This document shows, in pieces, positions 1 through 64,000 of a DNA stretch of 64,000 bases. The position numbers were made by a program, and so were the translations under genes. The notes under the pieces are model-generated. The model was not told the DNA's origin. It worked only from the letters and a program-made list of their open reading frames with translations, and ran no database searches. The stretch comes from Branchipolynoe longqiensis (Eukaryota > Annelida > Polychaeta > Phyllodocida > Polynoidae), in NCBI GenBank assembly GCA_030323885.1, contig CM059191.1, positions 101,728,292 to 101,792,291 on the forward strand. Reading direction: 5' to 3'. Numbering within the stretch: the first letter of the stretch is position 1; every line of letters starts with the position of its first letter.

Positions 1-354
1 AAGTTCAGCAATATGATGGATATGAAGAAGTAAATGCCCTCCCATATAATTAAGTTAAATAAGTTTGGAATTCCGACAATAAAAGCCTAAATCTCATCTA
101 AAACATCAGAGCGTGCATAAACACTTCCGATGGGTCGGAGCCCGAGCGCTCAACCTTCCACCGTTGTTAGGAAAGTCACAATTGACGTCTTCTAGCAATG
201 TGTTACAACAGGGAACCTGGCGCCCCGCAAATGGTGGCAAATGCTGGTCTGTCTTGGCGAGTAGCCCGCATTTCAGAATGCGAGCTAATCGGCCCAAGCC
301 CACAATTGTCACAGGACGAGTAGTCTCGCCCACTTCATATATATAATATATATA
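1..354. other. unassigned sequence, probably GSTCD intron or upstream DNA
   Basis: Short open frames exist on both strands around 106-346, but none resembles the N-terminal glutathione-transferase-like part of GSTCD and none has convincing splice sites. I see no gene here. Confidence 0.4.
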
Positions 355-655
355 CAGTCAAACTTCTCTAATTGACCACCTCCACAGATCGACCACTCCC
401 CTATATCGATCGCTTTATTTGGGTCCCAATAATACCATTGTACCCATATTCTAACTCTCTAAACCGACCACCTCCCTATCTAAAACCTATCTAAATCCAC
501 CGTCTTTGGGGCCGACTTTAAGTGGTCAATTTAGGGAGGTGGTCGGTTTAGGGAGTTAGAATATGCTTACAATGGTATTGTTGAGACCCAAATAAAGTGA
601 TCGATATAGGGAAGTGGTCAATCTGTGGAGGTGGTCGGTTAGAGAAGTTTTACTG
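355..655. mobile_element. TA-flanked foldback MITE (family F), copy 1
   Basis: The two halves are near-perfect reverse complements over almost the full 301 bp, with motifs such as GACCACCTCCACAGATC on the left mirrored as GGAGGTGGTCGGTT on the right. It begins CAGT, ends ACTG and is flanked by TA on both sides (353-354, 656-657), as expected of a Tc1/mariner-pogo type non-autonomous element. A second copy at 37245-37745 supports mobility. It has no coding capacity. Confidence 0.85.
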
Positions 656-740
656 TATATGTATCTATATGATTTCAACAAATGACATTCCCAAAACTAA
701 TATGTGAAAAGTACAAGATGGCCGAATGAGGCAGGTGATT

Positions 741-900
741 GGTTGACACCGAGCCAAGTCCAAGAAAATACTTACAAAATTGATACTTGTCACTGCCTCG
801 TCTGACACTCAGTATTACTAGGGTAGGGCGATTGTTTGTTTGTTTGTTGTTGTTTTACGTCCTAGCAACATCTAAGGTCATATCAGGGTAGGGCGAGGAG
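741..900. mobile_element. SINE-A fragments (body + and tail -)
   Basis: About 760-832 matches the SINE-A body on the + strand (TTGATACTTGTCACTGCC, then ATTACTAGGGTAGGGC). About 841-888 matches the SINE-A tail on the - strand (TTTTACGTCCTAGCAACATC). These are two decayed pieces without a tRNA-like head. Confidence 0.6.
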
Positions 901-1015
901 CAGTTAACTGAGGAAAAACATTTTTCTATAATTGAAATACTTCTGAATGTAATTAATATTAATTTAAAAAAAATTGAATCCCCAAAATGTGCACATTACA
1001 ACATCAATGTATATA

Positions 1016-1441
1016 CAGTCTACTCTGTCAATAACGGCCTCTGTCAATAACGAATCTCTAGGAATAATCGCCAAAGGTGCTGGTCCCATCATGGCACCCC
1101 TTTAATTTAATAGCATTCCCTCTGTGTCTAATGGACAACTGTCTTATGCAGACAATGGGTCGTTTTTTCACCTATTTGATCCATATTCTCTGTCAATACA
1201 GACATGCCATATAGTTATTCTAACATCTGTCTGTGTCTGTGACTGTGACCGTGACTGTGCATGTGCATGTGTATGAGACTGCCAGTGTATGTGCATGTGC
1301 CTGTGAAGTGTATGTGCCTGTGCCTGTGCATGTTCCTGTGCCTGTGTCCTCTGTCAGTCAGTCTCTGCCTATAACGGATCTCTCTCTATAATGGCATCTT
1401 GCTCCAGTCCCATGGGTGTCCGTTATAGACAGAGTAGACTG
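1016..1441. mobile_element. TA-flanked TIR element (pogo-like, non-autonomous)
   Basis: Terminal inverted repeats of about 23 bp start CAGTCTACTCTGTCAATAAC and end with its near reverse complement, GTTATAGACAGAGTAGACTG, flanked by TA duplications at 1014-1015 and 1442-1443. The interior holds a TG/CA-rich stretch near 1225-1345 and no long open frame. It is a single copy in this window, 130 bp upstream of the first GSTCD exon seen. Confidence 0.8.
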
Positions 1442-1570
1442 TATATGATTTCGATGTATACAGCCTTTTCAGAAGTAGTAAACGAAAATTAGCGGAAGTT
1501 TGAATATCAGTAGTTCATGTCTTGTCTTGTGTAACTTTACCTCATACAATACTGTTTCCGTTCCCCACAG

Positions 1571-1637
1571 AGATCCCACTAAGAAGAAGTTCAAAGTTCA
1601 GCCTTCCCAGATCAGCATGGTCATGGAAAAGTTGAAC
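1571..1637 (+). CDS. GSTCD: GSTCD exon a (first in window)
   Basis: The acceptor TTCCCCACAG ends at 1570 and the donor GTGAGT follows 1637. The frame reads DPTKKKFKVQPSQISMVMEK-LN, a lysine-rich stretch like the linker before the methyltransferase part in GSTCD. The first base completes a codon from an exon not seen here. Confidence 0.75.
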
Positions 1638-4600
1638 GTGAGTGATTGCATTATCTTGGACTGGTTGGCTGAGTGTCATGATAGTGTAACTGAGTGGGAT
1701 ATCGGGTACCGGCAGCACTATAAAGTCGTCATAGAGTGCGCACTGTTACAAGTCAGTACCCGTCCTGATCTGGCCTTAGATGTAGCTAGAACATACAACT
1801 CAAACAACAATTATATGGAATCTAGGTCTTTCTACATGTATCGCCTTGTTTATATGAACCATAGTTCTACTGTAGATTAGGCTCAGAAGGAAAACAACAC
1901 CCGAATTTACATGAATACTACCCCTAGTATAAACCTTCAAGTTTCCAGTTGGGAAGGCACCTGTATTAGAACCACAGAATGATGACGTCACTGTATATAA
2001 AGCTAGCCTGCAGCATGCACACCTTCCAATAAAGTTACACACAACAAATTATGACAGACTAAATGATCTTATCAGATGTTTACATTCGCATAATGCATTA
2101 GAACTAGAACACCAATCCCTTGGCACTGGCATTCATTATTGATTATTCTCCTTCTTTTAAATAGAAGAAACATAATGAATATGTTAGGACAGTGCCTGTA
2201 GCTGTATCTTTATGCTTACTGTTCTTCGCTACAGAGGTGTGGAGTGTCCGGCACAGAGGAGGCACCCATATGTGGCACAGGCGCCAGACTTCCCTGGGAC
2301 GATATGCCATCAGCAGTAAACCCAGCCGAAGGTGACCTACGTTATTAAATGTGAACCCAGTCGAAGGTGCTCTATATTATTAAATGTGAACCCAGTCGAA
2401 GGTGCCCTATATTATTAAATGTGAACCCAGCCGAAGGTGCCCTATATTATTAAATGTGAACCCAGCTGAAGGTGCTCTATATTATTAAATGGGAACCCAG
2501 CCAAAGGTGCTCTATATTATTAAATGTGAACCCAGCCGAAGGTGCCCTATATTATTAAATGTGAACCCAGTCGAAGGTGCTCTATATTATTAAATGGGAA
2601 CCCAACTGAAGGTGCTCTATATTATTAAATGTGACCCCAGCCGAAGGTGCCCTATATTATTAAATGTCAACCCAGCCGAAGGTGCTCTATATTAATAAAT
2701 GTGTAAAATATTTAGACAAATGTGTTAGATAATAGTATTGCAATGGACAAATTTTCTGCTCCCTGTGGAGGAATAAAGAGGTTCTCCCTTGTTTTATTCT
2801 TCTGCGATCAGAATAGAAGTGCCCTGTCACTACCGCCCAGCCGAGTTGTGGGTAACGTCTTGCAGGGGAATGCTGCTAGCCATGGGTGGAACGGTCCACC
2901 ATAGTGACTGCCCCTCCTAGTGTGCTGCCACCTGCCGATACTTCTAACTAGTAAGGGTCAGCGCAGTCAAGACTGCCACCATGTGGTAGTGAGGCGCTCT
3001 TACTTTCAGTTAAATTCCCAATTTGATAATTATAATAATAATAATAATGACAATAAACATCCTTTTGCAGAGATACATTAATGCAGTGGTATGCTGCTGA
3101 AGAGCTAAATTAATGCAGGTTTCATCCTGTTGTGGGGATGATTAATGCAGGTGTGGTCCTGTTTTGGTGATACATTAATGCAGGTGGCGTCCTATTGTGG
3201 GGATACATGAATGCAGGTGGCGTCCTATTGTGGGGATACATAAATGCAGGTGGCGTCCTATTGTGGGGATACATTAATACAGGTGGCGTCCTATTGTGGG
3301 GATACATTAATACAGGTGGCGTCCTATTGTGGGGATACATTAATACAGGTGGCGTCCTATTGTGGGGATACATTAATGCAGGTGGCGTCCTGCTGCATGG
3401 ATACATTAATGCCGGTGGCGTCCTGCTGTGGGGATGCATTAATGCAGGTGGGATCTTGCTGTCAGGATACATTAATGCAGGTGCCGTCCTGCTGTGGGGA
3501 TACATTAATGCAGGTGGGATCTTGCGCTCAGGATACATTAATGCAGATGGCGTCCTGCTGCAGTGATACATTAATGCAGCTGGTGTCCTGTTGAAGTGAT
3601 TAATTAATACAGGTGGCATCCTGTTGTGGGGGTACTATAATGCAGGTGGTGTCCTGCCGCAGCAACACATTAATGCAGGCAGCATCTTGCTGTCAGGCTA
3701 CAATAATGCAGGTGGCGTCCTGCTGCAGTGTTAATCTAGTTGCCTAATGGCTCACTATGATGTTAACAAACTTTCTCTGATGATGTTATCAGGTGACCTT
3801 CCCGGAAGTCGCGTCGCCCGGAAGTGTGAGCAGCTAGAAAATCTTGCGCTCGCAGTTGTCCACGTGGCCAAGGAGAATGACGTCATAGTTGACTTCTGCT
3901 CTGGTGGTGTAGGTGAAATTTCTTTCTTAAATGACCTGGCAGATGGAGCCTAGTTATGACTGTTTTGACAGGAATTGGGAATGATTCACTATACTTTGGT
4001 TATTTGATTTTTTTCTGTTATCTAGAGTTATATTTTCTTGGCCACAATTTTTTATTATTGTGAGCTTTTTAAATTCCTAAGTGTCTTTTGACCCATATTC
4101 TATGCTTTTCAATCTGTGTAAAAGCGATGGTTGAATGAAAATGGACAGAATACAAGTTAAGCACTTCTCGCCGTGAATATGGCCTTTGCTGCCAACATGG
4201 CATAAAACTACTTCCATTCCATTTGCAACAAGAACTCGCTACAAATTCACATTCGGTGTGCTATTGAAGTATTTAAAATTATGAAAGGTTTTGATAAAAT
4301 AGATATGAACCAATTTTTCACCTTGAATAAAAGAGAAGGCAGTCGGGGCCATACTCTCAAACTAGTAAAACCCAGAGCCATTTCAAAGTTAAGGCAACAC
4401 AGTTTCTCAAACAGGATCATAAATATATGGAACAGTCTCCCACAAAATGTTATTAATGCCGAGTCAATAAATTCATTCAAGAACAGATTAGAAAAAGCAT
4501 GGGCTGATGATACAGGGAAATTTGACCCCTTATTCACCACATGCTACTAATTATTCCTTGTGTTGCATATTTACTTGCACTCAAGCAAAAATGAGAGACA

Positions 4601-7600
4601 AATAAGTGTTCACACTTCCTGTTTACCATTCGCTATTTCGATTTTATTATTCGGTATTCCTGCCTTTATTTCCTGTGTAGTACTACCACTACACACCAGG
4701 GGGAAGCACCACACTGTCATAAGCCATGTTCCCTACACTGTACGCACCACCACCCTCATGAATAGACGAGATCGCCAATCCGACTGCGCATTTGCTGAAA
4801 ACGGGTGTCAAGAGAAAAATCAAAGGTGTACGGCCATTGAGTTTGCCGATACGCGTAGCACAAAACTTCGATTTTATTCAAAATTAATTTGAAAAAATAC
4901 ATAGCAATTTGTCATAAACATGGATGCACACATGCAATATAATGATATAATCAATATATTTAAGTCAAAACTAGCCATAGTTAAGCATTTCAAACTAAGA
5001 AACATACAATTCCACACAAAACAATGTCACTTGTACTAGAGTTTTAGGCTGATTTCCACATCACCAATATTAATTCTTGTTCTAAATATTAAAATGCCAA
5101 ATGTGTTAACAGAAACTTGTTTCAGAGAAATATGTGTATTATAATTAATTATAATAATATAAAGCAACAAAGCACATACATGGTCTATTTATTTAATATT
5201 ACTGTTGTACATATTATATCCAATTGTGAGTCGCGCACCAACCCCCCTTCTCGGCATGCACGATTGGGGCGCCACCTGTCAACGCCTGAATAACCAATGT
5301 CTGATTAACCCTACTCATTTCCTAGCTTTACATATGTCATTAACCATAGGATATAAATAAAAATGAATAAAATAAGTAAAACTGACTCTGGCTATGGCTC
5401 TAACACTAGCCTGAGTGACCAGATTTCTCTAGATCTAAATGCAGATGGCATAAAACATGCTGATTAGATTGGTGTGAATGCAATTCTAGATCAAATTTAT
5501 TACATATATTTTTTTAGTTGGTATTCTGTTTCCAACAAGAGCTGAGATGAGCTGAATCTAGCACATTTCATAGCTGCACCCAGTGTATTAGATTGTGCCA
5601 TGTGCTTCTCGTGGGGTTGTTTTACTTTTACGCATCCCACAATGCACTGCCTGGCTGGAATGACGATCTAGTCTATTCATTTATGCAGATTATGCATTGC
5701 CATTGTATTGTAGACAAATGACTCCTAACTGCACAAACCTCGTTTTATTAAAATAACTCCTCGCTTTATTAATATAACTCTTCGTTTGATTAAGATAATT
5801 TCGTTTTATTCAAATAACTCCTCATGATTCATACAGATCCTGGAAATTTTGGGAAGCTCTTGACTTTAAAAATCTTGGAATCGTACAGGGAATTTGATTG
5901 GTCTTTCGGGGTAAGAGCGTTGCACACGACGTGTAAACCTGTGAATACCCTGGCATGTGATTCTTTGGTTACTAGGCGCTCAGCATTATTAGGATAGGGC
6001 AAGAACTGGTTAGCTCAGTGCCAGGATAATGTGACAGCGAAATATCAGGTCATTGTGCTGGTGGCCTTGTTTCCCAGTGGGGCAGCACTATAAAGTCACC
6101 ATGAGTGTGCACTGTCACAAGTTGGTACCCGTCCTGATATGACCTTAGATGTTGCCAGGATGTAAAACTCCAACAGCCAACCTTCGGTTACTAACCGCCT
6201 TTGTTTACGTGTACAGGGTCACCTAGGCATCCTCATAGCGCATCTTCTACCGTCGTGTAAGGTAAGTGCAAGTTACTCCCGCAGCCCTGTCTATGTGACA
6301 GGGCGGCTAAACAACCCTATAGAAAAAGTGTCGGCCGGCCGGGCTATGGAAATAACCACATCGATTTGCAATCTAATATGCTAAATATATTGTTCAAATA
6401 CTTATAAATCTATCATAGACCGCTACTTCTGGGGAGACCAGATGGGATGGCCGAATGAGTTAGAGCGTCCGTCTTCCGTGTTGGTAGATCATGGGGTCGT
6501 GGGTTCAAACCCTGGTCGAGTAAAACCAATGACTTTGAAATTGATACTTGTTGCTTCCTAGCCTGGCGCTCGGCATTGTTAGGATACTGCAAGGACTGGT
6601 TGGCTCAGTGTCAGGATAATGTGAATGAGTGGGATATCGGGTCATGGTGTTGGCGGCCTGGTATTCCAGTGTTGCAGCACTATAAAGTCGCCATGAGTGC
6701 ACACTGTCACAAGTCGGTACCCGTCCTGATATGACCTTAGATGTTGCTAGGACGTAAAACAACAACAAGCAAACAAGCTACTTCTGGGGTGAAGAATTGA
6801 TGAAATCATGTAGGTTAATAGACGTTAAAAGTTTAATCGAGAGCTTCCTCTAGCCGCCATCCTTTTTTTGCATTCTCGTCTAATTCCTCAACTGTACATC
6901 AATATAGATGAACAATGTATGCTGGAACCACAGCTTGTTTATAGGTGATTCCTACTGAAGTAGTTCTTGCTCAGATTTATGTATGGTTGTAATTTACCTC
7001 TATTTATGTCCACTATGCGTCACAAGTTGTTACTCTTCCTGATATGACCTTTGATGTTGCTAAGCTGTAAATCCCCAACAAACAAACTTTTGAGCAATTG
7101 TTTTATTGCGTGAAATATTTTTTTATGTAATAATCTTTTTATTCCAGTTGGATCATTTTCATTTTGGTGGAAATTCTTTTTTTTTCAACACTGAGCTGTT
7201 CCAGCTTTAACAGTGTTGGCGCTGTTCACTCATTGCTGAAATGATGAGATCTTATGGTCAATGTAATTAATGTTAACCATAAATGTACTTTTAGGTGATT
7301 CTAGTTGAGAACAAGGAAGAGTCAATAATACGGGGGGAGAAGAGGATCCGGGCTCTGGGCATGTCCAATATTGTAATGTACCAGGTGAGTTTTGGTTGTC
7401 TAAATTTGTTTTGTGTTATATTCCTCTTCTATTTCTAATTCTTCTATTTCTAATTCTTCTATTTCTAATTCTTCTTCTTCTCCGTATCCCTCTTTCTCTT
7501 CTTCTGCTTGTTCTCCGTCTCCTTCTTTCTCTTCTTTCTTCTTCTCCTCCTCCTTCTTCTCCTTCTCCTCCTTCTCCTTCTCCTCCTTCTCCTTCTCCTT

Positions 7601-10600
7601 CTCCTTCTCCTTCTCCTTCTCCTTCAAAAGCAATAAAGCAAGAACTCAGGGAGCATTGTCATAATACTTTAATTTGATTAGCATTTCTCCATATAAATTT
7701 ACAGATGTCCTTTATATTGAATATACACATTAACCAATCAACTCCCTGGGACACAGTATTATATATTAAATAATAATACTGTCAAGTAATCTTGAGTGTG
7801 TGCTGTCGCAACCTGGTGCCTCTCTCGATATCACCATATATGTTGTGCAAGGTGTTCTCTGTGGTGGAGTGGTTAGAGTGTCTGACTTTTTTCCAAGTCG
7901 GACTCCTAATCTGAAGGTTGGTGGTTTGATTCCGCATGCCATCACCTCTGCCAATTTGGATTTCCACCGCTGTGTATAACTTACAGGGTCATCAAAGACC
8001 AGTTGCTCTCGTACCATGTCTGTGTGGTGTGGGATGTTAAAAATACCTTGTGTCGGTAAAGGTGTAGGCTCAGGCTTTCTATTACCCAACTGTCTAATGG
8101 TGAAAACAAGTTTATTCAGACATACCCATGATAGGCAATATAAATCTTGTTGGTGGATCTCATAATTACATATCCGTGTTGGCTGAGTTTAGTCTGAACA
8201 TTTACACGTTGTTTCAGTGCAACATGGACTACTTCATCGGCTCCTTTAACATTGGAGTCTGCCTCCATGCCTGTGGTGTGGCCACAGACCTCGTGTTGCA
8301 GCGTTGCCTTGACAACCAGGCTAAGTTTGTCATCTGCCCCTGTTGCTATGGTGGTATCCAGGATACGCACACAGTGCAATACCCCCGCAGCCAGATGTTC
8401 AGACAGAGAAATATATCCTATGAGGTTGGTACACTTCTTGTATATGCTGTCAGTTGGATTCTTTGTGAAAGAAAGATAAATAGAATTACTCTGTTACTGT
8501 TGTTTATTAGTTATATAGACTCATTTTTATGTGTGTTTCATCTGGAGTATATGGCAGAAAGGTGGATAGCTTGGATCCAGTAATAGCAGTGCCGGATTTA
8601 GATGAAGGGAGGCCCGAGGCTATTCAACTTGTGAGGCCCTCCCAAAGGCCTATGACAGCTTCAAAAGTATTATGGACCTTGGCCGGAGACCCGCTAGATT
8701 TTGAGGTCCTAGGCTTCATTCAGCCTGATAAGTCTATAGGTAAATCCGGCACCGAGTAATAGGTATGCTATTTAGGAATTGAATATGGTCTGTTTAGTAC
8801 AGTCAGTATGGTATCTTTGTGCTTGTTCAGTATGCCATTTTAGTGTTTTCTATTAATACTAATTGGACCCCTTCTACAGACATTATCTTGCTGTTCTACT
8901 ACAACTACTACTCTTACTAATGCTATTAATAGTACTGATCCTAATACTCCTTTCTGTCCATTCATTGTCACTAGCAGAAACATGCTTACTGTTTGCAATG
9001 CTTACTGTTTGCACATGCTTACTGTTTGCAGAGCTTAAGTTTATGCAGGCTTACTGTTTAGATGTACTTACTATTTACACATACTTAGTGTTAGACAGTG
9101 CTTACTGTTTGACCATGTTTACCATTTGAGCATCCTTCCTGTTTCATCATGCTTACTACTTGCCAATGCTTACTGTCTGATTACCTCCTTTTTGACTGTG
9201 CTTGCTGTTTGATTATGCTTGCTCTTTGACAATGCTTGCTCTTTGACCATACTTACTGTTCGACCATGCTTACTACCTGACAATGCTTACTATCTAACTA
9301 CTTACTGTTTGATGCCTGCCATTTGACGATACTTACTATTTGAATGTGCTTACTGTTTGACAATACTTACTATTGATCATGCTTACGGTTACTATACTTA
9401 CTGTTTTGCCATGTTTACTGCTTGTCAATGCTTACTATTTCCGTGTATTCTGCTCGGCAATGCTTTCTATCTGAATATGCTTATTGTTTGACCATGTTTA
9501 GTGTGGTAATGCCTACTGTCTGAAGATCCTTACTGTTTGAAGATGCTTACTGTTCGAATATGCTTACTGTTTGTTGGTGCTTACTGTTTGTTGGTGCTTA
9601 CTGTTTGACCTACTTTCTGTTCGCCCCCTCTGCTACAGGACTACCTGGTACTGGGACATGCGGCTGACCAGACACAAGTCGGCATCAAACAGGCAGGAAA
9701 CGGTAAGCCCTGGGACCAGGATGGGCTTAATAGACAAACGTGGGGAGGGGGTGGGGTGGGGTAGGGGGGGGGGAGATAAACGTGGGGAGGGGGTGGGGTA
9801 GGGGGGGGTGAGATATCTCCAAACTCAATCCTTTAAAATAGAAGTCACTTCAAACTAAAGTAAAGTAGAATATAACAAGCAACCTAATATATTTTTCTGA
9901 CAAAGTTTACAGACTGAAACTTTAATAACATTTATAAAAAGGGAAACAAAAGTTATGATTTTACGTACAGTCTGAGTTGATGTACATAAAATGACATTCT
10001 TCGCTAATATTAGTTTTTATTGAATAGATCTATTTTTTTTTTTTAATGGTGTATTTATGCTGCCTATACTGATTAAATGTAATTGTGCATCTTACGAGAA
10101 CATGGGTAATTGAATACGTATGGCTGACGTTTCATTTCGACTGGATACAAAGAGTCTCTTATGCTATTTATGGACTAAACCCTGGCCGATGACCCGCCAC
10201 CTAGCCTAGAAATTTAACATTAACGGATTAGCCATCCTTTCAAATCACATCGACCTCGGCTGCGGCTCCTTCAACACCTACTCTTGCACCTTTGTTTAAG
10301 CCATCCTACCCACCCATACTTGTTATTCTCTGAAGGGTCAAGTTCTGTAAAGCCTTGAAATCATGACACTGAACTCTGATATGTAACGGTAAAATGAAGA
10401 CAATAATAAATCCCAATATTAAAGTATGTCGGTCTTGCGTTATTTCAATTACTTGTTTTCGCCCTTGACAGTAATATTCTCATTGTTCCCCTTGTCTTGT
10501 CACTTTCCGTTGTTGTGTAGCGTTCTATCGCACACATTCTTTCTCTGTTTGTGAGTATTTTCCTACATATCTCTGTCATTATCGCTTATATGTTACTGTT

Positions 10601-12714
10601 TCCACCCATCAATTGATGCTGATAAATGTCTAATTTAGAGTTGCATGGTCTGATGAAACATAATTTTGTCAAATTAAAACAACTACTTACATTTGATCCT
10701 ATATAGCCAACTCAGATACTGGTGCATTAGCTAATGATTTGGGACAGCATATACAGAATAACCTGTGAATTTATAACCTCACCCCTTTGGACACTCACCT
10801 TGAAACACCCAGTATGCAGGGAGGCCATTAACCAATTAGGCCAATCTCATGACCTCATTAGCCTCCCCTGACTAAGTAGGCCTACTGTGCAGGGCCATAG
10901 AGGGGAAGGGGAAATGAGGTGGATGTTGCCCCTCCCCTCGATGTTGGATATTCAATGCTGTTTGGTAAATTCAATAAATATAATTAATCAATTTGGGTAA
11001 TTTACATTTTGAAAATTTTACATTTGTCAATTAAAATTGCATCTGCCATCGATACTGTATGGTATGAGGGAGGATGATACATGGATGACATAACAGTAAA
11101 TAATAACAGAGCAATAATATGTACATGAGAAATGCAAGCAGTACCCATATCCTTGGCGGTCTAAATGTATGTGAGGATGCGCACGCATGTGTTTTGCGCG
11201 CATCCGGTTGAAATTTGTCAGTTACACTGTATATAAAAGGAAAATATTTTGTTGTTATTGAATGTAAAAAGAAGTGAACCATATGGAGTGAGATATGTGC
11301 ATTTGAAAGTTTTTGACTTTCAGATCTTTTGTATTAGCTAATGCAGCAGCCATTCCATGCTGGCCACCTCAGACGGGCCTGAGCATTAATAGTTTGATGG
11401 GATCCGTCACAAATAAACAGGTTTCCGGGTTTTAATGCTATGATGGTAGCAGCTGTTCTGGTTGTGCCTATGCGTTATCATTTGGACGGAATCCATCGCA
11501 AATGTGCCGGGTTCTATGCTTAATACTATGATGGCAGTAGCCATATTCTACAATCCAGCCGGCCCTGAGCATTAACGGCTTGACGGGATCCGCCGCAAAT
11601 GCATAGATCTCCAGGTTTAATGCTATGATGGCAGCAACTGTTCTGGTCATGTGTTACCGTTTGGACGGGATCCATCGCAAATGCGCCAGGCTCTGGGCTT
11701 AACGCTATGGTGGTGGCAGCCGTTCTGCAGTGTATGTGCTGGCGGCTCGGGATCGCAGAGTGTGCAGTGCGTCATAGGTGAGTGTAGAAACTGATATGGT
11801 GCTACGGCCCCAGGCCGTCCTCCGACGTAATACGCTGTGGAATGCGCATTTGTGATGCATCCCGTCCAAACGATAACACATAGGCACAACCAGAACGGCT
11901 GCTGCAATAATAGCATTAAACCCAAAAACCTGCGCAATTGCGGCGGATCCCGTCAAACCATCAATGCTCAAGCCTGGTTGAATCATAGAATGTGCAGTTT
12001 GGTGAGTGGTTGCATAGTTTGATGTTTTGAAATTTCTGCCATTGGGACGATGTCAATCATATACCGATGTATATGTGATGTTGGATATTCTATGCTACTT
12101 TGTCAATTTGATAGATATAGATCAAATTAACCTTTCTACAAAATAATATTTTGTTAAAAACCCTAGTGCCACGGGCATATGGCACCAATCTGTTCCCAGA
12201 ATGTTCACACCCCAAACAGAAATACCTACCTACAGCCCTGTCAGGTTCCAGGATTAGTAGGTCATCTAACATCATGTGGTCACCGCGAGATGACCATCTG
12301 GATCATAGCCACATGACTTTTGGCGAGCTTGTCAAAATTATTTTTGGTTCTTTCAGCTCAAATTGCTTCAAAACTAGTTATTTCTCATCAAAATGACTCC
12401 CTACTAATGATTAGTAGCTGATAACAATCAATTTGATATATTTAGCTAAAAAATAAGAAAAAATTGAAATGCCATCGGACCATGCAACAAAAAACTAAAA
12501 AACTAAAAAAATTATCAAATGAAATAATTCAACACTCCAATTTGTAGGTAAGAAGTGTATGCTGTTGATTGACACCGACCGGGCAGCGTCAGCTAGGGAG
12601 AAACGCTATGACGTCACACTGTGCTCGCTCCAACCACTGAGCTGCTCTCCAAAGAACAACCTGCTCGTTGGCGTCCCATCTGACACGCCGTCTGGCGGGA
12701 GTCGGGAGAACTAA
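1571..12714 (+). CDS. GSTCD: GSTCD-like protein, C-terminal methyltransferase-like half (8 exons, 5' incomplete)
   Basis: Eight exons (1571-1637, 2235-2331, 3793-3908, 6217-6261, 7295-7384, 8218-8424, 9639-9702, 12548-12714) join in one frame with matching phases and end at TAA 12712-12714, giving 283 codons. What is seen: an AdoMet-binding-like motif VDFCSGGGHLGI split over exons 3 and 4, then CLHACGVATD and CPCCYG in exon 6, HAADQTQVGI in exon 7, and a C-terminal SCSPKNNLLVGVPS. Established: these motifs and their order are typical of glutathione S-transferase C-terminal domain-containing proteins, intracellular proteins with an N-terminal GST-like part and a C-terminal methyltransferase-like fold whose substrate is not settled. 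The first exon starts in phase 2, so the gene continues upstream; vertebrate relatives are about 630 residues, so roughly half is present. All introns are GT-AG. The reading frame is intact. Confidence 0.9.
2235..2331 (+). CDS. GSTCD: GSTCD exon b
   Basis: Acceptor CGCTACAG, donor GAAG|GTGACC. It encodes LPWDDMPSAVNPAEG at its end, which runs into DLPGSRVARK of the next exon through a split glycine codon. The last 13 exon bases and the donor are the seed of the adjacent 35-bp minisatellite. Confidence 0.88.
2319..2703. repeat. 35-bp minisatellite made from the exon b end plus its 5' splice site, about 11 units
   Basis: Units start every 35 bp (2319, 2354, 2389 and so on to 2669) and read AACCCAGYCGAAGGTGCYC followed by an AT-rich spacer. 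The first unit is the real exon end and donor, AACCCAGCCGAAG|GTGACC. Ten more near-copies of that donor therefore lie in tandem in the intron. 35 is not a multiple of 3, and the real frame meets TAA shortly after the donor, so splicing at a downstream unit would terminate translation. Confidence 0.93.
3071..3735. repeat. 33-bp intronic minisatellite, about 20 units
   Basis: The unit is about 33 bp, centred on GATACATTAATGCAGGTGGC, with variants in the second half. Because 33 is a multiple of 3, open frames of 11-residue repeats appear on both strands; these are by-products. It ends about 57 bp before GSTCD exon c. Each unit contains ATGCAG|GTGG, which looks like a 3' splice site. Confidence 0.92.
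3793..3908 (+). CDS. GSTCD: GSTCD exon c
   Basis: The acceptor GATGTTATCAG ends at 3792 and the donor GTAGGT follows 3908. It encodes DLPGSRVARKCEQLENLAL and then DVIVDFCSGG, the first half of the glycine-rich AdoMet-binding-like motif. Confidence 0.92.
4190..4550 (+). pseudogene. LINE reverse-transcriptase C-terminus, 5'-truncated remnant
   Basis: An open frame from about 4240 to the TAA at 4548-4550 contains FFTLNKREGSRGHTLKLVK and then SFSNRIINIWNSLPQNVI and SFKNRLEKAW. This is the pattern found at the extreme C-terminus of CR1/Jockey-type non-LTR retrotransposon polymerases. No RT motifs remain upstream. It lies in the intron between GSTCD exons c and d and has no host function that I can see. 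Confidence 0.75.
4560..5720. other. GSTCD intron, AT-rich, little recognisable
   Basis: About 45 bp near 4588-4633 (GAGAGACAAATAAGTGTTCA onwards) recurs in reverse complement near 58256-58305, so a short dispersed repeat is present. The rest shows no coding frame, tRNA-like box or clear inverted repeat. Confidence 0.5.
5726..5826. repeat. short tandem repeat, about 27 bp x 4
   Basis: Four degenerate units of the type CTCGTTTTATTAAAATAACT occur in the GSTCD intron. Confidence 0.7.
5970..6178 (+). mobile_element. SINE-A, 5'-truncated
   Basis: It matches the SINE-A body from GCGCTCAGCATTATTAGGA through to the tail CCTGATATGACCTTAGATG and CCAACAGCC. The tRNA-like head is missing. It ends about 38 bp before GSTCD exon d. 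Confidence 0.85.
6217..6261 (+). CDS. GSTCD: GSTCD exon d (45-nt micro-exon)
   Basis: The acceptor GTGTACAG ends at 6216 and the donor GTAAGT follows 6261. Fifteen codons read GHLGILIAHLLPSCK, completing the GGGHLGI motif. The phase is 0 at both ends. It is too short for ORF finding and is supported by exact junction continuity on both sides. Confidence 0.92.
6435..6776 (+). mobile_element. SINE-A, full length with 13-bp target duplication
   Basis: The element is 342 bp. It has a tRNA-like head with an A-box-like TGGCCGAATGAGTTAGAGC and a B-box-like GGTTCAAACCC, a body, and a tail CCTGATATGACCTTAGATG ending in a short A/C-rich stretch. GCTACTTCTGGGG flanks it at 6422-6434 and 6777-6789, showing target-primed insertion. 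It lies in a GSTCD intron. Confidence 0.95.
7015..7092 (+). mobile_element. SINE-A tail fragment
   Basis: GTCACAAGTTGTTACTCTTC and the following CCTGATATGACCTTTGATG with CCCCAACAAACAAAC are SINE-A 3' end sequence only. Confidence 0.75.
7295..7384 (+). CDS. GSTCD: GSTCD exon e
   Basis: The acceptor TACTTTTAG ends at 7294 and the donor GTGAGT follows 7384. Thirty codons read VILVENKEESIIRGEKR and then IRALGMSNIVMYQ. VENKEES is the expected acidic-loop region after the AdoMet-binding motif. Confidence 0.93.
7420..7630. repeat. polypyrimidine microsatellite (TTC/CTC, TTCTATTTCTAAT units)
   Basis: Over 200 bases are almost pure C/T on the + strand: 15-bp TTCTATTTCTAATTC units first, then TTC and CTCCTT arrays. 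It begins about 35 bp after the exon e donor. Long open frames on both strands here are compositional artefacts. Confidence 0.95.
7851..8151 (+). mobile_element. SINE-B (tRNA-derived), copy 1
   Basis: The head GGTGTTCTCTGTGGTGGAGT with TTAGAGTGTCTGAC and GGTTTGATTCC resembles tRNA A and B boxes. The body includes GCCAATTTGGATTTCCACCG. It ends TATAAATCTT about 66 bp before GSTCD exon f. Other copies are at 37311-37622, 39623-39935 and 58308-58616. Confidence 0.88.
8218..8424 (+). CDS. GSTCD: GSTCD exon f (core methyltransferase-like exon)
   Basis: The acceptor GTTTCAG ends at 8217; the donor GTTGGT follows 8424 and is weak at +3/+4. Sixty-nine codons contain NMDYFIGSFNIGVCLHACG, then VATDLVLQRC and FVICPCCYGG, the most diagnostic GSTCD block. 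The phase is 0 at both ends. Confidence 0.95.
8588..8754. mobile_element. small TIR element (MITE-like)
   Basis: It starts GTGCCGGATTTA and ends TAAATCCGGCAC, an inverted pair bounding about 165 bp in the GSTCD intron. There is no second copy in the window, so the exact ends are approximate. Confidence 0.6.
8975..9615. repeat. degenerate 17-20 bp tandem repeat before exon g
   Basis: Some 30 variable units of the type TGCTTACTGTTTGACCA run up to about 24 bp before the exon g acceptor. The last unit merges into the pyrimidine tract TACTTTCTGTTCGCCCCCTC. Confidence 0.88.
9639..9702 (+). CDS. GSTCD: GSTCD exon g
   Basis: The acceptor TCTGCTACAG ends at 9638 and the donor GTAAGC follows 9702. 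It encodes DYLVLGHAADQTQVGIKQAG-N, and its final G completes a glycine codon with the last exon. Confidence 0.94.
9735..9815 (+). repeat. G-rich tandem, quadruplex-capable
   Basis: A duplicated GTGGGGAGGGGGTGGGGT block with runs of 4-10 G lies about 35 nt after the exon g donor, on the transcribed sense strand. Many overlapping G4-type patterns are visible. Confidence 0.85.
9816..11330. other. GSTCD last intron, no clear features
   Basis: AT-rich sequence with a poly(T) tract at about 10030-10045, followed by GGTGTATTTATGCTG, which weakly recalls the SINE-C 3' end. No exon or complete mobile element is recognised. Confidence 0.4.
11335..12005. repeat. tandem and inverted repeat block (foldback-like)
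   Basis: A unit of about 187 bp (GAGCATTAATAGTTTGATGG at 11381, GAGCATTAACGGCTTGACGG at 11568) is repeated. It recurs inverted from about 11850 to 11990 (GCGGCGGATCCCGTCAAACC, then AACACATAGGCACAACCAGA). The words TGGACGGGATCCATCGCAAA and GCAGCAGCCGTTCTGGT are shared. It looks like a foldback element or satellite seed. Confidence 0.75.
12310..12500. mobile_element. degenerate TTAA-MITE (family P) fragment
   Basis: GCCATCGGACCATGCAAC at about 12471-12488 matches the family P end, and GGCGAGCTTGTCAAAATTA matches its interior. It is an old copy ending about 60 bp before the last GSTCD exon. Confidence 0.6.
12548..12714 (+). CDS. GSTCD: GSTCD last exon
   Basis: The acceptor AATTTGTAG ends at 12547. 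The frame reads KKCMLLIDTDRAASAREKRY, then DVTLCSLQPLSCSPKNNLLV and GVPSD before an ending rich in Ser/Gly and TAA at 12712-12714. SCSPKNNLLVGVPS is the conserved GSTCD C-terminus. Confidence 0.95.
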
Positions 12715-13601
12715 TCAGGAATTATTTATAATAGACTTGACCTTTTCTACAGAGCATGTACAGTAAGGAGCTGTTCAAATTAGTTCTTGCGGCTACCATT
12801 AGAGGGCCGGGTGATGATGGAAATCCTCGAAAAGGCATTTTCTGCCAAGCACGCTACAATCAATTGCTATTCGCCATGTTAGTTCTGCAACTAATGTCCG
12901 TGTGTTGGTTGATGTTATCACCGTTGCCTGAGAGGTCAGTGCAGAATATTACAATATGCAGGATGCAACAAAGTATCAAACAATGCCTAGATTGTTCTAC
13001 AGTAGCATCTGTCTTCATTGACTCCTGTGATCGACGGACCTCTGCCTTGTACCAACAGTTCCCCTAAGTACAAACTGTTTTTGCCTCATTTGTCTGTCCC
13101 GCCAATGACAGGATAACCTTAAGGCCCTGTCACACATCACCGGATTGGGGGAAACGGAAAGAAACCGAACAAAGTCCGGTTTGTGTCCGTACAAGTTTTG
13201 AACATGCACAAAACTTGGAACGGATGCCGCCGGATTGACGTCTTTGTATTTTGTCTGGTTTGAGTCCGTTTAGTCTGCTATCCGTTCATGTCTGTTTCAT
13301 GTCCGTTTGTCCAGTGGCCATTGACTCGATAGCGCAACATTTTGACACATTTTAATACATTTTGATACTTATCACCACCAGACTAGACAATTCTGTCCAT
13401 TGCTCAATCCGGCGAGGTGTGACAGCCGCTTAAAATCTAGATGCAGAGTTGTCCTTTGAAGACATCTACTTAATTAAAGTAACAAAGAGTGCACAGCACC
13501 GTTTTAAAGTAATTGTGTTCTCGTTATATATTTGATATTGTTGTTTTAGTAAATTCTCATTCCTAATCTTCCATTATGGTTTGTGAAAATGTGTGAATAA
13601 A
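12715..13601 (+). promoter_or_regulatory. probable GSTCD 3' UTR with AATAAA at 13596-13601
   Basis: An AATAAA hexamer lies 880 bp after the stop. If used, the 3' UTR contains a complete 307-bp TTAA-MITE. A 103-residue open frame at 12756-13067 inside it has no recognisable domain and is probably chance. Other polyadenylation sites are possible. Confidence 0.4.
13123..13429. mobile_element. TTAA-flanked MITE (family K), copy 1
   Basis: TTAA flanks lie at 13119-13122 and 13430-13433. The ends GGCCCTGTCACAC and GTGTGACAGCCGC are inverted repeats. The interior iterates TCCG-containing words and holds a palindromic core, GTTTTGAACATGCACAAAAC. The TTAA target and TIR type fit piggyBac/Kolobok-like non-autonomous elements. 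Confidence 0.88.
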
Positions 13602-13713
13602 CATGCCTTATTTATGTCCTTACTGGCGGGAGCCATCTTCAAGGACTATAATAAAAATAACATTTTGACATATTTATAATCTGATTGAAAAACCAATGCA
13701 GATGTTTGCTATG

Positions 13714-14135
13714 ACCTGATATGTTGCCAGGACGTAAGCTAACAAAAAAAACCTAACAAAAGAACTTGTTTACATTTGATTGTTACCAATTCAGTTTTTG
13801 CTTAGATTTAAGAGTGCTCTAACTTGATAGTGCTGCCCCACTGAGTGACCATGTCGCTGGCACCATGACCCACACACACAGTCACATTGTCCTGATACTG
13901 TGCTAGCCAGTCCTTGTCCTAGAGCCTCAGGCTAGGCTGCGACAAGTATCACTTTTCTAAGTCATCGGCTGGGATTCAAACTCCCGACCGCTCGCATGGG
14001 AAGCCTGCACTCTACCGATCCCCGACAAGTATAAACTTGTTAAATCATTGGCATGACTCGTCCTGGGATCGAACCCACAACCCCCGCACGGGAAGCGGGC
14101 GCGCCTACCCAGTGGGTTCATGCCGTCCGGCGGTG
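13714..14135 (-). mobile_element. SINE-A fragments with two different tRNA-like heads
   Basis: About 13714-13765 is a + tail scrap. 13826-14022 is a - strand copy whose head, on the - strand, reads GGTAGAGTGCAGGCTTCCC with B box GTTTGAATCCC. 14023-14133 is a second - strand head of another type, GGGTAGGCGCGCCCGCTTCC and GGGTTCGATCCCAGGA, joined to the start of the same body (CCAATGAT). None is a functional tRNA gene: the heads run into SINE body. Confidence 0.75.
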
Positions 14136-14240
14136 GAGGTCTATTTATTGCCGTGTTGAATGGATGCCGATCACGTGACTGCCCGTGACCTGTTCGGCGC
14201 GTTCTGGTGAGCAGTGACCCGTGACCCGTGGAGAGGCGTT

Positions 14241-14244
14241 TGTT

Positions 14245-14279
<35 letters not shown>

Positions 14280-14282
14280 AAA
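14241..14282. repeat. (TG)n microsatellite
   Basis: About 14 TG dinucleotides follow a short TA run, in non-coding DNA. Confidence 0.95.
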
Positions 14283-14348
14283 GAGAGAAGGTCACGCTTT
14301 CATATGTCTCCTTGCATAATGCCCAGCTCTGACTGGTCTGATATTGAG

Positions 14349-14697
14349 TTTGTTTGTTGTTTTACGTCCTAGCAACATTTAAGGTCATATCAGGATGGGT
14401 ACCGACTTGTAACAGTGCGCACTCATGGCGACTTTATAGTGCTGCCCCACTGGGAAATCAGGCTGCCAGCACCATGACCTGATATCCCACTCAGTCACAT
14501 TATCCTGACACTGAGTGAACCAGTCCTTGCCCTATCCTAGTAATGCCGAGTGCCAGGCTAGGAAGTGACAAGTATACATTTTTAAGTCACTGGTTTGACT
14601 CGGCCAGGGTTCGAACCCACGATCTAATGGGTTCGGAGCCCCTGATCTCCCAAAACAGGGGATGGACACTCAACTCATTCGGCCACCCCGTCTGGTC
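14349..14697 (-). mobile_element. SINE-A, full length with 11-bp target duplication
   Basis: A complete - strand copy: tail TTTTACGTCCTAGCAACATT on the left, head GGCCACCCCGTCTGGTC on the right. Flanks CTGATATTGAG (14338-14348) and CTGATATTTAG (14698-14708) differ by one base. Confidence 0.93.
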
Positions 14698-14749
14698 CTG
14701 ATATTTAGTTGTTTAGTGTTGAAGTCTGTATCTGGAGTTCACATTCCAC

Positions 14750-15345
14750 AGACACATTCAGGGGCGTAGTCAGGTTCTATCGTTTGGGGTTTAACATTCC
14801 ATCGACACATTGAGGGGCGTAGCCAAGTTCTATAGTTTGGAACTTCAACTTATATCTATGAAGAATTTAGGCGCAAAACCACGAAAGCCTCAATCCAAAA
14901 ATGAAGTCTAAGTAAGAGATTTTTACCTGGAAATAATTTTAAAGCTCACTAATTCCACTTTTCATAAGATCACATGGTTATGGAACAATGAACAAAAGAG
15001 GAGGAATATATCAAAATTAACTTTTTGAAGGTTTGATTCCAATGTTTATCTTCATTTTTGGATTGGCATTTACATGGTTTTGCGCTTGAAATCTTCATAT
15101 GAAGGGTTCAGGCGCAAAAACTGACAAATGCCATTTGGGCCGAAATGAAACTGATTATCACATTTTAACTGAAGCTGCCTTCATCATTCCGATAGTCAAA
15201 CCTGTTTGTTTGCAGAAACTGACACATCCCCTATATAATGCACTACACAATATGAAATTGATAGACTTTTGCCGGAAAGCACAGACAATTCTATTTGACA
15301 GAAAACATGCATTTTTCGTTTTTTTCGCCTGAACTCTTCATACTT
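14750..15345. mobile_element. two adjacent TIR elements of one family
   Basis: About 14857-15100 is bounded by GAAGAATTTAGGCGCAAAAC and a near reverse complement, TTTTGCGCTTGAAATCTTC. About 15098-15345 is bounded by ATGAAGGGTTCAGGCGCAAA and TTTCGCCTGAACTCTTCAT. They abut at 15098. Upstream, GAGGGGCGTAGYCA is repeated at 14759 and 14812. No long frame is seen. Confidence 0.7.
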
Positions 15346-16078
15346 ATAGAATTGGGCCATGTTGGGTGTAGTCGGCTCAGTAACATCATTATGCAGTCCA
15401 AGAATCGAGCTGTGTCAGGTGTAGTTGGCTCAGTTCGAGAGCAGCATTTTACAGGACAAGAATCGAGCCATGTCGGGCGTAGTCAGCTCAGTTAGACATC
15501 AGCATTATACAGGACAAGAATCGAGCTATCTCGGGTGTAGTCGGCTCGGTTAGAGAGCAGCATTATGCAGTACACAAATCAAACTGTGTCGGTTGTAGTT
15601 GGCTCAGTTAGAGAGCAGCATTATACAGGACAAGAATCGAGCTGTGTCAGGTGTAGATGGCTGAGTTAGAGAGCAGCATTATACAGGACAAGAATGTTGC
15701 TGTGTCGGGGTAGTCGGTCCAGTTAGAGATCAGCATTATACAGGACAAGAATAGGGCTGTGTCGGGTGTAGTCGGCTCAGTTAGAGAGCAGCATTATACA
15801 GGACAAGAATCGAGCCTTCTCGGGTGTAGTCGGCTCAGTTAGAGAGCAGCATTATACAGGACAAGAATCGAGCCATGTCGGGCATAGTCGGCTCAGTTAG
15901 ACATCAGCATTATACAGGACAAGAATCGAGCTGTCTCGGGTGTAGTTGGCTCAGATAGAGAGCAGCATTATACAGGACAAGAATCAAGCCTTCTCGGGTG
16001 TAGTCGGCTCAGTTAGAGAGCAGCATTATACAGGACAAGAATTGGGCTGTTTCGGGTGTAGTCGGCTGGATCAGTAAT
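15345..16078. repeat. 58-bp satellite, subfamily A, about 12 units
   Basis: The unit is GGCTCAGTTAGAGAGCAGCA plus TTATACAGGACAAGAATCGA plus GCTGTGTCGGGTGTAGTC, with a period of 58 bp (for example 15601 and 15659). Confidence 0.93.
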
Positions 16079-16084
16079 CAGCTC

Positions 16085-17047
16085 GGTCAGTAATTGGCAT
16101 TACATGAATAGGGGCGTGTCGAGTACAGTCGGCCGGGTCAGTGCGTGGCATTATATACAACAGGAATCGGGGCGTGTCGGGTACAGTCGGCCCGGTCAGA
16201 CCACAGCATTATACACATCAGGAATCGGGGCGTGTCGGCTACCATCGTACACCAGATGGAATGGCCGAATGAGTTGAGCATCCGAACCCATGGGTTGGTG
16301 TGTTTGAACCCTGGTCGAGACAAACAAATGACTTAAAAATGTACATGTGCTGCTTCCTAGCCTGGCGCTTGGCATTATTAGGATAGGGCAAGGACTGGTT
16401 AGCTTAGTGTCAGGATAATAATGGGATATCAGGTCATGTAGCTGGCAGTCTGGTCTCCCAGTGGGGCAGCGGGTACAGTCGACTCGGTCAGAGCACGGCA
16501 TTATACACATGTTGTCCAGATATGATCTTAGATGTTGCCAGGATGTAAAACCAAGTGTACACAACAGGTGTCAGGTACAGTCGGCCCGGTCAGAGCGTGG
16601 CATTATACACAACAGGAATCGGGGCGTGTCGGGTACAGTCGGCCCGGTCAGAGCACGGCATTATACACAACATGTCGTCCTGATATGACTTTAGATGTTG
16701 CCAGGATGTAAAACCAAGTGTACACAACAGTTGTTGGGTACAGTCGGCCCGGTCAGAGCGTGGCATTATACACAACAGGAATCGGGGCATGTCGGGTATA
16801 GTCTGCCCGCTCAGAGCGCGGCATTATACGCAACAGGAATCAGGGCGTGTCGGGTACAGTCGGCCCGGTCAGAGCGCGGCATTATACACAACATGTCGTC
16901 CTGATATGACCTTAGATGTTGCCAGGATGTAAAACCAAGTGTACACAACAGTTGTTGGGTACAGTCGGCCCGGTCAGAGCGCGGCATTGTACACAACAGG
17001 AATCAGGGCGTGTCGGGTACAGTCGGTGCGGTCAGAGTACGGCATTA
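16085..17047. repeat. 58-bp satellite, subfamily B, with SINE-derived higher-order units
   Basis: The unit is GTGTCGGGTACAGTCGGCCC plus GGTCAGAGCGCGGCATTATA plus CACAACAGGAATCGGG (period 58, for example 16582 and 16640). A SINE-A copy lies at 16252-16556. A SINE tail segment (TCCTGATATGACCTTAGATG to GTAAAACCAAGTGTACACAA) recurs as a spacer at about 16675-16735 and 16895-16955, making units of about 220 bp. Confidence 0.88.
16252..16556 (+). mobile_element. SINE-A inside the satellite, middle replaced by a satellite unit
   Basis: The head (GATGGAATGGCCGAATGAG) and body are clear to CCCAGTGGGGCAGC. Then satellite sequence GGGTACAGTCGACTCGGTCA intervenes before the tail TGATCTTAGATGTTGCCAGG. 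The normal SINE segment with CACTATAAAGTCGCCATG is absent. Confidence 0.82.
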
Positions 17048-17317
17048 ACCCGGGGCTTGGTCCACCTGTGGGAAGGTGCATAGTTGTCTCCTCGTCGTGA
17101 CTGGATAGACACCTGTTAACCTGATCCTTCCACCCCCCTCTCTCAGCCCTCTCTCCCACCCACCCCGCCACACCCAGGAGTCCCCCCACAAGCTGCTTCA
17201 CAACACTGCACACAAGACACAGGAGGCAGTCAAGTAAGTAGCTGCTTGAAGCCGGACTTCCGACTTCACCTGCACGGCTCTCCTGCACACGTGGAATAAG
17301 TGTGTGTGCGTGTACTT
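17048..17317. other. no recognised feature
   Basis: C-rich sequence (about 17110-17190) without a coding frame or repeat match elsewhere in the window. Confidence 0.4.
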
Positions 17318-17854
17318 GGGGGCGTAATCGATTAATCAACTCGGGTCACCCGAGCCACTTTTTGGCGCATGCACACATCCTACAGACTTGGGTCGAATAA
17401 TTGAATACACTTCTCCATGCTCGGGGTCAAATAGATAACAGATTCACCCCGTACTTCCTGTACAGGGGTGAACGACAACGTAGTCTAAATACGGGCGAAA
17501 ATATCGTTAGTATGGAAAAACAAGTAGAATGCCTGGCACCAGTGTAAAATGGTTACTTATATCAGCATAGAGTTGGTGAAATGGGAGAGAATGCAAAAAG
17601 ACAAGATGGCGGCCAGAGAACGCTGTTGATTTCACTATTAAATTGCATTAAAGTATATGTTTTATTATATTTTCCAACTCAAAAGTAGTGGGTAAACATG
17701 AAGACATATACAAAGAATAAATGTTGCTTCTTAGATTGTGAAATTAGGCTCTCATAAAGACTCAATTCATTAGCCCGATTTTTCGACTGTTTTTATATCA
17801 GGCTGGTCTTCACCCGAGTACTACAAGTATCGGGTGAATCTTTTATCTATGGGT

Positions 17855-18182
17855 CAAAGACCCTATAATACTAAGACGGTTCACTCCCTATCTCTCCCAT
17901 GGTAATGTAAATTTCGCAGTTGCACCTTGTGGTGGGTTTGATCAGCCCGGCTGCTGGTTGGTGTTTCACATGTAAACACATACAATTATATTATACATGA
18001 GATAGGTAAGTATGAATACACATCAATATGAAATTGTTATGAACAAATACCCAGCATCATCACACATCTTTCACATTCATATATACGTTTATACATATAA
18101 TATAGCACCTGTTTAACCAAGAGAACAGCCAATGCACCAAGTGGTGGGTTTGATCATTTTGATTACACAGTACAGGCTGTGG
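17855..18182. mobile_element. hAT-like MITE (family H), truncated
   Basis: It starts with the family TIR CAAAGACCCTATAATACTAA and continues GACGGTTCACTCCCTATCTC. It contains CCAAGTGGTGGGTTTGATCA and stops near GATTACACAGTACAGG without the second TIR. Confidence 0.82.
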
Positions 18183-18367
18183 AATAATCGAATACGCTTC
18201 TCCATGCTCGGGGTGGACAAAATGGTGGCTTAATCCAAAACTTTTTTTTTTTTTAAATAACTATAGCAAAATAGGATTTAAAGTATTTTATGATTGCATA
18301 GTTTTGTTAAATTTCCATTTCATTAGTGTGTAGGACTGATACTGGTAGCTATTATGATGCAGGACCG

Positions 18368-18700
18368 GACGAGACGGGATGGCCGAATGAGTTAGAGCGT
18401 CCGTCTCCCATGCTGGTAGATCGTGGGTTCGAGTCCCGGTCGAGTCAAACCAATGACTTTAAAATTGATACTTGTCGCTTCCTAGCCAGGCGCTCGGCAT
18501 TATTAGGATAGGGCAAGGACTGGTGTGCTCAGTGTCAGGATAATGTGACTGAGTGGGATACCAGGTCATGGTGCCAGCGGCCTGGTTTCCCAGTGGGACA
18601 GCACTATAAAGTCGCCATGAGTGCGCACTGTCACAAGTCGGTACCCGTCCTGATATGACCTTAGATGTTGCTAGGACGTAAAACGACAACAAACAAACAA
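18368..18700 (+). mobile_element. SINE-A, full length with 14-bp target duplication
   Basis: The reference-quality copy of the family, 333 bp. ATGATGCAGGACCG flanks it at 18354-18367 and 18701-18714. The head has TGGCCGAATGAGTTAGAGCG and GGGTTCGAGTCCC. The body includes CTTCCTAGCCAGGCGCTCGG. The tail is CCTGATATGACCTTAGATG ending AACAAACAA. Confidence 0.97.
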
Positions 18701-19090
18701 ATGATGCAGGACCGTACCAGCACAAATGTGACGTCATCGTTCCTAGCAAACCCCAGCCAAAAGGTGGGTTACTGGGGTTGGGTCGCTTTGCACACGGCAC
18801 ATGTTTTTGTCAACTCCACAGTTTGATTTGAAATTCGAGCAACTCGGGTGACCCGAATCGCCCGGGCCGTGTTAATCGATTATGCCCAGTGTGCGTGTCT
18901 ATGTACTGGTGTGTGCATGTGTACCGGTGTATGCGTGTGTGTGCGTGTTTGAATTCGCAAAGTCCAGACATACACATTAGGCCAACGCGCTGTGAAATGT
19001 GTATGTATACACCCACGTGCAATCAATAGTACAGACTGAACTGTACTGATGGTAGGTATCCCAAGTCATTTTTGCAATGCAATGGAAAGT

Positions 19091-19350
19091 TAATTGTTTT
19101 TTGGAGTTTTATGTCCTGGCAACAACTATGGTCATATCAGAACAGGCACCAACTTGTAACACTACCAGTGCACACTCATGGGGACTTTATAGTGCTGCCC
19201 CACTGGGAGACGAGGCCGCCAGCACCATGACCCGATATCCCACTCAGTCACGTTATCCTGATACCAAGATAGCCAGTCCTTGCGCTATCCTAATAAATAA
19301 TGCTGAGCGCCTGACCAGGAAGCGACAAGTATAAACTTTAAAGTTATTTT
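19091..19350 (-). mobile_element. SINE-A, 5'-truncated with 10-bp target duplication
   Basis: AATGGAAAGT flanks it at 19081-19090 and 19351-19360. On the - strand it lacks the tRNA-like head and begins at TTTATACTTGTCGC, so truncation happened during insertion, as with LINE-driven retroposition. Confidence 0.93.
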
Positions 19351-19360
19351 AATGGAAAGT

Positions 19361-19875
19361 AGTGATATGGATACTTGTGGGTTTCTGTTGTAACCCATGG
19401 TTATCTGTAGGTAACACAATAAGGCACTGGTTGAAACCAGTCCAGTGGATATTGTCGGAATCAACTGAGACCTAGTCTGGCCTTATGAAAGTACTTTATG
19501 CGGCTTAATTATTCTTAAAAGGTCATCTAACATGAACAGGGTAATTGTGTTAAACAAAAACTGTTTTAGATAATTTATTCGCCTGAATAGTTCTCTTTAT
19601 TATTTATTGTCCATTTGCTTCGGGCCAGCATCTTCCTAAAATCGTCATTTCGCTCTGTAATTTTACTTATAAATATCCTCTGGTTAAAAGTTGGCAGTCC
19701 AAACGGATCTCTGGGCGATAACGACCAAATGCAGCTTGCACACAGTGGTCAGAGCCCCTCAAAAGTGGCGCCGATGCGGCCAATACTGTAACTACACAGG
19801 GCCAGTAGATAGGATATAGTGAGTAAAGTATAGTATAGGGAACTGAAGGTAGATAGCGTCCATGTTTATATTCGC
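19361..19875. other. no recognised feature
   Basis: Mixed-composition DNA without convincing frames, boxes or repeats shared within the window. Confidence 0.4.
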
Positions 19876-19879
19876 ATAA

Positions 19880-20030
19880 TAGATTATAGAGCACATATAC
19901 TATATGTTTTATATATCTTGTATATATTATGTATATTAGGCCTATGAATGTAATGCATATTATATATATATATGTATTAAATATATTATATAAAAAATAT
20001 ATATATATATTGATATATATTTTAGTATAA
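19880..20030. repeat. AT-rich microsatellite
   Basis: Runs of TA/ATAT, including TATATATATATATG near 19960 and 20000. Confidence 0.9.
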
Positions 20031-20150
20031 CCCCATTAAACCAAGCTCGGTTAAACCAAACGATCGGTTAATCCAAACTTTTTTCGGCAGGCCCGGCAAA
20101 ATACTACCATTTATCATATAAAAAAGTTGGTTAAACCAAAGTGAAATTTG
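20031..20150. repeat. GGTTAAACCAAA-type iterated sequence, DNA-transposon end remnant
   Basis: Repeats of TTAAACCAAGCTCGGTTAAA, GGTTAATCCAAAC and GGTTAAACCAAAG, starting AGTATAACCCCATTAAACC. It resembles a pogo/Tigger terminal region but no partner end is identified. Confidence 0.45.
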
Positions 20151-20487
20151 GTCAAATTAAACCCAAAATCGAAGCGATATTAATGCCGCTGCCGACGCTA
20201 CATCGGCAGCGACATTGTCAAATAGCGGTGCTCGCCGGGAACAGGCTCAGCAATAACAAGGTTTGCTGGTGCCCGGTGTGTGGAGAAGGCAAGCTGGCCG
20301 GTACACGCCAGTACCAGTTAAAGGGGATACCCCAAATCTATAAATAACTGCACGTTTAGCTACCATGAACGTTTTAGGCGCCCCTACATACGGCGTGACA
20401 TACTTTGCGATGGCTGTGATAGCTACCCGGTGTTACCTGTTAACACCACATGATGCTAACACCGCATCATGCATATGGCCCCAGATC

Positions 20488-21035
20488 TCACACCAAGAGT
20501 ATACTCATCGGCAACATATACAGACCTCCAGATGGCAATCTAAATGAAGGAATTGACCTTCTAAATGAATCCATGAGACAAATAACTGACTTGGACAAAT
20601 ATGAGATACTCATACTAGGAGATGTGGATTACAATGAAAAGAAACAGACTCTGTGGGGAACAATGAAACAATTTGCTGCAGATCATGAGCTCCAGCAAAT
20701 GATATACAAACCAACCAGGATAACCAGAACCTCTGACAAAACAATAGATGTAGCATTCAGCAATATTAAGCACTGCACCAATGCAGGAGTTATCAATTAT
20801 AATATAAGTAAACCACAAACCAATATACATACTAAAAAAGAAAATAAGGAATGACAAGAGATCTGCCACCTACTGGGGATGCTCAAACCGAAACTGTGAT
20901 CAGAGAGAATTGGAAAACTCACTACGGGAATTTAACAAAAGAGAGTTCCTAGTGGAACAATACCCAAAGAAATGCTGGGAAATGCTTAATGCATCAATAA
21001 TGAAAGCAGCTGACGTGCACTGTCCCCTAGTAGAG
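20488..21035 (+). pseudogene. LINE endonuclease fragment, same family as 24.9-28.7 kb
   Basis: The translation has ILIGNIYRPPDGNLNEGID, EILILGDVDYNEKKQTLWG and DHELQQMIYKPTRI, paralleling the APE-type endonuclease of the larger copy (EILLIGDFNEEYNGKR). The catalytic GDFN has become GDVD. The match continues at nucleotide level past the stop at 20854 to about 21035 (CACTGTCCCCTAG). It is truncated at both ends. Confidence 0.85.
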
Positions 21036-22162
21036 CAGTTTTGTCTTCTGTCATTTAGTGTGTTGACTTTTGTTTGCCAATGAAGAGCATCAGTTGATAT
21101 GTAGCATCTAAGGTAATCTGTGCATACTATAGCCAACTGTTTTGGTTTCTAGAATGTTAATTGCTATGCTTTCATATGACTATGCAGCTTTAAGTGAAAT
21201 CCAATTCAGGAAATTATAATAAGTGAGTTATTCCCAAATATACGACAGCCAGGGAATCGGTAACAGGAAGCAGCCTCAGACAACGCCATATAGACTCATT
21301 GTGAGCAGGAACCCGATGTTTCACAAAGCGAAAGCCAGTTAAGCTGGAAAGTACCCGACTAAAGTGGTTTCAGATTCTGCTGATAGATGTCACTAGTTTA
21401 ACTGGTGGGGTTTAATACATGTGAAGAGAGTTCAGTGAAATCCAGAAGAAAAATACAATATAGTTGTCTTTAACAAATAAATATATTACAAGGATAAGTG
21501 CTTGATGCTGATGCATATCTGAATATACTCAAGCAATTTATTATTTTCCCAAGCGTTCTTTATGGAGATATAGCATGTGAAATCATAGCAGTCAGGAAAA
21601 CGACCCGACTAGAGTGGTTCCAAATTCTGCTGATAGACCACAGCAGAGACAACCAAGCCATTCCATATTTAACAATATGCGTATAATACTAACACCGTAC
21701 ATAAAAAAACATTTTTGTGATTTTGAAGTCATGGTGAGATTGGATATTAGAATCACTTCATAAACGCAAATATCGCTCTTGTATGGGGTTTGAGTTCCTA
21801 GTACCTATGGTATACTTCGACTTCACCTGGCAGAACAAGGTCAATGGAAGTCGAGGTATACCATATCTAGATTATTGTGCCATGTCATACTCAAACAGAG
21901 TGTTGGGGTTTCACATCCTAGCACTAATCTTGGCTAAACAGTTAAGACAAAACCCAGCACTCCTCACTAAAACACTTTTGCAATGAAAATGGTGTTTCGT
22001 GAGCACTGGCGGGCATTTGTATAACTTCTGACTCTCTACTGACCTGTTCCGAAAGCAACCGTATTACACCTCACCTATGCTTGTTAGTTAGGCACATTTT
22101 AGCATCCTTCTCAACCACATATTTATACTGCTTGATGGATGGGGGAAATTCTAGACCTGAAC
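21036..22162. other. intergenic DNA with short duplications and a hairpin
   Basis: CCCGACTAAAGTGGTTTCAG with ATTCTGCTGATAGA near 21355 recurs near 21605 as CCCGACTAGAGTGGTTCCAA with ATTCTGCTGATAGA. 21806-21868 is an inverted repeat with arms TATGGTATACTTCGACTTC and GAAGTCGAGGTATACCATA. No gene is seen. Confidence 0.6.
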
Positions 22163-22166
22163 AGAG

Positions 22167-22956
22167 TGTAAAAATATACGGATTTTAGGTTTAGAATTAT
22201 ATATTGATGTGGTATATCAGAAGCAGTTCAAGGTTGAGGAAATGTTCCTCTATGTATTCATAAAGAATGCAATTGGAGAAAAAGGACATTTTAATATCTA
22301 TATATATTTGTAACTGTTTACAACTACCTGTCACCATGGTGCCGATGGCCCAGCAAACCAGCCTAATCAACATATACACCGAGGCGCCGGCTGCAGCTGG
22401 GATGAGTCACCACCACCCCGACTGGGTGGTGCCACCCTCCCAGGCTGTGGGGAGTGTTTTGATTGGCGGGCTGTGGGATGGCCAGTCACCCCTCCCCTCG
22501 GGCCTCTGACCACACTAGCAGCACTAGATTATTAATTATGACAGACCGATGCTCCAGTCACACTGGACAGTGGCACTCCACTCCTGGCTCTTGAGTGAGA
22601 CAGACCTACTCTTGAGCAGGACCCCAGACACTCTGTCTGATGCTAGCAAAATTCACATATCCAAATTGAGTGTGTGCAACAACCCTGGGGCTCTGGTTCC
22701 ATGGGCTGTAGGCACTGATTTTGAGACTGACTATAGATACCAATGAGCTGCTGTGTGGGCAGAACCGGAGGGGTTAGGGTGAATAAAGCACAACATCCTC
22801 ACTGTCTATCTTATGACTTGTCTTCCTTTCTTCTTTAGGTATGGTTAATGTGTTAGTAGTCTGGGTTTGAATAACAGCATCACAAGTGAAATGAAGGGGG
22901 AAGAGTTTGATGATATGATCTGTTGTTCATGACGGCCGGAACGCAGAAATATCACA
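22167..22956 (+). mobile_element. solo LTR (family L), copy 1, 4-bp target duplication
   Basis: It starts TGTAAAAATATACGG and ends AATATCACA, with AGAG duplicated at 22163-22166 and 22957-22960. An AATAAA near 22783 (GAATAAAGCACAAC) is a plausible LTR polyadenylation signal. No retroviral-type internal coding region lies beside it. Three other copies with duplications are on the - strand. Confidence 0.9.
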
Positions 22957-22983
22957 AGAGGCTCTGTAGTTGCCTGTCTGTTG

Positions 22984-23040
22984 GCATGTCATAATTTGGG
23001 ACCCATGTTGATCCCATATGGGTCCCAAATTATGACATGC
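22984..23040. repeat. perfect 23-bp inverted repeat, 11-nt loop
   Basis: Arms 22984-23006 (GCATGTCATAATTTGGGACC then CAT) and 23018-23040 are exact reverse complements. A short mobile-element remnant or cruciform is possible. Confidence 0.9.
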
Positions 23041-23069
23041 TAATGACATTACTTAACGTTATGTGTTAG

Positions 23070-23260
23070 CTGGGCAGGATGTGAAACCCCAATGAGAAAC
23101 TGATACTACATTCCGTATCCTAGTACTGCTGAGCGCCAGGCCAGGGAGTGACAAGTGTCAAATCAGTAATTAATTGATTTGACTGTGCTGGGATTCGAAG
23201 CCAGGACCGCGTACACAGGAAAACAGCCAGAGCTTTTACCGATGTGTCTGACAAAACCGT
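23070..23260 (-). mobile_element. SINE-A remnant with variant head
   Basis: CTGAGCGCCAGGCCAGGGAGTG and GACAAGTGTCAAATC are the body on the - strand. The B-box-like GGATTCGAAGCC and a head ending near 23245 follow. The tail is degraded. Confidence 0.6.
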
Positions 23261-24850
23261 GACCAATAAAATCCCTGGAGAACTAGGCGGTTCCGGGGGC
23301 ATCATGCCACGGAATTTCTTTTAAAACCTACGATTAAAATGGTGCAATCTGGCACCTACTTGGACATATTTTGGCTTTGACATTCCAACTGTTTTAAAAC
23401 TTCAAGACTAACAATTAATTTAGAGTTGTAATTTTTTCGTGGACAAGATTTCCCCCCCCCCCCCTCCCGCCCCCTGCTGATTTGTGAGCACAGTTTTCGC
23501 TGAAATCAGCGATTTCGTTGAGAAATGGGATCCAGGTGTGTATGTGGCGTAACGAGTCTGGATTTTAAAGGGGAACCCACGTGGCGCGGTGCGGTACAGA
23601 ACAGCGATCTACTATTTGGGTTATGTAGTCTGCTGATCCAAACCATACTTGAGTTCTAATCTGCCAATTACCTATTCGACTGACTTTTACATGTATAACC
23701 AGCATGCGTGATCAGTCTATGCGCCTGGATACACACACTCATAGATGTTAAACTCTGTGTGTATATGCCCTTATGGTTGTGATCATCAATGGTGGCACCT
23801 TACCACTGGACACAACTAAGGCATTACTGTCTATGACTCTGATCCCATCTGTATGTATTCAATGCTCTATATGTTATTGGCAAGCACTGTGACCTCTGAC
23901 CTGGCCTGCAGACCACAGTGTTTTATGTTTGCAGGTTATTATTTGTATGAGGGGCATAAATTGATTGACCTTCTGCACTACTACCCTTACTTATGTACAA
24001 CTACTGTACACCTTGATTCTGCTTCGGAATCTACTATTGGGGCGTGTTAGTCAGCTGGCCCAGGCCATTGATCCGGTTTGGATCTACAAATTGCCTTTTT
24101 GACTGCCCTCTATATGCATGGTTTGCTAGTGCAGACTTGACTGGTATGACTCAAGGAACACAAACTCCCCTGTCAGATTTATCAAGCTCTCCTTGTACCC
24201 TACCCTTCATGTGTAACGTATATGCCTGAGAGCACTGTGCATGGATGCCAAGCTATTTGTGCATGTGCCCTTGTTGCTGTGCCCACTTTCAAGCACAACC
24301 AAAGCACTATTATGTAAACAACTTTGCTTCAAACTGTATATAATCATGCCTCTATATGCTAAGGGTAGACCTCTGACCCGAGCCCACAGGTAACACTGCT
24401 TGATAATTGTATGTTAGAGGTTGATGGACAAAGATTTGAATATTACTGCTGTGCACCTCAATTCATGGTGCTGATGGAGCTGGTCAGCGTGAGCTTCGTG
24501 CTGATGGAAGGGCTGGACTCAACCTTTGGAACTGGTATGCCTGATATGGCACATTCACAACAGTCCTTAATGTACATTTGTCATACTGGCCCTGGCTTGG
24601 GCGTTTGCTTGATCACCCAACACCAACTGCAGCAAATGTCAATACCCAATTACCAATATGTAAGTGGTGACACTATCTACTATTGACCACACCCAGCTGT
24701 CACTGATCCCTGTCTAACTGTCATATATCATCAACTCAAACAACATTGACAAGAACCTATTAAGTAGACCTTACATTAATTAACCAGCACCCTGTTACAA
24801 CATGATACACTAATATCATAACCCCCATTGAGAAAACCGCAACTAAAACT
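23261..24850. other. no gene recognised; possible 5' region of the adjacent LINE
   Basis: It contains a poly(C) run at about 23453-23465. Open frames such as 24411-24686 have no recognisable domain. Its position directly upstream of a LINE endonuclease frame makes LINE 5' UTR or ORF1 remnants possible, but I see no zinc-knuckle or esterase motif. Confidence 0.35.
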
Positions 24851-25099
24851 GAACTCAGCCTAAGCCAACAACCACCACCGCATCATGGCTAAAACCCAAA
24901 TATCAGGTTTAGCTAAAGCTGGGTGCCTGTTAGGTGGTAGTACCGGGCAAGCATCCATGCCCAACAAAGAATACACTATACACCATGACATAAGTAAATA
25001 CACAACCACATTCACACTCACTGGGGGAGGGGGTACTTTGGGGGACGGGGCGGACCGTATTTCCAGGGAGGGGGGCAGACTGATGGTTGCCTGGGGCCC

Positions 25100-26644
25100 T
25101 TGGGACCGTGTCATCTGGGCGCAGTTCCTCTAACAGATCTGAAGGGCTTGCCAGGACTAAAGATTGGCCACCTAAACGTACGTAGCCTCACACATAAGAT
25201 CAACCAGCTAAGAGCCGACCTACCCGGGTCTGGTTTTGATGCCTTCACTATATCAGAAACATGGCTCAATAGAACAGTTGAAGACAGACTCACATCTATA
25301 CCAGGTTACCAATTTATAAGGGCTGATAGAAAAACAAAGCAACTTAGTGGGCAGACCAAAGCTGGTGGTGGACTAGGTATTTACTTTAAGCAAGATCTCC
25401 ATGTTGATACAGGTAAACATGCTGAGCATAACCTATCAAATAGCAATATTGAACTACAGTGGGCTGTAGTCACCAGACCCCATACAAAACTAATACTCAT
25501 CGGCAATGTATATAGACCCCCAAATGGCAACCTAAACGAAGGAATTGGGCAAATAAGTGACTCTTTGAATAATATAGCCAATATCGATCAATATGAGATA
25601 CTCCTCATTGGCGACTTCAATGAAGAATATAATGGCAAGAGGCCTACGATGGGAGTGAGAATAAAGCAACTTGCAGCTGAACATGAGTTGCAACAAATGA
25701 TCCAGCAGCCAACCAGGGTAACTAAAACCACAAACAAAACAATAGACCTGGCACTTACCAATATCAAACATTGTACAAAGGCTGGAGTCCTTAACTATAA
25801 CATAAGTGACCACAAACCAATATTTATAATAAAGAAAAAAATAAGAAATGACAAAAGAATCACCACCCACTGGGGATGCTCTTATAGGAACTGCAATTTT
25901 AATGAATTGGCTGGCACACTCAAAGAAATAAACAGTGCTGAATTTCTGGATATGAGAGACCCCAACCTATGTTGGGATATGCTAAATACAACAATCACTA
26001 TTGCAGCTGACAGGCACTGTCCCCTAACCGAGATCACCACCAGAATCACCATGGGAGGTTACCTTAATGATGAACTACTAGAGCTTCAAAAGGATAGAGA
26101 TTACTTTATCCAAAAGTTTGAGAAAACAAAAGATCCAGGGGATGATTTCATAGCTAAATGTATGGTCAGAAAGGCTAGGAGTGAAGTAAGGAAAGCCAAA
26201 GCAAGGTATTATCAAGTCCAGATAGACAAATATAAACAGAATGCCAGAAAATGTTGGTATGAAATAAACCAAATCGAACCTAAAAACGAGACAAGAATCA
26301 GTGGCCTTGCAAGTGAAGAGACTGGTATTAAAATCCCAGATGAATTACTGGCAGAGGAAATCAATAACTATTTCATAGATATAGGTGAGAAACTAGCCAA
26401 TAAATTCAAACAGAAGGATGAGCAACACAAAACCTTCCATGCCAAACTAAATAAAGAAAAGTATGACCTTCTGGAAACCACCCAGGATGAAATCCTTGAT
26501 AGAACTAACAAAATATCTATCTACAAATCATCAGGAATGAAGGATATCAGTACCACTTTGATAAAAAGTGCGATCACAACACTGAGTGCAGAATTTACAC
26601 ATTTATATAACCTAATAATCAGTACAGGCATCTTCCCTGATTGA
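25100..26644 (+). pseudogene. LINE ORF2, endonuclease and pre-RT part
   Basis: 514 codons. Apurinic-type endonuclease motifs: IGHLNVRSLTHK near residue 22, ISETWLN near 50, EILLIGDFNEEYNG near 165, and YNISDHKPIF near 235 (the SDH motif). The rest is the Lys-rich linker before the RT. In life the protein nicks target DNA and primes reverse transcription. The frame ends in TGA at 26642-26644, where the RT should continue, so this copy cannot make an intact polymerase. The start codon is only the first ATG in the open frame. Confidence 0.88.
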
Positions 26645-26699
26645 CTGCGAAAGTGGCCACCAATGACGCCCATACCTAAAGTCAACATCCCGCAAACCT

Positions 26700-28028
26700 G
26701 TAGTTGAACTACGCCCAATATCGATCCTCCCACTGCCTGGCAAGATCATAGAACAAATAATACATGACCAAATTAAGACATTGCTTGAGTCTTCTAACTA
26801 TTTGACCTACCTGCAAAATGGCTTCAGGAAAAATAGGTCCACCACCGGGGCACTGGCGTCTCTACTGGATGAACTTTTGTCAAACATAGACAAGAGTGAT
26901 CTTACTATCGCAGTCTTCCTTGATTTCAAGAAGGCATTTGATACGATCGACCCCAAAATCTCATGCATAAAATAGACGAGCTAGGCTAGGTAATAGAGCA
27001 CATAGCTTCCTCACAAATTCACCTCAGCAATAGGAAACAATACACAAAACTAAGTGACCACCAACTCGACCACTCAGAAGAAAAAAAAACAGGAGTTCGC
27101 AGGGCTCAACTCTGGGACCCCTACTGTTTCTAATATTTATAAATGACCTACCTCTAGTTTCCAACAAAGCATCTTTCACATTATTTGCCGATGATGCAGC
27201 ACTAACAATACATAACAAGGACCTGCCATAGCCGCACCCACCGCGGCTGGAATGGCGCTGGATGGAGTGAACACATGGTGCAATGAAAATAAACTAACAC
27301 TAAATGGCACTAAAACTGAGTACATAATATATGGAACTAAAGCCAGGAAGGTGAGGGCCTGGCCAATACAACTGCAGATGGGTGGCTTAGTGCTCCGTGA
27401 AGTGAACTCCTATAAGTACCTAGGACAAACTCTCTCGATGCGACTCTAACTGGTACCCAACAGCTGGCACAGACTTAACCAAACACTGGCACTAAAAATG
27501 AACACATTCAGAAAAATAAGGACATATGTAGTGAGAATACTGCGCTGCAGCTGTACAAGTCAACAATATTACCAATTATAGACTACAATGATATCATCTA
27601 TGGATTACTAACGAAGCAGCAAGAGACCAAATTACAAAGAACGCAAAACAGAGCCCTCAGGACAGTATTCCAAGGCAAGATACTAAGTGTGGTTGAAATG
27701 CATAGCAGGCCGGGCTGGACACTCTGGATGTACGTAGGAACCTACACTAGATGACGTTGATGTATAAACGTGCGAGTGATGACAAATACATTAGATCGCA
27801 CAACCAGGGTAACGAGAAGGGGGGACATCGACTCTGCTCTGGGTGCCCAACCCTAATACAAATAAGTTAATGAGAGCTCTGATTTACAAAGGAAGTGTCA
27901 TGTGGAATGAGCTCCCAACCAAAACCAGAGAAGCGGGTTCGATCCTTGCCTTTAAAAATGCATACAGAGCTCACCTGGTTATTCAGGCCCAAAACCTGGC
28001 ACTGCAAATATATAATACGACCTGGTGA
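26700..28028 (+). pseudogene. LINE reverse transcriptase, frameshifted
   Basis: RT pieces in different frames: RPISILPLPGKIIEQII near 26710, NGFRKNRSTTGALASLLDEL near 26820, motif A FLDFKKAFDTID near 26915, GSTLGPLLFLIFINDLP near 27110, and motif C FADDAALTI near 27183. Then LNGTKTEYIIYG and the C-terminal WNELPTKTREAGSI. Several indels and stops separate them, so it is non-functional. Confidence 0.88.
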
Positions 28029-28345
28029 ACGACCCATTGACTTCGCCCTCTCTCATGCCTGCTCTCTCCCTGCGTGTCCGCCCCCCTACCCATGGACCCC
28101 TCTCCCCCATCCACATTTGACAAACAACTATTATAACTCAATGACTCGAGACCCACTACCCCTACTTTAGACCCATTACCACCACTGAATAACTACATCA
28201 ACCAGCAATGCACACAATATAAACCACTATACATGCACAACATGGCACTATTTAAAGACTAACCGTTATTAAAACCAAATCTAACTGATATACAAACACA
28301 ACATATGATTTAACCACTAGTGTACATTACTGCACACTCTATCTT

Positions 28346-28557
28346 GATGCATATACCTTGCACTATGGTGAGTACATATGCTGTACCCTATGCAGCATAG
28401 GCTGCTCCCCCACTTTCTTTTATGTTCAGAATGGGTTGTGCTGCACACAATGATGCATATACCTTGCACTATGGTGAGTACATATGCTGTACACTATGCA
28501 GCATAGGCTGCTCCCCCACTTTCTTTTCTGTTCAGAATGGGTTGTGCTGCAGACAAT
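28346..28557. repeat. 106-bp tandem duplication in the LINE 3' region
   Basis: GATGCATATACCTTGCACTA starts at about 28346 and again at about 28452. The two units are about 95% identical through GGGTTGTGCTGC. It belongs to the LINE 3' UTR. Confidence 0.88.
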
Positions 28558-28861
28558 GCAACACATTCCACTTCCACTATGTACAGATGAAATGCGACCA
28601 CTCTGACGGCTGGAAGGCCAGTGCCCTGGCGTTGACAAAATATGTATTCAGATGAATACAAATATTTACCAAAAAAAACAGTACAGAACAGTACAGAACA
28701 ACGAATCGCCGGAGGTCTCAGATCATAAGACTCCTTCCCCCTTGGAAGCCACCCAGAAAGTGCAGAACGTGGCACAAAGTATTGTTGTTGACATCACGTG
28801 ATGTGCAGGTCGCCATGCATGACGTCACGTCCCCAGTGTGTGCATCTTCGCCTTACCTTAA

Positions 28862-29597
28862 GGCCCTGTCACACTACGACATAACGACGTCAGCGTAGGC
28901 ACAACGTGAAAATAATTATATTAAGTCGAAGTTCTTGGCGTAGTATGCAAATTTCGGGACAAGTTGGACGTCGGTGCAGCGTAGTTGACGTGAGTCAGAC
29001 GTGACCGTAACGTTGGCCTAGCGTAGTCTAACGTGACAGTGTCAACGTCCCAGTAGCAACACTCCAGCGCGCTCGATGGCGGGCTAGTGTGATTCCAGTG
29101 TAAATCCAATGTTGCAATTACGTTGGAATGATGTAGCCGACATTACGGGCACGCTACCGGGTCATCAATGACGTCAACTATGTCAGGACACATTAGCGAA
29201 ATGTTGGAGTGACGTTGGCTATGCGCCACAAACTCGTTCGGGCGATGTTAGACCAACATTGACGTAACGCTGGCCGCACCTTCCTCCCCGACTCTGCGTC
29301 GCTCTGACATAACGGAACGTAGATTTAACATCACCGACGCAGCTGTAATGGTCACCTAACGTCGGCCTAACGTCAGCGTGACATCATCCTGACATAACAG
29401 CTTCACGTCGAGCTACGTCAAAAGTTTTGAACATGTCCAAAACCTCGACGTAACTCAACGTAACATGACGTAGCTCGACGTCAGTCTAATGTTATTCTAA
29501 CGTCATCCTAACATAACCCAACCTACCTCAATGTAATGACCAAAAGTCACCTACGCTAGGCTTAAGTTGGCTCTTACGTCATAGTGTGACAGGGGTA
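28862..29597. mobile_element. TTAA-flanked element (family K), ACGT-rich subfamily
   Basis: The left end is TTAA (28858-28861) plus GGCCCTGTCACACTACGACA; the right end is CGTCATAGTGTGACAGGGG followed by TTAC, a decayed TTAA. The interior is a mass of ACGT/AACGTC words. It shares the core GTTTTGAACATGTCCAAAAC with the 13123 and 50540 elements. Confidence 0.8.
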
Positions 29598-29827
29598 TTA
29601 CTTCACTTTCCCAAAAAGGGCTCCGGTGATGACTTTTTAATCAGCTATTGCCACATTTCGAATATTCGCGCCAGCCCTCTGGGAGTCGACAAACTCCAGT
29701 CATGTCCACTTCTTTGGGCTACAAGACAAGACTCACATGAGACTAGCCACAAACTGTGACCGCAAAGATATGGTAATTGATTTCAGCCCTTTTCTTTGAT
29801 TGGCAAATATCCATTATACTTTCAAGG

Positions 29828-30022
29828 GTTTTACATTCTAGTAACATCTAAAGTCATATCAGGATGGACATCAACTGCTGACAGTGCGCACTCATGGTGA
29901 CTTTATAGTGATGTCCCAATGGGGGACCAGGCCACTGGCACCATGACCGGATATCCCACTCAGTCACACTATCCTGATCACACTATCCTGATGCTCAACA
30001 AACCAGTCCTGGCCAATCTTAG
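29828..30022 (-). mobile_element. SINE-A, 5'-truncated
   Basis: Tail TTTTACATTCTAGTAACATC on the left, body to GACCGGATATCCCACTCAGT, with a small internal duplication (CACTATCCTGAT twice near 29968-29990). Confidence 0.8.
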
Positions 30023-30364
30023 TCATGTACCTTTCATGTAATGTCATGTACCTGTACTATGCTTGTATCCATAGTTTACATGTATTCTGTAAAGAACCTG
30101 TACCACAAGGCAGTGGTTTACAACTCTGCAGGGCAGGGGTGTCAAACTCCCTGAGGAATGAATACATGCTATCTATTCCACAGCTATGCCTGGATTATAT
30201 TGCAGTCAACCGTCATTAAATCAGACAACTTTGTTCCTAATTCCCACTTAGATTGTCGGATAAGTGATTGTCACTCCGATCTGGCCGACATTTAATTATG
30301 GTAATCTGTTCCGGCTGTTTTTGGTCAGATGGGGAGACTTCCAGATTAAGTGTAATGCACGAGC

Positions 30365-30650
30365 TGGCTTAACTTTAATTCAAACCATATAAGATAGGAT
30401 CAAACTATGTTTGGTAAACCTGTCCTGAGGCAGAACATGATGAGCTTACTGGGTAATGTTACATGACTTTAATTGAAACCATATAAGATGAGATTAAACC
30501 ATGCTCAGTAAACCTGTCATGGTGTAGAATATGATGAACTTACTTTGTACTGGTTGCACAACTTTAAGTAAAACCACGTAAGATGGGATGAAACCATTTC
30601 GCGGTAATCTTATCATGGTGAAACATATTATATTACTGGATGCTCAGCCG
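30365..30650. repeat. about 95-bp tandem repeat, 3 units
   Basis: ACTTTAATTCAAACCATATA near 30371 recurs near 30467 and, more diverged, near 30561. Each unit continues through TGAGCTTACTG-type sequence. Confidence 0.75.
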
Positions 30651-31005
30651 CATTAACACCAGATAATACCATAAAACTCTCCCCTTCATATCACCTGTGA
30701 TGCTGTTATTCAAATACCGACTGTCAACTCAGTAACCAATACTAAGGAAGAATGAAGACAAGTCACACAGATAAACAGTGGAGAAGTTGTGCTTTATTGG
30801 CATCAACTCCTACCCACCTGTGGTGGGCCCGGCCAGTGGTCAAGGGTGAACAGGTACTTGCAACAGTTACAAATATACATATTTACCAAAAATGTCCCTT
30901 TTCTCCAATTGCATTCTTTATGAATACATAGAGGAACATTTCATCAACCTTAACTGTTTCTTATATAACACATTTCTTCATTAACCTTCTTTTCTTTTTG
31001 TTGTT
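30651..31005 (-). mobile_element. LTR family L fragment
   Basis: AAAACTCTCCCCTTCATATC, GAAGACAAGTCACACAGATA, GTTGTGCTTTATTGGCATCA and TTGCATTCTTTATGAATACA match the - strand order of the other family L LTRs. The end carrying the TGTAAAAATATACGG terminus is missing. Confidence 0.82.
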
Positions 31006-31560
31006 GTAAATATAGTTTATTCATTGAATAAAGTCTTTTGTCAGCCCCGTGGCACTGGTCTTCCAGCCATGTGACAATACAGTTATTTACAATATATGCA
31101 GCTAGCCCAAATCAGCTGAAATAGCAATATCAAACATTCAAAGACTTACATATGATATAGTTTGACAATTCACATACAAAAATAGCAGTTATATGTTGTA
31201 TTCCTACACACTTGATACATACATGTGTATTGATTAGACCTTTACATTACGGAGTGGTTAGGTGCATAGTTTCCCTTCATAGGTTTGTATGCCTACTATG
31301 TTGTGAATTGCAAAACTATCATGTTGTTGGAGTTAACATTTTGAGATGGAGTGAGTGTTAGTAGAATGGTTTGTTTATTCTGTTAGATAGAGTGTGGTTA
31401 GCTTATATGGTTATGCTTAAAAGGTTAATACCTCAGGTGTGTTTTTTGACTACATGAAGTAGTTTGAGTAAGTAGGTTGTTAGTAATGATGGGATAAACA
31501 ATGCTTGGAGGATTGTACGTTTCAGTCATTTAGTAGTCTAGTACAGACTTTATTAGTGTC
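31006..31560 (-). mobile_element. LINE 3'-end remnant
   Basis: On the - strand it contains GGCTGGAAGACCAGTGCCA near 31052-31070, like the 3' ends at 28609 and 45589, and ends TTTACAACAACAAAAAG. The rest of the segment to 31560 shows no frame. Confidence 0.55.
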
Positions 31561-31570
31561 TATGTTTATA

Positions 31571-31936
31571 CAAAGACCCTGTAATACCAAGACGGCTCAC
31601 TCAGCCTGTACTGTGTAATCAAAATGATCAAACCCACCACTTTGTGTGCGCTGGCTGTTCCCCCGGCTAAACAGATGCTATAATATATGCACAAATGTAT
31701 ATATGAATGTGAAAGATGTGTGATGATGGTGATGAGGATGTGTGCCTGTTCATAGCAATCCCATATTGATGTGTATTCAAGCTTACCCGTCTCATGCATG
31801 GTATAACCATATGTGTTTACATGTGAAACACCAACCAGCAGCTGGGTCGATCAAACCCACCACAAGGTGGCACCGCAAAATTTACATGACATGGGAGCGA
31901 TAGGGAGTGAGCCGTCCCAGTACCACAGGGCCCCCG
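31571..31936. mobile_element. hAT-like MITE (family H), copy 2
   Basis: Left TIR CAAAGACCCTGTAATACCAA plus GACGGCTCACTC. The right end, GAGTGAGCCGTCCCAGTACC, is a diverged inverted repeat. The interior has the paired CCCACCACTTTGTGTGC and CCCACCACAAGGTGGCACC. Confidence 0.88.
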
Positions 31937-31939
31937 GTC

Positions 31940-32221
31940 TATAGCAATACTACCAGACTGATACACATTTCCGAATTTGCTGGGCAAATAATTTGTACGT
32001 GGATAACTTGGTTAGGAGCAAAGGAGCGCATGGGGTGGTGGGAGGGGGTGGGGTGGCCATAGGTGCTTATTGTGATATATGCGTAATAGACGTACAGGTG
32101 TGTGGTTAATATATGTTAACAAGATGCAGAGGTTGAGACAAAGAGTTATGCAAATGAGATGACATCACGGAAAGTTTAGCCAGTGGGTCAAGCGTGCCCT
32201 AGGCCGTGAATAAACCATTCA
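31940..32221. other. no recognised feature
   Basis: A G-rich patch (GGGGTGGTGGGAGGGGGTGG near 32034) in otherwise unremarkable DNA. Confidence 0.4.
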
Positions 32222-32413
32222 GTGTCCAGAACTCAAAGTGTTCAGACGTCGTACTTTCACATGATGTCAGATGAGGAAGAATGCCGCCCGCTAATATGTT
32301 GCCGGGTTTGCGGCCTCCGGGTCAGCTTGTCCTCAGCCACAATGCGAGATCGAACTGGAAAACATGGATCAGAGCATATGATATTTACGCTACTGTGGCA
32401 GGTGTCGTATTGA
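32222..32413 (+). CDS. possible cysteine-rich exon or retroelement fragment
   Basis: A 63-codon frame contains SDEEECRPLICCRVCGLRVS and ends HMIFTLLWQVSY. The CxxxxxCCxxC spacing and following basic stretch are reminiscent of a zinc-binding N-terminal domain, for example a ZAD-type domain of zinc-finger proteins, but I cannot assign a family. A GT (GGCAG|GTGTCG) near 32401 could be a donor. Chance or transposon origin remains quite possible. Confidence 0.2.
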   Translation: MSRTQSVQTSYFHMMSDEEECRPLICCRVCGLRVSLSSATMRDRTGKHGSEHMIFTLLWQVSY

Positions 32414-32559
32414 AGACAGAACGAGTGCAATGCTGCATCTTTCTTCACGGATTCCGGATCCAACAGACACAATCCGCTAGAGTGAGCTAGGCTCCCACAC
32501 ATGTGTAATGCACACTCACACATATGCATACTCATTCACACATACAAACATACCCACAT

Positions 32560-32665
32560 AGTGCCATGCACACATAGTGCCATGCACACATAGTGCCATG
32601 CACAGAGCCGTGCAGGTTTGTTTGTAAAAATTTAACATCCTAGCAACATCTAAGGTCATGTACCT
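32560..32665. repeat. CACACATAGTGCCATG repeat plus SINE-A tail scrap
   Basis: Three 16-bp units at about 32550-32600 are followed by a - strand SINE-A tail (CATCCTAGCAACATCTAAGG). Confidence 0.7.
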
Positions 32666-32834
32666 ATAGATAAAGCAATTTTGTCGCTGCAATGGACAAA
32701 CGGCTTTAACGGACAACTGCTCCCCCCTATTAGTCCGTTGGATCGAGGTTCATCTGTACATGTATTTGGCCGTTCCGTTTGGTCCGCATTCAATAACCAA
32801 CAAGACGCACTGCAAAACAAAATCATTCCTTAGG

Positions 32835-33065
32835 GGGCTTCATGGTAGATTCCCCAGGAGCTTCATGGAGCATTATTTGGAGGCTTCATAATGCCCTCAC
32901 TAGATGCTTCATGATGCATTCCTTATGAGATTCGTGATGCATTTCTTAGAGGCTTCATGGTGTATTATTTAGGCGCTTCATGATGCATTCCTTATGGGTA
33001 TCATGATGCATTCCTTAGGAGCTTCATAGTGCATTCTTTCAGGGCTTAAAGTGGCGAGCTATACC
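32835..33065. repeat. degenerate minisatellite GCTTCATGATGCATTCCTTA, part 1
   Basis: Units of about 24-28 bp contain GCTTCATGRTGCATT. It is interrupted by the next element and resumes at 33550-33830. Confidence 0.82.
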
Positions 33066-33084
33066 TCGTCGGGAAAACAAACGA

Positions 33085-33200
33085 ATGGTCTTTGTGGCCT
33101 AGTGGTTAGAGTGTTGGACTTGTAATGTGAAGTTGTTTGGCGGTGTGGGTTCAAACCCCATACAGTCCAAAACCTTTTTACATTCAACAACAAAAAAACT
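33085..33200 (+). mobile_element. tRNA-headed retroposon (family D)
   Basis: TGGCCTAGTGGTTAGAGTG (A-box-like) and GGGTTCAAACCCC (B-box-like) are followed by an A-rich tail, AACAACAAAAAAAC. The head differs from SINE-A and SINE-B. The acceptor ends do not pair, so it is not a tRNA gene. Confidence 0.65.
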
Positions 33201-33549
33201 TTATTCATCTATATGTGTTTCTCGTTGAATTATGCAATGTAATTGTACTAACATATATTTTACATTACGCAAATATATTTCCTGATTGAACTACTCTAAA
33301 TAAAATTGAAAATACCCCAGTTTTACTCTCCCTTCTCTCCACTCACCCAACCATTTTTAAAACAACAGCTGCCAGCTAGTCCCAGCCTAAGAACCGCCCC
33401 CCCCCCCCCCACCCTAACCTCAGCACTACCCTCCCCACACATATATCTTTGGTATTATAAACATAAAAACTAAACAAGGTTGTGCTTGGAGTGCATTTGT
33501 CGGAGTACGGTTCCCGCCGCAATGAGCTATAACTAGCCCCTTTAATGAT
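33201..33549. other. no recognised feature; poly(C) run
   Basis: A C14-type run near 33397-33410 in AT-rich DNA. Confidence 0.45.
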
Positions 33550-33830
33550 ACATTCCATATGGAGATTCACGGTGTATTATTTAGGGGCTTCAGGATGCAT
33601 TCGTTAGAGGGGTGTAATCAAATTTTCATTAAAGGCTTCCTGATGCATTCACTAGGGGATTCACGGTGCTTCCTTTAGGGGCTTCATGCTGCACTCCTTA
33701 AGGGCTTCAGGGGGCATTGATTACAGGCTTCATGATGCAACCTTTAGGGGGCCTAATGGGACATCCTTTAGGGGTTTCATGGTGCAGTCATTAGGGCTTC
33801 ATGATGCAATCCTCTCACAGTGTGCTTATA
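33550..33830. repeat. minisatellite GCTTCATGATGCATTCCTTA, part 2
   Basis: The same unit as 32835-33065, again 24-28 bp and degenerate. Confidence 0.8.
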
Positions 33831-33870
33831 ATTCCCTGGTGCAGTTAGGGGTCTATGCACCTGAACACGT

Positions 33871-34837
33871 TATAAATACACGAGTGCTCTGCCGCTGTGA
33901 GCACCCTATGTAATTACAAAACTCTTCCCCTTCATTTCACCTGTGATGCAATCAGCCTAAATCAATTTAACCAAGTCTGGAACTAGGAAGGAAAACCAGT
34001 CACACAGATGAACAGTGAATAAGTTGTGCTTTATTGGCCACAACTCCTGTCCATCCCCTTTGCCTGTGACCTAGCACCTTCCTCCTTATATGCTGCCCAC
34101 ACTGTGTCTCATTATCACTTTAGCCTGTATACTGAAAACAGTGCCTACAGCCCATGGGACAGGAGTCCTATGGCTGTGTATACACTCAATTTGAATAGAT
34201 GAATTTGGATAGCATCAGACAGAGTGTCTGGGGTTCCTGCTCCAAAGTAGGTGTGTCTCACTCAAGAGCTAGGAATAGAGTGCTTTCTCTTCAGTGTCTC
34301 AGAAGCAGAATTTTGAATAATTACTTAATTGAGACTAGTGTGTGGTCAGGATAGGCCAAGGGAGTCAGGTGACCGGACATTCCCCAGCCAGCCAATCAGA
34401 CACTCCCCACAGACTGGGTGGGTGGCCACTCCCAGTAGGGGCTGTCACTCAAACCAGCTGCAGGTGGTGCACTCTATACATATGCAAATTAGGCAGGTGG
34501 GTCAGTCGGTGGTCCTGGGTGGACAGGATGTTGCATACAGTTACAGATATGTATATAGATATATCTAGTAAAATTGTTCTTTTCCTCCTATTGTATTCTT
34601 TATGAACACATAGAGAAACATTTCAATAATCATGTACTGTCTCTTTTATAGAAAATTTCTTCATTAACTCCAAGCATCACATATAACATATATTTCACAT
34701 CACTCAGTATCATGTACAATGGGAGTGGGATTCTATTACCTTCAGTTTACATAACCTGGTTCCTACTCCGGCATCCAAGAATAATAATGCTCTCTGCCAA
34801 TATATAATTCTTAACCGAAAATCCGTATATTTTTACA
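33871..34837 (-). mobile_element. solo LTR (family L), copy 3, 4-bp target duplication
   Basis: On the - strand it starts TGTAAAAATATACGGATTTT (right end at 34837). ACGT is duplicated at 33867-33870 and 34838-34841. The left terminus has decayed from TGTAATA to TATAAATA. The family sequence GTTGTGCTTTATTGG is present. Confidence 0.85.
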
Positions 34838-34841
34838 ACGT

Positions 34842-35339
34842 GTCAGTACTAGTCGACAGAAGAATGTTACAAACATGTGCGAATGTTCCCCGTGTCTACG
34901 TCAGCCGCCACGTCTCCGTAAGGAGGCTCGTTAGGGCTGACTGGTCCTCATAACTACAGCTTGACCCCAGTGACCCCAGCATAGCTTAACGCCACATTAC
35001 TCTCCATGAATACAAGATTTCCGTGACGCCTGTGCAGAGCGTAATCCAGACTGGACTTGTGGGTGACAGAGTCTGTGGAGAGGCAATTGAGGCTCTGTTA
35101 ACACTGGCTTCTTATTGAGCAACTGACTCAGTCTTTTCGACACAAATGCGGATTTAGAGAGAAAACATACTTACCAATTTTGAATCATTGTTGATAATTA
35201 TAGCTGTATCCTATTGATTGATTGATTGATTGATTGAAAATCTTGATCATCAGTGTAAAACAACACAGTGACACACTGTCGACCCACAACATGAGTGTCA
35301 TTGCCTATCAGCAGGTGTCGTACTAGTCACGGAAATTGT
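34842..35339. other. no gene; (TTGA)n at about 35213-35236
   Basis: Apart from a short TTGA microsatellite I see no structured feature. Confidence 0.45.
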
Positions 35340-35591
35340 GTATTAACATGCTTGTGGCTCGCTGATAGAGTCAATTTAATAGAAGCTGTTACCTCAGAAA
35401 CCTACGGTGTTAGAGTTTTGGCAAGCTTGCCAAAACTAATTTAGTACGTTTGCACTTCAAATATCTCAAAAGTTAACCCTTTAAAAGATCAATTATTTTA
35501 ACCTAAAGGAAGGTAGATTATAATGATCAACCTAATATGTTTAGCTCAGAAAGTAAGAGAAACTCAAAACCATCGGACTATGAAACTTTAA
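35340..35591. mobile_element. TTAA-MITE (family P), 5'-truncated copy
   Basis: GTTTTGGCAAGCTTGCCAAA, TTTGCACTTCAAATATCTC and the end CCATCGGACTATGAAACT plus TTAA match the right half of family P. Confidence 0.82.
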
Positions 35592-35734
35592 TTACTGGTG
35601 CACTTATAAAGTAATTGTTTCTATATATAGAAAGGTATATTATTACTAAGTCGGTCTAATAGAACCTGTTGCTGCTGAAGTCTATGTGGGTCAGAGATGT
35701 AAATCCCGAGCCAACAACAAATAAAGTCATCATC

Positions 35735-35925
35735 ATCAACAACATCATAATCATCACTACTATCATCATCACCGTCATCATCATCATCATCACATCCACC
35801 ATCATCATCACCATCATCACCACACACATACACACCATCACCATCATCATCATCATCATGATCATGATCATCATCACCACCACCACGACACACAGGCACA
35901 TCATCATCACCATCATCATCGAGCA
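35735..35925. repeat. (ATC)n microsatellite
   Basis: Nearly uninterrupted ATC/ACC triplets give spurious open frames on both strands. Confidence 0.95.
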
Positions 35926-36215
35926 CCAGTTAATTCTTCTTATTACTTAGCACCATTAAATAATGTTTTCAATTATATGTTCCAACCACGCATGGACAGG
36001 TTTGGTCATCGCCGTTCAACACTGTAACCTTGGTTTTAATGGGAAGTAGGTCAAGTTCATTAAGCGTAGCTATTTTATAATGTGGAATCTGATTGGTTAG
36101 GGAGCAATGCTTTCAGTACCGATTCCACATTCTAACTAATTCTTCTAATTCTTCTTATTCTTCAAAGAGAATCATCAGAACAAGATTCAGACCGATATGA
36201 GTGTCATGGGATCAT
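35926..36215. other. no recognised feature
   Basis: No repeat match or coding frame is seen. Confidence 0.4.
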
Positions 36216-36221
36216 GTGACC

Positions 36222-36565
36222 AGACGGTATGGCCGAATGAGTTGAGCGTCCATCTCCCTTTTTGGAGATTGTGGGATTCGAACCCATGGGTTCGAACCCT
36301 GATTGAGTCAAACCAATGACTTTAAAATGTATACTTGTCGCCTCCTAGCCAGGCGCTCGGCATTATTATGGTAAGGAAAGGAATGGTTAGCTCAGTGTCA
36401 GGATAATGTTACTGAGTGGGATATCAAATCATGGTGCTGAGGACCTGGTCTCCCAGTGGGACAGCACTATAAAGTCACCATGAGTGCACACTGTCACAAG
36501 TCGGTACCCGTCCTGATATGACCTTAGATGTTGCCAGGACATAAAGCTCCAACAACCAACCAATC
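36222..36565 (+). mobile_element. SINE-A, full length
   Basis: Head GGTATGGCCGAATGAGTTGA, B box GGTTCGAACCC, body, and tail to CCAACAACCAACC. TGTGACCA occurs at the left edge (36217-36224) and right edge (near 36570), a probable target duplication. Confidence 0.9.
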
Positions 36566-36940
36566 TTGTGACCATGTCCTTTGGCCATTTAGGCTCAACA
36601 GCCGTGGTTCTTGGACATGGCGATCACGTGACTATAAGATTGTCTGACCGCAGGTCTTCATCCTCTAGGCTCGTCACGTGACGGGATTGCGTTAGGAAAT
36701 CGATTCGGAACCAGCTAAGGTCCTTGGTTACAATGGCGTCGACTGTGTCATGACATTGGTGATAAATAATATTCAGAAACCAGCCCCTGGACTTTCTATC
36801 TATCCCTGGTATTCATAGCATGTACTGTTGATGGGTTTGAGAGACATATCACGCCCTGAGGACAATGCAGGTAGTGTACTGATATGTAGCCCTTAAAGGT
36901 CTACAAGCATGCCCAACATGCACGGCTAATATCACATAGC
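36566..36940. other. no recognised feature
   Basis: Several CACGTGAC words occur near 36620-36680; no frame or element is seen. Confidence 0.35.
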
Positions 36941-36944
36941 ATTG

Positions 36945-37165
36945 TTTGGTTGTTGGAGATTTACAACCTGGCAACATTTAAGGTTATATCAGGATGAGTA
37001 CCGACTTGTGACAGTGCACATTGATATCAACGTTATAGTGCTGCCCTACTGGGAGATCAGGCCGCCAACACCATGACCTGATATCCCACTCAATCACATT
37101 ATCAGTTACTGTGCCCATCCTGATATGATCTTACATGTTGCTAGGCCGTAAAATAACAACAAACA
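36945..37165. mobile_element. rearranged SINE-A
   Basis: A - strand tail and body (TTTACAACCTGGCAACATTT to CTCAATCACATTATC) joins a + strand tail (CCATCCTGATATGATCTTAC to AACAACAAACAAGC). It is two copies fused head to head or an internal inversion. Confidence 0.75.
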
Positions 37166-37244
37166 AGCAAAAACAAAATAAACAGTTTTAAGTATGTAAA
37201 TAAGGTAATTTTGCCTATTCATGTATGATGATGGTTTATGACTA

Positions 37245-37745
37245 CAGTAAAACCTCCCTAACCGACCACCTCCACAGATCGACCACTCCCCTATATCGAA
37301 CGCTTTATTTTCTTTTTTTTTGGTTCATTAGTTGTTTAAGCAGGGGAAATTTCAGTCATAAACGACTGGTGTTCCTCATTCCACTGCTGGTCGATAGAAA
37401 GCCCGAGCCTACACTTTTACCGACCCAAGGGATTTTTAACCTCCCATACCACATAGACATGGTATGAGAGCAACCGGCCTTTGATGACGCTGTAAGTTAT
37501 ACACAGCGGTGGAAATCCAAATTGGCAGAGCTAGGGGCACGGGGAATCGAACTGCCGACCGTCAGATTAGGAGTCTGACCTAGAAAAAAGTCAGACACTC
37601 TAACCACTCCGCCACAGAGAACGCCCTTTAGTTGGGTCACAACGATACCATTTTAACCATATTTTACCTCCCTAAACCGACCACCTCCCTAAATGGACCA
37701 CTTCAAGTCGGTCCCAAGGTCGATCGATTTAGAGAGGTTTTACTG
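37245..37745. mobile_element. TA-flanked foldback MITE (family F), copy 2, with nested SINE-B
   Basis: CAGTAAAACCTCCCTAACCG at the left and AGAGAGGTTTTACTG at the right, flanked by TA (37243-37244, 37746-37747). The left arm is split by a SINE-B at 37311-37622. CTTTATTT and CTTTAGTT around the insertion look like its target duplication. Confidence 0.88.
37311..37622 (-). mobile_element. SINE-B, copy 2 (nested)
   Basis: A - strand copy: poly(T) and TTTTGGTTCATTAGTTG at the left, head complement CCACTCCGCCACAGAGAAC at the right, with B-box complement GGAATCGAACTGCCGAC. Confidence 0.9.
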
Positions 37746-37961
37746 TATTTGTAATATTTTTATTTTGACAGGTATTGTTTATATTTGGGTATTATGATGG
37801 AGGCCCACTGAGATCAGGTTGTGACAGTATTGGCATCATCACCCAAGCCTAATGATCCCCCTCAGTGAAATGATCTAATAGAGTGATGTAGGCCAGGGTG
37901 CACTCACACCACAGATTAGCAAGCAGGCTTCCTCAATGGAATAGCATGGCTGAAATCTGCT

Positions 37962-38480
37962 TGTTGGGGTTCTGCATCCTGGCAACATCTAAAGTCATAT
38001 CAAAGACCCTATAATACTAAGACGGCTCACTCAGCCTGTACTGTGTAATCAAAATGATCAGACCCACCACTTGGTGCACTGGCTATTCTCTTGGTTAAAC
38101 AGGTGCTATATTATATGTATAAATGTGTATATGAATGTGAAAGATGTGTGATGATGGCGATGATGATGATGATGCTGATGATGATGTGTATTTGTTCATA
38201 GCAATTTCATATTGATGTGTATTCATACTTACCTATCTCATGTATAATATAATTGTATGTGTTTACATGTGAAACCCCAGCCAGCAGCCGGGCTGATCAA
38301 ACCCACCACAAGGTGGCACTGCGAAATTGACATTACTATGGGAGAGATAGGGAGTGAGCCGTCTTAGTATTATAGGGTCTTTGGTCATATCAGGATGGGT
38401 ACCAACTTGTGACAATGCACATTCATGACAATTTTATAGTGCTGCCACACTGGAAGACCATACCAGCGACACATTGACCT
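37962..38480 (-). mobile_element. SINE-A split by a hAT-like MITE
   Basis: The tail GCATCCTGGCAACATCTAAA ends at 38000. After the MITE the same SINE resumes, GTCATATCAGGATGGGTACC, from 38384 into the body. Sequence removal of the MITE gives the normal SINE junction. Confidence 0.92.
38001..38383. mobile_element. hAT-like MITE (family H), complete, in a SINE
   Basis: 383 bp with about 32-bp terminal inverted repeats: CAAAGACCCTATAATACTAA plus GACGGCTCACTC, exactly mirrored at the right end. GTCATAT is duplicated at 37994-38000 and 38384-38390 (8 bp if one mismatch is allowed), fitting hAT. No coding capacity. Confidence 0.95.
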
Positions 38481-38499
38481 GATCCAGGTCATGGAAACG

Positions 38500-38612
38500 A
38501 ATGTCGTTGGGTGATGAAAATGGGAAATATTGTGCTTAGAACAGGATTCGAACCCAAACCTATTGCATTTCGGGCAAGTATGCTAGCCATTACAACACCA
38601 AGACTCCCTTAT
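38500..38612 (-). mobile_element. tRNA-like retroposon head
   Basis: On the - strand: GGGAGTCTTGGTGTTGTAAT, GGCTAGCATACTTGCC and GGGTTCGAATCCTGTTC have A- and B-box form. It lacks a paired acceptor stem, so a SINE fragment is likelier than a gene. Confidence 0.55.
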
Positions 38613-39111
38613 GTCATGACAATATCCATGCCCACCTGTATATGTGAATTCTTGCCTGAGAGATCAGTGCACACGACTATGTAAGTTTGAAGTGAGTGGA
38701 GAGAGACCGTTGGAGTCGGTTCCCAGGAGGAGGGAAGCAGAGAGTGCCCGGTTACAGAGGGGCCTGCAGAGAATAAAGGCTGCTGGGAAGTGAGGGGTGT
38801 CCGGACAAGGACACCACAAAACATTAGGGACTATTCTTTATTTATATACACATAATAAACTATACAACACATGGAAATATATACATCAATATATGTATGT
38901 ATATTGGTGGCTTCTACAACTGAGATATGCATGTTGCCCCATTGCAAGCTTATACAAAGTTTTCTGCAGCTGGACTAATAACCATACTGAGTAATACTAA
39001 TAAACAAACGGAACACTATCTGTAGAGTGAGAGTTAAGCCCACATTTTGGTCTTTCTGGAGCGAGCGTCCGTACCCGGAACTTCCTAACACACCTGACCT
39101 ACTTGTGGATA
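38613..39111. other. no recognised feature
   Basis: No repeat shared in the window and no coding frame of note. Confidence 0.35.
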
Positions 39112-39115
39112 CCTG

Positions 39116-40259
39116 TGAAGTATAACTGATTTAGCCGTCTCAGTTACTCATCTTACTCACTAGATCCTGAGGCAGATCCTGTCAACTGTCTACCCGTCTC
39201 CACCTATACAATACCAAAAACAACTCATAAGAAAGAAAGGAAGACAAGTCACACAAGATTGACAGTGATAAGGTTGAGCTTTATTGCTACAACTCTTGTT
39301 CAACAACTTGTGACCTGCCACCCTGACTGACTTACAACCTGCTACACAGACCACCCGGTTCCTGCTTGTTCAGTCTAGTCAGTGCCTACAGCCCATTGAA
39401 CCTCAGTCCCATCGGTGTTACACACAGCTCAGTGGTGAACTGCTTCTTTTGGTATCTTTAGAGTGAGTGTGTCTGTCTGCATAGCAAGTGCAAGGAGTAT
39501 AAGGTGCCTGTGCTCACACAGCCAGCCAATCAGACAGCCCTGCTGCCTGGGAGGGGTGGTGCCCAAGAGGGACACCTGTCACTCAACCCCAGTGCAGGTG
39601 GTGTCCATAATGTATGCAGAATTCGGTGTTCTCTGTGGCAGAGTGGTTAGAGTGTCTGACTTTTTTCTAGGTCGGACTCCTAATCTGAAGGTCGGTGGTT
39701 CGATTCTCCATGCCCCCACCTCTGCCAATTTGGATTTCCACCGCTGTGTATAACTTACAGCGTCATCAAAGGCCAGTTGCTCTCATACCATGTCTATGTG
39801 GTGTGGGAGGTTAAAAATCCCTTGGGTCGGTAAAAGTGTAGGCTCGGGCTTTCTATCGACAAACTGTCTAATGGTGAAAACAAGCCTATTCAGGCTTATC
39901 CATGACAGGCAGTATAAATCTTCAACAACAACAAAAGAATGGCTGCCGTCCCATGGTAACAAGTAGTCGTCATACAGTTACAATAAACATTAATACATGT
40001 TCCCGCTCCACTTGCACTCTTCCTGGTACATGGAGGGAACATTTCTGTAATTAATAACCGCATCTCCATATCTGGATATCATATCGCAATCCTGGTCACT
40101 GTGTGCCATAACATTTCCACATTATTACTTATATGTCACACAGCGAGTGGGCACACATTGCATCGCTATTACAAAACAATGGTCCCCAACTCCGTCGCCT
40201 GAGATATTAATATGATTCCAAGCTCATCTACCATGACCGAAAGACTGTATATTTTTACA
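39116..40259 (-). mobile_element. solo LTR (family L), copy 4, with nested SINE-B
   Basis: CCTG is duplicated at 39112-39115 and 40260-40263. The left terminus TGAAGTATAAC is a decayed TGTAATATC; the right end ATATTTTTACA is intact. Without the SINE-B (39623-39935) it is about 830 bp, like the other copies. Confidence 0.88.
39623..39935 (+). mobile_element. SINE-B, copy 3, nested in the LTR with 5-bp duplication
   Basis: AGAAT is duplicated at 39618-39622 and 39936-39940. The unoccupied site is visible in LTR copy 5 (ATGCAGAATGG). Head TCTGTGGCAGAGTGGTTAGA, B box GGTTCGATTCT, end TATAAATCTTCAACAACAAC. Confidence 0.92.
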
Positions 40260-40263
40260 CCTG

Positions 40264-40520
40264 GTTATGTGGCTCCTTGCCTTGTGTGATCAGTACCGCC
40301 CCGAGTTATACTCTACACTTGTCTATCTGGCATCATGAGTCTTTCAGATGGTAATTTCTACACTTCATGTTAGTGCTTATAATTGCAAATATCTAGGCAG
40401 TGCCCTGACATGTGTATACGCAAGGCTGGTTCACCAACCATGAAGTGTGTAGCGGTGGTAGAATCCTAGTCATGGCACCAGCATCGTGGAGGTGCTGCAA
40501 ACACCTGAGAAGCCATGCAT
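40264..40520. other. no recognised feature
   Basis: Nothing beyond ordinary intergenic DNA. Confidence 0.35.
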
Positions 40521-40527
40521 AGAGCCA

Positions 40528-40966
40528 TTGTGATATAATATTCTGAAACCCCATAGTAAAGTGACTCTCCTGGCCCTTTATTATGCATACTAAAGTGAAC
40601 CTCGCAATCATATTATGACTCCCCACCAAGTTTCTTTTCATAAATGTTTAATTATTTTCTAATATGAATTGATTCTTACTTTTGGTTAAAAGAATCACAA
40701 AGAGATATAAACACATTTTTATTTCAAACCAACTGTCTTATATTGTATATGTACACGCATATACATCAACATAATTGAAAATGAGTAGCTATGCATAATA
40801 TTATCTTAAGAATAATAAAAAGAGTCAACATATCCCTTAACCTGTAGCAAAGATCCATTGACCTACAGTCACAATATGATAACGGGGGGGGGATCACTTT
40901 ATTATGCATAGTAAAGTGACTGGGGGGTCAGTTTATTATGGGAGTTAGTATATTGTCTCACACCGG
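40528..40966. mobile_element. TIR MITE (family Q), copy 1
   Basis: Left GATATAATATTCTGAAACCC plus CATAGTAAAGTGAC; right TATGGGAGTTAGTATATTGT plus CTCACACC, inverted relative to each other. Subterminal CTTTATTATGCATAVTAAAG palindromes lie near both ends. Related copies are at 53007-53160 (disrupted) and 55059-55857. Confidence 0.8.
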
Positions 40967-40989
40967 CCCCACATGCCAATTTCAGTCAT

Positions 40990-41215
40990 TTCTCGACGAG
41001 CATCCTAACAAGCCTCATCATCATCATCATCATGCTGTCGGTCGTGATGCGACAAAGACTGCTTTCATTACTTGACTGCCGCTCTCCACTTAGCTCTCTG
41101 CTGTGAGAGTTGCGTCCATGAGTCGGTCTTAATGTCTCTCAGCTTCAAGTTTCTCTTGATGGTATCCTTGAACCGGAGACGAGGGCACCCTCTCTTTCTG
41201 TAACCAGAAGACAGT
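40990..41215 (-). pseudogene. RTE-like LINE 3' end
   Basis: The - strand frame from about 41205 reads GYRKRGCPRLRFKDTIKRNL, then KLRDIKTDSWTQ and AKWRAAVK before a stop, typical of the C-terminus of RTE-type (or similar) LINE polymerases. A (TGA)n tail follows (TCATCATCATCATCATCATG on +), as usual for RTE elements. Confidence 0.75.
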
Positions 41216-41261
41216 TGAGAATAGCCTACCGGGACAAGCCTACCAGGATATTAAATGCTAA

Positions 41262-41500
41262 CACGTAACAGCGCTAGCTTGCTTACACTGCAGAAGGTCG
41301 TGGGTTTGAATCCCGGCTGAGCCAAACCAATAACTTGCATAATTGATACTTGTTACAACCTAGCCTGGCTCTCGGTCTTACTAGGATAGGGAAAGGACTG
41401 GCTTACTCGGTATTAGGATAATGTGATCGAGTGGAATATCAGGTCATAGTGTCGGTCTAAGATGTTGCTAGGGTATAAAACCCCAACAGACAACCCTACA
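41262..41500 (+). mobile_element. SINE-A with another tRNA-like head
   Basis: The head AACAGCGCTAGCTTGCTTAC with B box GGGTTTGAATCCC joins the standard body (CCAAACCAATAACTTG, TTGATACTTGTTAC). An internal deletion removes the TATAAAGTCGCC segment. Tail GATGTTGCTAGGGTATAAA. Confidence 0.8.
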
Positions 41501-41921
41501 TGACCAACACAACTTTACATATTCACAATCATCAGTTGAATGCTTACAGAGCTGGACATAAGGCTCACGAAATTGGGATCAGTAGGGGTGCCCAGTTTGA
41601 TATTTCACACTTTCAGCCAGGCCCTATTTAATGGTTGTTTCAAATACCTGAATTGTTAGTTGTCCATGTACAAAAAAAACATGCCATCCAATCTTTTTTT
41701 AGTTTTCACATGGTGGACCCTCAAAGTTTGGTCCTTCAGGTGATCAAATTGTCCCGATTTCTACGTTATCCGTAAGATACATATCACTTTTCATGTTTTT
41801 ATCACGTACAACTATCTAATTATAATCTATTGTAGTGCCTAATATATATAAGAGATGATCATGGCTGATGGAAAGTGCATAACAAACATTCTACTGAGTG
41901 GATTATTAGTCAGGTCTGACC
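41501..41921. other. no recognised feature
   Basis: Ordinary AT-rich intergenic sequence. Confidence 0.35.
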
Positions 41922-41925
41922 TTAA

Positions 41926-42272
41926 AGTTGCATAGTCGGATGGTTTAGAGTTTCTGTCATTTTCTGAGATAAATACATTAGATTGATCGCTATAGACTAC
42001 CTTACTTTTGTTTGAAGTAACTTTCATTTTAGATGGTTAACTTTGGAGATATTTGAAGTACAACTATGGAAAATTAATTTTGGCAGGCATGCCAAAACTC
42101 TGACACCATAGGCATCTGCAGTAACCGGTTCTCTTAAATTGCATCTGTATTCCCTTCAATGTGATGACAAATGCTTAATAAGTGCACCAGTATCTAAGTT
42201 AGATATGTAGAATCAAATCTAGATAATTGTTTTGGTTTTGAAAATTTTATATTTTCATCGGGCTATGCAACT
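41926..42272. mobile_element. TTAA-MITE (family P), complete
   Basis: 347 bp between TTAA at 41922-41925 and 42273-42276. TIRs AGTTGCATAGTCGGATGG and CATCGGGCTATGCAACT. The interior has TTGGCAGGCATGCCAAAA. It is the reference copy for five others in the window. Confidence 0.93.
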
Positions 42273-42654
42273 TTAACGTTATATTTCATTTTGTGCATAT
42301 TTGTGAATTCAGTTTTCTGAAAGAAACCTTCTTTGCCGTTACTTGTAACTTTCCAATACCCCTTAACAGATCTTACATTACAATTGATCACATATATGAG
42401 GGATGTGTCCTCTCCATGACAAATATATATAGAGACCTCGCAGATAAGCCACTCTGGAGTATCCCACTTTCCCTAAAAGCTGTACACGGATAACATATAA
42501 AAAATTTATAACTAAGTGCTGAATACGTTTACTCACATCCTGTTTATAAATATTGAAGTATATATTATGTATGCAATGTATATCCTGGCTTTAGAGTAGT
42601 AATGTCAAGTATTTTGACCCTAAATTTCAAACTTCTAATGAAATATGCTTTTGT

Positions 42655-42725
42655 TGCTGACTCGGCCGTGTTTAAACCCCCCGACCTTCCGCATGGGAAG
42701 CCCGCGCTCTACCGATTCGAAAGTG
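42655..42725 (-). mobile_element. SINE-A head fragment, TAGAGCGCGGGC type
   Basis: The - strand head GGTAGAGCGCGGGCTTCCC and GGAAGGTCGGGGGGTTTAA adjoins the start of the body (GACTCGGCC). It matches the heads at 46106 and 58690. Confidence 0.65.
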
Positions 42726-42955
42726 AATAGGAATACTGAACTGTAGCTCATTGCTACTTAAAGTTGCATAGTCCGATGAAATCATCAAATTTTCAAAACC
42801 AAAACAATTATCTAAATTTGATGCAGCATATCTAACGTAGATACTGATGCACTTATTAAACATGTGTTGCCACACAGAAGGGAATAATGAGGCAATTGAA
42901 TAGATAATGTTCCTGCAGAAGGCTATGGTGTCAGAGCTTTGGCAAAACTCTTCCC

Positions 42956-43260
42956 AAGAAAACCTCAAAATACTAACATAGAACCTAAAGAAAACAACTA
43001 ACATAGTAATAAGAATAGAACAAAAATACAATGCCAAGAGGGCCCCCAAAAAAACTAACATAGACTACTAAACATACCAACAGACTATCTATCTGCTACT
43101 GAAATGCAGACAATCAAATAACTTATCAGCAGCTACTGCTTGGTAAGACAACACCAAAACTACAGCTGGCCAGCATTGAAAACAAGCCTGGGTACCCGGG
43201 CTTACATGCTATGGACAGTATAAATACAGCCTCAATAAAAAATTTTTTTTTTTTAAAAAG
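42956..43260 (+). mobile_element. SINE-C (poly-A retroposon), copy 1
   Basis: It contains CTGCTACTGAAATGCAGACA, GCTGGCCAGCATTGAAAACA and GGACAGTATAAATACAGCCT, ending CAATAAAAAA and poly(T/A). It is 5'-truncated relative to copy 2. Confidence 0.85.
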
Positions 43261-43375
43261 ACTGCCCAAATTAATTCTCCATGGTTGCACTTCAAATATC
43301 TCAAAAGTTTGCCACTTAATATAAAAGTTACTTCAAGCTAAAGTAACAGACAGCATAACGATCAACCTAATGTCC

Positions 43376-43696
43376 AATGGAAGGTAACCATGCCAAAAGT
43401 AGCCAGATAACACACCACACAGCTACGTACAAGCCTATGATATGTAAATAGGAGTAGGCTAGTCTAGTAATAAGAGTAGAAAAATAAAAACATATATACC
43501 AAGAAAATCCCAAAAACTAACATAGGCTACTAACCATACCAACCAATTATCTATCTGCTACTGAAATGCAGGCAATCAAATACCTTATCAGCAGCCACTG
43601 TGTGGTAAGATAACACCAACACTACAACTGGCCAGCATTGAAAACAAGCCTGGGTACCGGGCTTATATGCTATGGACAGTATAAATACAGCCTCAA

Positions 43697-43721
<25 letters not shown>
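43376..43721 (+). mobile_element. SINE-C, copy 2, poly(A) ended
   Basis: It begins near CCAATGGAAGGTAACCATGC, includes CACACAGCTACGTACAAGCC, and ends GCCTCAATAAAA with about 24 A. Related - strand copies are at 50823-51150, 55137-55480 and 56727-56820. No tRNA boxes are evident, so it may be a LINE tail or mRNA-type retroposon. Confidence 0.85.
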
Positions 43722-43727
<6 letters not shown>

Positions 43728-43777
43728 TATCTCAGAAAATTTCAGAAACTCAAAACCATCGGACTATGCAACCTTAA

Positions 43778-44209
43778 ATGCTAATAACGATGGTGTAAGC
43801 ACTGGAAGAACCACTCACAGCGGATGGTGCAAGTGCTGACCTAGCAGGAAAATGTTGCTATGGCAACAGATGCATGAGCAGTTTGTCAGGTAGCAAATGT
43901 TGAGAACATATCCACTTATTCGGTGGTGTGACAGTTCCGGCCAAATTGTCGCGCTATGTACGGCTACCTATCAGTAAAGGCACATGTCACGTGACTTGGT
44001 GGCTATGACTTGATTGGTCGCCGAGGTACCTTCATTTTGTGAGCACTGATTCGGCGAAGGAACGACAAGGCGGCGGAAGTGCGGACAAATAGAAGATTCA
44101 CTGAAAGGCACGCGTCAAACCCGACACAAGCCCTGAGGTGAATAATACATAGGAAAAAAACAGCCAACAGAAGGTCAGTTAAAAGAAAATTAAATGTAGA
44201 CGGATAGGT
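43778..44209. other. no recognised feature
   Basis: GTGCAAGTGCTGACC and similar words occur; there is no clear element or exon. Confidence 0.35.
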
Positions 44210-44545
44210 GGGCTGAAAGTTCAGAATGGACAGCAACACCAGAGGCCAGCGGTATAAGATCTTCAAGGAGAGGTTCAGAGTTGAGGTCAGGAAACATTTC
44301 TTTTTCTTTTGAATGACAGAAATCATGGGACAGTTTTCCAGACAAAGTGGTTGAAACACCAACGGTAGAAGGATTTGAGAGCAGGCTGGATAGACATTGG
44401 AGAGGACACCCACAATTATATGACTTCAGGGCTCTGTTCACTTCCATATGTGTGCAAAAAAACTAGGGTTTCCCCCACCATAACGAGCTGGCACTAGAGG
44501 CCCAATAGGGCCTAAATCAGCCAGAAGAGGATCTGTAAGTTAATC
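44210..44545 (+). pseudogene. LINE polymerase C-terminus, frameshifted, with 3' tail
   Basis: RYKIFKERFRVEVRKHFF near 44250-44305 continues in another frame as SWDSFPDKVVETPTVEGFES and RLDRHWRGHPQLYDF. The pattern is that of CR1-like LINE C-termini. The 3' end has TCTGTAAGTTAATCTGTAAG, a short repeat tail. A long open frame on the opposite strand is a shadow. Confidence 0.75.
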
Positions 44546-44902
44546 TGTAAGTAAGTTAAATTTCACTCAGGCCACCCGCCCGCTCATCGGGAAATGAGGC
44601 AGCACAGGCCAGAAGGCTCCGATGGTGGAAAGGGCGGGAAGCACAGCAGCCAATCAGGAGGCGCCGGGCTCGGTGACCAGGGGAGAGCGGTGGAAGGTGG
44701 CCTCTGTTGTCATTCCCGGGCCAATCAAATGCAATTAGAAAATTACGACCATTGCCTGTTTTTGTGTGTTTTCTTGTGTGTTTGACTTGATTGAACAACA
44801 GGTGTAATGATACTACCTCACTATATATTGGAAGGAGTGAGGACGCCAGGCATTTGAGTTTCTTATTTATTTATTTATTTATTCTTTTATTGTTGCTGTT
44901 TT

Positions 44903-45238
44903 GTTTGTTGTTTTACGTCCTGGCAACATCTAAGGTCATATCAGGACGGGTACCAACTTGTGACTGCACACTCATGGTGACTTCATAGTGTTGCCTCGCT
45001 GGGAGACTAGGCCATCAGCAACATGTCCTGATATCGCACTCAGTTACATTATCCTGACACTGAGTCAACCAGTACTTGCCCTATCCTAATAATGCTGACC
45101 ACCTGGCTATGAAGCGACAGGTATACATTTTTAAGTCATTGGTTTGACTCAACCAGGGTACAAACCCACAAACCCATGGGTTCGGATCTCCCGATCTCCC
45201 AAAACAGGAGACGGACATTCGGCCATCCCGTCTGGTCT
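44903..45238 (-). mobile_element. SINE-A, full length
   Basis: Tail TTTTACGTCCTGGCAACATC on the left, head complement GGCCATCCCGTCTGGTCTG on the right. Poly(TTTA) precedes it. Confidence 0.88.
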
Positions 45239-45419
45239 GTTTTGTTTGTGCTTTTGTAATTCTTTCTTACTCACGTGTATGGGAGAGGGAGGAAACAATC
45301 TGTTTAAACACATTGAACATTACATAAGACAGACAAAATGTCTTGTCAACTATAAACTTAGCTTGTTTTATAAGAGGAAAAAATGTAACCTGTAACGATT
45401 GTTTGAGTTGCCCCAAGTA

Positions 45420-45660
45420 TACATATTCTACTCGGTGCTGCTCCCAATTTTTGCATGAACCGCAGTGACTGGTGCTGTACATTATACAGTAGGAGCCACT
45501 CCCTTAATTCTACATGATCGGTGCTGTGACTAATACAGCACTGACCAAACTTAGATTATTTAGAATGTCAATTCCAATAGTAAGATGGCTGGAAGACCAG
45601 TGCTCTGGCACTGACAAATGTCATATTCAGATGAATAAATACTTTACCAAAAAAAACCAC
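45420..45660 (+). mobile_element. LINE 3'-UTR fragment, same family as 24.9-28.7 kb
   Basis: GGCTGGAAGACCAGTGCTCT and TATTCAGATGAATAAATACT with TTTACCAAAAAAAACC match the end of the large LINE near 28605-28678. It is 5'-truncated. Confidence 0.78.
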
Positions 45661-45726
45661 AACATCCATACATTAAAGGTCTCATCACATTATTTATCAC
45701 GTATTCCTTATATGAATATTCAATAT

Positions 45727-45890
45727 AGCTTAGCGTTGCATTGTCCAATGGTTCTGAGTTTCTGTCAGTGCGCTGGTCTCACCAGTGGAGCAGCACTATA
45801 AAGTCACCATGCGCGCACACTGTTACAAGTCCGTACCCGTCCTGATATGACCTTAGATGTTGCCAGGATATAGAAGCTCAACAACAACAA
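45727..45890 (+). mobile_element. family P scrap followed by 5'-truncated SINE-A
   Basis: CGTTGCATTGTCCAATGG with TTCTGAGTTTCTGTCAG is a decayed family P end. It fuses at about 45766 to SINE-A GTCTCACCAGTGGAGCAGCA through its tail. Confidence 0.7.
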
Positions 45891-45917
45891 AACAATCATA
45901 CAAGCACATCTAGATAC

Positions 45918-46085
45918 ACGAAACGGGATGGCCGAGTCGGTAAGGGCGCCGGCTTCCTGTGTGGAATGGCGTGGGCTCGATCCCTGGTCCAATCAAAGCA
46001 ATGGCTTACGCAATTGATGCATAAGTGCCGACTGTCACAAGTCGGTACCCGCCCTGATATGACCTTAGATGTTGCAATGACCTCT
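45918..46085 (+). mobile_element. SINE-A with head type GCCGAGTCGGTAAGGGCG
   Basis: Head GGGATGGCCGAGTCGGTAAG plus GGCGCCGGCTTCC and B box GGGCTCGATCCC, joined to a body start (CAATCAAAGCAATGGC) and then directly to the tail (CTGTCACAAGTCGGTACCC). Much of the body is deleted. Confidence 0.82.
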
Positions 46086-46105
46086 TTTGTCACCTGACTT
46101 GACAA

Positions 46106-46432
46106 CCGGGCGCGGTGGTCTAATCAGTAGAGCTCGGGCCACGCGTTCGGAAGGTAGGGAGTTCTGTTCCCGGTCGAGTCAAACCAATGACCTTAGAATT
46201 GGTAGTTGCCGCTTCCTAGCCTAGCACACAGTATTAAGATAGGGTAAGGATTGGTTGGCTCAGTGTCAGGATAATGTGAGTGAGTGAGATACCAGGTCAT
46301 GGTGACGGCAGCCTGATTTCGCAGTGGGGCAGCACTATGAAGTCGCCATGAGTGCACACTGTCGGTAGTCGGCCTGATTTGAGCTTTGAAGTTAGATCTT
46401 GCTGGGGATGTAATAACCCAACACAAACACAA
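46106..46432 (+). mobile_element. SINE-A with head type GCGCGGTGGTCTAATCAG
   Basis: Head CGGGCGCGGTGGTCTAATCA plus GTAGAGCTCGGGCC and B-box GAGTTCTGTTCCC, then the standard body and a degraded tail. It ends about 118 bp upstream of the carboxypeptidase start codon. Confidence 0.85.
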
Positions 46433-46442
46433 TAATGCCATC

Positions 46443-46469
46443 AATTATGCCACTTGACTTGGCATAATT
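46443..46469. repeat. 9-bp perfect hairpin upstream of carboxypeptidase
   Basis: AATTATGCC and GGCATAATT are separated by 9 nt. An acceptor-like TTGTTTGACAG ends at 46502, so the coding start may lie in a second, spliced exon. Confidence 0.5.
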
Positions 46470-46549
46470 CAAACAGGGACTTAAATGTTGTTTGTTTGAC
46501 AGGACTCCTTTGCACACCGCTGTAATCTGGGCACACAGGAGGTAGAAGC

Positions 46550-46745
46550 ATGACGTGTTCTCCAGGTGCCTCCACCGTCCTCTCCCTCCTCAGCCTCCTC
46601 CTCCAGTGTTCAAGCTGGACACACTCGGTGGGCGCTCTGGACTTTGTCTACCACAACCACACAGAGGTGGAGGCATTCCTTGGGAATCTAGCCGCCACAT
46701 TCCCCAAGCTGACACACCTGTACTCCATAGGAAGGTCGGTGGAGG
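46550..46745 (+). CDS. CPM: carboxypeptidase exon 1 (signal peptide)
   Basis: ATG at 46550, donor GGAGG|GTAAGT, phase 1 end. It encodes [20 protein letters not shown] and then [17 protein letters not shown]. Confidence 0.88.
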
Positions 46746-49700
46746 GTAAGTTTTGTTGTTGGCTTTGTTCAAATGTTTTTATTCCTCTGAATAACGGAAT
46801 GTCTCAATTTATTATATGCGTATTATTAATTATGTATTTGTCTTGTGATTGTCTTGTGATTGTAATTGTCTTGTGATTGTAATTGTTATTGTGATGGCCC
46901 TCGGTCTTCCCCCACACTGTCACGCACTCACGGAAGAACGCCAAGATTCAGTATCAGTACGCTTCAACCTGGTTAATTACAAAACCTCTCTGCTCTCCAC
47001 GGTGTCAACAGTCAACTGACCCACCCCCTAACTCGCCAGGTCCCACATCACCTCTATAGGTGGGTGGGGGTTGAGCTAGCCACACGCAGTAGAGGGCAGC
47101 CCAGTCGGGGTTTGCCCAGTAGCTAGCCTGCCGCCACCTAGCGCTGTTCAGTGTAACTGCGTAGGTGTGTGGCGTAGTATCTGCCGCCACTGCGTGTTAG
47201 TGGGGCTCATGTACAGACTACTACACTATCTACTCTATTTGTAATTGTAATTATTATCTATAGTTGTGCTGATATATGTCAACTAACCCCTATAAAATCC
47301 AACTACTATTTGAGGTCCTTGAGGGAAGCAATGACCGACCTGGGCTACAAACTGGTCTGCTACTAGGCAGGCACCCTTCTGTTTTCCCACTTCTCCCTTC
47401 AGGTGCTGCTGTCATCACCCTGCATCTGCCCAGTTCCTCTCCAAATTTTGCTTGCTGATGCACTGGTCTTCCAACCCTCAATGCCACTTGCCAATACACG
47501 CTAAACAAAGCTACAACAATATAGATAGATACTTACAAGATAATAAGCAAAGCATCGATATGAATGATGGGTGTGGAACGAGATAAGAGAAAAAAGAAGC
47601 CTTAGAGGAGCTAACTATGTTAGACTAGTATGGTAAGGGGTAGTAACTGAATGTAGAATCTAATGCTCGGATCTGTGGCAGTGTGCGTAGGCTATGAGGA
47701 AAACAATACAGACAAAGAGAAAGGAAGAGACTAAAGTATAATAGAAGAGAGTCCAGCCCTCTGGTTTACTGCTTATATAGTTACATGGGTTCATTGTAGA
47801 GTATCACCCCACCTCCTTCCCCCAATGGGAAATGAGCATTCTTGGTCCTACCAATAGGGATCCACCATTCCTGGTCTCCATGGATACCAGTATACCAGTG
47901 GTCTGCCCACCACCAGTAGCTCTATGGTCCCATGGCCACCACCAACCTTGACCTTTTGAGTGTGGTGACCCCTACCCCAGCAGAAGGCCTAGGCCGTGAG
48001 TGCAATCACACGCAGACCTGCCAGCACCACTATGTCTATTTACATCCCACTCAGGCACCACCAACCCATATATATATATGTATATATATATATATGCACC
48101 TGGTCATGTACACCGATCAGTAATAGAACATTTGCATTCCCCCTTTGCTGAGTATCGGAATATTTTACATGAATATCTTTCTCAGGGTGACATAGTCATT
48201 TAACGCGTGATGGCGTTTAGTTCCATCCAGTTCAGTTCCATTTAGTGCTTTAATGGAGATACCAAACTTCTTACTCTAATATGTGTTAAAGTCATCCGGT
48301 ATACCTCACCCAAAGACAAACAAATGTGGCATTAAACACTTTCCAAGCACATCTTTGCTTAGTGTTTCAGTTCATGCAACCGAACATGTTGCGGGGGAGG
48401 GGATGTTGAGGTCTGTAATGTATGAATGACATCATCGGTGGGATTACCTCAGCGCATGATCTCAAGCACTTCCTCGCACACATGGGAATCCACAGGAACC
48501 ATGAAGATGACAGCCATAACAAATTCTCGATTCAACTTTTAGTCTATTAATTTAAATGATTTAATAAATTATTCACACCAAAAGTAGATGGTTATGTCCT
48601 CAGCACTTTCCCCATGACGGGATCAGACTGCAGGAAGGTCCAGGCGAGATTGTGATAAGCGTTCGTTGACCAAACTGCAAGAAAGGCCCATGGACCAGAC
48701 AGCAGGAAGGTCCGGAAACAAGGATGCAAGAAGGGCCCTGTGGGGACTGTAATCTTGAATGGCCTGGGGACCGGACTGCAAGAAAGACCAGGGGGCGAGA
48801 TTGTAATACAGGTTCGGGGACCAGACTGCAAAAAGGGTCCGAAGAGAAGGCTCCAAGAAGGCCCCTGGGGTGGGAGTGGGGGCTGTAAGAATGGCCTGGG
48901 GACCCGCCTGCAAGAAAGGCCAGGTGGTCATACTGCTCGAAGGTGCGGGCGAGACTGTACTAATGGTTCGGGGACCAGACTGAAAGAAGGACCTGGTTAC
49001 CAGACTCCAAAAAGGGTGCCGAACCTATACTGTAAATCGGGCCACCACATAAGAGATCAGACTGCAAGATGCGTAGGGGAGCAGACTGCTGGAAAGAACC
49101 GGGGACCAGACTTTAAGGAAGGTCAGAGGAGTTACTGCAGGAAGATCTTGGGGAGCACACTAGGCATACTAGAAGGGCCTGGGGCTCAGACTATTAAGAA
49201 GGACTCCGGGGCTAAAGCAACAATAGGGCAAGATCGAGAAGGACTAGGGACCCATACTGTGAGAAGCTCCGGGAACCAGCCTTTTAGTATGGCCTGGGAA
49301 CCAGATTAAACTTGATTTCTTCATAAGCATAATACGTGCAGAAATGAGGAAGAGCCAACAGCCATGTGCTTGTTCAGTCAGCACTTGTGACGTTGATCGA
49401 GTGAACAAAACTTCCGGAAACAACCCACTAATATATTCTCAGTGTAAATCAGAAGTAGTAGTAGTTTCCTATTCAGACATAATCACAAATTTCATTTATG
49501 CATAGCACAGAATAAAGTGTTTGAAATTTACTACAATTCCGCCTATGTTTAAATCAAACCATGTCAGTAGTCGAAAGAATGGGAGAATTACTGTGAAAAT
49601 GTATGCTTAATGAAGGGCTTTTTAAGTCGACCCAGTGGCCATGCAAGAGCTGGTTGGGTCTCCTCCTTTCATCGCTGTTGACCCGTGTGGCTTAAAGCTG

Positions 49701-52700
49701 CATAGTCCAATGAAATATAAAATTTTCAAAACCAAACCAATTATCTAGATTTGATTTTACATGTCTCACTCAGATACTGCTGCACTTATTAAGCATTTGT
49801 TTCTGCGTAGAAGGCAATACTGAGTCAATTTAACAGAATCTCTTACTGCAGAAGTCTATGGTGTTAGGGTTTTGGCAAGCTTGTCAAAACTAATTTTCCA
49901 TGTTTGCACTACAAATATCTCAAAAGTTTACCATTTAAAATAAAAGTAACTTTGAACTAATGTAAAGTAGATACTAGTGATCGATCTAATATATTTATCT
50001 CAGAAAAAATACAGAAATTTAAAACCATCGGACTATGCAACTTTAATGTTTCCCATGTCCTTGAAGGGCGTAAACTCTGGGTGCTGGCGATTGGAGCCCG
50101 ACCATGTGACCACGTCCCGCTCCGACCGGATGTCAAGTACGTGGGCAACATGCATGGCAACGAGGCAAGTAGAGGGGTGTGTGACGTAGGGGCCGTATTC
50201 GATTATGACATTCCGGGCGACTTGGGTCACCCGAGAGGTGAGGATTTCAAATAGAACCCGGCGAGTGGAGTCTAAAAATACATGTGCCGTGTGCAAAATG
50301 ACCCGACCCCAGTGCCCCACGTCTGAGCTGAGGGTGCTAGGAGCGATGACGTTACATTTGTGCTGGTACCTGTAGGATAACAGCTACCAGTGCAAGTCCT
50401 ACGTGTTTTTTAACGCCCTTTGTTGTTGTAATAATGAAATGGAAATATAACTAAACTATGCAATCATAACATAATTTAAATCCTATTTTGCTGTAGTTAT
50501 ATCGGTTATTCCAACAACACCAACAAAGTTTTGGTTTAAAGGCTCAGTCACACATCACCGGATTTTGGGGAAACGGAAAGAAACCGGACACTGCCCGGTG
50601 AAATATGGCAATGTACGGTTTATATACGGTTGGCGTCCGGCGTGTCCGTTCTCTGTCCGGTGTGTATGGTGGGAAGTTTTGAACATGCACAAAACTTGTA
50701 CCGGACACCGCTGGGCTGACGTGTATGGTTGGTGTCTGGGTTTAAGTCTGTTTAGTCCGTTTTGTCCGTTTCATGTCCGGTACCCATCCGTTAGATCTCC
50801 GGTTTGCTTCCTGCAGAGTCCGTTGACGGTATTTTTGTTGTTGTTTTTAATGTGTTTTTTTATATGGTATGTTTATGCTGTCCATAGCATATAAGCTCGG
50901 ATGATCGAGCTTGTTTTCAATGCTGGGCAGTTAATGGTCAGTGGTTCTTAAGATTATGGTTTGTGGTTAGTGATCTATGTTAGTTTTTAAAAATTTTATT
51001 GGCAAGAGTCTTCCTCTTTTTATTTTTTCCTACACTTAATTCTAGACTAGCCTACTCTATTTACTTATTATAGGCTTGTACGTAATAGTTAGTTGGTTTA
51101 TGTTTGGATTTGATGTTATCTGGCAGTTTTCTGGCAGGGGGTTACCGGGAATTCAGTCAGTATATGTTTTCGGTGCGTCCGTGATCAATCCGCTACGTCT
51201 GTTTGTCATTCGGTTGTCACCGGGTATCGTCCGGTGGCTATCCGTTCATGTCCGTTTCATGTCCGTTTGTCCACCATCCGTTGACGCGATAGCACAACAT
51301 TTCGACACATTTTGATACCGAACACCACCGGACTAGACAATTCTTTGTCCGGTTTATGTCCGTTGCTCAATCCAGTAAGATGTGACAGGCGCTTAAGCCA
51401 CCTTTTTTTCCACCCTGAGCGTGTTCGATTATGCAACGCGAGTTTGTAGGGCCTGCGCATGAGCCAAAAAGTGATTCGGGTGACGTGAGTTGTTTAATCA
51501 AATACGGCCATAGGGAGGGATGAGGCTGGCATCACAGTGGCAAACTACAAAACCGCACAGACCAGCCACATTATTTGGATGGAAATCTGTATTTTTCACC
51601 TGAACTCCTCCTGTAGGAATCGGTATGAATCTGTTTCACATAATAATTCATATACATATGTCCCACATACCACAAAAGACACATGAATACAATTACATAA
51701 TTTTCACCATGATAACACAGTGCTAACTCAACAGCACTCAAGCAATCAAGCAATCAATGTGGCTCAAATATAGCTGAATGATTTGGTTGCAAAGAGTTTA
51801 CACTTTGATCGAATTAACTTTAACTTCAGTAAGCAGACGACAACCGAGTTTTCCAGGGTGACATTGTCAGAGTGACCCACTAACGTAGACCAGACGGGAT
51901 GGTCGAATGAGTTGAGCGTCCGTCTACCATTTTGGTTGATCATGGAATTTTTAAGTCATTGTTTCAAATTCTGGTCGAGTCAAGCCAATGACTTAAGGTT
52001 TATAGTTCTCACTTCCTAGCCAGGTGCTCTGCATTATTAGGATAGGGCAAGGACTGGTTGGCTCAGTGTCAGGATAATGTGACTGAGTGGGATATCAGGT
52101 AATGGTGCTGGCAGCATGATTGCCGAGTGGGGCATCACTATAAAGTCACCACGAGTGTGCACTGTTACAAGTGGGTACCCGTCCTGACATGACCTTAGAT
52201 GTTGCCAGGACGTAAAGCTCCAACAACTAGCATCTTCTAGTTCTAGATTAGATAAATAGTCAACCCGAGTAGGTGTGAATGACAACCATGTCTAAATCCA
52301 AGCAAAAACTGCCTTGATAGGAATCAACTGTAAAGAGGTGTGGAGGTCCTGGTTGCAGCATGCACTGTATATTTATACTGGTGTAGAGTTGGTGAATCTG
52401 AAGAGAATGCACACAAAAAACAAGATGGTAGCGAATGAATGTTCCTGATTTTACATTTAACATCTATTAACGTACATGATTTCATCAACCAATCCATTAT
52501 GATTCTGACCTCGATATCAAATCTGCCCACGTGACAGATCACCAACAGAGAGCTCCTTCTGCACCTGGCGGAGCACCTCGTCACTAACTACGGCAAGAAC
52601 CAGACTGTGACGTCACTGCTGGACCGAACCCGGATACACGTACTGCCCTCGATGAATCCCGACGGTGCCCATTTGGCGAGCGTCAGCAATGAGATCGGCA

Positions 52701-55700
52701 ACTTCCGGTTGTGGAATGGGACCAACAATGCTTTGCTGCATTCACACATGTGTGAAAGCATATACGGCAGGTAGGAAAGTGAAGCAAAGCTTGTTTTATT
52801 TAACGACGCATCTCCAGTAGATAACCAGACAAGATGGCCGAATGAGTAGAGCGTCCGTCTCCCGTGTTGGTAGACCATGGGATCATGGGTTCGAACCCTG
52901 GTCGAGTCAAACCAATGACTTAAAAATTGATACTTGTTGCTTCCTAGCCAGGTGCTCGGCATTATTAGGATAGGGCAAGGACTGGTTGGCCATGATGCTG
53001 GTGTGAGATAATATTCTGACTCTCATATTGAAGTGACTTCCCAGTCACTTTATTATGCATAATAAAGCCACTCGGAAGGTAGAAACTCTTTTACATATCA
53101 GAATAATGTGACTGAGTGGGATATCGGGCCATGATGCCAGTGTGCGAGAATATTCTGATGTATATTATAGAAGATGGTTTGCTTGAAATAAAAATGTTTT
53201 CTTTATATGTCTTTGTGATTCTCTTTATCCAAAAGTAGCAGTTTATTCATATTAGAAAATAGTTAACATCCTTGAAAAGAAACTGGGTGGGGAGCCACAA
53301 TATATTTCAGGGGAGTCACTTTCAATGTGAACACGAAAGGTAATTTTACATGTTTTTTCATCTAATATTTCTAAATTATCAATTTTCAATCAAAGTTACT
53401 CCAAACTAAAATGCAGTAGATTATAGCGACCAACCTAACATAATCTAGCACACAAATATGGTACAAACAACACCCCGAACTGTGCAGCTGTAAAACAGTT
53501 CAAAGGTAAATAACATTCATTCAGCATAAAACAAAGCCTTCAGAACAGATTTTAATTTGTCAAAAGATGTTACTTTTCATTCACCATTAATTACTTCACA
53601 GTAGTCCGATGAAAACATTAAATTTTATAACCAGTTACATTGTATCTGGATTTGATTCTAAGATGTTTAACTTAAATACTGAAGCTTTTATCAAACATTT
53701 GTTGCGATATATAACGGAATACTGAGGTAATTTAATAGAACCTATTACTGCAGAAGACTATTGTAATATCTCGAGAACTGGACCGTCTGAGCCCCAAGTA
53801 TCACTAGTCTCCCCAGGTGTGTTCTGACAACTGTCTGTCAGTTCCCACCTGGTGTCACTCTCAACAATCTCATAAGGAAGAAAGGAAGACAAGTCACGGA
53901 AGATTGACAGTGAAGAAGTTGTGCTTTATTGGCATCAACTCCTGTTCACCTACTGGCAACCTATCACCCTCACTCCTGACCAACTGCCCACACAGATTCA
54001 CATGACTCTGGCTGGTGTATATCAGAATCAGTGCCTACAGCCCATTGAACCTGAGTCCAAAGGTTGTTGCACACCGCTCAGTGTCTTTGGAATAGCTGTT
54101 GCTAGTTTGGGTGTAGAAAGTGGAGTCTCAGACAAGAGTGTCTGGAGTCCTGGACAAGAGTGCCTAGAGTGGGATCTGTGTGTCAGGTATAAGGAATGCA
54201 GGTGACTGGGCTTACACAGCCAGCCAATCAGACACCCTCCACAGCCTAGGTGGGTGACGCCCTAATAGGGGGCAGCTGTCACTCAACCCCCAGCTGCAGG
54301 TGGTGTTCATAATGTATGCAGAATGGATGGGTGTGCTTGCCCATCAGCCCCATGGTAACAGGTAGTTGCAGACAGTTACAATAAACATATATTAAAAATG
54401 CCCTTCCCCTCCACTTGCATTCTTTCTGGTGCATAGAGGGGACATTTCACTAATCATTAATCGTCTCTTAAGTATGAACATCACATCACAATCTCGGTCG
54501 CTATGTATTATCACATTTTCCACATAGGTGCTTATGTCACACAGCGAGTGGGGCACCCATTGCTTCTCTGTTACATAATCCTGGTCCCCAGTTCATTGCC
54601 AGAGAATAGTCAGGCTCTTTGCCAATATATAAATCCGAACCGAAAATCCGTATATTTTTACACTTTGGTGTCAGAGTTTTGGCATGCTTGCCAACATTAT
54701 TTTTGCATGTTTGCACTTCACATATCAAACTCAAAACCATCGGACTGTACAACTTTAATCATGTTAGTTAGTGTTGGGAACAGATTTGAATTTATCAAGT
54801 GATATTACTTGTTTTGTTGTTAAAAGAAATGTTAAACCATGTTGAAAATTCCTGTTTTCTAGGGCAAATAAGAATAACTTTGACCTCAACCGGAACTTCC
54901 TCGACTATTTTGTGGGGAATAACATTTCACGACAACCCGAGACGTTGGCAGTGATGGAGTGGCTGTGCCAGTACCAGTTTGTGCTGTCTGCGAACCTGCA
55001 TGGTGGAGCCCTGGTCGCCAACTACCCCCTGGACAACTATGCTGGAGGTACGTATGCAGGGCTGGTGTAAGATAATATTCTGACTCCCATATTAAAGTGA
55101 TTCACCAATCACTTCATTATATATAAAAACAAATATTTATTTTATTTATTTTTTATTGACGCTATATTTATACTGTCCATAGCATATAAGCCTGGGTATT
55201 CAGGCTTGTTTTCAATGCTGGCCAGCTGTAGTGTTGGTGTTATCTTATCACACAGTAGCTGCTGATAAGGTATTTGATTGCCTGCATTTCAGTAGCAGAT
55301 AGCTAGTTGATTGGTAGGTTAGTAGCCTATGTTAGTTTTTGAGGATTTTCTTGTCATATATGTATTTTATTTTTTCTACTCTTACAACTAGACTAGCCTA
55401 CTCCTATTTACATATCATAGGCTTGTACGTAGCTGTGTAGTGTGCTATCTGGCTACTTTTGGCATGGTATATAATAAAGCGACTACCCCTATAACATTGT
55501 GACTGTAGGTCAATGGATCTTTGTGATGGGGTAGGGGATATGTGGACTCAATTTATTATTTTAAAGACATGATGTGCCTACCTGTGCATTTCAGCATATG
55601 TTGATATACATATATGTGTGTATGTATATTGTAGACAATGGTTTGTTTGAAATATACATTTTGTGTTTACATGTTTTTGTGATTCTTCTAACCAAAAGTA

Positions 55701-58235
55701 ACAATCAATTCATATTTGAACAGAATTAAACATTCACTAAATGAAACTTGGTGCGGCGTCACAATATATTTCAGGGGGAGTCACTTTATTATGCATAATA
55801 AAGTGACTGTGGGGGTCACTATATTAGGGGAGTCAGAGTATAATCTCACACCAGCTGAAGGTACCGAAAACTCGGGCAGTCGTCCAGAGTGCCAGGTGCT
55901 CGTGGGTGCCCCATCAGTATAAAAGAAATTGAAATTGTCATATGCTTAATAATCGTGGCAATGAGGACGACCCAACCAGCGCGCACTTGTTTAATTCATG
56001 CTTGTTAGGTGAGGGCGACTTCCGGAAACAACCCAGTGAGCTATTCTCAGTGTAAATCAGATATAGCAGTAGTTTCGTATTCAGACATAACCTCACATTT
56101 TACTTCAATTATGACAGGTTCGATTAAATGGATTTAGTATGGTTTCTTTTCGTTGGCGATGTTTGTAGAATAGCTGTTTTAGCACTTTTATTTTTACATA
56201 CGTTGTCTTTCATTTCATTCAAAGCAGACATTATGTGATACATTTGAACATAGGGGTCGGGGGGTAAAATCAAAGCACGGTGTATAATCAAACAGATTCA
56301 GGTGTAAAAGAAACAAGTTAGATTTGTTCTTGGCCTACGTGAGGGTGTTTATAACCAAGAGTGCGCGCACTGTCACAAGTCGGTACCCGTCCTGATATGA
56401 CCTTAGATGTTGCCAGGATGTAAAACTCCAACAACCAACAACAACTTGATATGACCTTAGATGTTGTCAGGATGTAAAACTCCAACAACCAACAACAACA
56501 ACCTGAAATGACCTTAGATGTTGCCAGGATGTAAAACTCCAACAACCAACAACAACAACCTGATATGACCTTAGATGTTGCCAGGATGTAAAACTCCAAC
56601 AACCAAGAACAACAACCTGATATGACCTTAGATGTTGCCAGGATGTAAAACTCCAACAACCAACAACAACCTGATATGACCTTAGATGTTGCCAGGACGT
56701 AAAACTCCAACAACCAACAACAACTTATTTTTTTTTTGATGCTGTGTTTATACTGTCCATAGCATGTAAGCTCGAGTGCTCGGGCTTGTTTTCAATGCTG
56801 GCCAGTTTTAGTAGTGGTACCTGATATGACCTTAGATGTTGCCTGGATCTAAAAGCTTCAACAACTAACAACAACAACAACAACCTAATATGACCTTAGA
56901 TGTTGCTAGAACGTAAAACTCCAACAAACAAAATATCCTCTAACCGTCTGTTGGCTTTGTGCACTTGCAGCTGCTGCTAATAATGGGAAGGCTCAGAACT
57001 CGACCTCCCCAGATGACGATGTGTTCAGACATCTGAGCACCACCTACTCCTACAGCCACCCAACCATGTGTTCGGGCGTCGGGTGTCCAAACAACCGCTT
57101 CCCGTCCAGCTTCCCGGACGGCATCGTCAACGGAGCCCAGTGGTACCCGGTCACAGGTGAGTGGCAGCGCAGGCAGCGCACTGCTCTACTACCACTCTAC
57201 ATTATAGGTGGTTGACTGCTCTACTACCACTCTACATTATAGGTGGTTGGCTGATCTGCTACCACTCTACATTATAGGTGGTTGAGTGATCTGCTACCAC
57301 TCTACATTATAGGTGGTTGACTGCTCTGCTACCGCTCTACATTACAGGTGGTTGACTGCTCTGCTATTGCTCTACATTACAGGTGGTTTACTGCTCCACT
57401 ACTGCTCTACATTACAGGTGGTTGACTGCTCTGCTATTGCTCTACATTACAGGTGGTTTACTGCTCCACTACTGCTCTACATTACACGTGGTTGGCTGCT
57501 CTACTCCCGCTCTACATTAGAGGTGGTTGCCTGCTCTACTACCACTCTACATTATAGGTGGTTGACTGCTCTACTCCCACTCTACATTATAGGTGGTTGA
57601 CTGCTCTACTACCACTGTACGTTACATGTGGTTGACTGCTCCACATTACAGGTGGTTGACTGCTCTACTACCGCTTTACTCCCGCTCTACATTAAGGCGG
57701 TTTACTGCTCTACTACTGCTCTACATTACAGCTGGTTGACTTCTCTACTCCTGCTCTACATTAGATGTGGTTTACAACTCTACTTCCACTCTACATTACA
57801 GGTGGTTGACTGCTCTACTACCACTCTACATTACAAGTGGTTTACTCCTCTACTCCCGCTCTACATTACAGGTGGTTTACAGATCTACTTCCACTCTACA
57901 TAACAGCTGGTTGACTGCTCTACTCCCGTTCTACATTACATGTGGTTGACAACTCTACTTCCACTCTACATTACAGCTGGTTTATAGTTCTACTTCTCTT
58001 CTACATTGCGTGCTGTGTACAATTCTACATGTTTTACTACATTACACCTGCTTTACAGTTCTACTTCTGCTCTACCTGACAGGTGGCATGCAGGACTACA
58101 ACTACATCTACTCTGGGTGTATGGAGGTGACCCTCGAACTGCACTGCTGCAAGTATGCACCTTCCTGGTACATCCGGGTTGCCTGGGAGGAGAATCGGGA
58201 GGCGTTCATTAACTACCTCCTGCAGGCACACATAG
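46550..58235 (+). CDS. CPM: carboxypeptidase M-like M14 metallocarboxypeptidase (6 exons, 3' incomplete)
   Basis: Exons 46550-46745, 50067-50164, 52538-52770, 54863-55047, 56971-57156 and 58083-58235 join in one frame (350 codons and one base, phases matching). Seen: a hydrophobic signal peptide (about residues 1-29), [15 protein letters not shown], the zinc motif GNMHGNE (His95, Glu98), DLNRNF (Arg186), the third zinc ligand in SANLHGG (His222), DYNY (304-307) and TLELHCCKY with the expected catalytic Glu318. Established: M14 N/E-type carboxypeptidases remove C-terminal Lys/Arg from peptides at the cell surface or in the secretory path. [19 protein letters not shown] and [10 protein letters not shown] resemble CPM most; a CPD first domain is the main alternative. 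The C-terminal transthyretin-like domain and any membrane anchor should lie past the window. Start chosen: first ATG of the signal-peptide exon, with A at -3. Confidence 0.88.
46746..48589. other. carboxypeptidase intron 1, mostly unassigned
   Basis: GTGATTGTAATTGTC-type tandem words at about 46848-46890 and a TA microsatellite at 48068-48096. No exon or complete element is recognised; several short open frames lack domains. Confidence 0.4.
48590..49320. repeat. degenerate tandem repeat GGGACCAGACTGCAAGAAGG
   Basis: Units of roughly 30-40 bp carry GGACCAGACTGCAAGAA and GGCCTGGGGA variants, with a longer-range order of about 160 bp (CGAGATTGTAATACAGGTTC and GCGAGACTGTACTAATGGTTC). The 189-codon open frame here is repeat-derived. 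Confidence 0.8.
49696..50042. mobile_element. TTAA-MITE (family P) ending 24 bp before exon 2
   Basis: TTAA flanks at 49692-49695 and 50043-50046. Ends AGCTGCATAGTCCAATGA and CCATCGGACTATGCAACT. Only 20 bp (TGTTTCCCATGTCCTTGAAG) separate the right TTAA from exon 2. Confidence 0.93.
50067..50164 (+). CDS. CPM: carboxypeptidase exon 2 (first zinc motif), GC donor
   Basis: Acceptor CCTTGAAG ends at 50066. It encodes [20 protein letters not shown] and then [13 protein letters not shown]. The exon ends GAG|GCAAGT. The frame into exon 3 ([10 protein letters not shown]) needs this GC donor: the nearest GT, 4 bp later, would shift the frame. Confidence 0.9.
50540..51392. mobile_element. TTAA-flanked MITE (family K), copy 3, interrupted by SINE-C
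   Basis: TTAA at 50536-50539 and 51393-51396. Ends AGGCTCAGTCACACATCACC and AAGATGTGACAGGCGC. The core GTTTTGAACATGCACAAAAC and many TCCGGT/GTCCG words match copy 1 at 13123. Confidence 0.88.
50823..51150 (-). mobile_element. SINE-C, copy 3 (nested)
   Basis: The - strand 3' end shows as poly(T), then ATGCTGTCCATAGCATATAA and GAGCTTGTTTTCAATGCTGG. It ends near TAGTTAGTTGGTTTATG. Confidence 0.82.
51511..51890. other. carboxypeptidase intron 2, no recognised feature
   Basis: No coding frame or repeat match. Confidence 0.4.
51893..52232 (+). mobile_element. SINE-A, full length
   Basis: Head GACGGGATGGTCGAATGAGT and body and tail to AAGCTCCAACAACTAGC. A short repeat of AATTTTTAAGTCATTGTTTC disturbs the B-box region (TTCAAATTCTGG). 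Confidence 0.88.
52233..52537. other. carboxypeptidase intron 2, end
   Basis: Segments CCCGAGTAGGTGTGAATGAC and GTGTAGAGTTGGTGAATCTG recall interior sequence of family Z copy A (17460-17600), so a family Z remnant is likely here. Confidence 0.5.
52538..52770 (+). CDS. CPM: carboxypeptidase exon 3
   Basis: Acceptor ACGTGACAG, donor GGCAG|GTAGGA, phase 0 start and phase 2 end. It encodes [19 protein letters not shown] and then [13 protein letters not shown], the conserved strand before the substrate-binding region. Confidence 0.93.
52828..53160 (+). mobile_element. SINE-A disrupted by family Q sequence
   Basis: Head and body are intact to AAGGACTGGTTGGC (52992). Family Q sequence (GAGATAATATTCTGACTCTC, palindrome TTATTATGCATAATAA) intrudes, then the body resumes (AATAATGTGACTGAGTGGGA). 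Confidence 0.75.
53161..53587. other. carboxypeptidase intron 3, related to family Q interior
   Basis: TTTGCTTGAAATAAAAATG and GGAGCCACAATATATTTCAG resemble family Q sequence at 55640-55770. No gene is seen. Confidence 0.5.
53588..54764. mobile_element. TTAA-MITE (family P) split by a solo LTR
   Basis: GTAGTCCGATGAAAACATTA starts the left part; GGTGTCAGAGTTTTGGCATG to CCATCGGACTGTACAACT (TTAA near 54757) is the right part. Removing 53762-54662 and one target copy restores the family consensus junction CTATGGTGT. Confidence 0.88.
53762..54662 (-). mobile_element. solo LTR (family L), copy 5, 4-bp target duplication
   Basis: Left TGTAATATCTCGAGAACTGG, right AATCCGTATATTTTTACA. CTAT (53758-53761) and CTTT (54663-54666) are the target copies. 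On the - strand it carries CCAATAAAGCACAAC with AATAAA. Confidence 0.92.
54863..55047 (+). CDS. CPM: carboxypeptidase exon 4 (third zinc ligand)
   Basis: Acceptor CTGTTTTCTAG, donor GGAG|GTACGT. It encodes [29 protein letters not shown] and [17 protein letters not shown]. It holds the substrate-binding Arg and the third zinc His. Confidence 0.95.
55059..55857. mobile_element. TIR MITE (family Q), copy 3, with nested SINE-C
   Basis: Left GGCTGGTGTAAGATAATATT plus CTGACTCCCATATTAAAG; right AGTCAGAGTATAATCTCACA plus CCAGC. It starts about 11 nt after the exon 4 donor. 55780-55807 is a perfect 28-bp palindrome centred on ATGCAT. A SINE-C occupies 55137-55480. Confidence 0.85.
55137..55480 (-). 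mobile_element. SINE-C, copy 4 (nested), near full length
   Basis: TTTATACTGTCCATAGCATA, GAGGATTTTCTTGTCATATA and GCTTGTACGTAGCTGTGTAG mirror copy 2 at 43376-43721 along its length. Confidence 0.9.
55858..56340. other. carboxypeptidase intron 4, unassigned
   Basis: GACTTCCGGAAACAACCCA with CTATTCTCAGTGTAAATCAG near 56030 also occurs near 49410 (CTTCCGGAAACAACCCAC), so a short dispersed repeat links the two places. Confidence 0.5.
56345..56925 (+). mobile_element. SINE-A tail amplified in tandem, 8 copies
   Basis: From 56390, about 55-60 bp units (CCTGATATGACCTTAGATG, TTGCCAGGATGTAAAACTCC, AACAACCAACAACAAC) repeat six times, then twice more (56820, 56885) after a SINE-C 3' scrap on the - strand at 56727-56820. 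Only the first unit has upstream SINE body (GTGCGCGCACTGTCACAAG). Confidence 0.93.
56971..57156 (+). CDS. CPM: carboxypeptidase exon 5
   Basis: Acceptor GCACTTGCAG, donor GTCACAG|GTGAGT. It encodes [20 protein letters not shown], then [19 protein letters not shown]. The loop before it ([10 protein letters not shown]) is variable. Confidence 0.95.
57195..58078. repeat. 35-bp minisatellite filling intron 5, units carry a 3' splice-site copy
   Basis: About 25 units of GGTGGTTGACTGCTCTACTA plus CCACTCTACATTACA. Each junction, CTCTACATTACAG|GTGG, nearly equals the real acceptor CTCTACCTGACAG|GTGG at 58070-58086. It occupies almost all of the 926-bp intron. The long open frames here are repeat-derived. 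Confidence 0.93.
58083..58235 (+). CDS. CPM: carboxypeptidase exon 6 (catalytic Glu)
   Basis: Acceptor CTACCTGACAG ends at 58082, donor GTAAGG follows 58235, phase 1 end. It encodes [20 protein letters not shown] and then [11 protein letters not shown] and [11 protein letters not shown]. Next exons lie beyond 64000. Confidence 0.95.
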
Positions 58236-58307
58236 GTAAGGCTCATCACGCATTGCGATATAGCGAATGGTAGACAGGAAGTGTGAACACTTATTTGTCT
58301 CTCTTTT

Positions 58308-58616
58308 TCTTTTTTTTTTTGGTACATTAGTTGTCCCAAGAAGGGGAAATCCCAGTCACAGACAACTGGTCTTCCCCACTCCACTGCTGGTCAATAGAAA
58401 GCCTGAGCCTACACTTTTACCGACCCAAGGGATTTTTAACCTCCCACACCACATAGACATGGTATGAGAGCAACCGGCCTTTGATGACACTGTAAGTTAT
58501 GCGGTGGAAATCCAAATTGGCAGAGCTGGGGGCACGGGGAATCGAACTGCTCACCCTCAGATTAGGAGTCTGACCTAGAAAAATGTCAGACACTCTAACC
58601 ACTCCGCCACAGAGAA
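58308..58616 (-). mobile_element. SINE-B, copy 4
   Basis: Poly(T) and GGTACATTAGTTGTCCCAAG at the left; head complement CCACTCCGCCACAGAGAATG at the right. The left flank (58256-58305) holds the short repeat also found near 4588-4633. Confidence 0.9.
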
Positions 58617-58674
58617 TGCCACAGGATGTGGTTATTTTGTATCAATCCGGTATCAATCTTTGTATCAATTTTAT

Positions 58675-58765
58675 AAGTCATTGGTTTGACTCAAGGGGAA
58701 CCAAACCCTCGACCTTCCGCAGGCGAGGCCCGCGCTCTACCGATTTGGCCACCGCGCCCGGTGAG
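58675..58765 (-). mobile_element. SINE-A head fragment, GCGCGGTGGCCAAATCGG type
   Basis: On the - strand CGGGCGCGGTGGCCAAATCG plus GTAGAGCGCGGGCC, B-box-like GGGTTTGGTTCCCC, then body start GAGTCAAACCAATGACTTAT. Confidence 0.82.
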
Positions 58766-58784
58766 AGTTGATATGATCCAAATG

Positions 58785-59085
58785 GCAGGATGGCCGAATG
58801 AGTTGAGCATCCGTCTCCAATTTTGGTAGATTGTGGGATTCAAATGACTTAATAACTGATACTTGTTGCTTCCTAGCCAAGCACTCGCCATTATTAGGAT
58901 ATGGCAAGGAATGGTTGGCTCCGTGTCAGGATAATGTGACTGAGTGAGATATCAAGTCATGGTGCTGGCAGGCTGGTCTCCCAGTGGGGCAGCAGTATAA
59001 AGTCACCATGAGTGTGCACTGTCACAAGTCGGTACCCATCCTGATATGGACTTAGATGTTGCCAGGATGTAAAACTCTGAAAAGC
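58785..59085 (+). mobile_element. SINE-A, nearly full length, B box deleted
   Basis: GCAGGATGGCCGAATGAGTT then GGTAGATTGTGGGATTCAAA joins directly to TGACTTAATAACTGATACTT: the B-box segment is gone. Body and tail to TGTAAAACTCTGAAAAG. Confidence 0.85.
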
Positions 59086-59459
59086 TGAATCTCATAATGA
59101 AATAAATCATAATCTGTCATTAATATCGACCCGTTTAAAGAAGCAGTAACATGACCCACGCAACTTTATTTATTAAAAATTAGCATGATCAAATGTGAGT
59201 AGTTATTTTGTTGTATAGCGTGAAACAAACTAGTCTTCGGGAGGTATTTTAGGGCCCAATCATGGTTTTAATGTTTCTCAGTGTTTTTGGAAAAGTGCAC
59301 CGCATGGCCATGGGCCATAGGCCACGCGAAGTGACTGAGTCAAAGTCTGATCCGGGCAGAGGAAGACCGAGACAAGTGTGGGAGAAAAAGGGAAGGTTTA
59401 TTTGAACTAAACATGGTGGTACAAATCAGAGGGGTTAACAGTCTGAGTCGAGGTAAGTG

Positions 59460-60710
59460 TCAATCAACTTGATCAATGTCTGCGAAGGGTCTAGGGAGGA
59501 CCTGGGAGCCTGAGGAGGTAGGCCCGGGAGCCGACCCAAAACATAAGACTAAGGCTCTCGGGGCGACCGCCGTCACCTGCCTGGGCACGTAGGCGTGGAC
59601 GGCGTCTGACCTCCAGGTCTCCTGGGCCATTATGGCCGAAAGGTCGACGCCCCTGGAGGTGCAGGCCTGGGCCGCCCCCCGACGCAGGCCGTGCAGGGTG
59701 TATCTTGTATCCTCGGGGACTCCAGCGGCCTCGAGGGTGGCCCGGATCAGGGGCGTGACATCGGGGGGTGTCAGGGGGGTGTTCTTGCGGGCATCACCCA
59801 GGGCCGGCAGAAGGGCGACAGCCCGGTCCCAAGCCCGGACCGGGCACAGGGGCGATCCGGGGAGGGCGGGCACTTACAGCGAGACCGCCTGAGCGGGGGA
59901 GCAGATAGTCTTGGAGGAGGACACCAGGATTCGAAGGCCCCGCGGGGCGCGCTGGACATCGTCGCGGCGGAGGGTGTGCCTGCCACCCCACGGTGCGTTG
60001 GAAGGCGAGCGGTGGTTGGACTGCCTCAGGAACGTGAAGTACGCGATGACGACCGCGGCCCAGGGGGTGACTCCAAGATGTCCCAGGGACCTCATGTGGT
60101 TGTAGATGAGGGGCACCATGGCAGGGGTGATGGCGAGGGCCCTCTTGATCGGGGCGGCGAAGAGCTTTTCCCCGCCCCGGTGGACGCGGTCCACAAAGGG
60201 GGCGTCGAAGGGGGCGGGGTCACCGCCCGCCTCCCGCAACCACGCGCGCGCGCCCGAGACCACATTGGCGACCGAGGCGCAGGAGGGCAGCTCACGGTGC
60301 AGGTGGGCGATAAACTGGCCCATGTCGTAAGGAAGGGGGCGCAGGTGGTCGATGCCCCGCTCCAGCATGAACTCGAGGTACCTCTTCGCATGGCGGGTCT
60401 GGTTCCGCCAGGTCCCGGGGGCGAGGGCGGCCCTATGGATGGTCATGAGGTGGGCGTGCTCTCGCGGATCGTAATCTGAGAAAGGAAGAGAGTTAGATAT
60501 GGTTAGAGAGCAGCTCCGGAGAGTGCGAGACTCTAATTCGACCCAGACCCAGCTCCCGACAGTGATCCTGTACGATTCCCAGGGCGACCCGGGAGGAATG
60601 GGCTCGGCTGAGGGCATCCGCCAGTACCAGTTCGACGCCCGGCTTGTGACGGACAACGATTGTGAATGATCCAAGGGCCGCCACCAGCCAGATCTCTCGG
60701 GCACACGCAC
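59460..60710 (-). pseudogene. DIRS tyrosine recombinase, split by a stop
   Basis: The frame 60710-59874 carries the N-terminal SAM-like part (WRNQTRHAKRYLEFMLERG) and AYFTFLRQSN with the first catalytic Arg. A TAA at 59874-59876 follows SPAQAVSL. The same frame reopens at 59873 with LPGSPLCPVRAW, then the HGLRRG box (H-x-x-R) and the nucleophile region HAYVPR. In the family it integrates circular cDNA without target duplication. The residues are present but the stop should inactivate this copy. Long antisense frames (59691-60479 +) are shadows. Confidence 0.9.
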
Positions 60711-61112
60711 CCAGGGTCAGATCTGCAGCGTGGCCAGATTCGAGGGCGAGGGCCGAGGCCGCATTGTCTGTGTTTACCACGAGCTCGTATCCGCCTGGCG
60801 CGGGGGGTCCGAGTGTCTGTACCGCCATCACCAGGTTGACGCTTCAAGCTCGTGGATCGTGGGGAAGGCCACGGTCATAGTGTCGCTGTAGGCCTCCGAG
60901 TAGCAGAAGTCTCGGGAGAAAGCGCCCCCGCCGGTCAAGCAGGAATCACATGCGATTACCCAGCGGGGGCGGGAAGGGGGTGGAAGGAGGAAGACGCCGT
61001 TTCCCTTTGCCGCGTAGTCGCAGAACCACTGGACGTCGCGTTGCAGGTCGAGGTCCACGTCGGCTCGCCCCGAGAGGGGGGAGGCGCGTAGGCTGGTGAG
61101 GATCCTGCCCAT
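60493..61112 (-). pseudogene. DIRS RNase H, frameshifted
   Basis: First frame (61112-60828): RWVIACDSCLTGGGAFSRD with the first Asp and TIHELEAST with Glu. Second frame (60831-60493): ELVVNTDNAASALALES with Asp and LADALSRAHS with the last Asp. The one-base shift lies near 60830. Together they show the D-E-D-D pattern. Confidence 0.85.
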
Positions 61113-62107
61113 GAATTTCCTCGCGTACGGGATGCAGGTGCTGATGTGCGCCAGTCGGACGACGAGCTACTGGAGGGCCCTCCTCGTAAGGGTGGGGCAG
61201 GCCAGCCAGAGCTCACAGTCCGCCAGGACCTCGCCGAGCTTCCGATCGGGGATGCGCAACACCAGGGCTTCCGTGTCGAGCTCTATGCCCAACCAGACCA
61301 GCCGTACGGTGGGGGGGGGCAGCACTTGTCTGGGGCGAGGGCCAGTCCGAGTCGAGCGCAGATGTCGCGCAGGGCGTCGAAGGCACGCATCGCGTCCAAG
61401 TATGAGGCCTCACACCCGACGAAATCGTCCACATACACCAGGCTGAAGAAACTGCGCTACCGGAGCATCCAAGAGATCGCGTCGGTCACACGCACGCAGG
61501 CCGCTCCCGATGTCCGGCAACCGAAGGGGAGGGCAATGTCCAGATAGAGTTTGTCGTCGACGGTGATACAGAACAGCGGGGTGGACAGGGGGTCCGCCCT
61601 CAGCTGCCTGTAGGCCCGGGAGACGTCCGCCGACCAGCAGAACGCCCCCCGGCCCTCGATCATCATGCGCTTGCCCATGTCCGATGCCGCAGGCAGGGTA
61701 TAGCGCTAAGGGCGACCCAAGTATTCCTTCCGCCGGATGCCCGAGTTCACAATTCGGCCTGGGGGGAAGGAGAGGTCCACTATTATGCGCCACTTCCCGG
61801 GGGCCGATTTAGGTCGGGTCATAATAGGGCTGCATTGCGCCCAAGGCGAAAAAGGAGGGACCTCGAGGGGTCCGAGCAGGGCGCCCCTGCGGAGCTCCTC
61901 CACCGCGTACGCCATGACGTGATGGGCGTAGGCCGGGTCCTCGAGGTGGTTGTGGAAGGTCGGCGTGGGCGGCCTGGCTGCGGTGTAATTCGCCGGAAAT
62001 CTGAACTCCAGGTGATCCGCGAGGGAGCCATCCGGGTGCCCGCGCAGCATCTCACGCCAGGCTGTGATGTTGAGGTCCGAATCGACCGGGACAATAGAGG
62101 CCGACAA
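61113..62107 (-). pseudogene. DIRS reverse transcriptase with an in-frame stop
   Basis: KWRIIVDLSFPPGRIVNSGI (near 61790), FCWSADVSRAYRQLRA (motif A, near 61640), ALPFGCRTSGAACVRVTDAI (motif B) and LVYVDDFVG (motif C, near 61430). A TAG between SWMLR and the YVDD segment (near 61457) interrupts the frame, and another shift lies near 61690. Part of a polyprotein with the RNase H that follows. Confidence 0.88.
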
Positions 62108-62750
62108 TAGAGGCCAGAAACTGTCGAGGGGATCCTTGTACTCGGCCGGGGAGGGGCCGCAGGCGGCGGGGGCCCAGGACTGCTGCAGCGTAGGGTCGAG
62201 TACGAGTACCTGGTCTACCGGTTCGCTCTCGTCTGCGTCTCTCGGGCCGATGCGGTGGGCCGCCTCAGTGACATCGCAGAGACCACAGGTGGCGGGGGTT
62301 GCTGTGGCTGGCGTTGGTTTGAAAGTCAGTGTCCGGCCGGCTGGCTCTTGCTTGTGCCGGCGTGTCCCGGGGCATGTGGTTCTTTACACCGGCTCGCTCG
62401 GGACCAGCGGGAGTAGTGACGTCATTTGGGGGTTCCGCGGGGAACCCACCCAGCCGGAGGCGCGCTGGTTCCAGCGTGCCTGCCGCTAAACACCCTAGTG
62501 GGCGGCCGTGCCGGGACCCAGCGGAGGTCGTGACGTCATGAGGGAAATTCCGAGGCATGCTGGCGAGGCCGGGGAATCAACAAAGCGTCTAATCGGGGGG
62601 CGGGTGTTGGGTCGTCTACAAGGTCACGGTGGGGTCGCGGTGGCATAACTGCCCGCCGGAGGCTTAAAAATGCGACTGCGTTCTCTTACCGGGTTTGTCC
62701 CTTGACTTTTTGGAATAGCAGGAGGCCTCCGAGTGGTTCGTGACTATCTT
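62108..62750 (-). other. DIRS gag-pol spacer
   Basis: GC-rich, with TGACGTCA words at 62417-62425 and 62531-62538, and a similar GCTGG/CCGG environment around each. No definite domain. It may include the end of gag or the pol leader. Confidence 0.45.
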
Positions 62751-62751
62751 C

Positions 62752-63971
62752 CTAACATTCGCGCAGTAGCCGCAGACGTGTGTGACCCTCTACGTGCCCG
62801 ATCCGTGGGACTCCCCCTTGGCGGCTTTGTCGCATGTCCCAGGGTCCCTGTTCCGGGCCTGGCAGGGGGCTCCTATGAGCGATTTGTCGTACTGTGTGTG
62901 AGGGTCTTGGCCGGCCTTCTGGTGCTGCATCTTTCCCGGCTGGGAGTCGCTTGAGGCGGCCGTGGCGGAAGTGAGGTGGCTCGCCATGGCGATAATTTTC
63001 ATCATCATGGCATTGATGGCAGCCATGTCCCGCCAGCCGTCTGGGAGCCGGCCATCCGCGATCCGGGTAAAGATCTCCTCGGAGTATCGGCGGACGACCA
63101 GCCAGGGGAGAGAGCAATTGTCCTGTGCCACCATCTCCTGGTGGCATGATAGGGCTTCCAGGGCCGACGATGGGAATGCTCGCTGGTACTGGAGGCGTTT
63201 AAGGCCCAGGGTATATTCCTCCCGGGTCACCTCCCCTTTTTTGATGGCTTTACCCTCATTCCCCCTTTCCACCAGGTCGTATGGGAATAGATATTTAGCA
63301 GGAATACCTTTTTTCTGCTTGTCGCCTTGCCGTCAGCCGCCGCGACGATGAGGCGCACCGCCTCCTCGGCCGACGACCGGGCGCCTCTGCCGTATGCGTC
63401 CTGGTCGTGTTGTCGGTGCTCGGAGGCGTGGGGGCGGCGGGCCGTTCCGGGCCGGCTTCGCGATGGCATCTGCTGCGCAGGCGAAGGGACGGGGAGGGGG
63501 AGGACCAGTCGCTCATCGGGCTTCTGTATCGTACGTCGCGGCTTGCCCCCGTGGTTCGATCCCATCTTGCTGCGGGGGCGGGGCTTGGCAAAATCGGGAC
63601 AGTGTTCTCGCCCTGCTCTGGCGGTGGCGGGTAGCCTATCCGATCCTGTGGCGGAGCGGAGGGGTTCGGGGAAGCGAGGGCGAGCGGTCGCCTCCTCTTC
63701 AGCTCGCCTTCACGGTGGCGGCGGTCAGGGCGGCAGTTGCTTCCGCGAGCACCCTCCTCTGTGCCGCCATCTCCTGTCTCTGGCTTGCGGCGTGCTTCTC
63801 CAGTTCCGACCAGCGCTTCTCGATTGCGTTGATCGATGCCTGCATCCTCCGCATCCCGTCGGCCTGCTTGGCCTTTGCTGAGGGTCTCTTTGGGCGAGCA
63901 GACTGTCTCGCCAGCGGCCTGGGTGGCATGGGCGGGTGCAGGGAAGCGCCACCATCTTGCGAGCCGTTCAA
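62752..63971 (-). pseudogene. DIRS gag-like region
   Basis: The frame 63971-63699 has a strong coiled-coil pattern (RRMQASINAIEKRWSELEKH, then SQRQEMAAQRRVLAEATAAL). Further along the - strand, 63272-62790 reads GEVTREEYTLGLKRLQYQRA and WRDMAAINAMMMKIIAMASH, a helical capsid-like segment. Near 62760, after a stop, HVCGYC suggests a zinc-knuckle remnant. The frames are not continuous, so gag is also decayed. The assignment rests on position and composition. Confidence 0.6.
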
Positions 63972-64000
63972 ATCGCTCTGATCGACTCACGGGGAAGTGG

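Follow-up and report, generated by a model that had tools for sequence, protein, structure and literature searches.

The 64,000-nt stretch of DNA analysed here, referred to as the window, holds a carboxypeptidase M-like gene, whose joined exons match Peptidase_M14 and carboxypeptidase M. The intron of this gene from 57157 to 58082 is 926 nt long and about 97% of it is a 35-bp minisatellite of 26 units (Table 1). TRF reports period 35 for 57180-57982 with 23.0 copies (82%) and for 57183-58086 with 25.8 copies (79%), and an array of such length is not due to chance. In a cyclic alignment the intron resolves into a 16-nt scrap next to the donor followed by the 26 units, whose register, apart from a few small indels, continues into the acceptor. 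The final unit, presumably the true 3' splice site, agrees with the consensus at 25/35 positions (second-best rotation, 19). The intact unit comprises the whole 3' splice site and the first four exon bases, GTGG. A preliminary description of this DNA had placed the 3' splice site within the unit and the true acceptor at the array end, and the alignment agrees with both. It had also taken the intron to be repeat throughout and every unit to carry the splice motif; the former holds apart from the first 23 nt with the donor, and the latter does not hold, the exact CTCTACATTACAG/GTGG being found at 6 of the 26 AGs scored within the intron. By rows of the alignment, 18 of 26 end in AG and 6 of 26 contain CATTATAG.

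The same description had named a mirror counterpart with a 35-bp unit at the donor of another gene, which it called GSTCD, and this array was indeed recovered, with period 35 and 11 copies. Two exon pieces of the gene gave no Pfam match above the cut-off. In every unit the GT follows a copy, with 0-2 changes, of 13 exonic bases, AACCCAGCCGAAG, and the genuine end of the exon, at 2331, is the one in the first unit. The 33-bp array in the same intron stops short of the acceptor at 3792.

Table 1. Features of two array-bearing introns in the window
Feature	Position	Strand	Basis
GSTCD donor array, 11 units x 35 bp	2319..2703	+	TRF
Second array in the same GSTCD intron, 33 bp x19.8, unit includes CAGGTGG	3072..3722	+	TRF
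Exon upstream of the array intron, ends ...QWYPVT + first base of Gly (phase 1)	56971..57156	+	translation
Donor of the array intron, GGTCACAG/GTGAGTGG	after 57156	+	translation
Donor end of the intron, 23 nt, outside the array	57157..57179	+	TRF start, cyclic alignment
35-bp minisatellite, 26 units, unit GTGGTTGACTGCTCTACTACCACTCTACATTACAG, ends on acceptor + exonic GTGG	57180..58086	+	TRF, unit alignment
Nine upstream decoy acceptors, scoring no lower than the median genuine acceptor	57347..57976	+	PWM scores
AG ends of the decoys	57347, 57382, 57417, 57452, 57651, 57731, 57801, 57871, 57976	+	PWM
Last unit, presumed true 3' splice site, CTGACAG/GTGG at 58082/58083	58048..58082	+	25/35 to consensus, acceptor score
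Downstream exon	58083..58235	+	translation, homology

Within the carboxypeptidase array the edge units are the most diverged, with mean identities to the others of 0.72 for the first and 0.67, 0.65 and 0.70 for the last three; the remaining units, outside the edges and an internal indel, lie at 0.76-0.84, and the two units at that indel at 0.61 and 0.66. Identity is slightly higher between units two apart than between neighbouring ones (0.819 and 0.808), which fits 70-bp steps. At the acceptor junction, a 40-base window has its best copy at 29/40 and passes the cut used below for the survey, while a 24-base window with 12 bases on each side of the acceptor reaches 18/24, under its cut of 20, and passes when shifted 10 nt into the intron. 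What unit and exon have in common is GTGG, after which the exon reads CATG and the unit TTGA. Such a sharing of only four exonic bases is to be counted against a junction origin, whose distinction from an origin in the upstream intron hangs on GTGG; a chance match of these four bases is about 1 in 256.

The age of the intron can be approached through a paralogous domain at C10:27.58 Mb, which has an intron at the same place and in phase 1, with acceptor TTTGTGCAG/GTGGGATGCAAGAT and likewise an exon start GTGG; the donor that goes with it is present in a second domain at that place. In the 10-kb paralog stretch (L033) TRF finds no array that reaches three copies. Since the paralog thus has the intron and lacks the array, both the intron and its exonic GTGG are probably older than the array. 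An intron born from the array was accordingly rejected, because position and phase are common to the paralogous domains on C10. A dispersed satellite inserted in the intron was set aside as well: a whole-genome DNA search for the unit returned its own locus and one 69% match in another array, although this search scores the best candidates only and skips common words, and does not prove the unit rare.

A different account of the array is that it started from an acceptor-like stretch entirely within the intron, then reached the 3' end and replaced the acceptor, GTGG being a coincidence or convergence. The small number of shared exonic bases and the 24-base window below its cut would suit this account, and in a kinesin intron (L054) a pyrimidine-rich 14-bp array runs into the acceptor, so arrays are able to reach acceptors without exon sequence. 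We nevertheless regard it as unlikely, in view of the register of the last unit taken together with the four exonic bases, and of the paralog, where the exon begins with GTGG and no array is present.

As to which acceptor is used, the true one has a PWM score of 9.63, while the 53 other acceptors have a leave-one-out median of 7.22; nine upstream AGs reach at least this median and three equal or surpass the true acceptor. When decoys are read through, a stop codon is met in 19 of 20, within three codons in 12, and the reading frame points to the last AG as the one used. Donors within the array are weak, the best scoring 6.32 and the real donor 12.22. So many strong AGs followed by stops could be taken to mean that the decoys are functional, namely that splicing to array units would yield unproductive transcripts and the repeat number would tune gene output. 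Capture by an upstream unit would then give early-stop transcripts, and copy number would act as a rheostat setting the output of productive carboxypeptidase. Both the functional decoys and the rheostat seem scarcely credible to us: at each cut the number of strong AGs is equalled or exceeded in one of 32 other intron stretches, and amphioxus mirages with AG/GT copies, in the cases described, appear normally spliced (PMC3087553).

The preliminary description had further proposed that splice junctions seed minisatellites, or that introns lengthen by duplicating junction sequence. The junctions surveyed form a small and partly non-independent sample: they come from some twelve M14 genes, from short introns of kinesin genes and from the window, and all were placed by AG/GT near homology ends rather than by RNA. 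Among 48 M14 matches, 42 were inspected (of the six others, two belong to the gene in the window itself; four, among them C1:156480919, were left out), and with ends not placeable by eye omitted they gave 33 donors and 35 acceptors. The kinesin junctions (12 donors, 13 acceptors) come from 13 short stretches out of 124 matches, picked for short introns, with ends not placeable or at the stretch end dropped; the window added 7 donors and 6 acceptors. The cut of 29/40 equals the lowest score among the four positives and was set after the 40-base-window results had been seen, comparisons with introns of other genes reaching at most 28/40.

Of the 106 junctions, 4 have a copy that spans them (donors 3/52, acceptors 1/54). 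Within the same introns such copies are commoner, at 23/106 positions lying 200 nt from the junction (p = 1.2e-4) and 16/105 lying 400 nt from it; outside the window the counts were 2/93 at junctions and 18/93 at +200 nt. These copies follow a gradient from exon to intron, with no peak at junctions. Two of the four positive junctions, both donors, belong to one M14 gene, and the other two are the arrays of the preliminary description. In this small sample junction duplications are tolerated, more at donors than at acceptors, yet are not concentrated at junctions. This profile is a first measured answer, from few junctions, to the idea of seeding, and neither the proposed seeding nor a lengthening of introns by junction sequence is borne out by it; nor is there, in the sampled introns, the excess of repeat units including splice sites for which a check had been suggested.

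It is very improbable that junctions actively seed minisatellites, for example via splicing- or transcription-linked R-loops or breaks, so that junction units would be over-represented. The two junction arrays of equal unit length in one window speak for such a process, as do two further copies at donor junctions of an M14 gene that was chosen independently. Among 50 array units, moreover, CAGGT occurs in 5, with 1.71 expected from shuffled units (p = 0.024; 3 in the window), and CAGGTGG in 3, with 0.10 expected (2 in the window). Against it, besides the junction counts, the only array with CAGGTGG that lies outside the window, presumably the one of L044, has the motif antisense to the gene, and an excess of AGGT in array units was rejected (12/50 against 10.56 expected). 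A unit length of 35 bp as a habit of the genome, another check suggested in the preliminary description, was rejected too: among 50 non-overlapping arrays (15-120 bp, at least 3 copies) period 35 occurs in two, both in the window, and one of 35 arrays outside it has a period of 34-36.

We consider it probable, at about 0.8, that the carboxypeptidase array is a minisatellite of the ordinary intronic kind, founded by a segment that lay across the 3' junction and tolerated through splicing to the outermost copy, as in the amphioxus mirages; no seeding mechanism is needed for its origin. In favour of an ordinary minisatellite, arrays are common, making up 9.4% of the bases in the window, 12.9% in the M14 stretches and 3.2% in the short kinesin stretches. 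The minisatellite would have arisen within an old intron of the gene, from a 35-bp segment that by chance extended over the junction and took in four exon bases along with the AG, the pyrimidine tract and the branch point. Further units may then have accrued on the intron side through rounds of slippage or unequal exchange, which would also have homogenised the central units and left the edge units to drift. Splicing to the last AG would keep the exon intact while upstream copies become intron, and for this reason the junction duplication could be tolerated; the GSTCD array would be the mirror case, with splicing from the first GT preserving the exon.

Amphioxus mirages, known from Adh3, the globins BflGb6 and BflGb9, troponin C and PGBD5, are described as minisatellite-like tandem repeats that duplicate a 5' or 3' exon-intron boundary; many of their units hold AG/GT copies, the edges of a cluster escape homogenisation, and in Adh3 the units measure 10-72 bp (PMC3087553, PMC3902484). 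Like them, the carboxypeptidase array repeats the boundary, has AG/GT copies in many of its units and is diverged at its edges. Its unit spans the boundary, marginally with four exonic bases, and its last unit is the genuine acceptor in register; in the GSTCD donor array the unit likewise spans the boundary and the genuine boundary is the edge unit. Unlike the mirages, the present array lies in a carboxypeptidase M-like gene of what is probably no lancelet, fills nearly the whole intron and includes just four exonic bases. Searches of the genome gave no match to COX1 and none to the molluscan haemocyanin domain, the latter also matching no control genome. Of 895 homologs, the best 120 have bivalve molluscs, a sea urchin, an ostracod and an annelid among their first ten, with identities of at most 53%; no lancelet stands among those of the 120 rows that carry a name, many carrying none, and this, together with an assembly size of 1.85 Gb, speaks against a lancelet. 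Boundary-duplicating minisatellites, described in lancelets, would thereby extend to probably another animal group, and the acceptor array is an extreme case, with many in-register decoys for the spliceosome, that offers a natural test of last-AG choice.

A minisatellite unit holding a splice site was reported for IFI6 in 1995 (cited in PMC4526556). With the splice site within the repeat unit, it resembles the present arrays and corresponds to the GSTCD donor array. More than one IFI6 repeat unit reportedly acts as donor in the mRNA; unlike these donor repeats, the carboxypeptidase array carries putative acceptors. In human segmental duplications, internal tandem repeats with units of about 30 bp on average are described at some exon-intron boundaries (PMC2812944), which resemble the present array in unit length, in location at a boundary and in an altered intron structure. 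Those repeats are reported to form novel introns (PMC2812944), whereas the intron here is probably older than its array. Intron gain via tandem duplication of an AG/GT proto-splice site goes back to Rogers 1989, as cited in PMC3087553, with Drosophila cases described in PMC2891723. Here ACAG/GTGG units could in principle serve as acceptor and donor, though in-array donors are weak; unlike such a gain, the intron position is common to the paralog and no new position is shown.

The intron studied here, in a carboxypeptidase M-like gene (carboxypeptidase M, 1uwy, as best solved relative, 233.5 bits; Peptidase_M14 match), is occupied by a period-35 array that leaves outside it only the donor and 23 nt, and cyclic alignment of the intron resolves 26 units, with a few small indels, up to and into the acceptor. 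The unit, GTGGTTGACTGCTCTACTACCACTCTACATTACAG, has the make-up of an entire 3' splice site, with TTGAC (in agreement with the branch-point consensus), a pyrimidine-rich tract, ACAG and then GTGG, the exon's first four bases and the whole of the exon sequence common to unit and downstream exon. The last unit, presumed to be the genuine acceptor, matches the consensus at 25 of 35 bases against 19 for the best alternative rotation, and the true acceptor is in register with the array, as the preliminary description had it. Its further statement that each unit carries the splice-site string followed by GTGG does not hold for all units: the match is exact at 6 of the 26 scored AGs, and AG ends 18 of the 26 aligned rows. 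The sequence TGATATGACCTTAGATGTTGCCAGGATGTAAAAC, which probably derives from the 3' portion of a SINE, occurs in many copies, some of them scattered; in the preceding intron six are arranged as a 57-bp tandem array.

Coordinates of the intron, the arrays and neighbouring features
Feature	Location	Strand	Remarks
Carboxypeptidase intron	window 57157-58082		phase 1; flanked by QWYPVT and GMQDYNYIY
Period-35 array, first TRF call	window 57180-57982		x23.0
Period-35 array, second TRF call	window 57183-58086		x25.8
CAGGTGG array	window 3072-3722		
CAGGTGG array	window 57180-58086		
CAGGTGG array	L044 9365-9756		assigned from its consensus
M14 gene on C7	C7:3249149-3252415	minus	stretches L044 + L045
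TGATATGACCTTAGATGTTGCCAGGATGTAAAAC copies	window 56391-56724 and scattered		
Reading frames with VYVDDF motif	window 59460-62400	minus	
14-bp array at kinesin acceptor	L054 591-731 (C16:26.286 Mb)		
Diverged short units	L002 1-2510 (C1:173.98 Mb)		

The intron probably predates its array, because a paralogous domain on C10 has the same exon junction (...DVAG/GMQDW..., the slash marking the junction) and phase, with acceptor TTTGTGCAG/GTGGGATGCAAGAT, and the TRF listing for its 10-kb stretch contains zero arrays of at least 3 copies. A second C10 domain has a matching donor, and a third, on C7, seems to be shifted by a single codon. A whole-genome search, not exhaustive, found no second genomic copy of the 35-bp unit. 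Within the array, identities are 0.61 and 0.66 for the two units around an internal indel; otherwise the edge units are most diverged (first 0.72; last three 0.67, 0.65 and 0.70; remaining units 0.76-0.84), and similarity at two-unit spacing (0.819) is slightly greater than between adjacent units (0.808), which is how minisatellites behave under recent interior duplications.

A position weight matrix built from the 53 remaining acceptors gives the true one a score of 9.63, whereas the leave-one-out median of those 53 is 7.22. Upstream AGs scoring at least 9.63, 7.22 and 3.93 number 3, 9 and 19, against averages of 0.44, 2.31 and 7.03 in 32 intron stretches of the same length, one of which equals or exceeds the studied intron at each cut. 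Read-through from 20 decoys is predicted to reach a stop codon in 19; the remaining one, at 58058, is in-frame and would add 24 nucleotides. As donors the units are weak, the best scoring 6.32 against 12.22 for the real donor.

Whether such arrays gather at junctions was assessed at 106 junctions (window 13, M14 genes 68, kinesin genes 25), located by eye, without RNA, in one assembly; the M14 sample comprises about a dozen genes, and the kinesin introns were selected for shortness. Each junction-centred 40-mer was compared with 1250 bases on each side, and a copy was counted at 29/40 matches or more, a cut equal to the weakest score of the four positives and chosen after the first results; introns of other genes gave at most 28/40, and shuffled 40-mers gave 0/530 copies. 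Copies occur at 4/106 junctions, namely the GSTCD donor, the studied acceptor and, in a single M14 gene on C7, two donors, against 23/106 at +200 nt into introns (Fisher p = 1.2e-4) and 16/105 at +400 nt (p = 0.005 vs junctions), these p values being rough since positions within one gene are non-independent. With the window left out, the counts are 2/93 at junctions (donors 2/45, acceptors 0/48) and 18/93 at +200; in the short kinesin introns alone they are 0/25 and 2/25. On the donor side copies number 3/52 at the junction, 3/52 at +20, 5/52 at +60 and 9/52 at +200, so that junction copies are about as frequent as those within the first 60 nt of intron. On the acceptor side the series is 1/54, 1/54 (+30), 8/54 (+60) and 14/54 (+200), and the rarity of acceptor junction copies is as expected if branch point and tract are constrained. 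Exons give 0 at -40 and -60 and 3/81 at -100, where the 40-mer can reach past short exons. A 24-base window with a cut of 20 finds 3/52 donors and 0/54 acceptors at the junction, and misses the studied acceptor, which scores 18/24. In this sample copies become more frequent on passing from exon into intron, and the curve shows no maximum at the junction itself; the proposal that junctions seed minisatellite growth is therefore not borne out, and nothing in the profile calls for a special seeding role.

The simplest account of an array overlapping a junction is tolerance. A tandem duplication overlapping the junction would keep a full splice-site copy at its outer edge, from which the exon could still be correctly spliced, while the inner copies would turn into intron; if introns are rich in tandem repeats genome-wide, a few arrays would happen to include a junction.

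The seeding proposal finds its sole leaning in motif content. Among 50 non-overlapping arrays, AGGT is without enrichment in the units (12/50 vs 10.56 expected), whereas CAGGT occurs in 5/50 vs 1.71 (p = 0.024; three in the window) and CAGGTGG in 3/50 vs 0.10 from shuffled units (two in the window), the enriched motif having been picked after the finding was seen. CAGGTGG may instead act as a DNA motif that promotes the growth of repeats, and not as a splice site, because in L044, identified from its consensus as the third array, it lies antisense to the gene. The likeness in unit length to the GSTCD donor array stands as a shared period: period 35 occurs in two of the 50 arrays, both inside the window, and two random arrays of the sample would share an exact period with a chance of 0.027, calculated after the fact.

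Junction duplication is also found outside the window, as the C7 gene has two donor copies. A segment comprising the final 27 coding bases and roughly 35 bases of one intron is repeated some 330 nt downstream, and matching 20-bp units follow it; a 20-bp array (x84) spans nearly the whole of this intron. In the next, the coding end and donor are repeated about 245 nt downstream. Separately, one kinesin intron has a 14-bp pyrimidine-rich array that extends as far as its acceptor, whose pyrimidine tract the array seems to provide.

The amphioxus "mirages" are tandem repeats across exon-intron boundaries, 5' or 3', that contain AG/GT copies and yet appear to be spliced normally (PMC3087553; PMC3902484), and the carboxypeptidase array appears to be of the same kind. 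The human IFI6 donor minisatellite (PMC4526556) and the internal tandem repeats at human exon-intron boundaries (PMC2812944) are related in kind; a study of minisatellites in C. elegans introns and their relation to alternative splicing makes no mention of boundary copies in its abstract and outline (PMC4039745). Titles and abstract openings from the open-licence literature showed no further report of boundary-spanning arrays, which speaks only weakly for there being none.

The fraction of bases lying in arrays is 9.4% for the window, 12.9% for the M14 stretches and 3.2% for the short kinesin stretches. On C1, short units resembling TTTACTGCTGG, diverged from one another, make up a stretch of about 2.5 kb, and the window carries minus-strand reading frames with a VYVDDF motif, which we take to resemble a retroelement reverse transcriptase.
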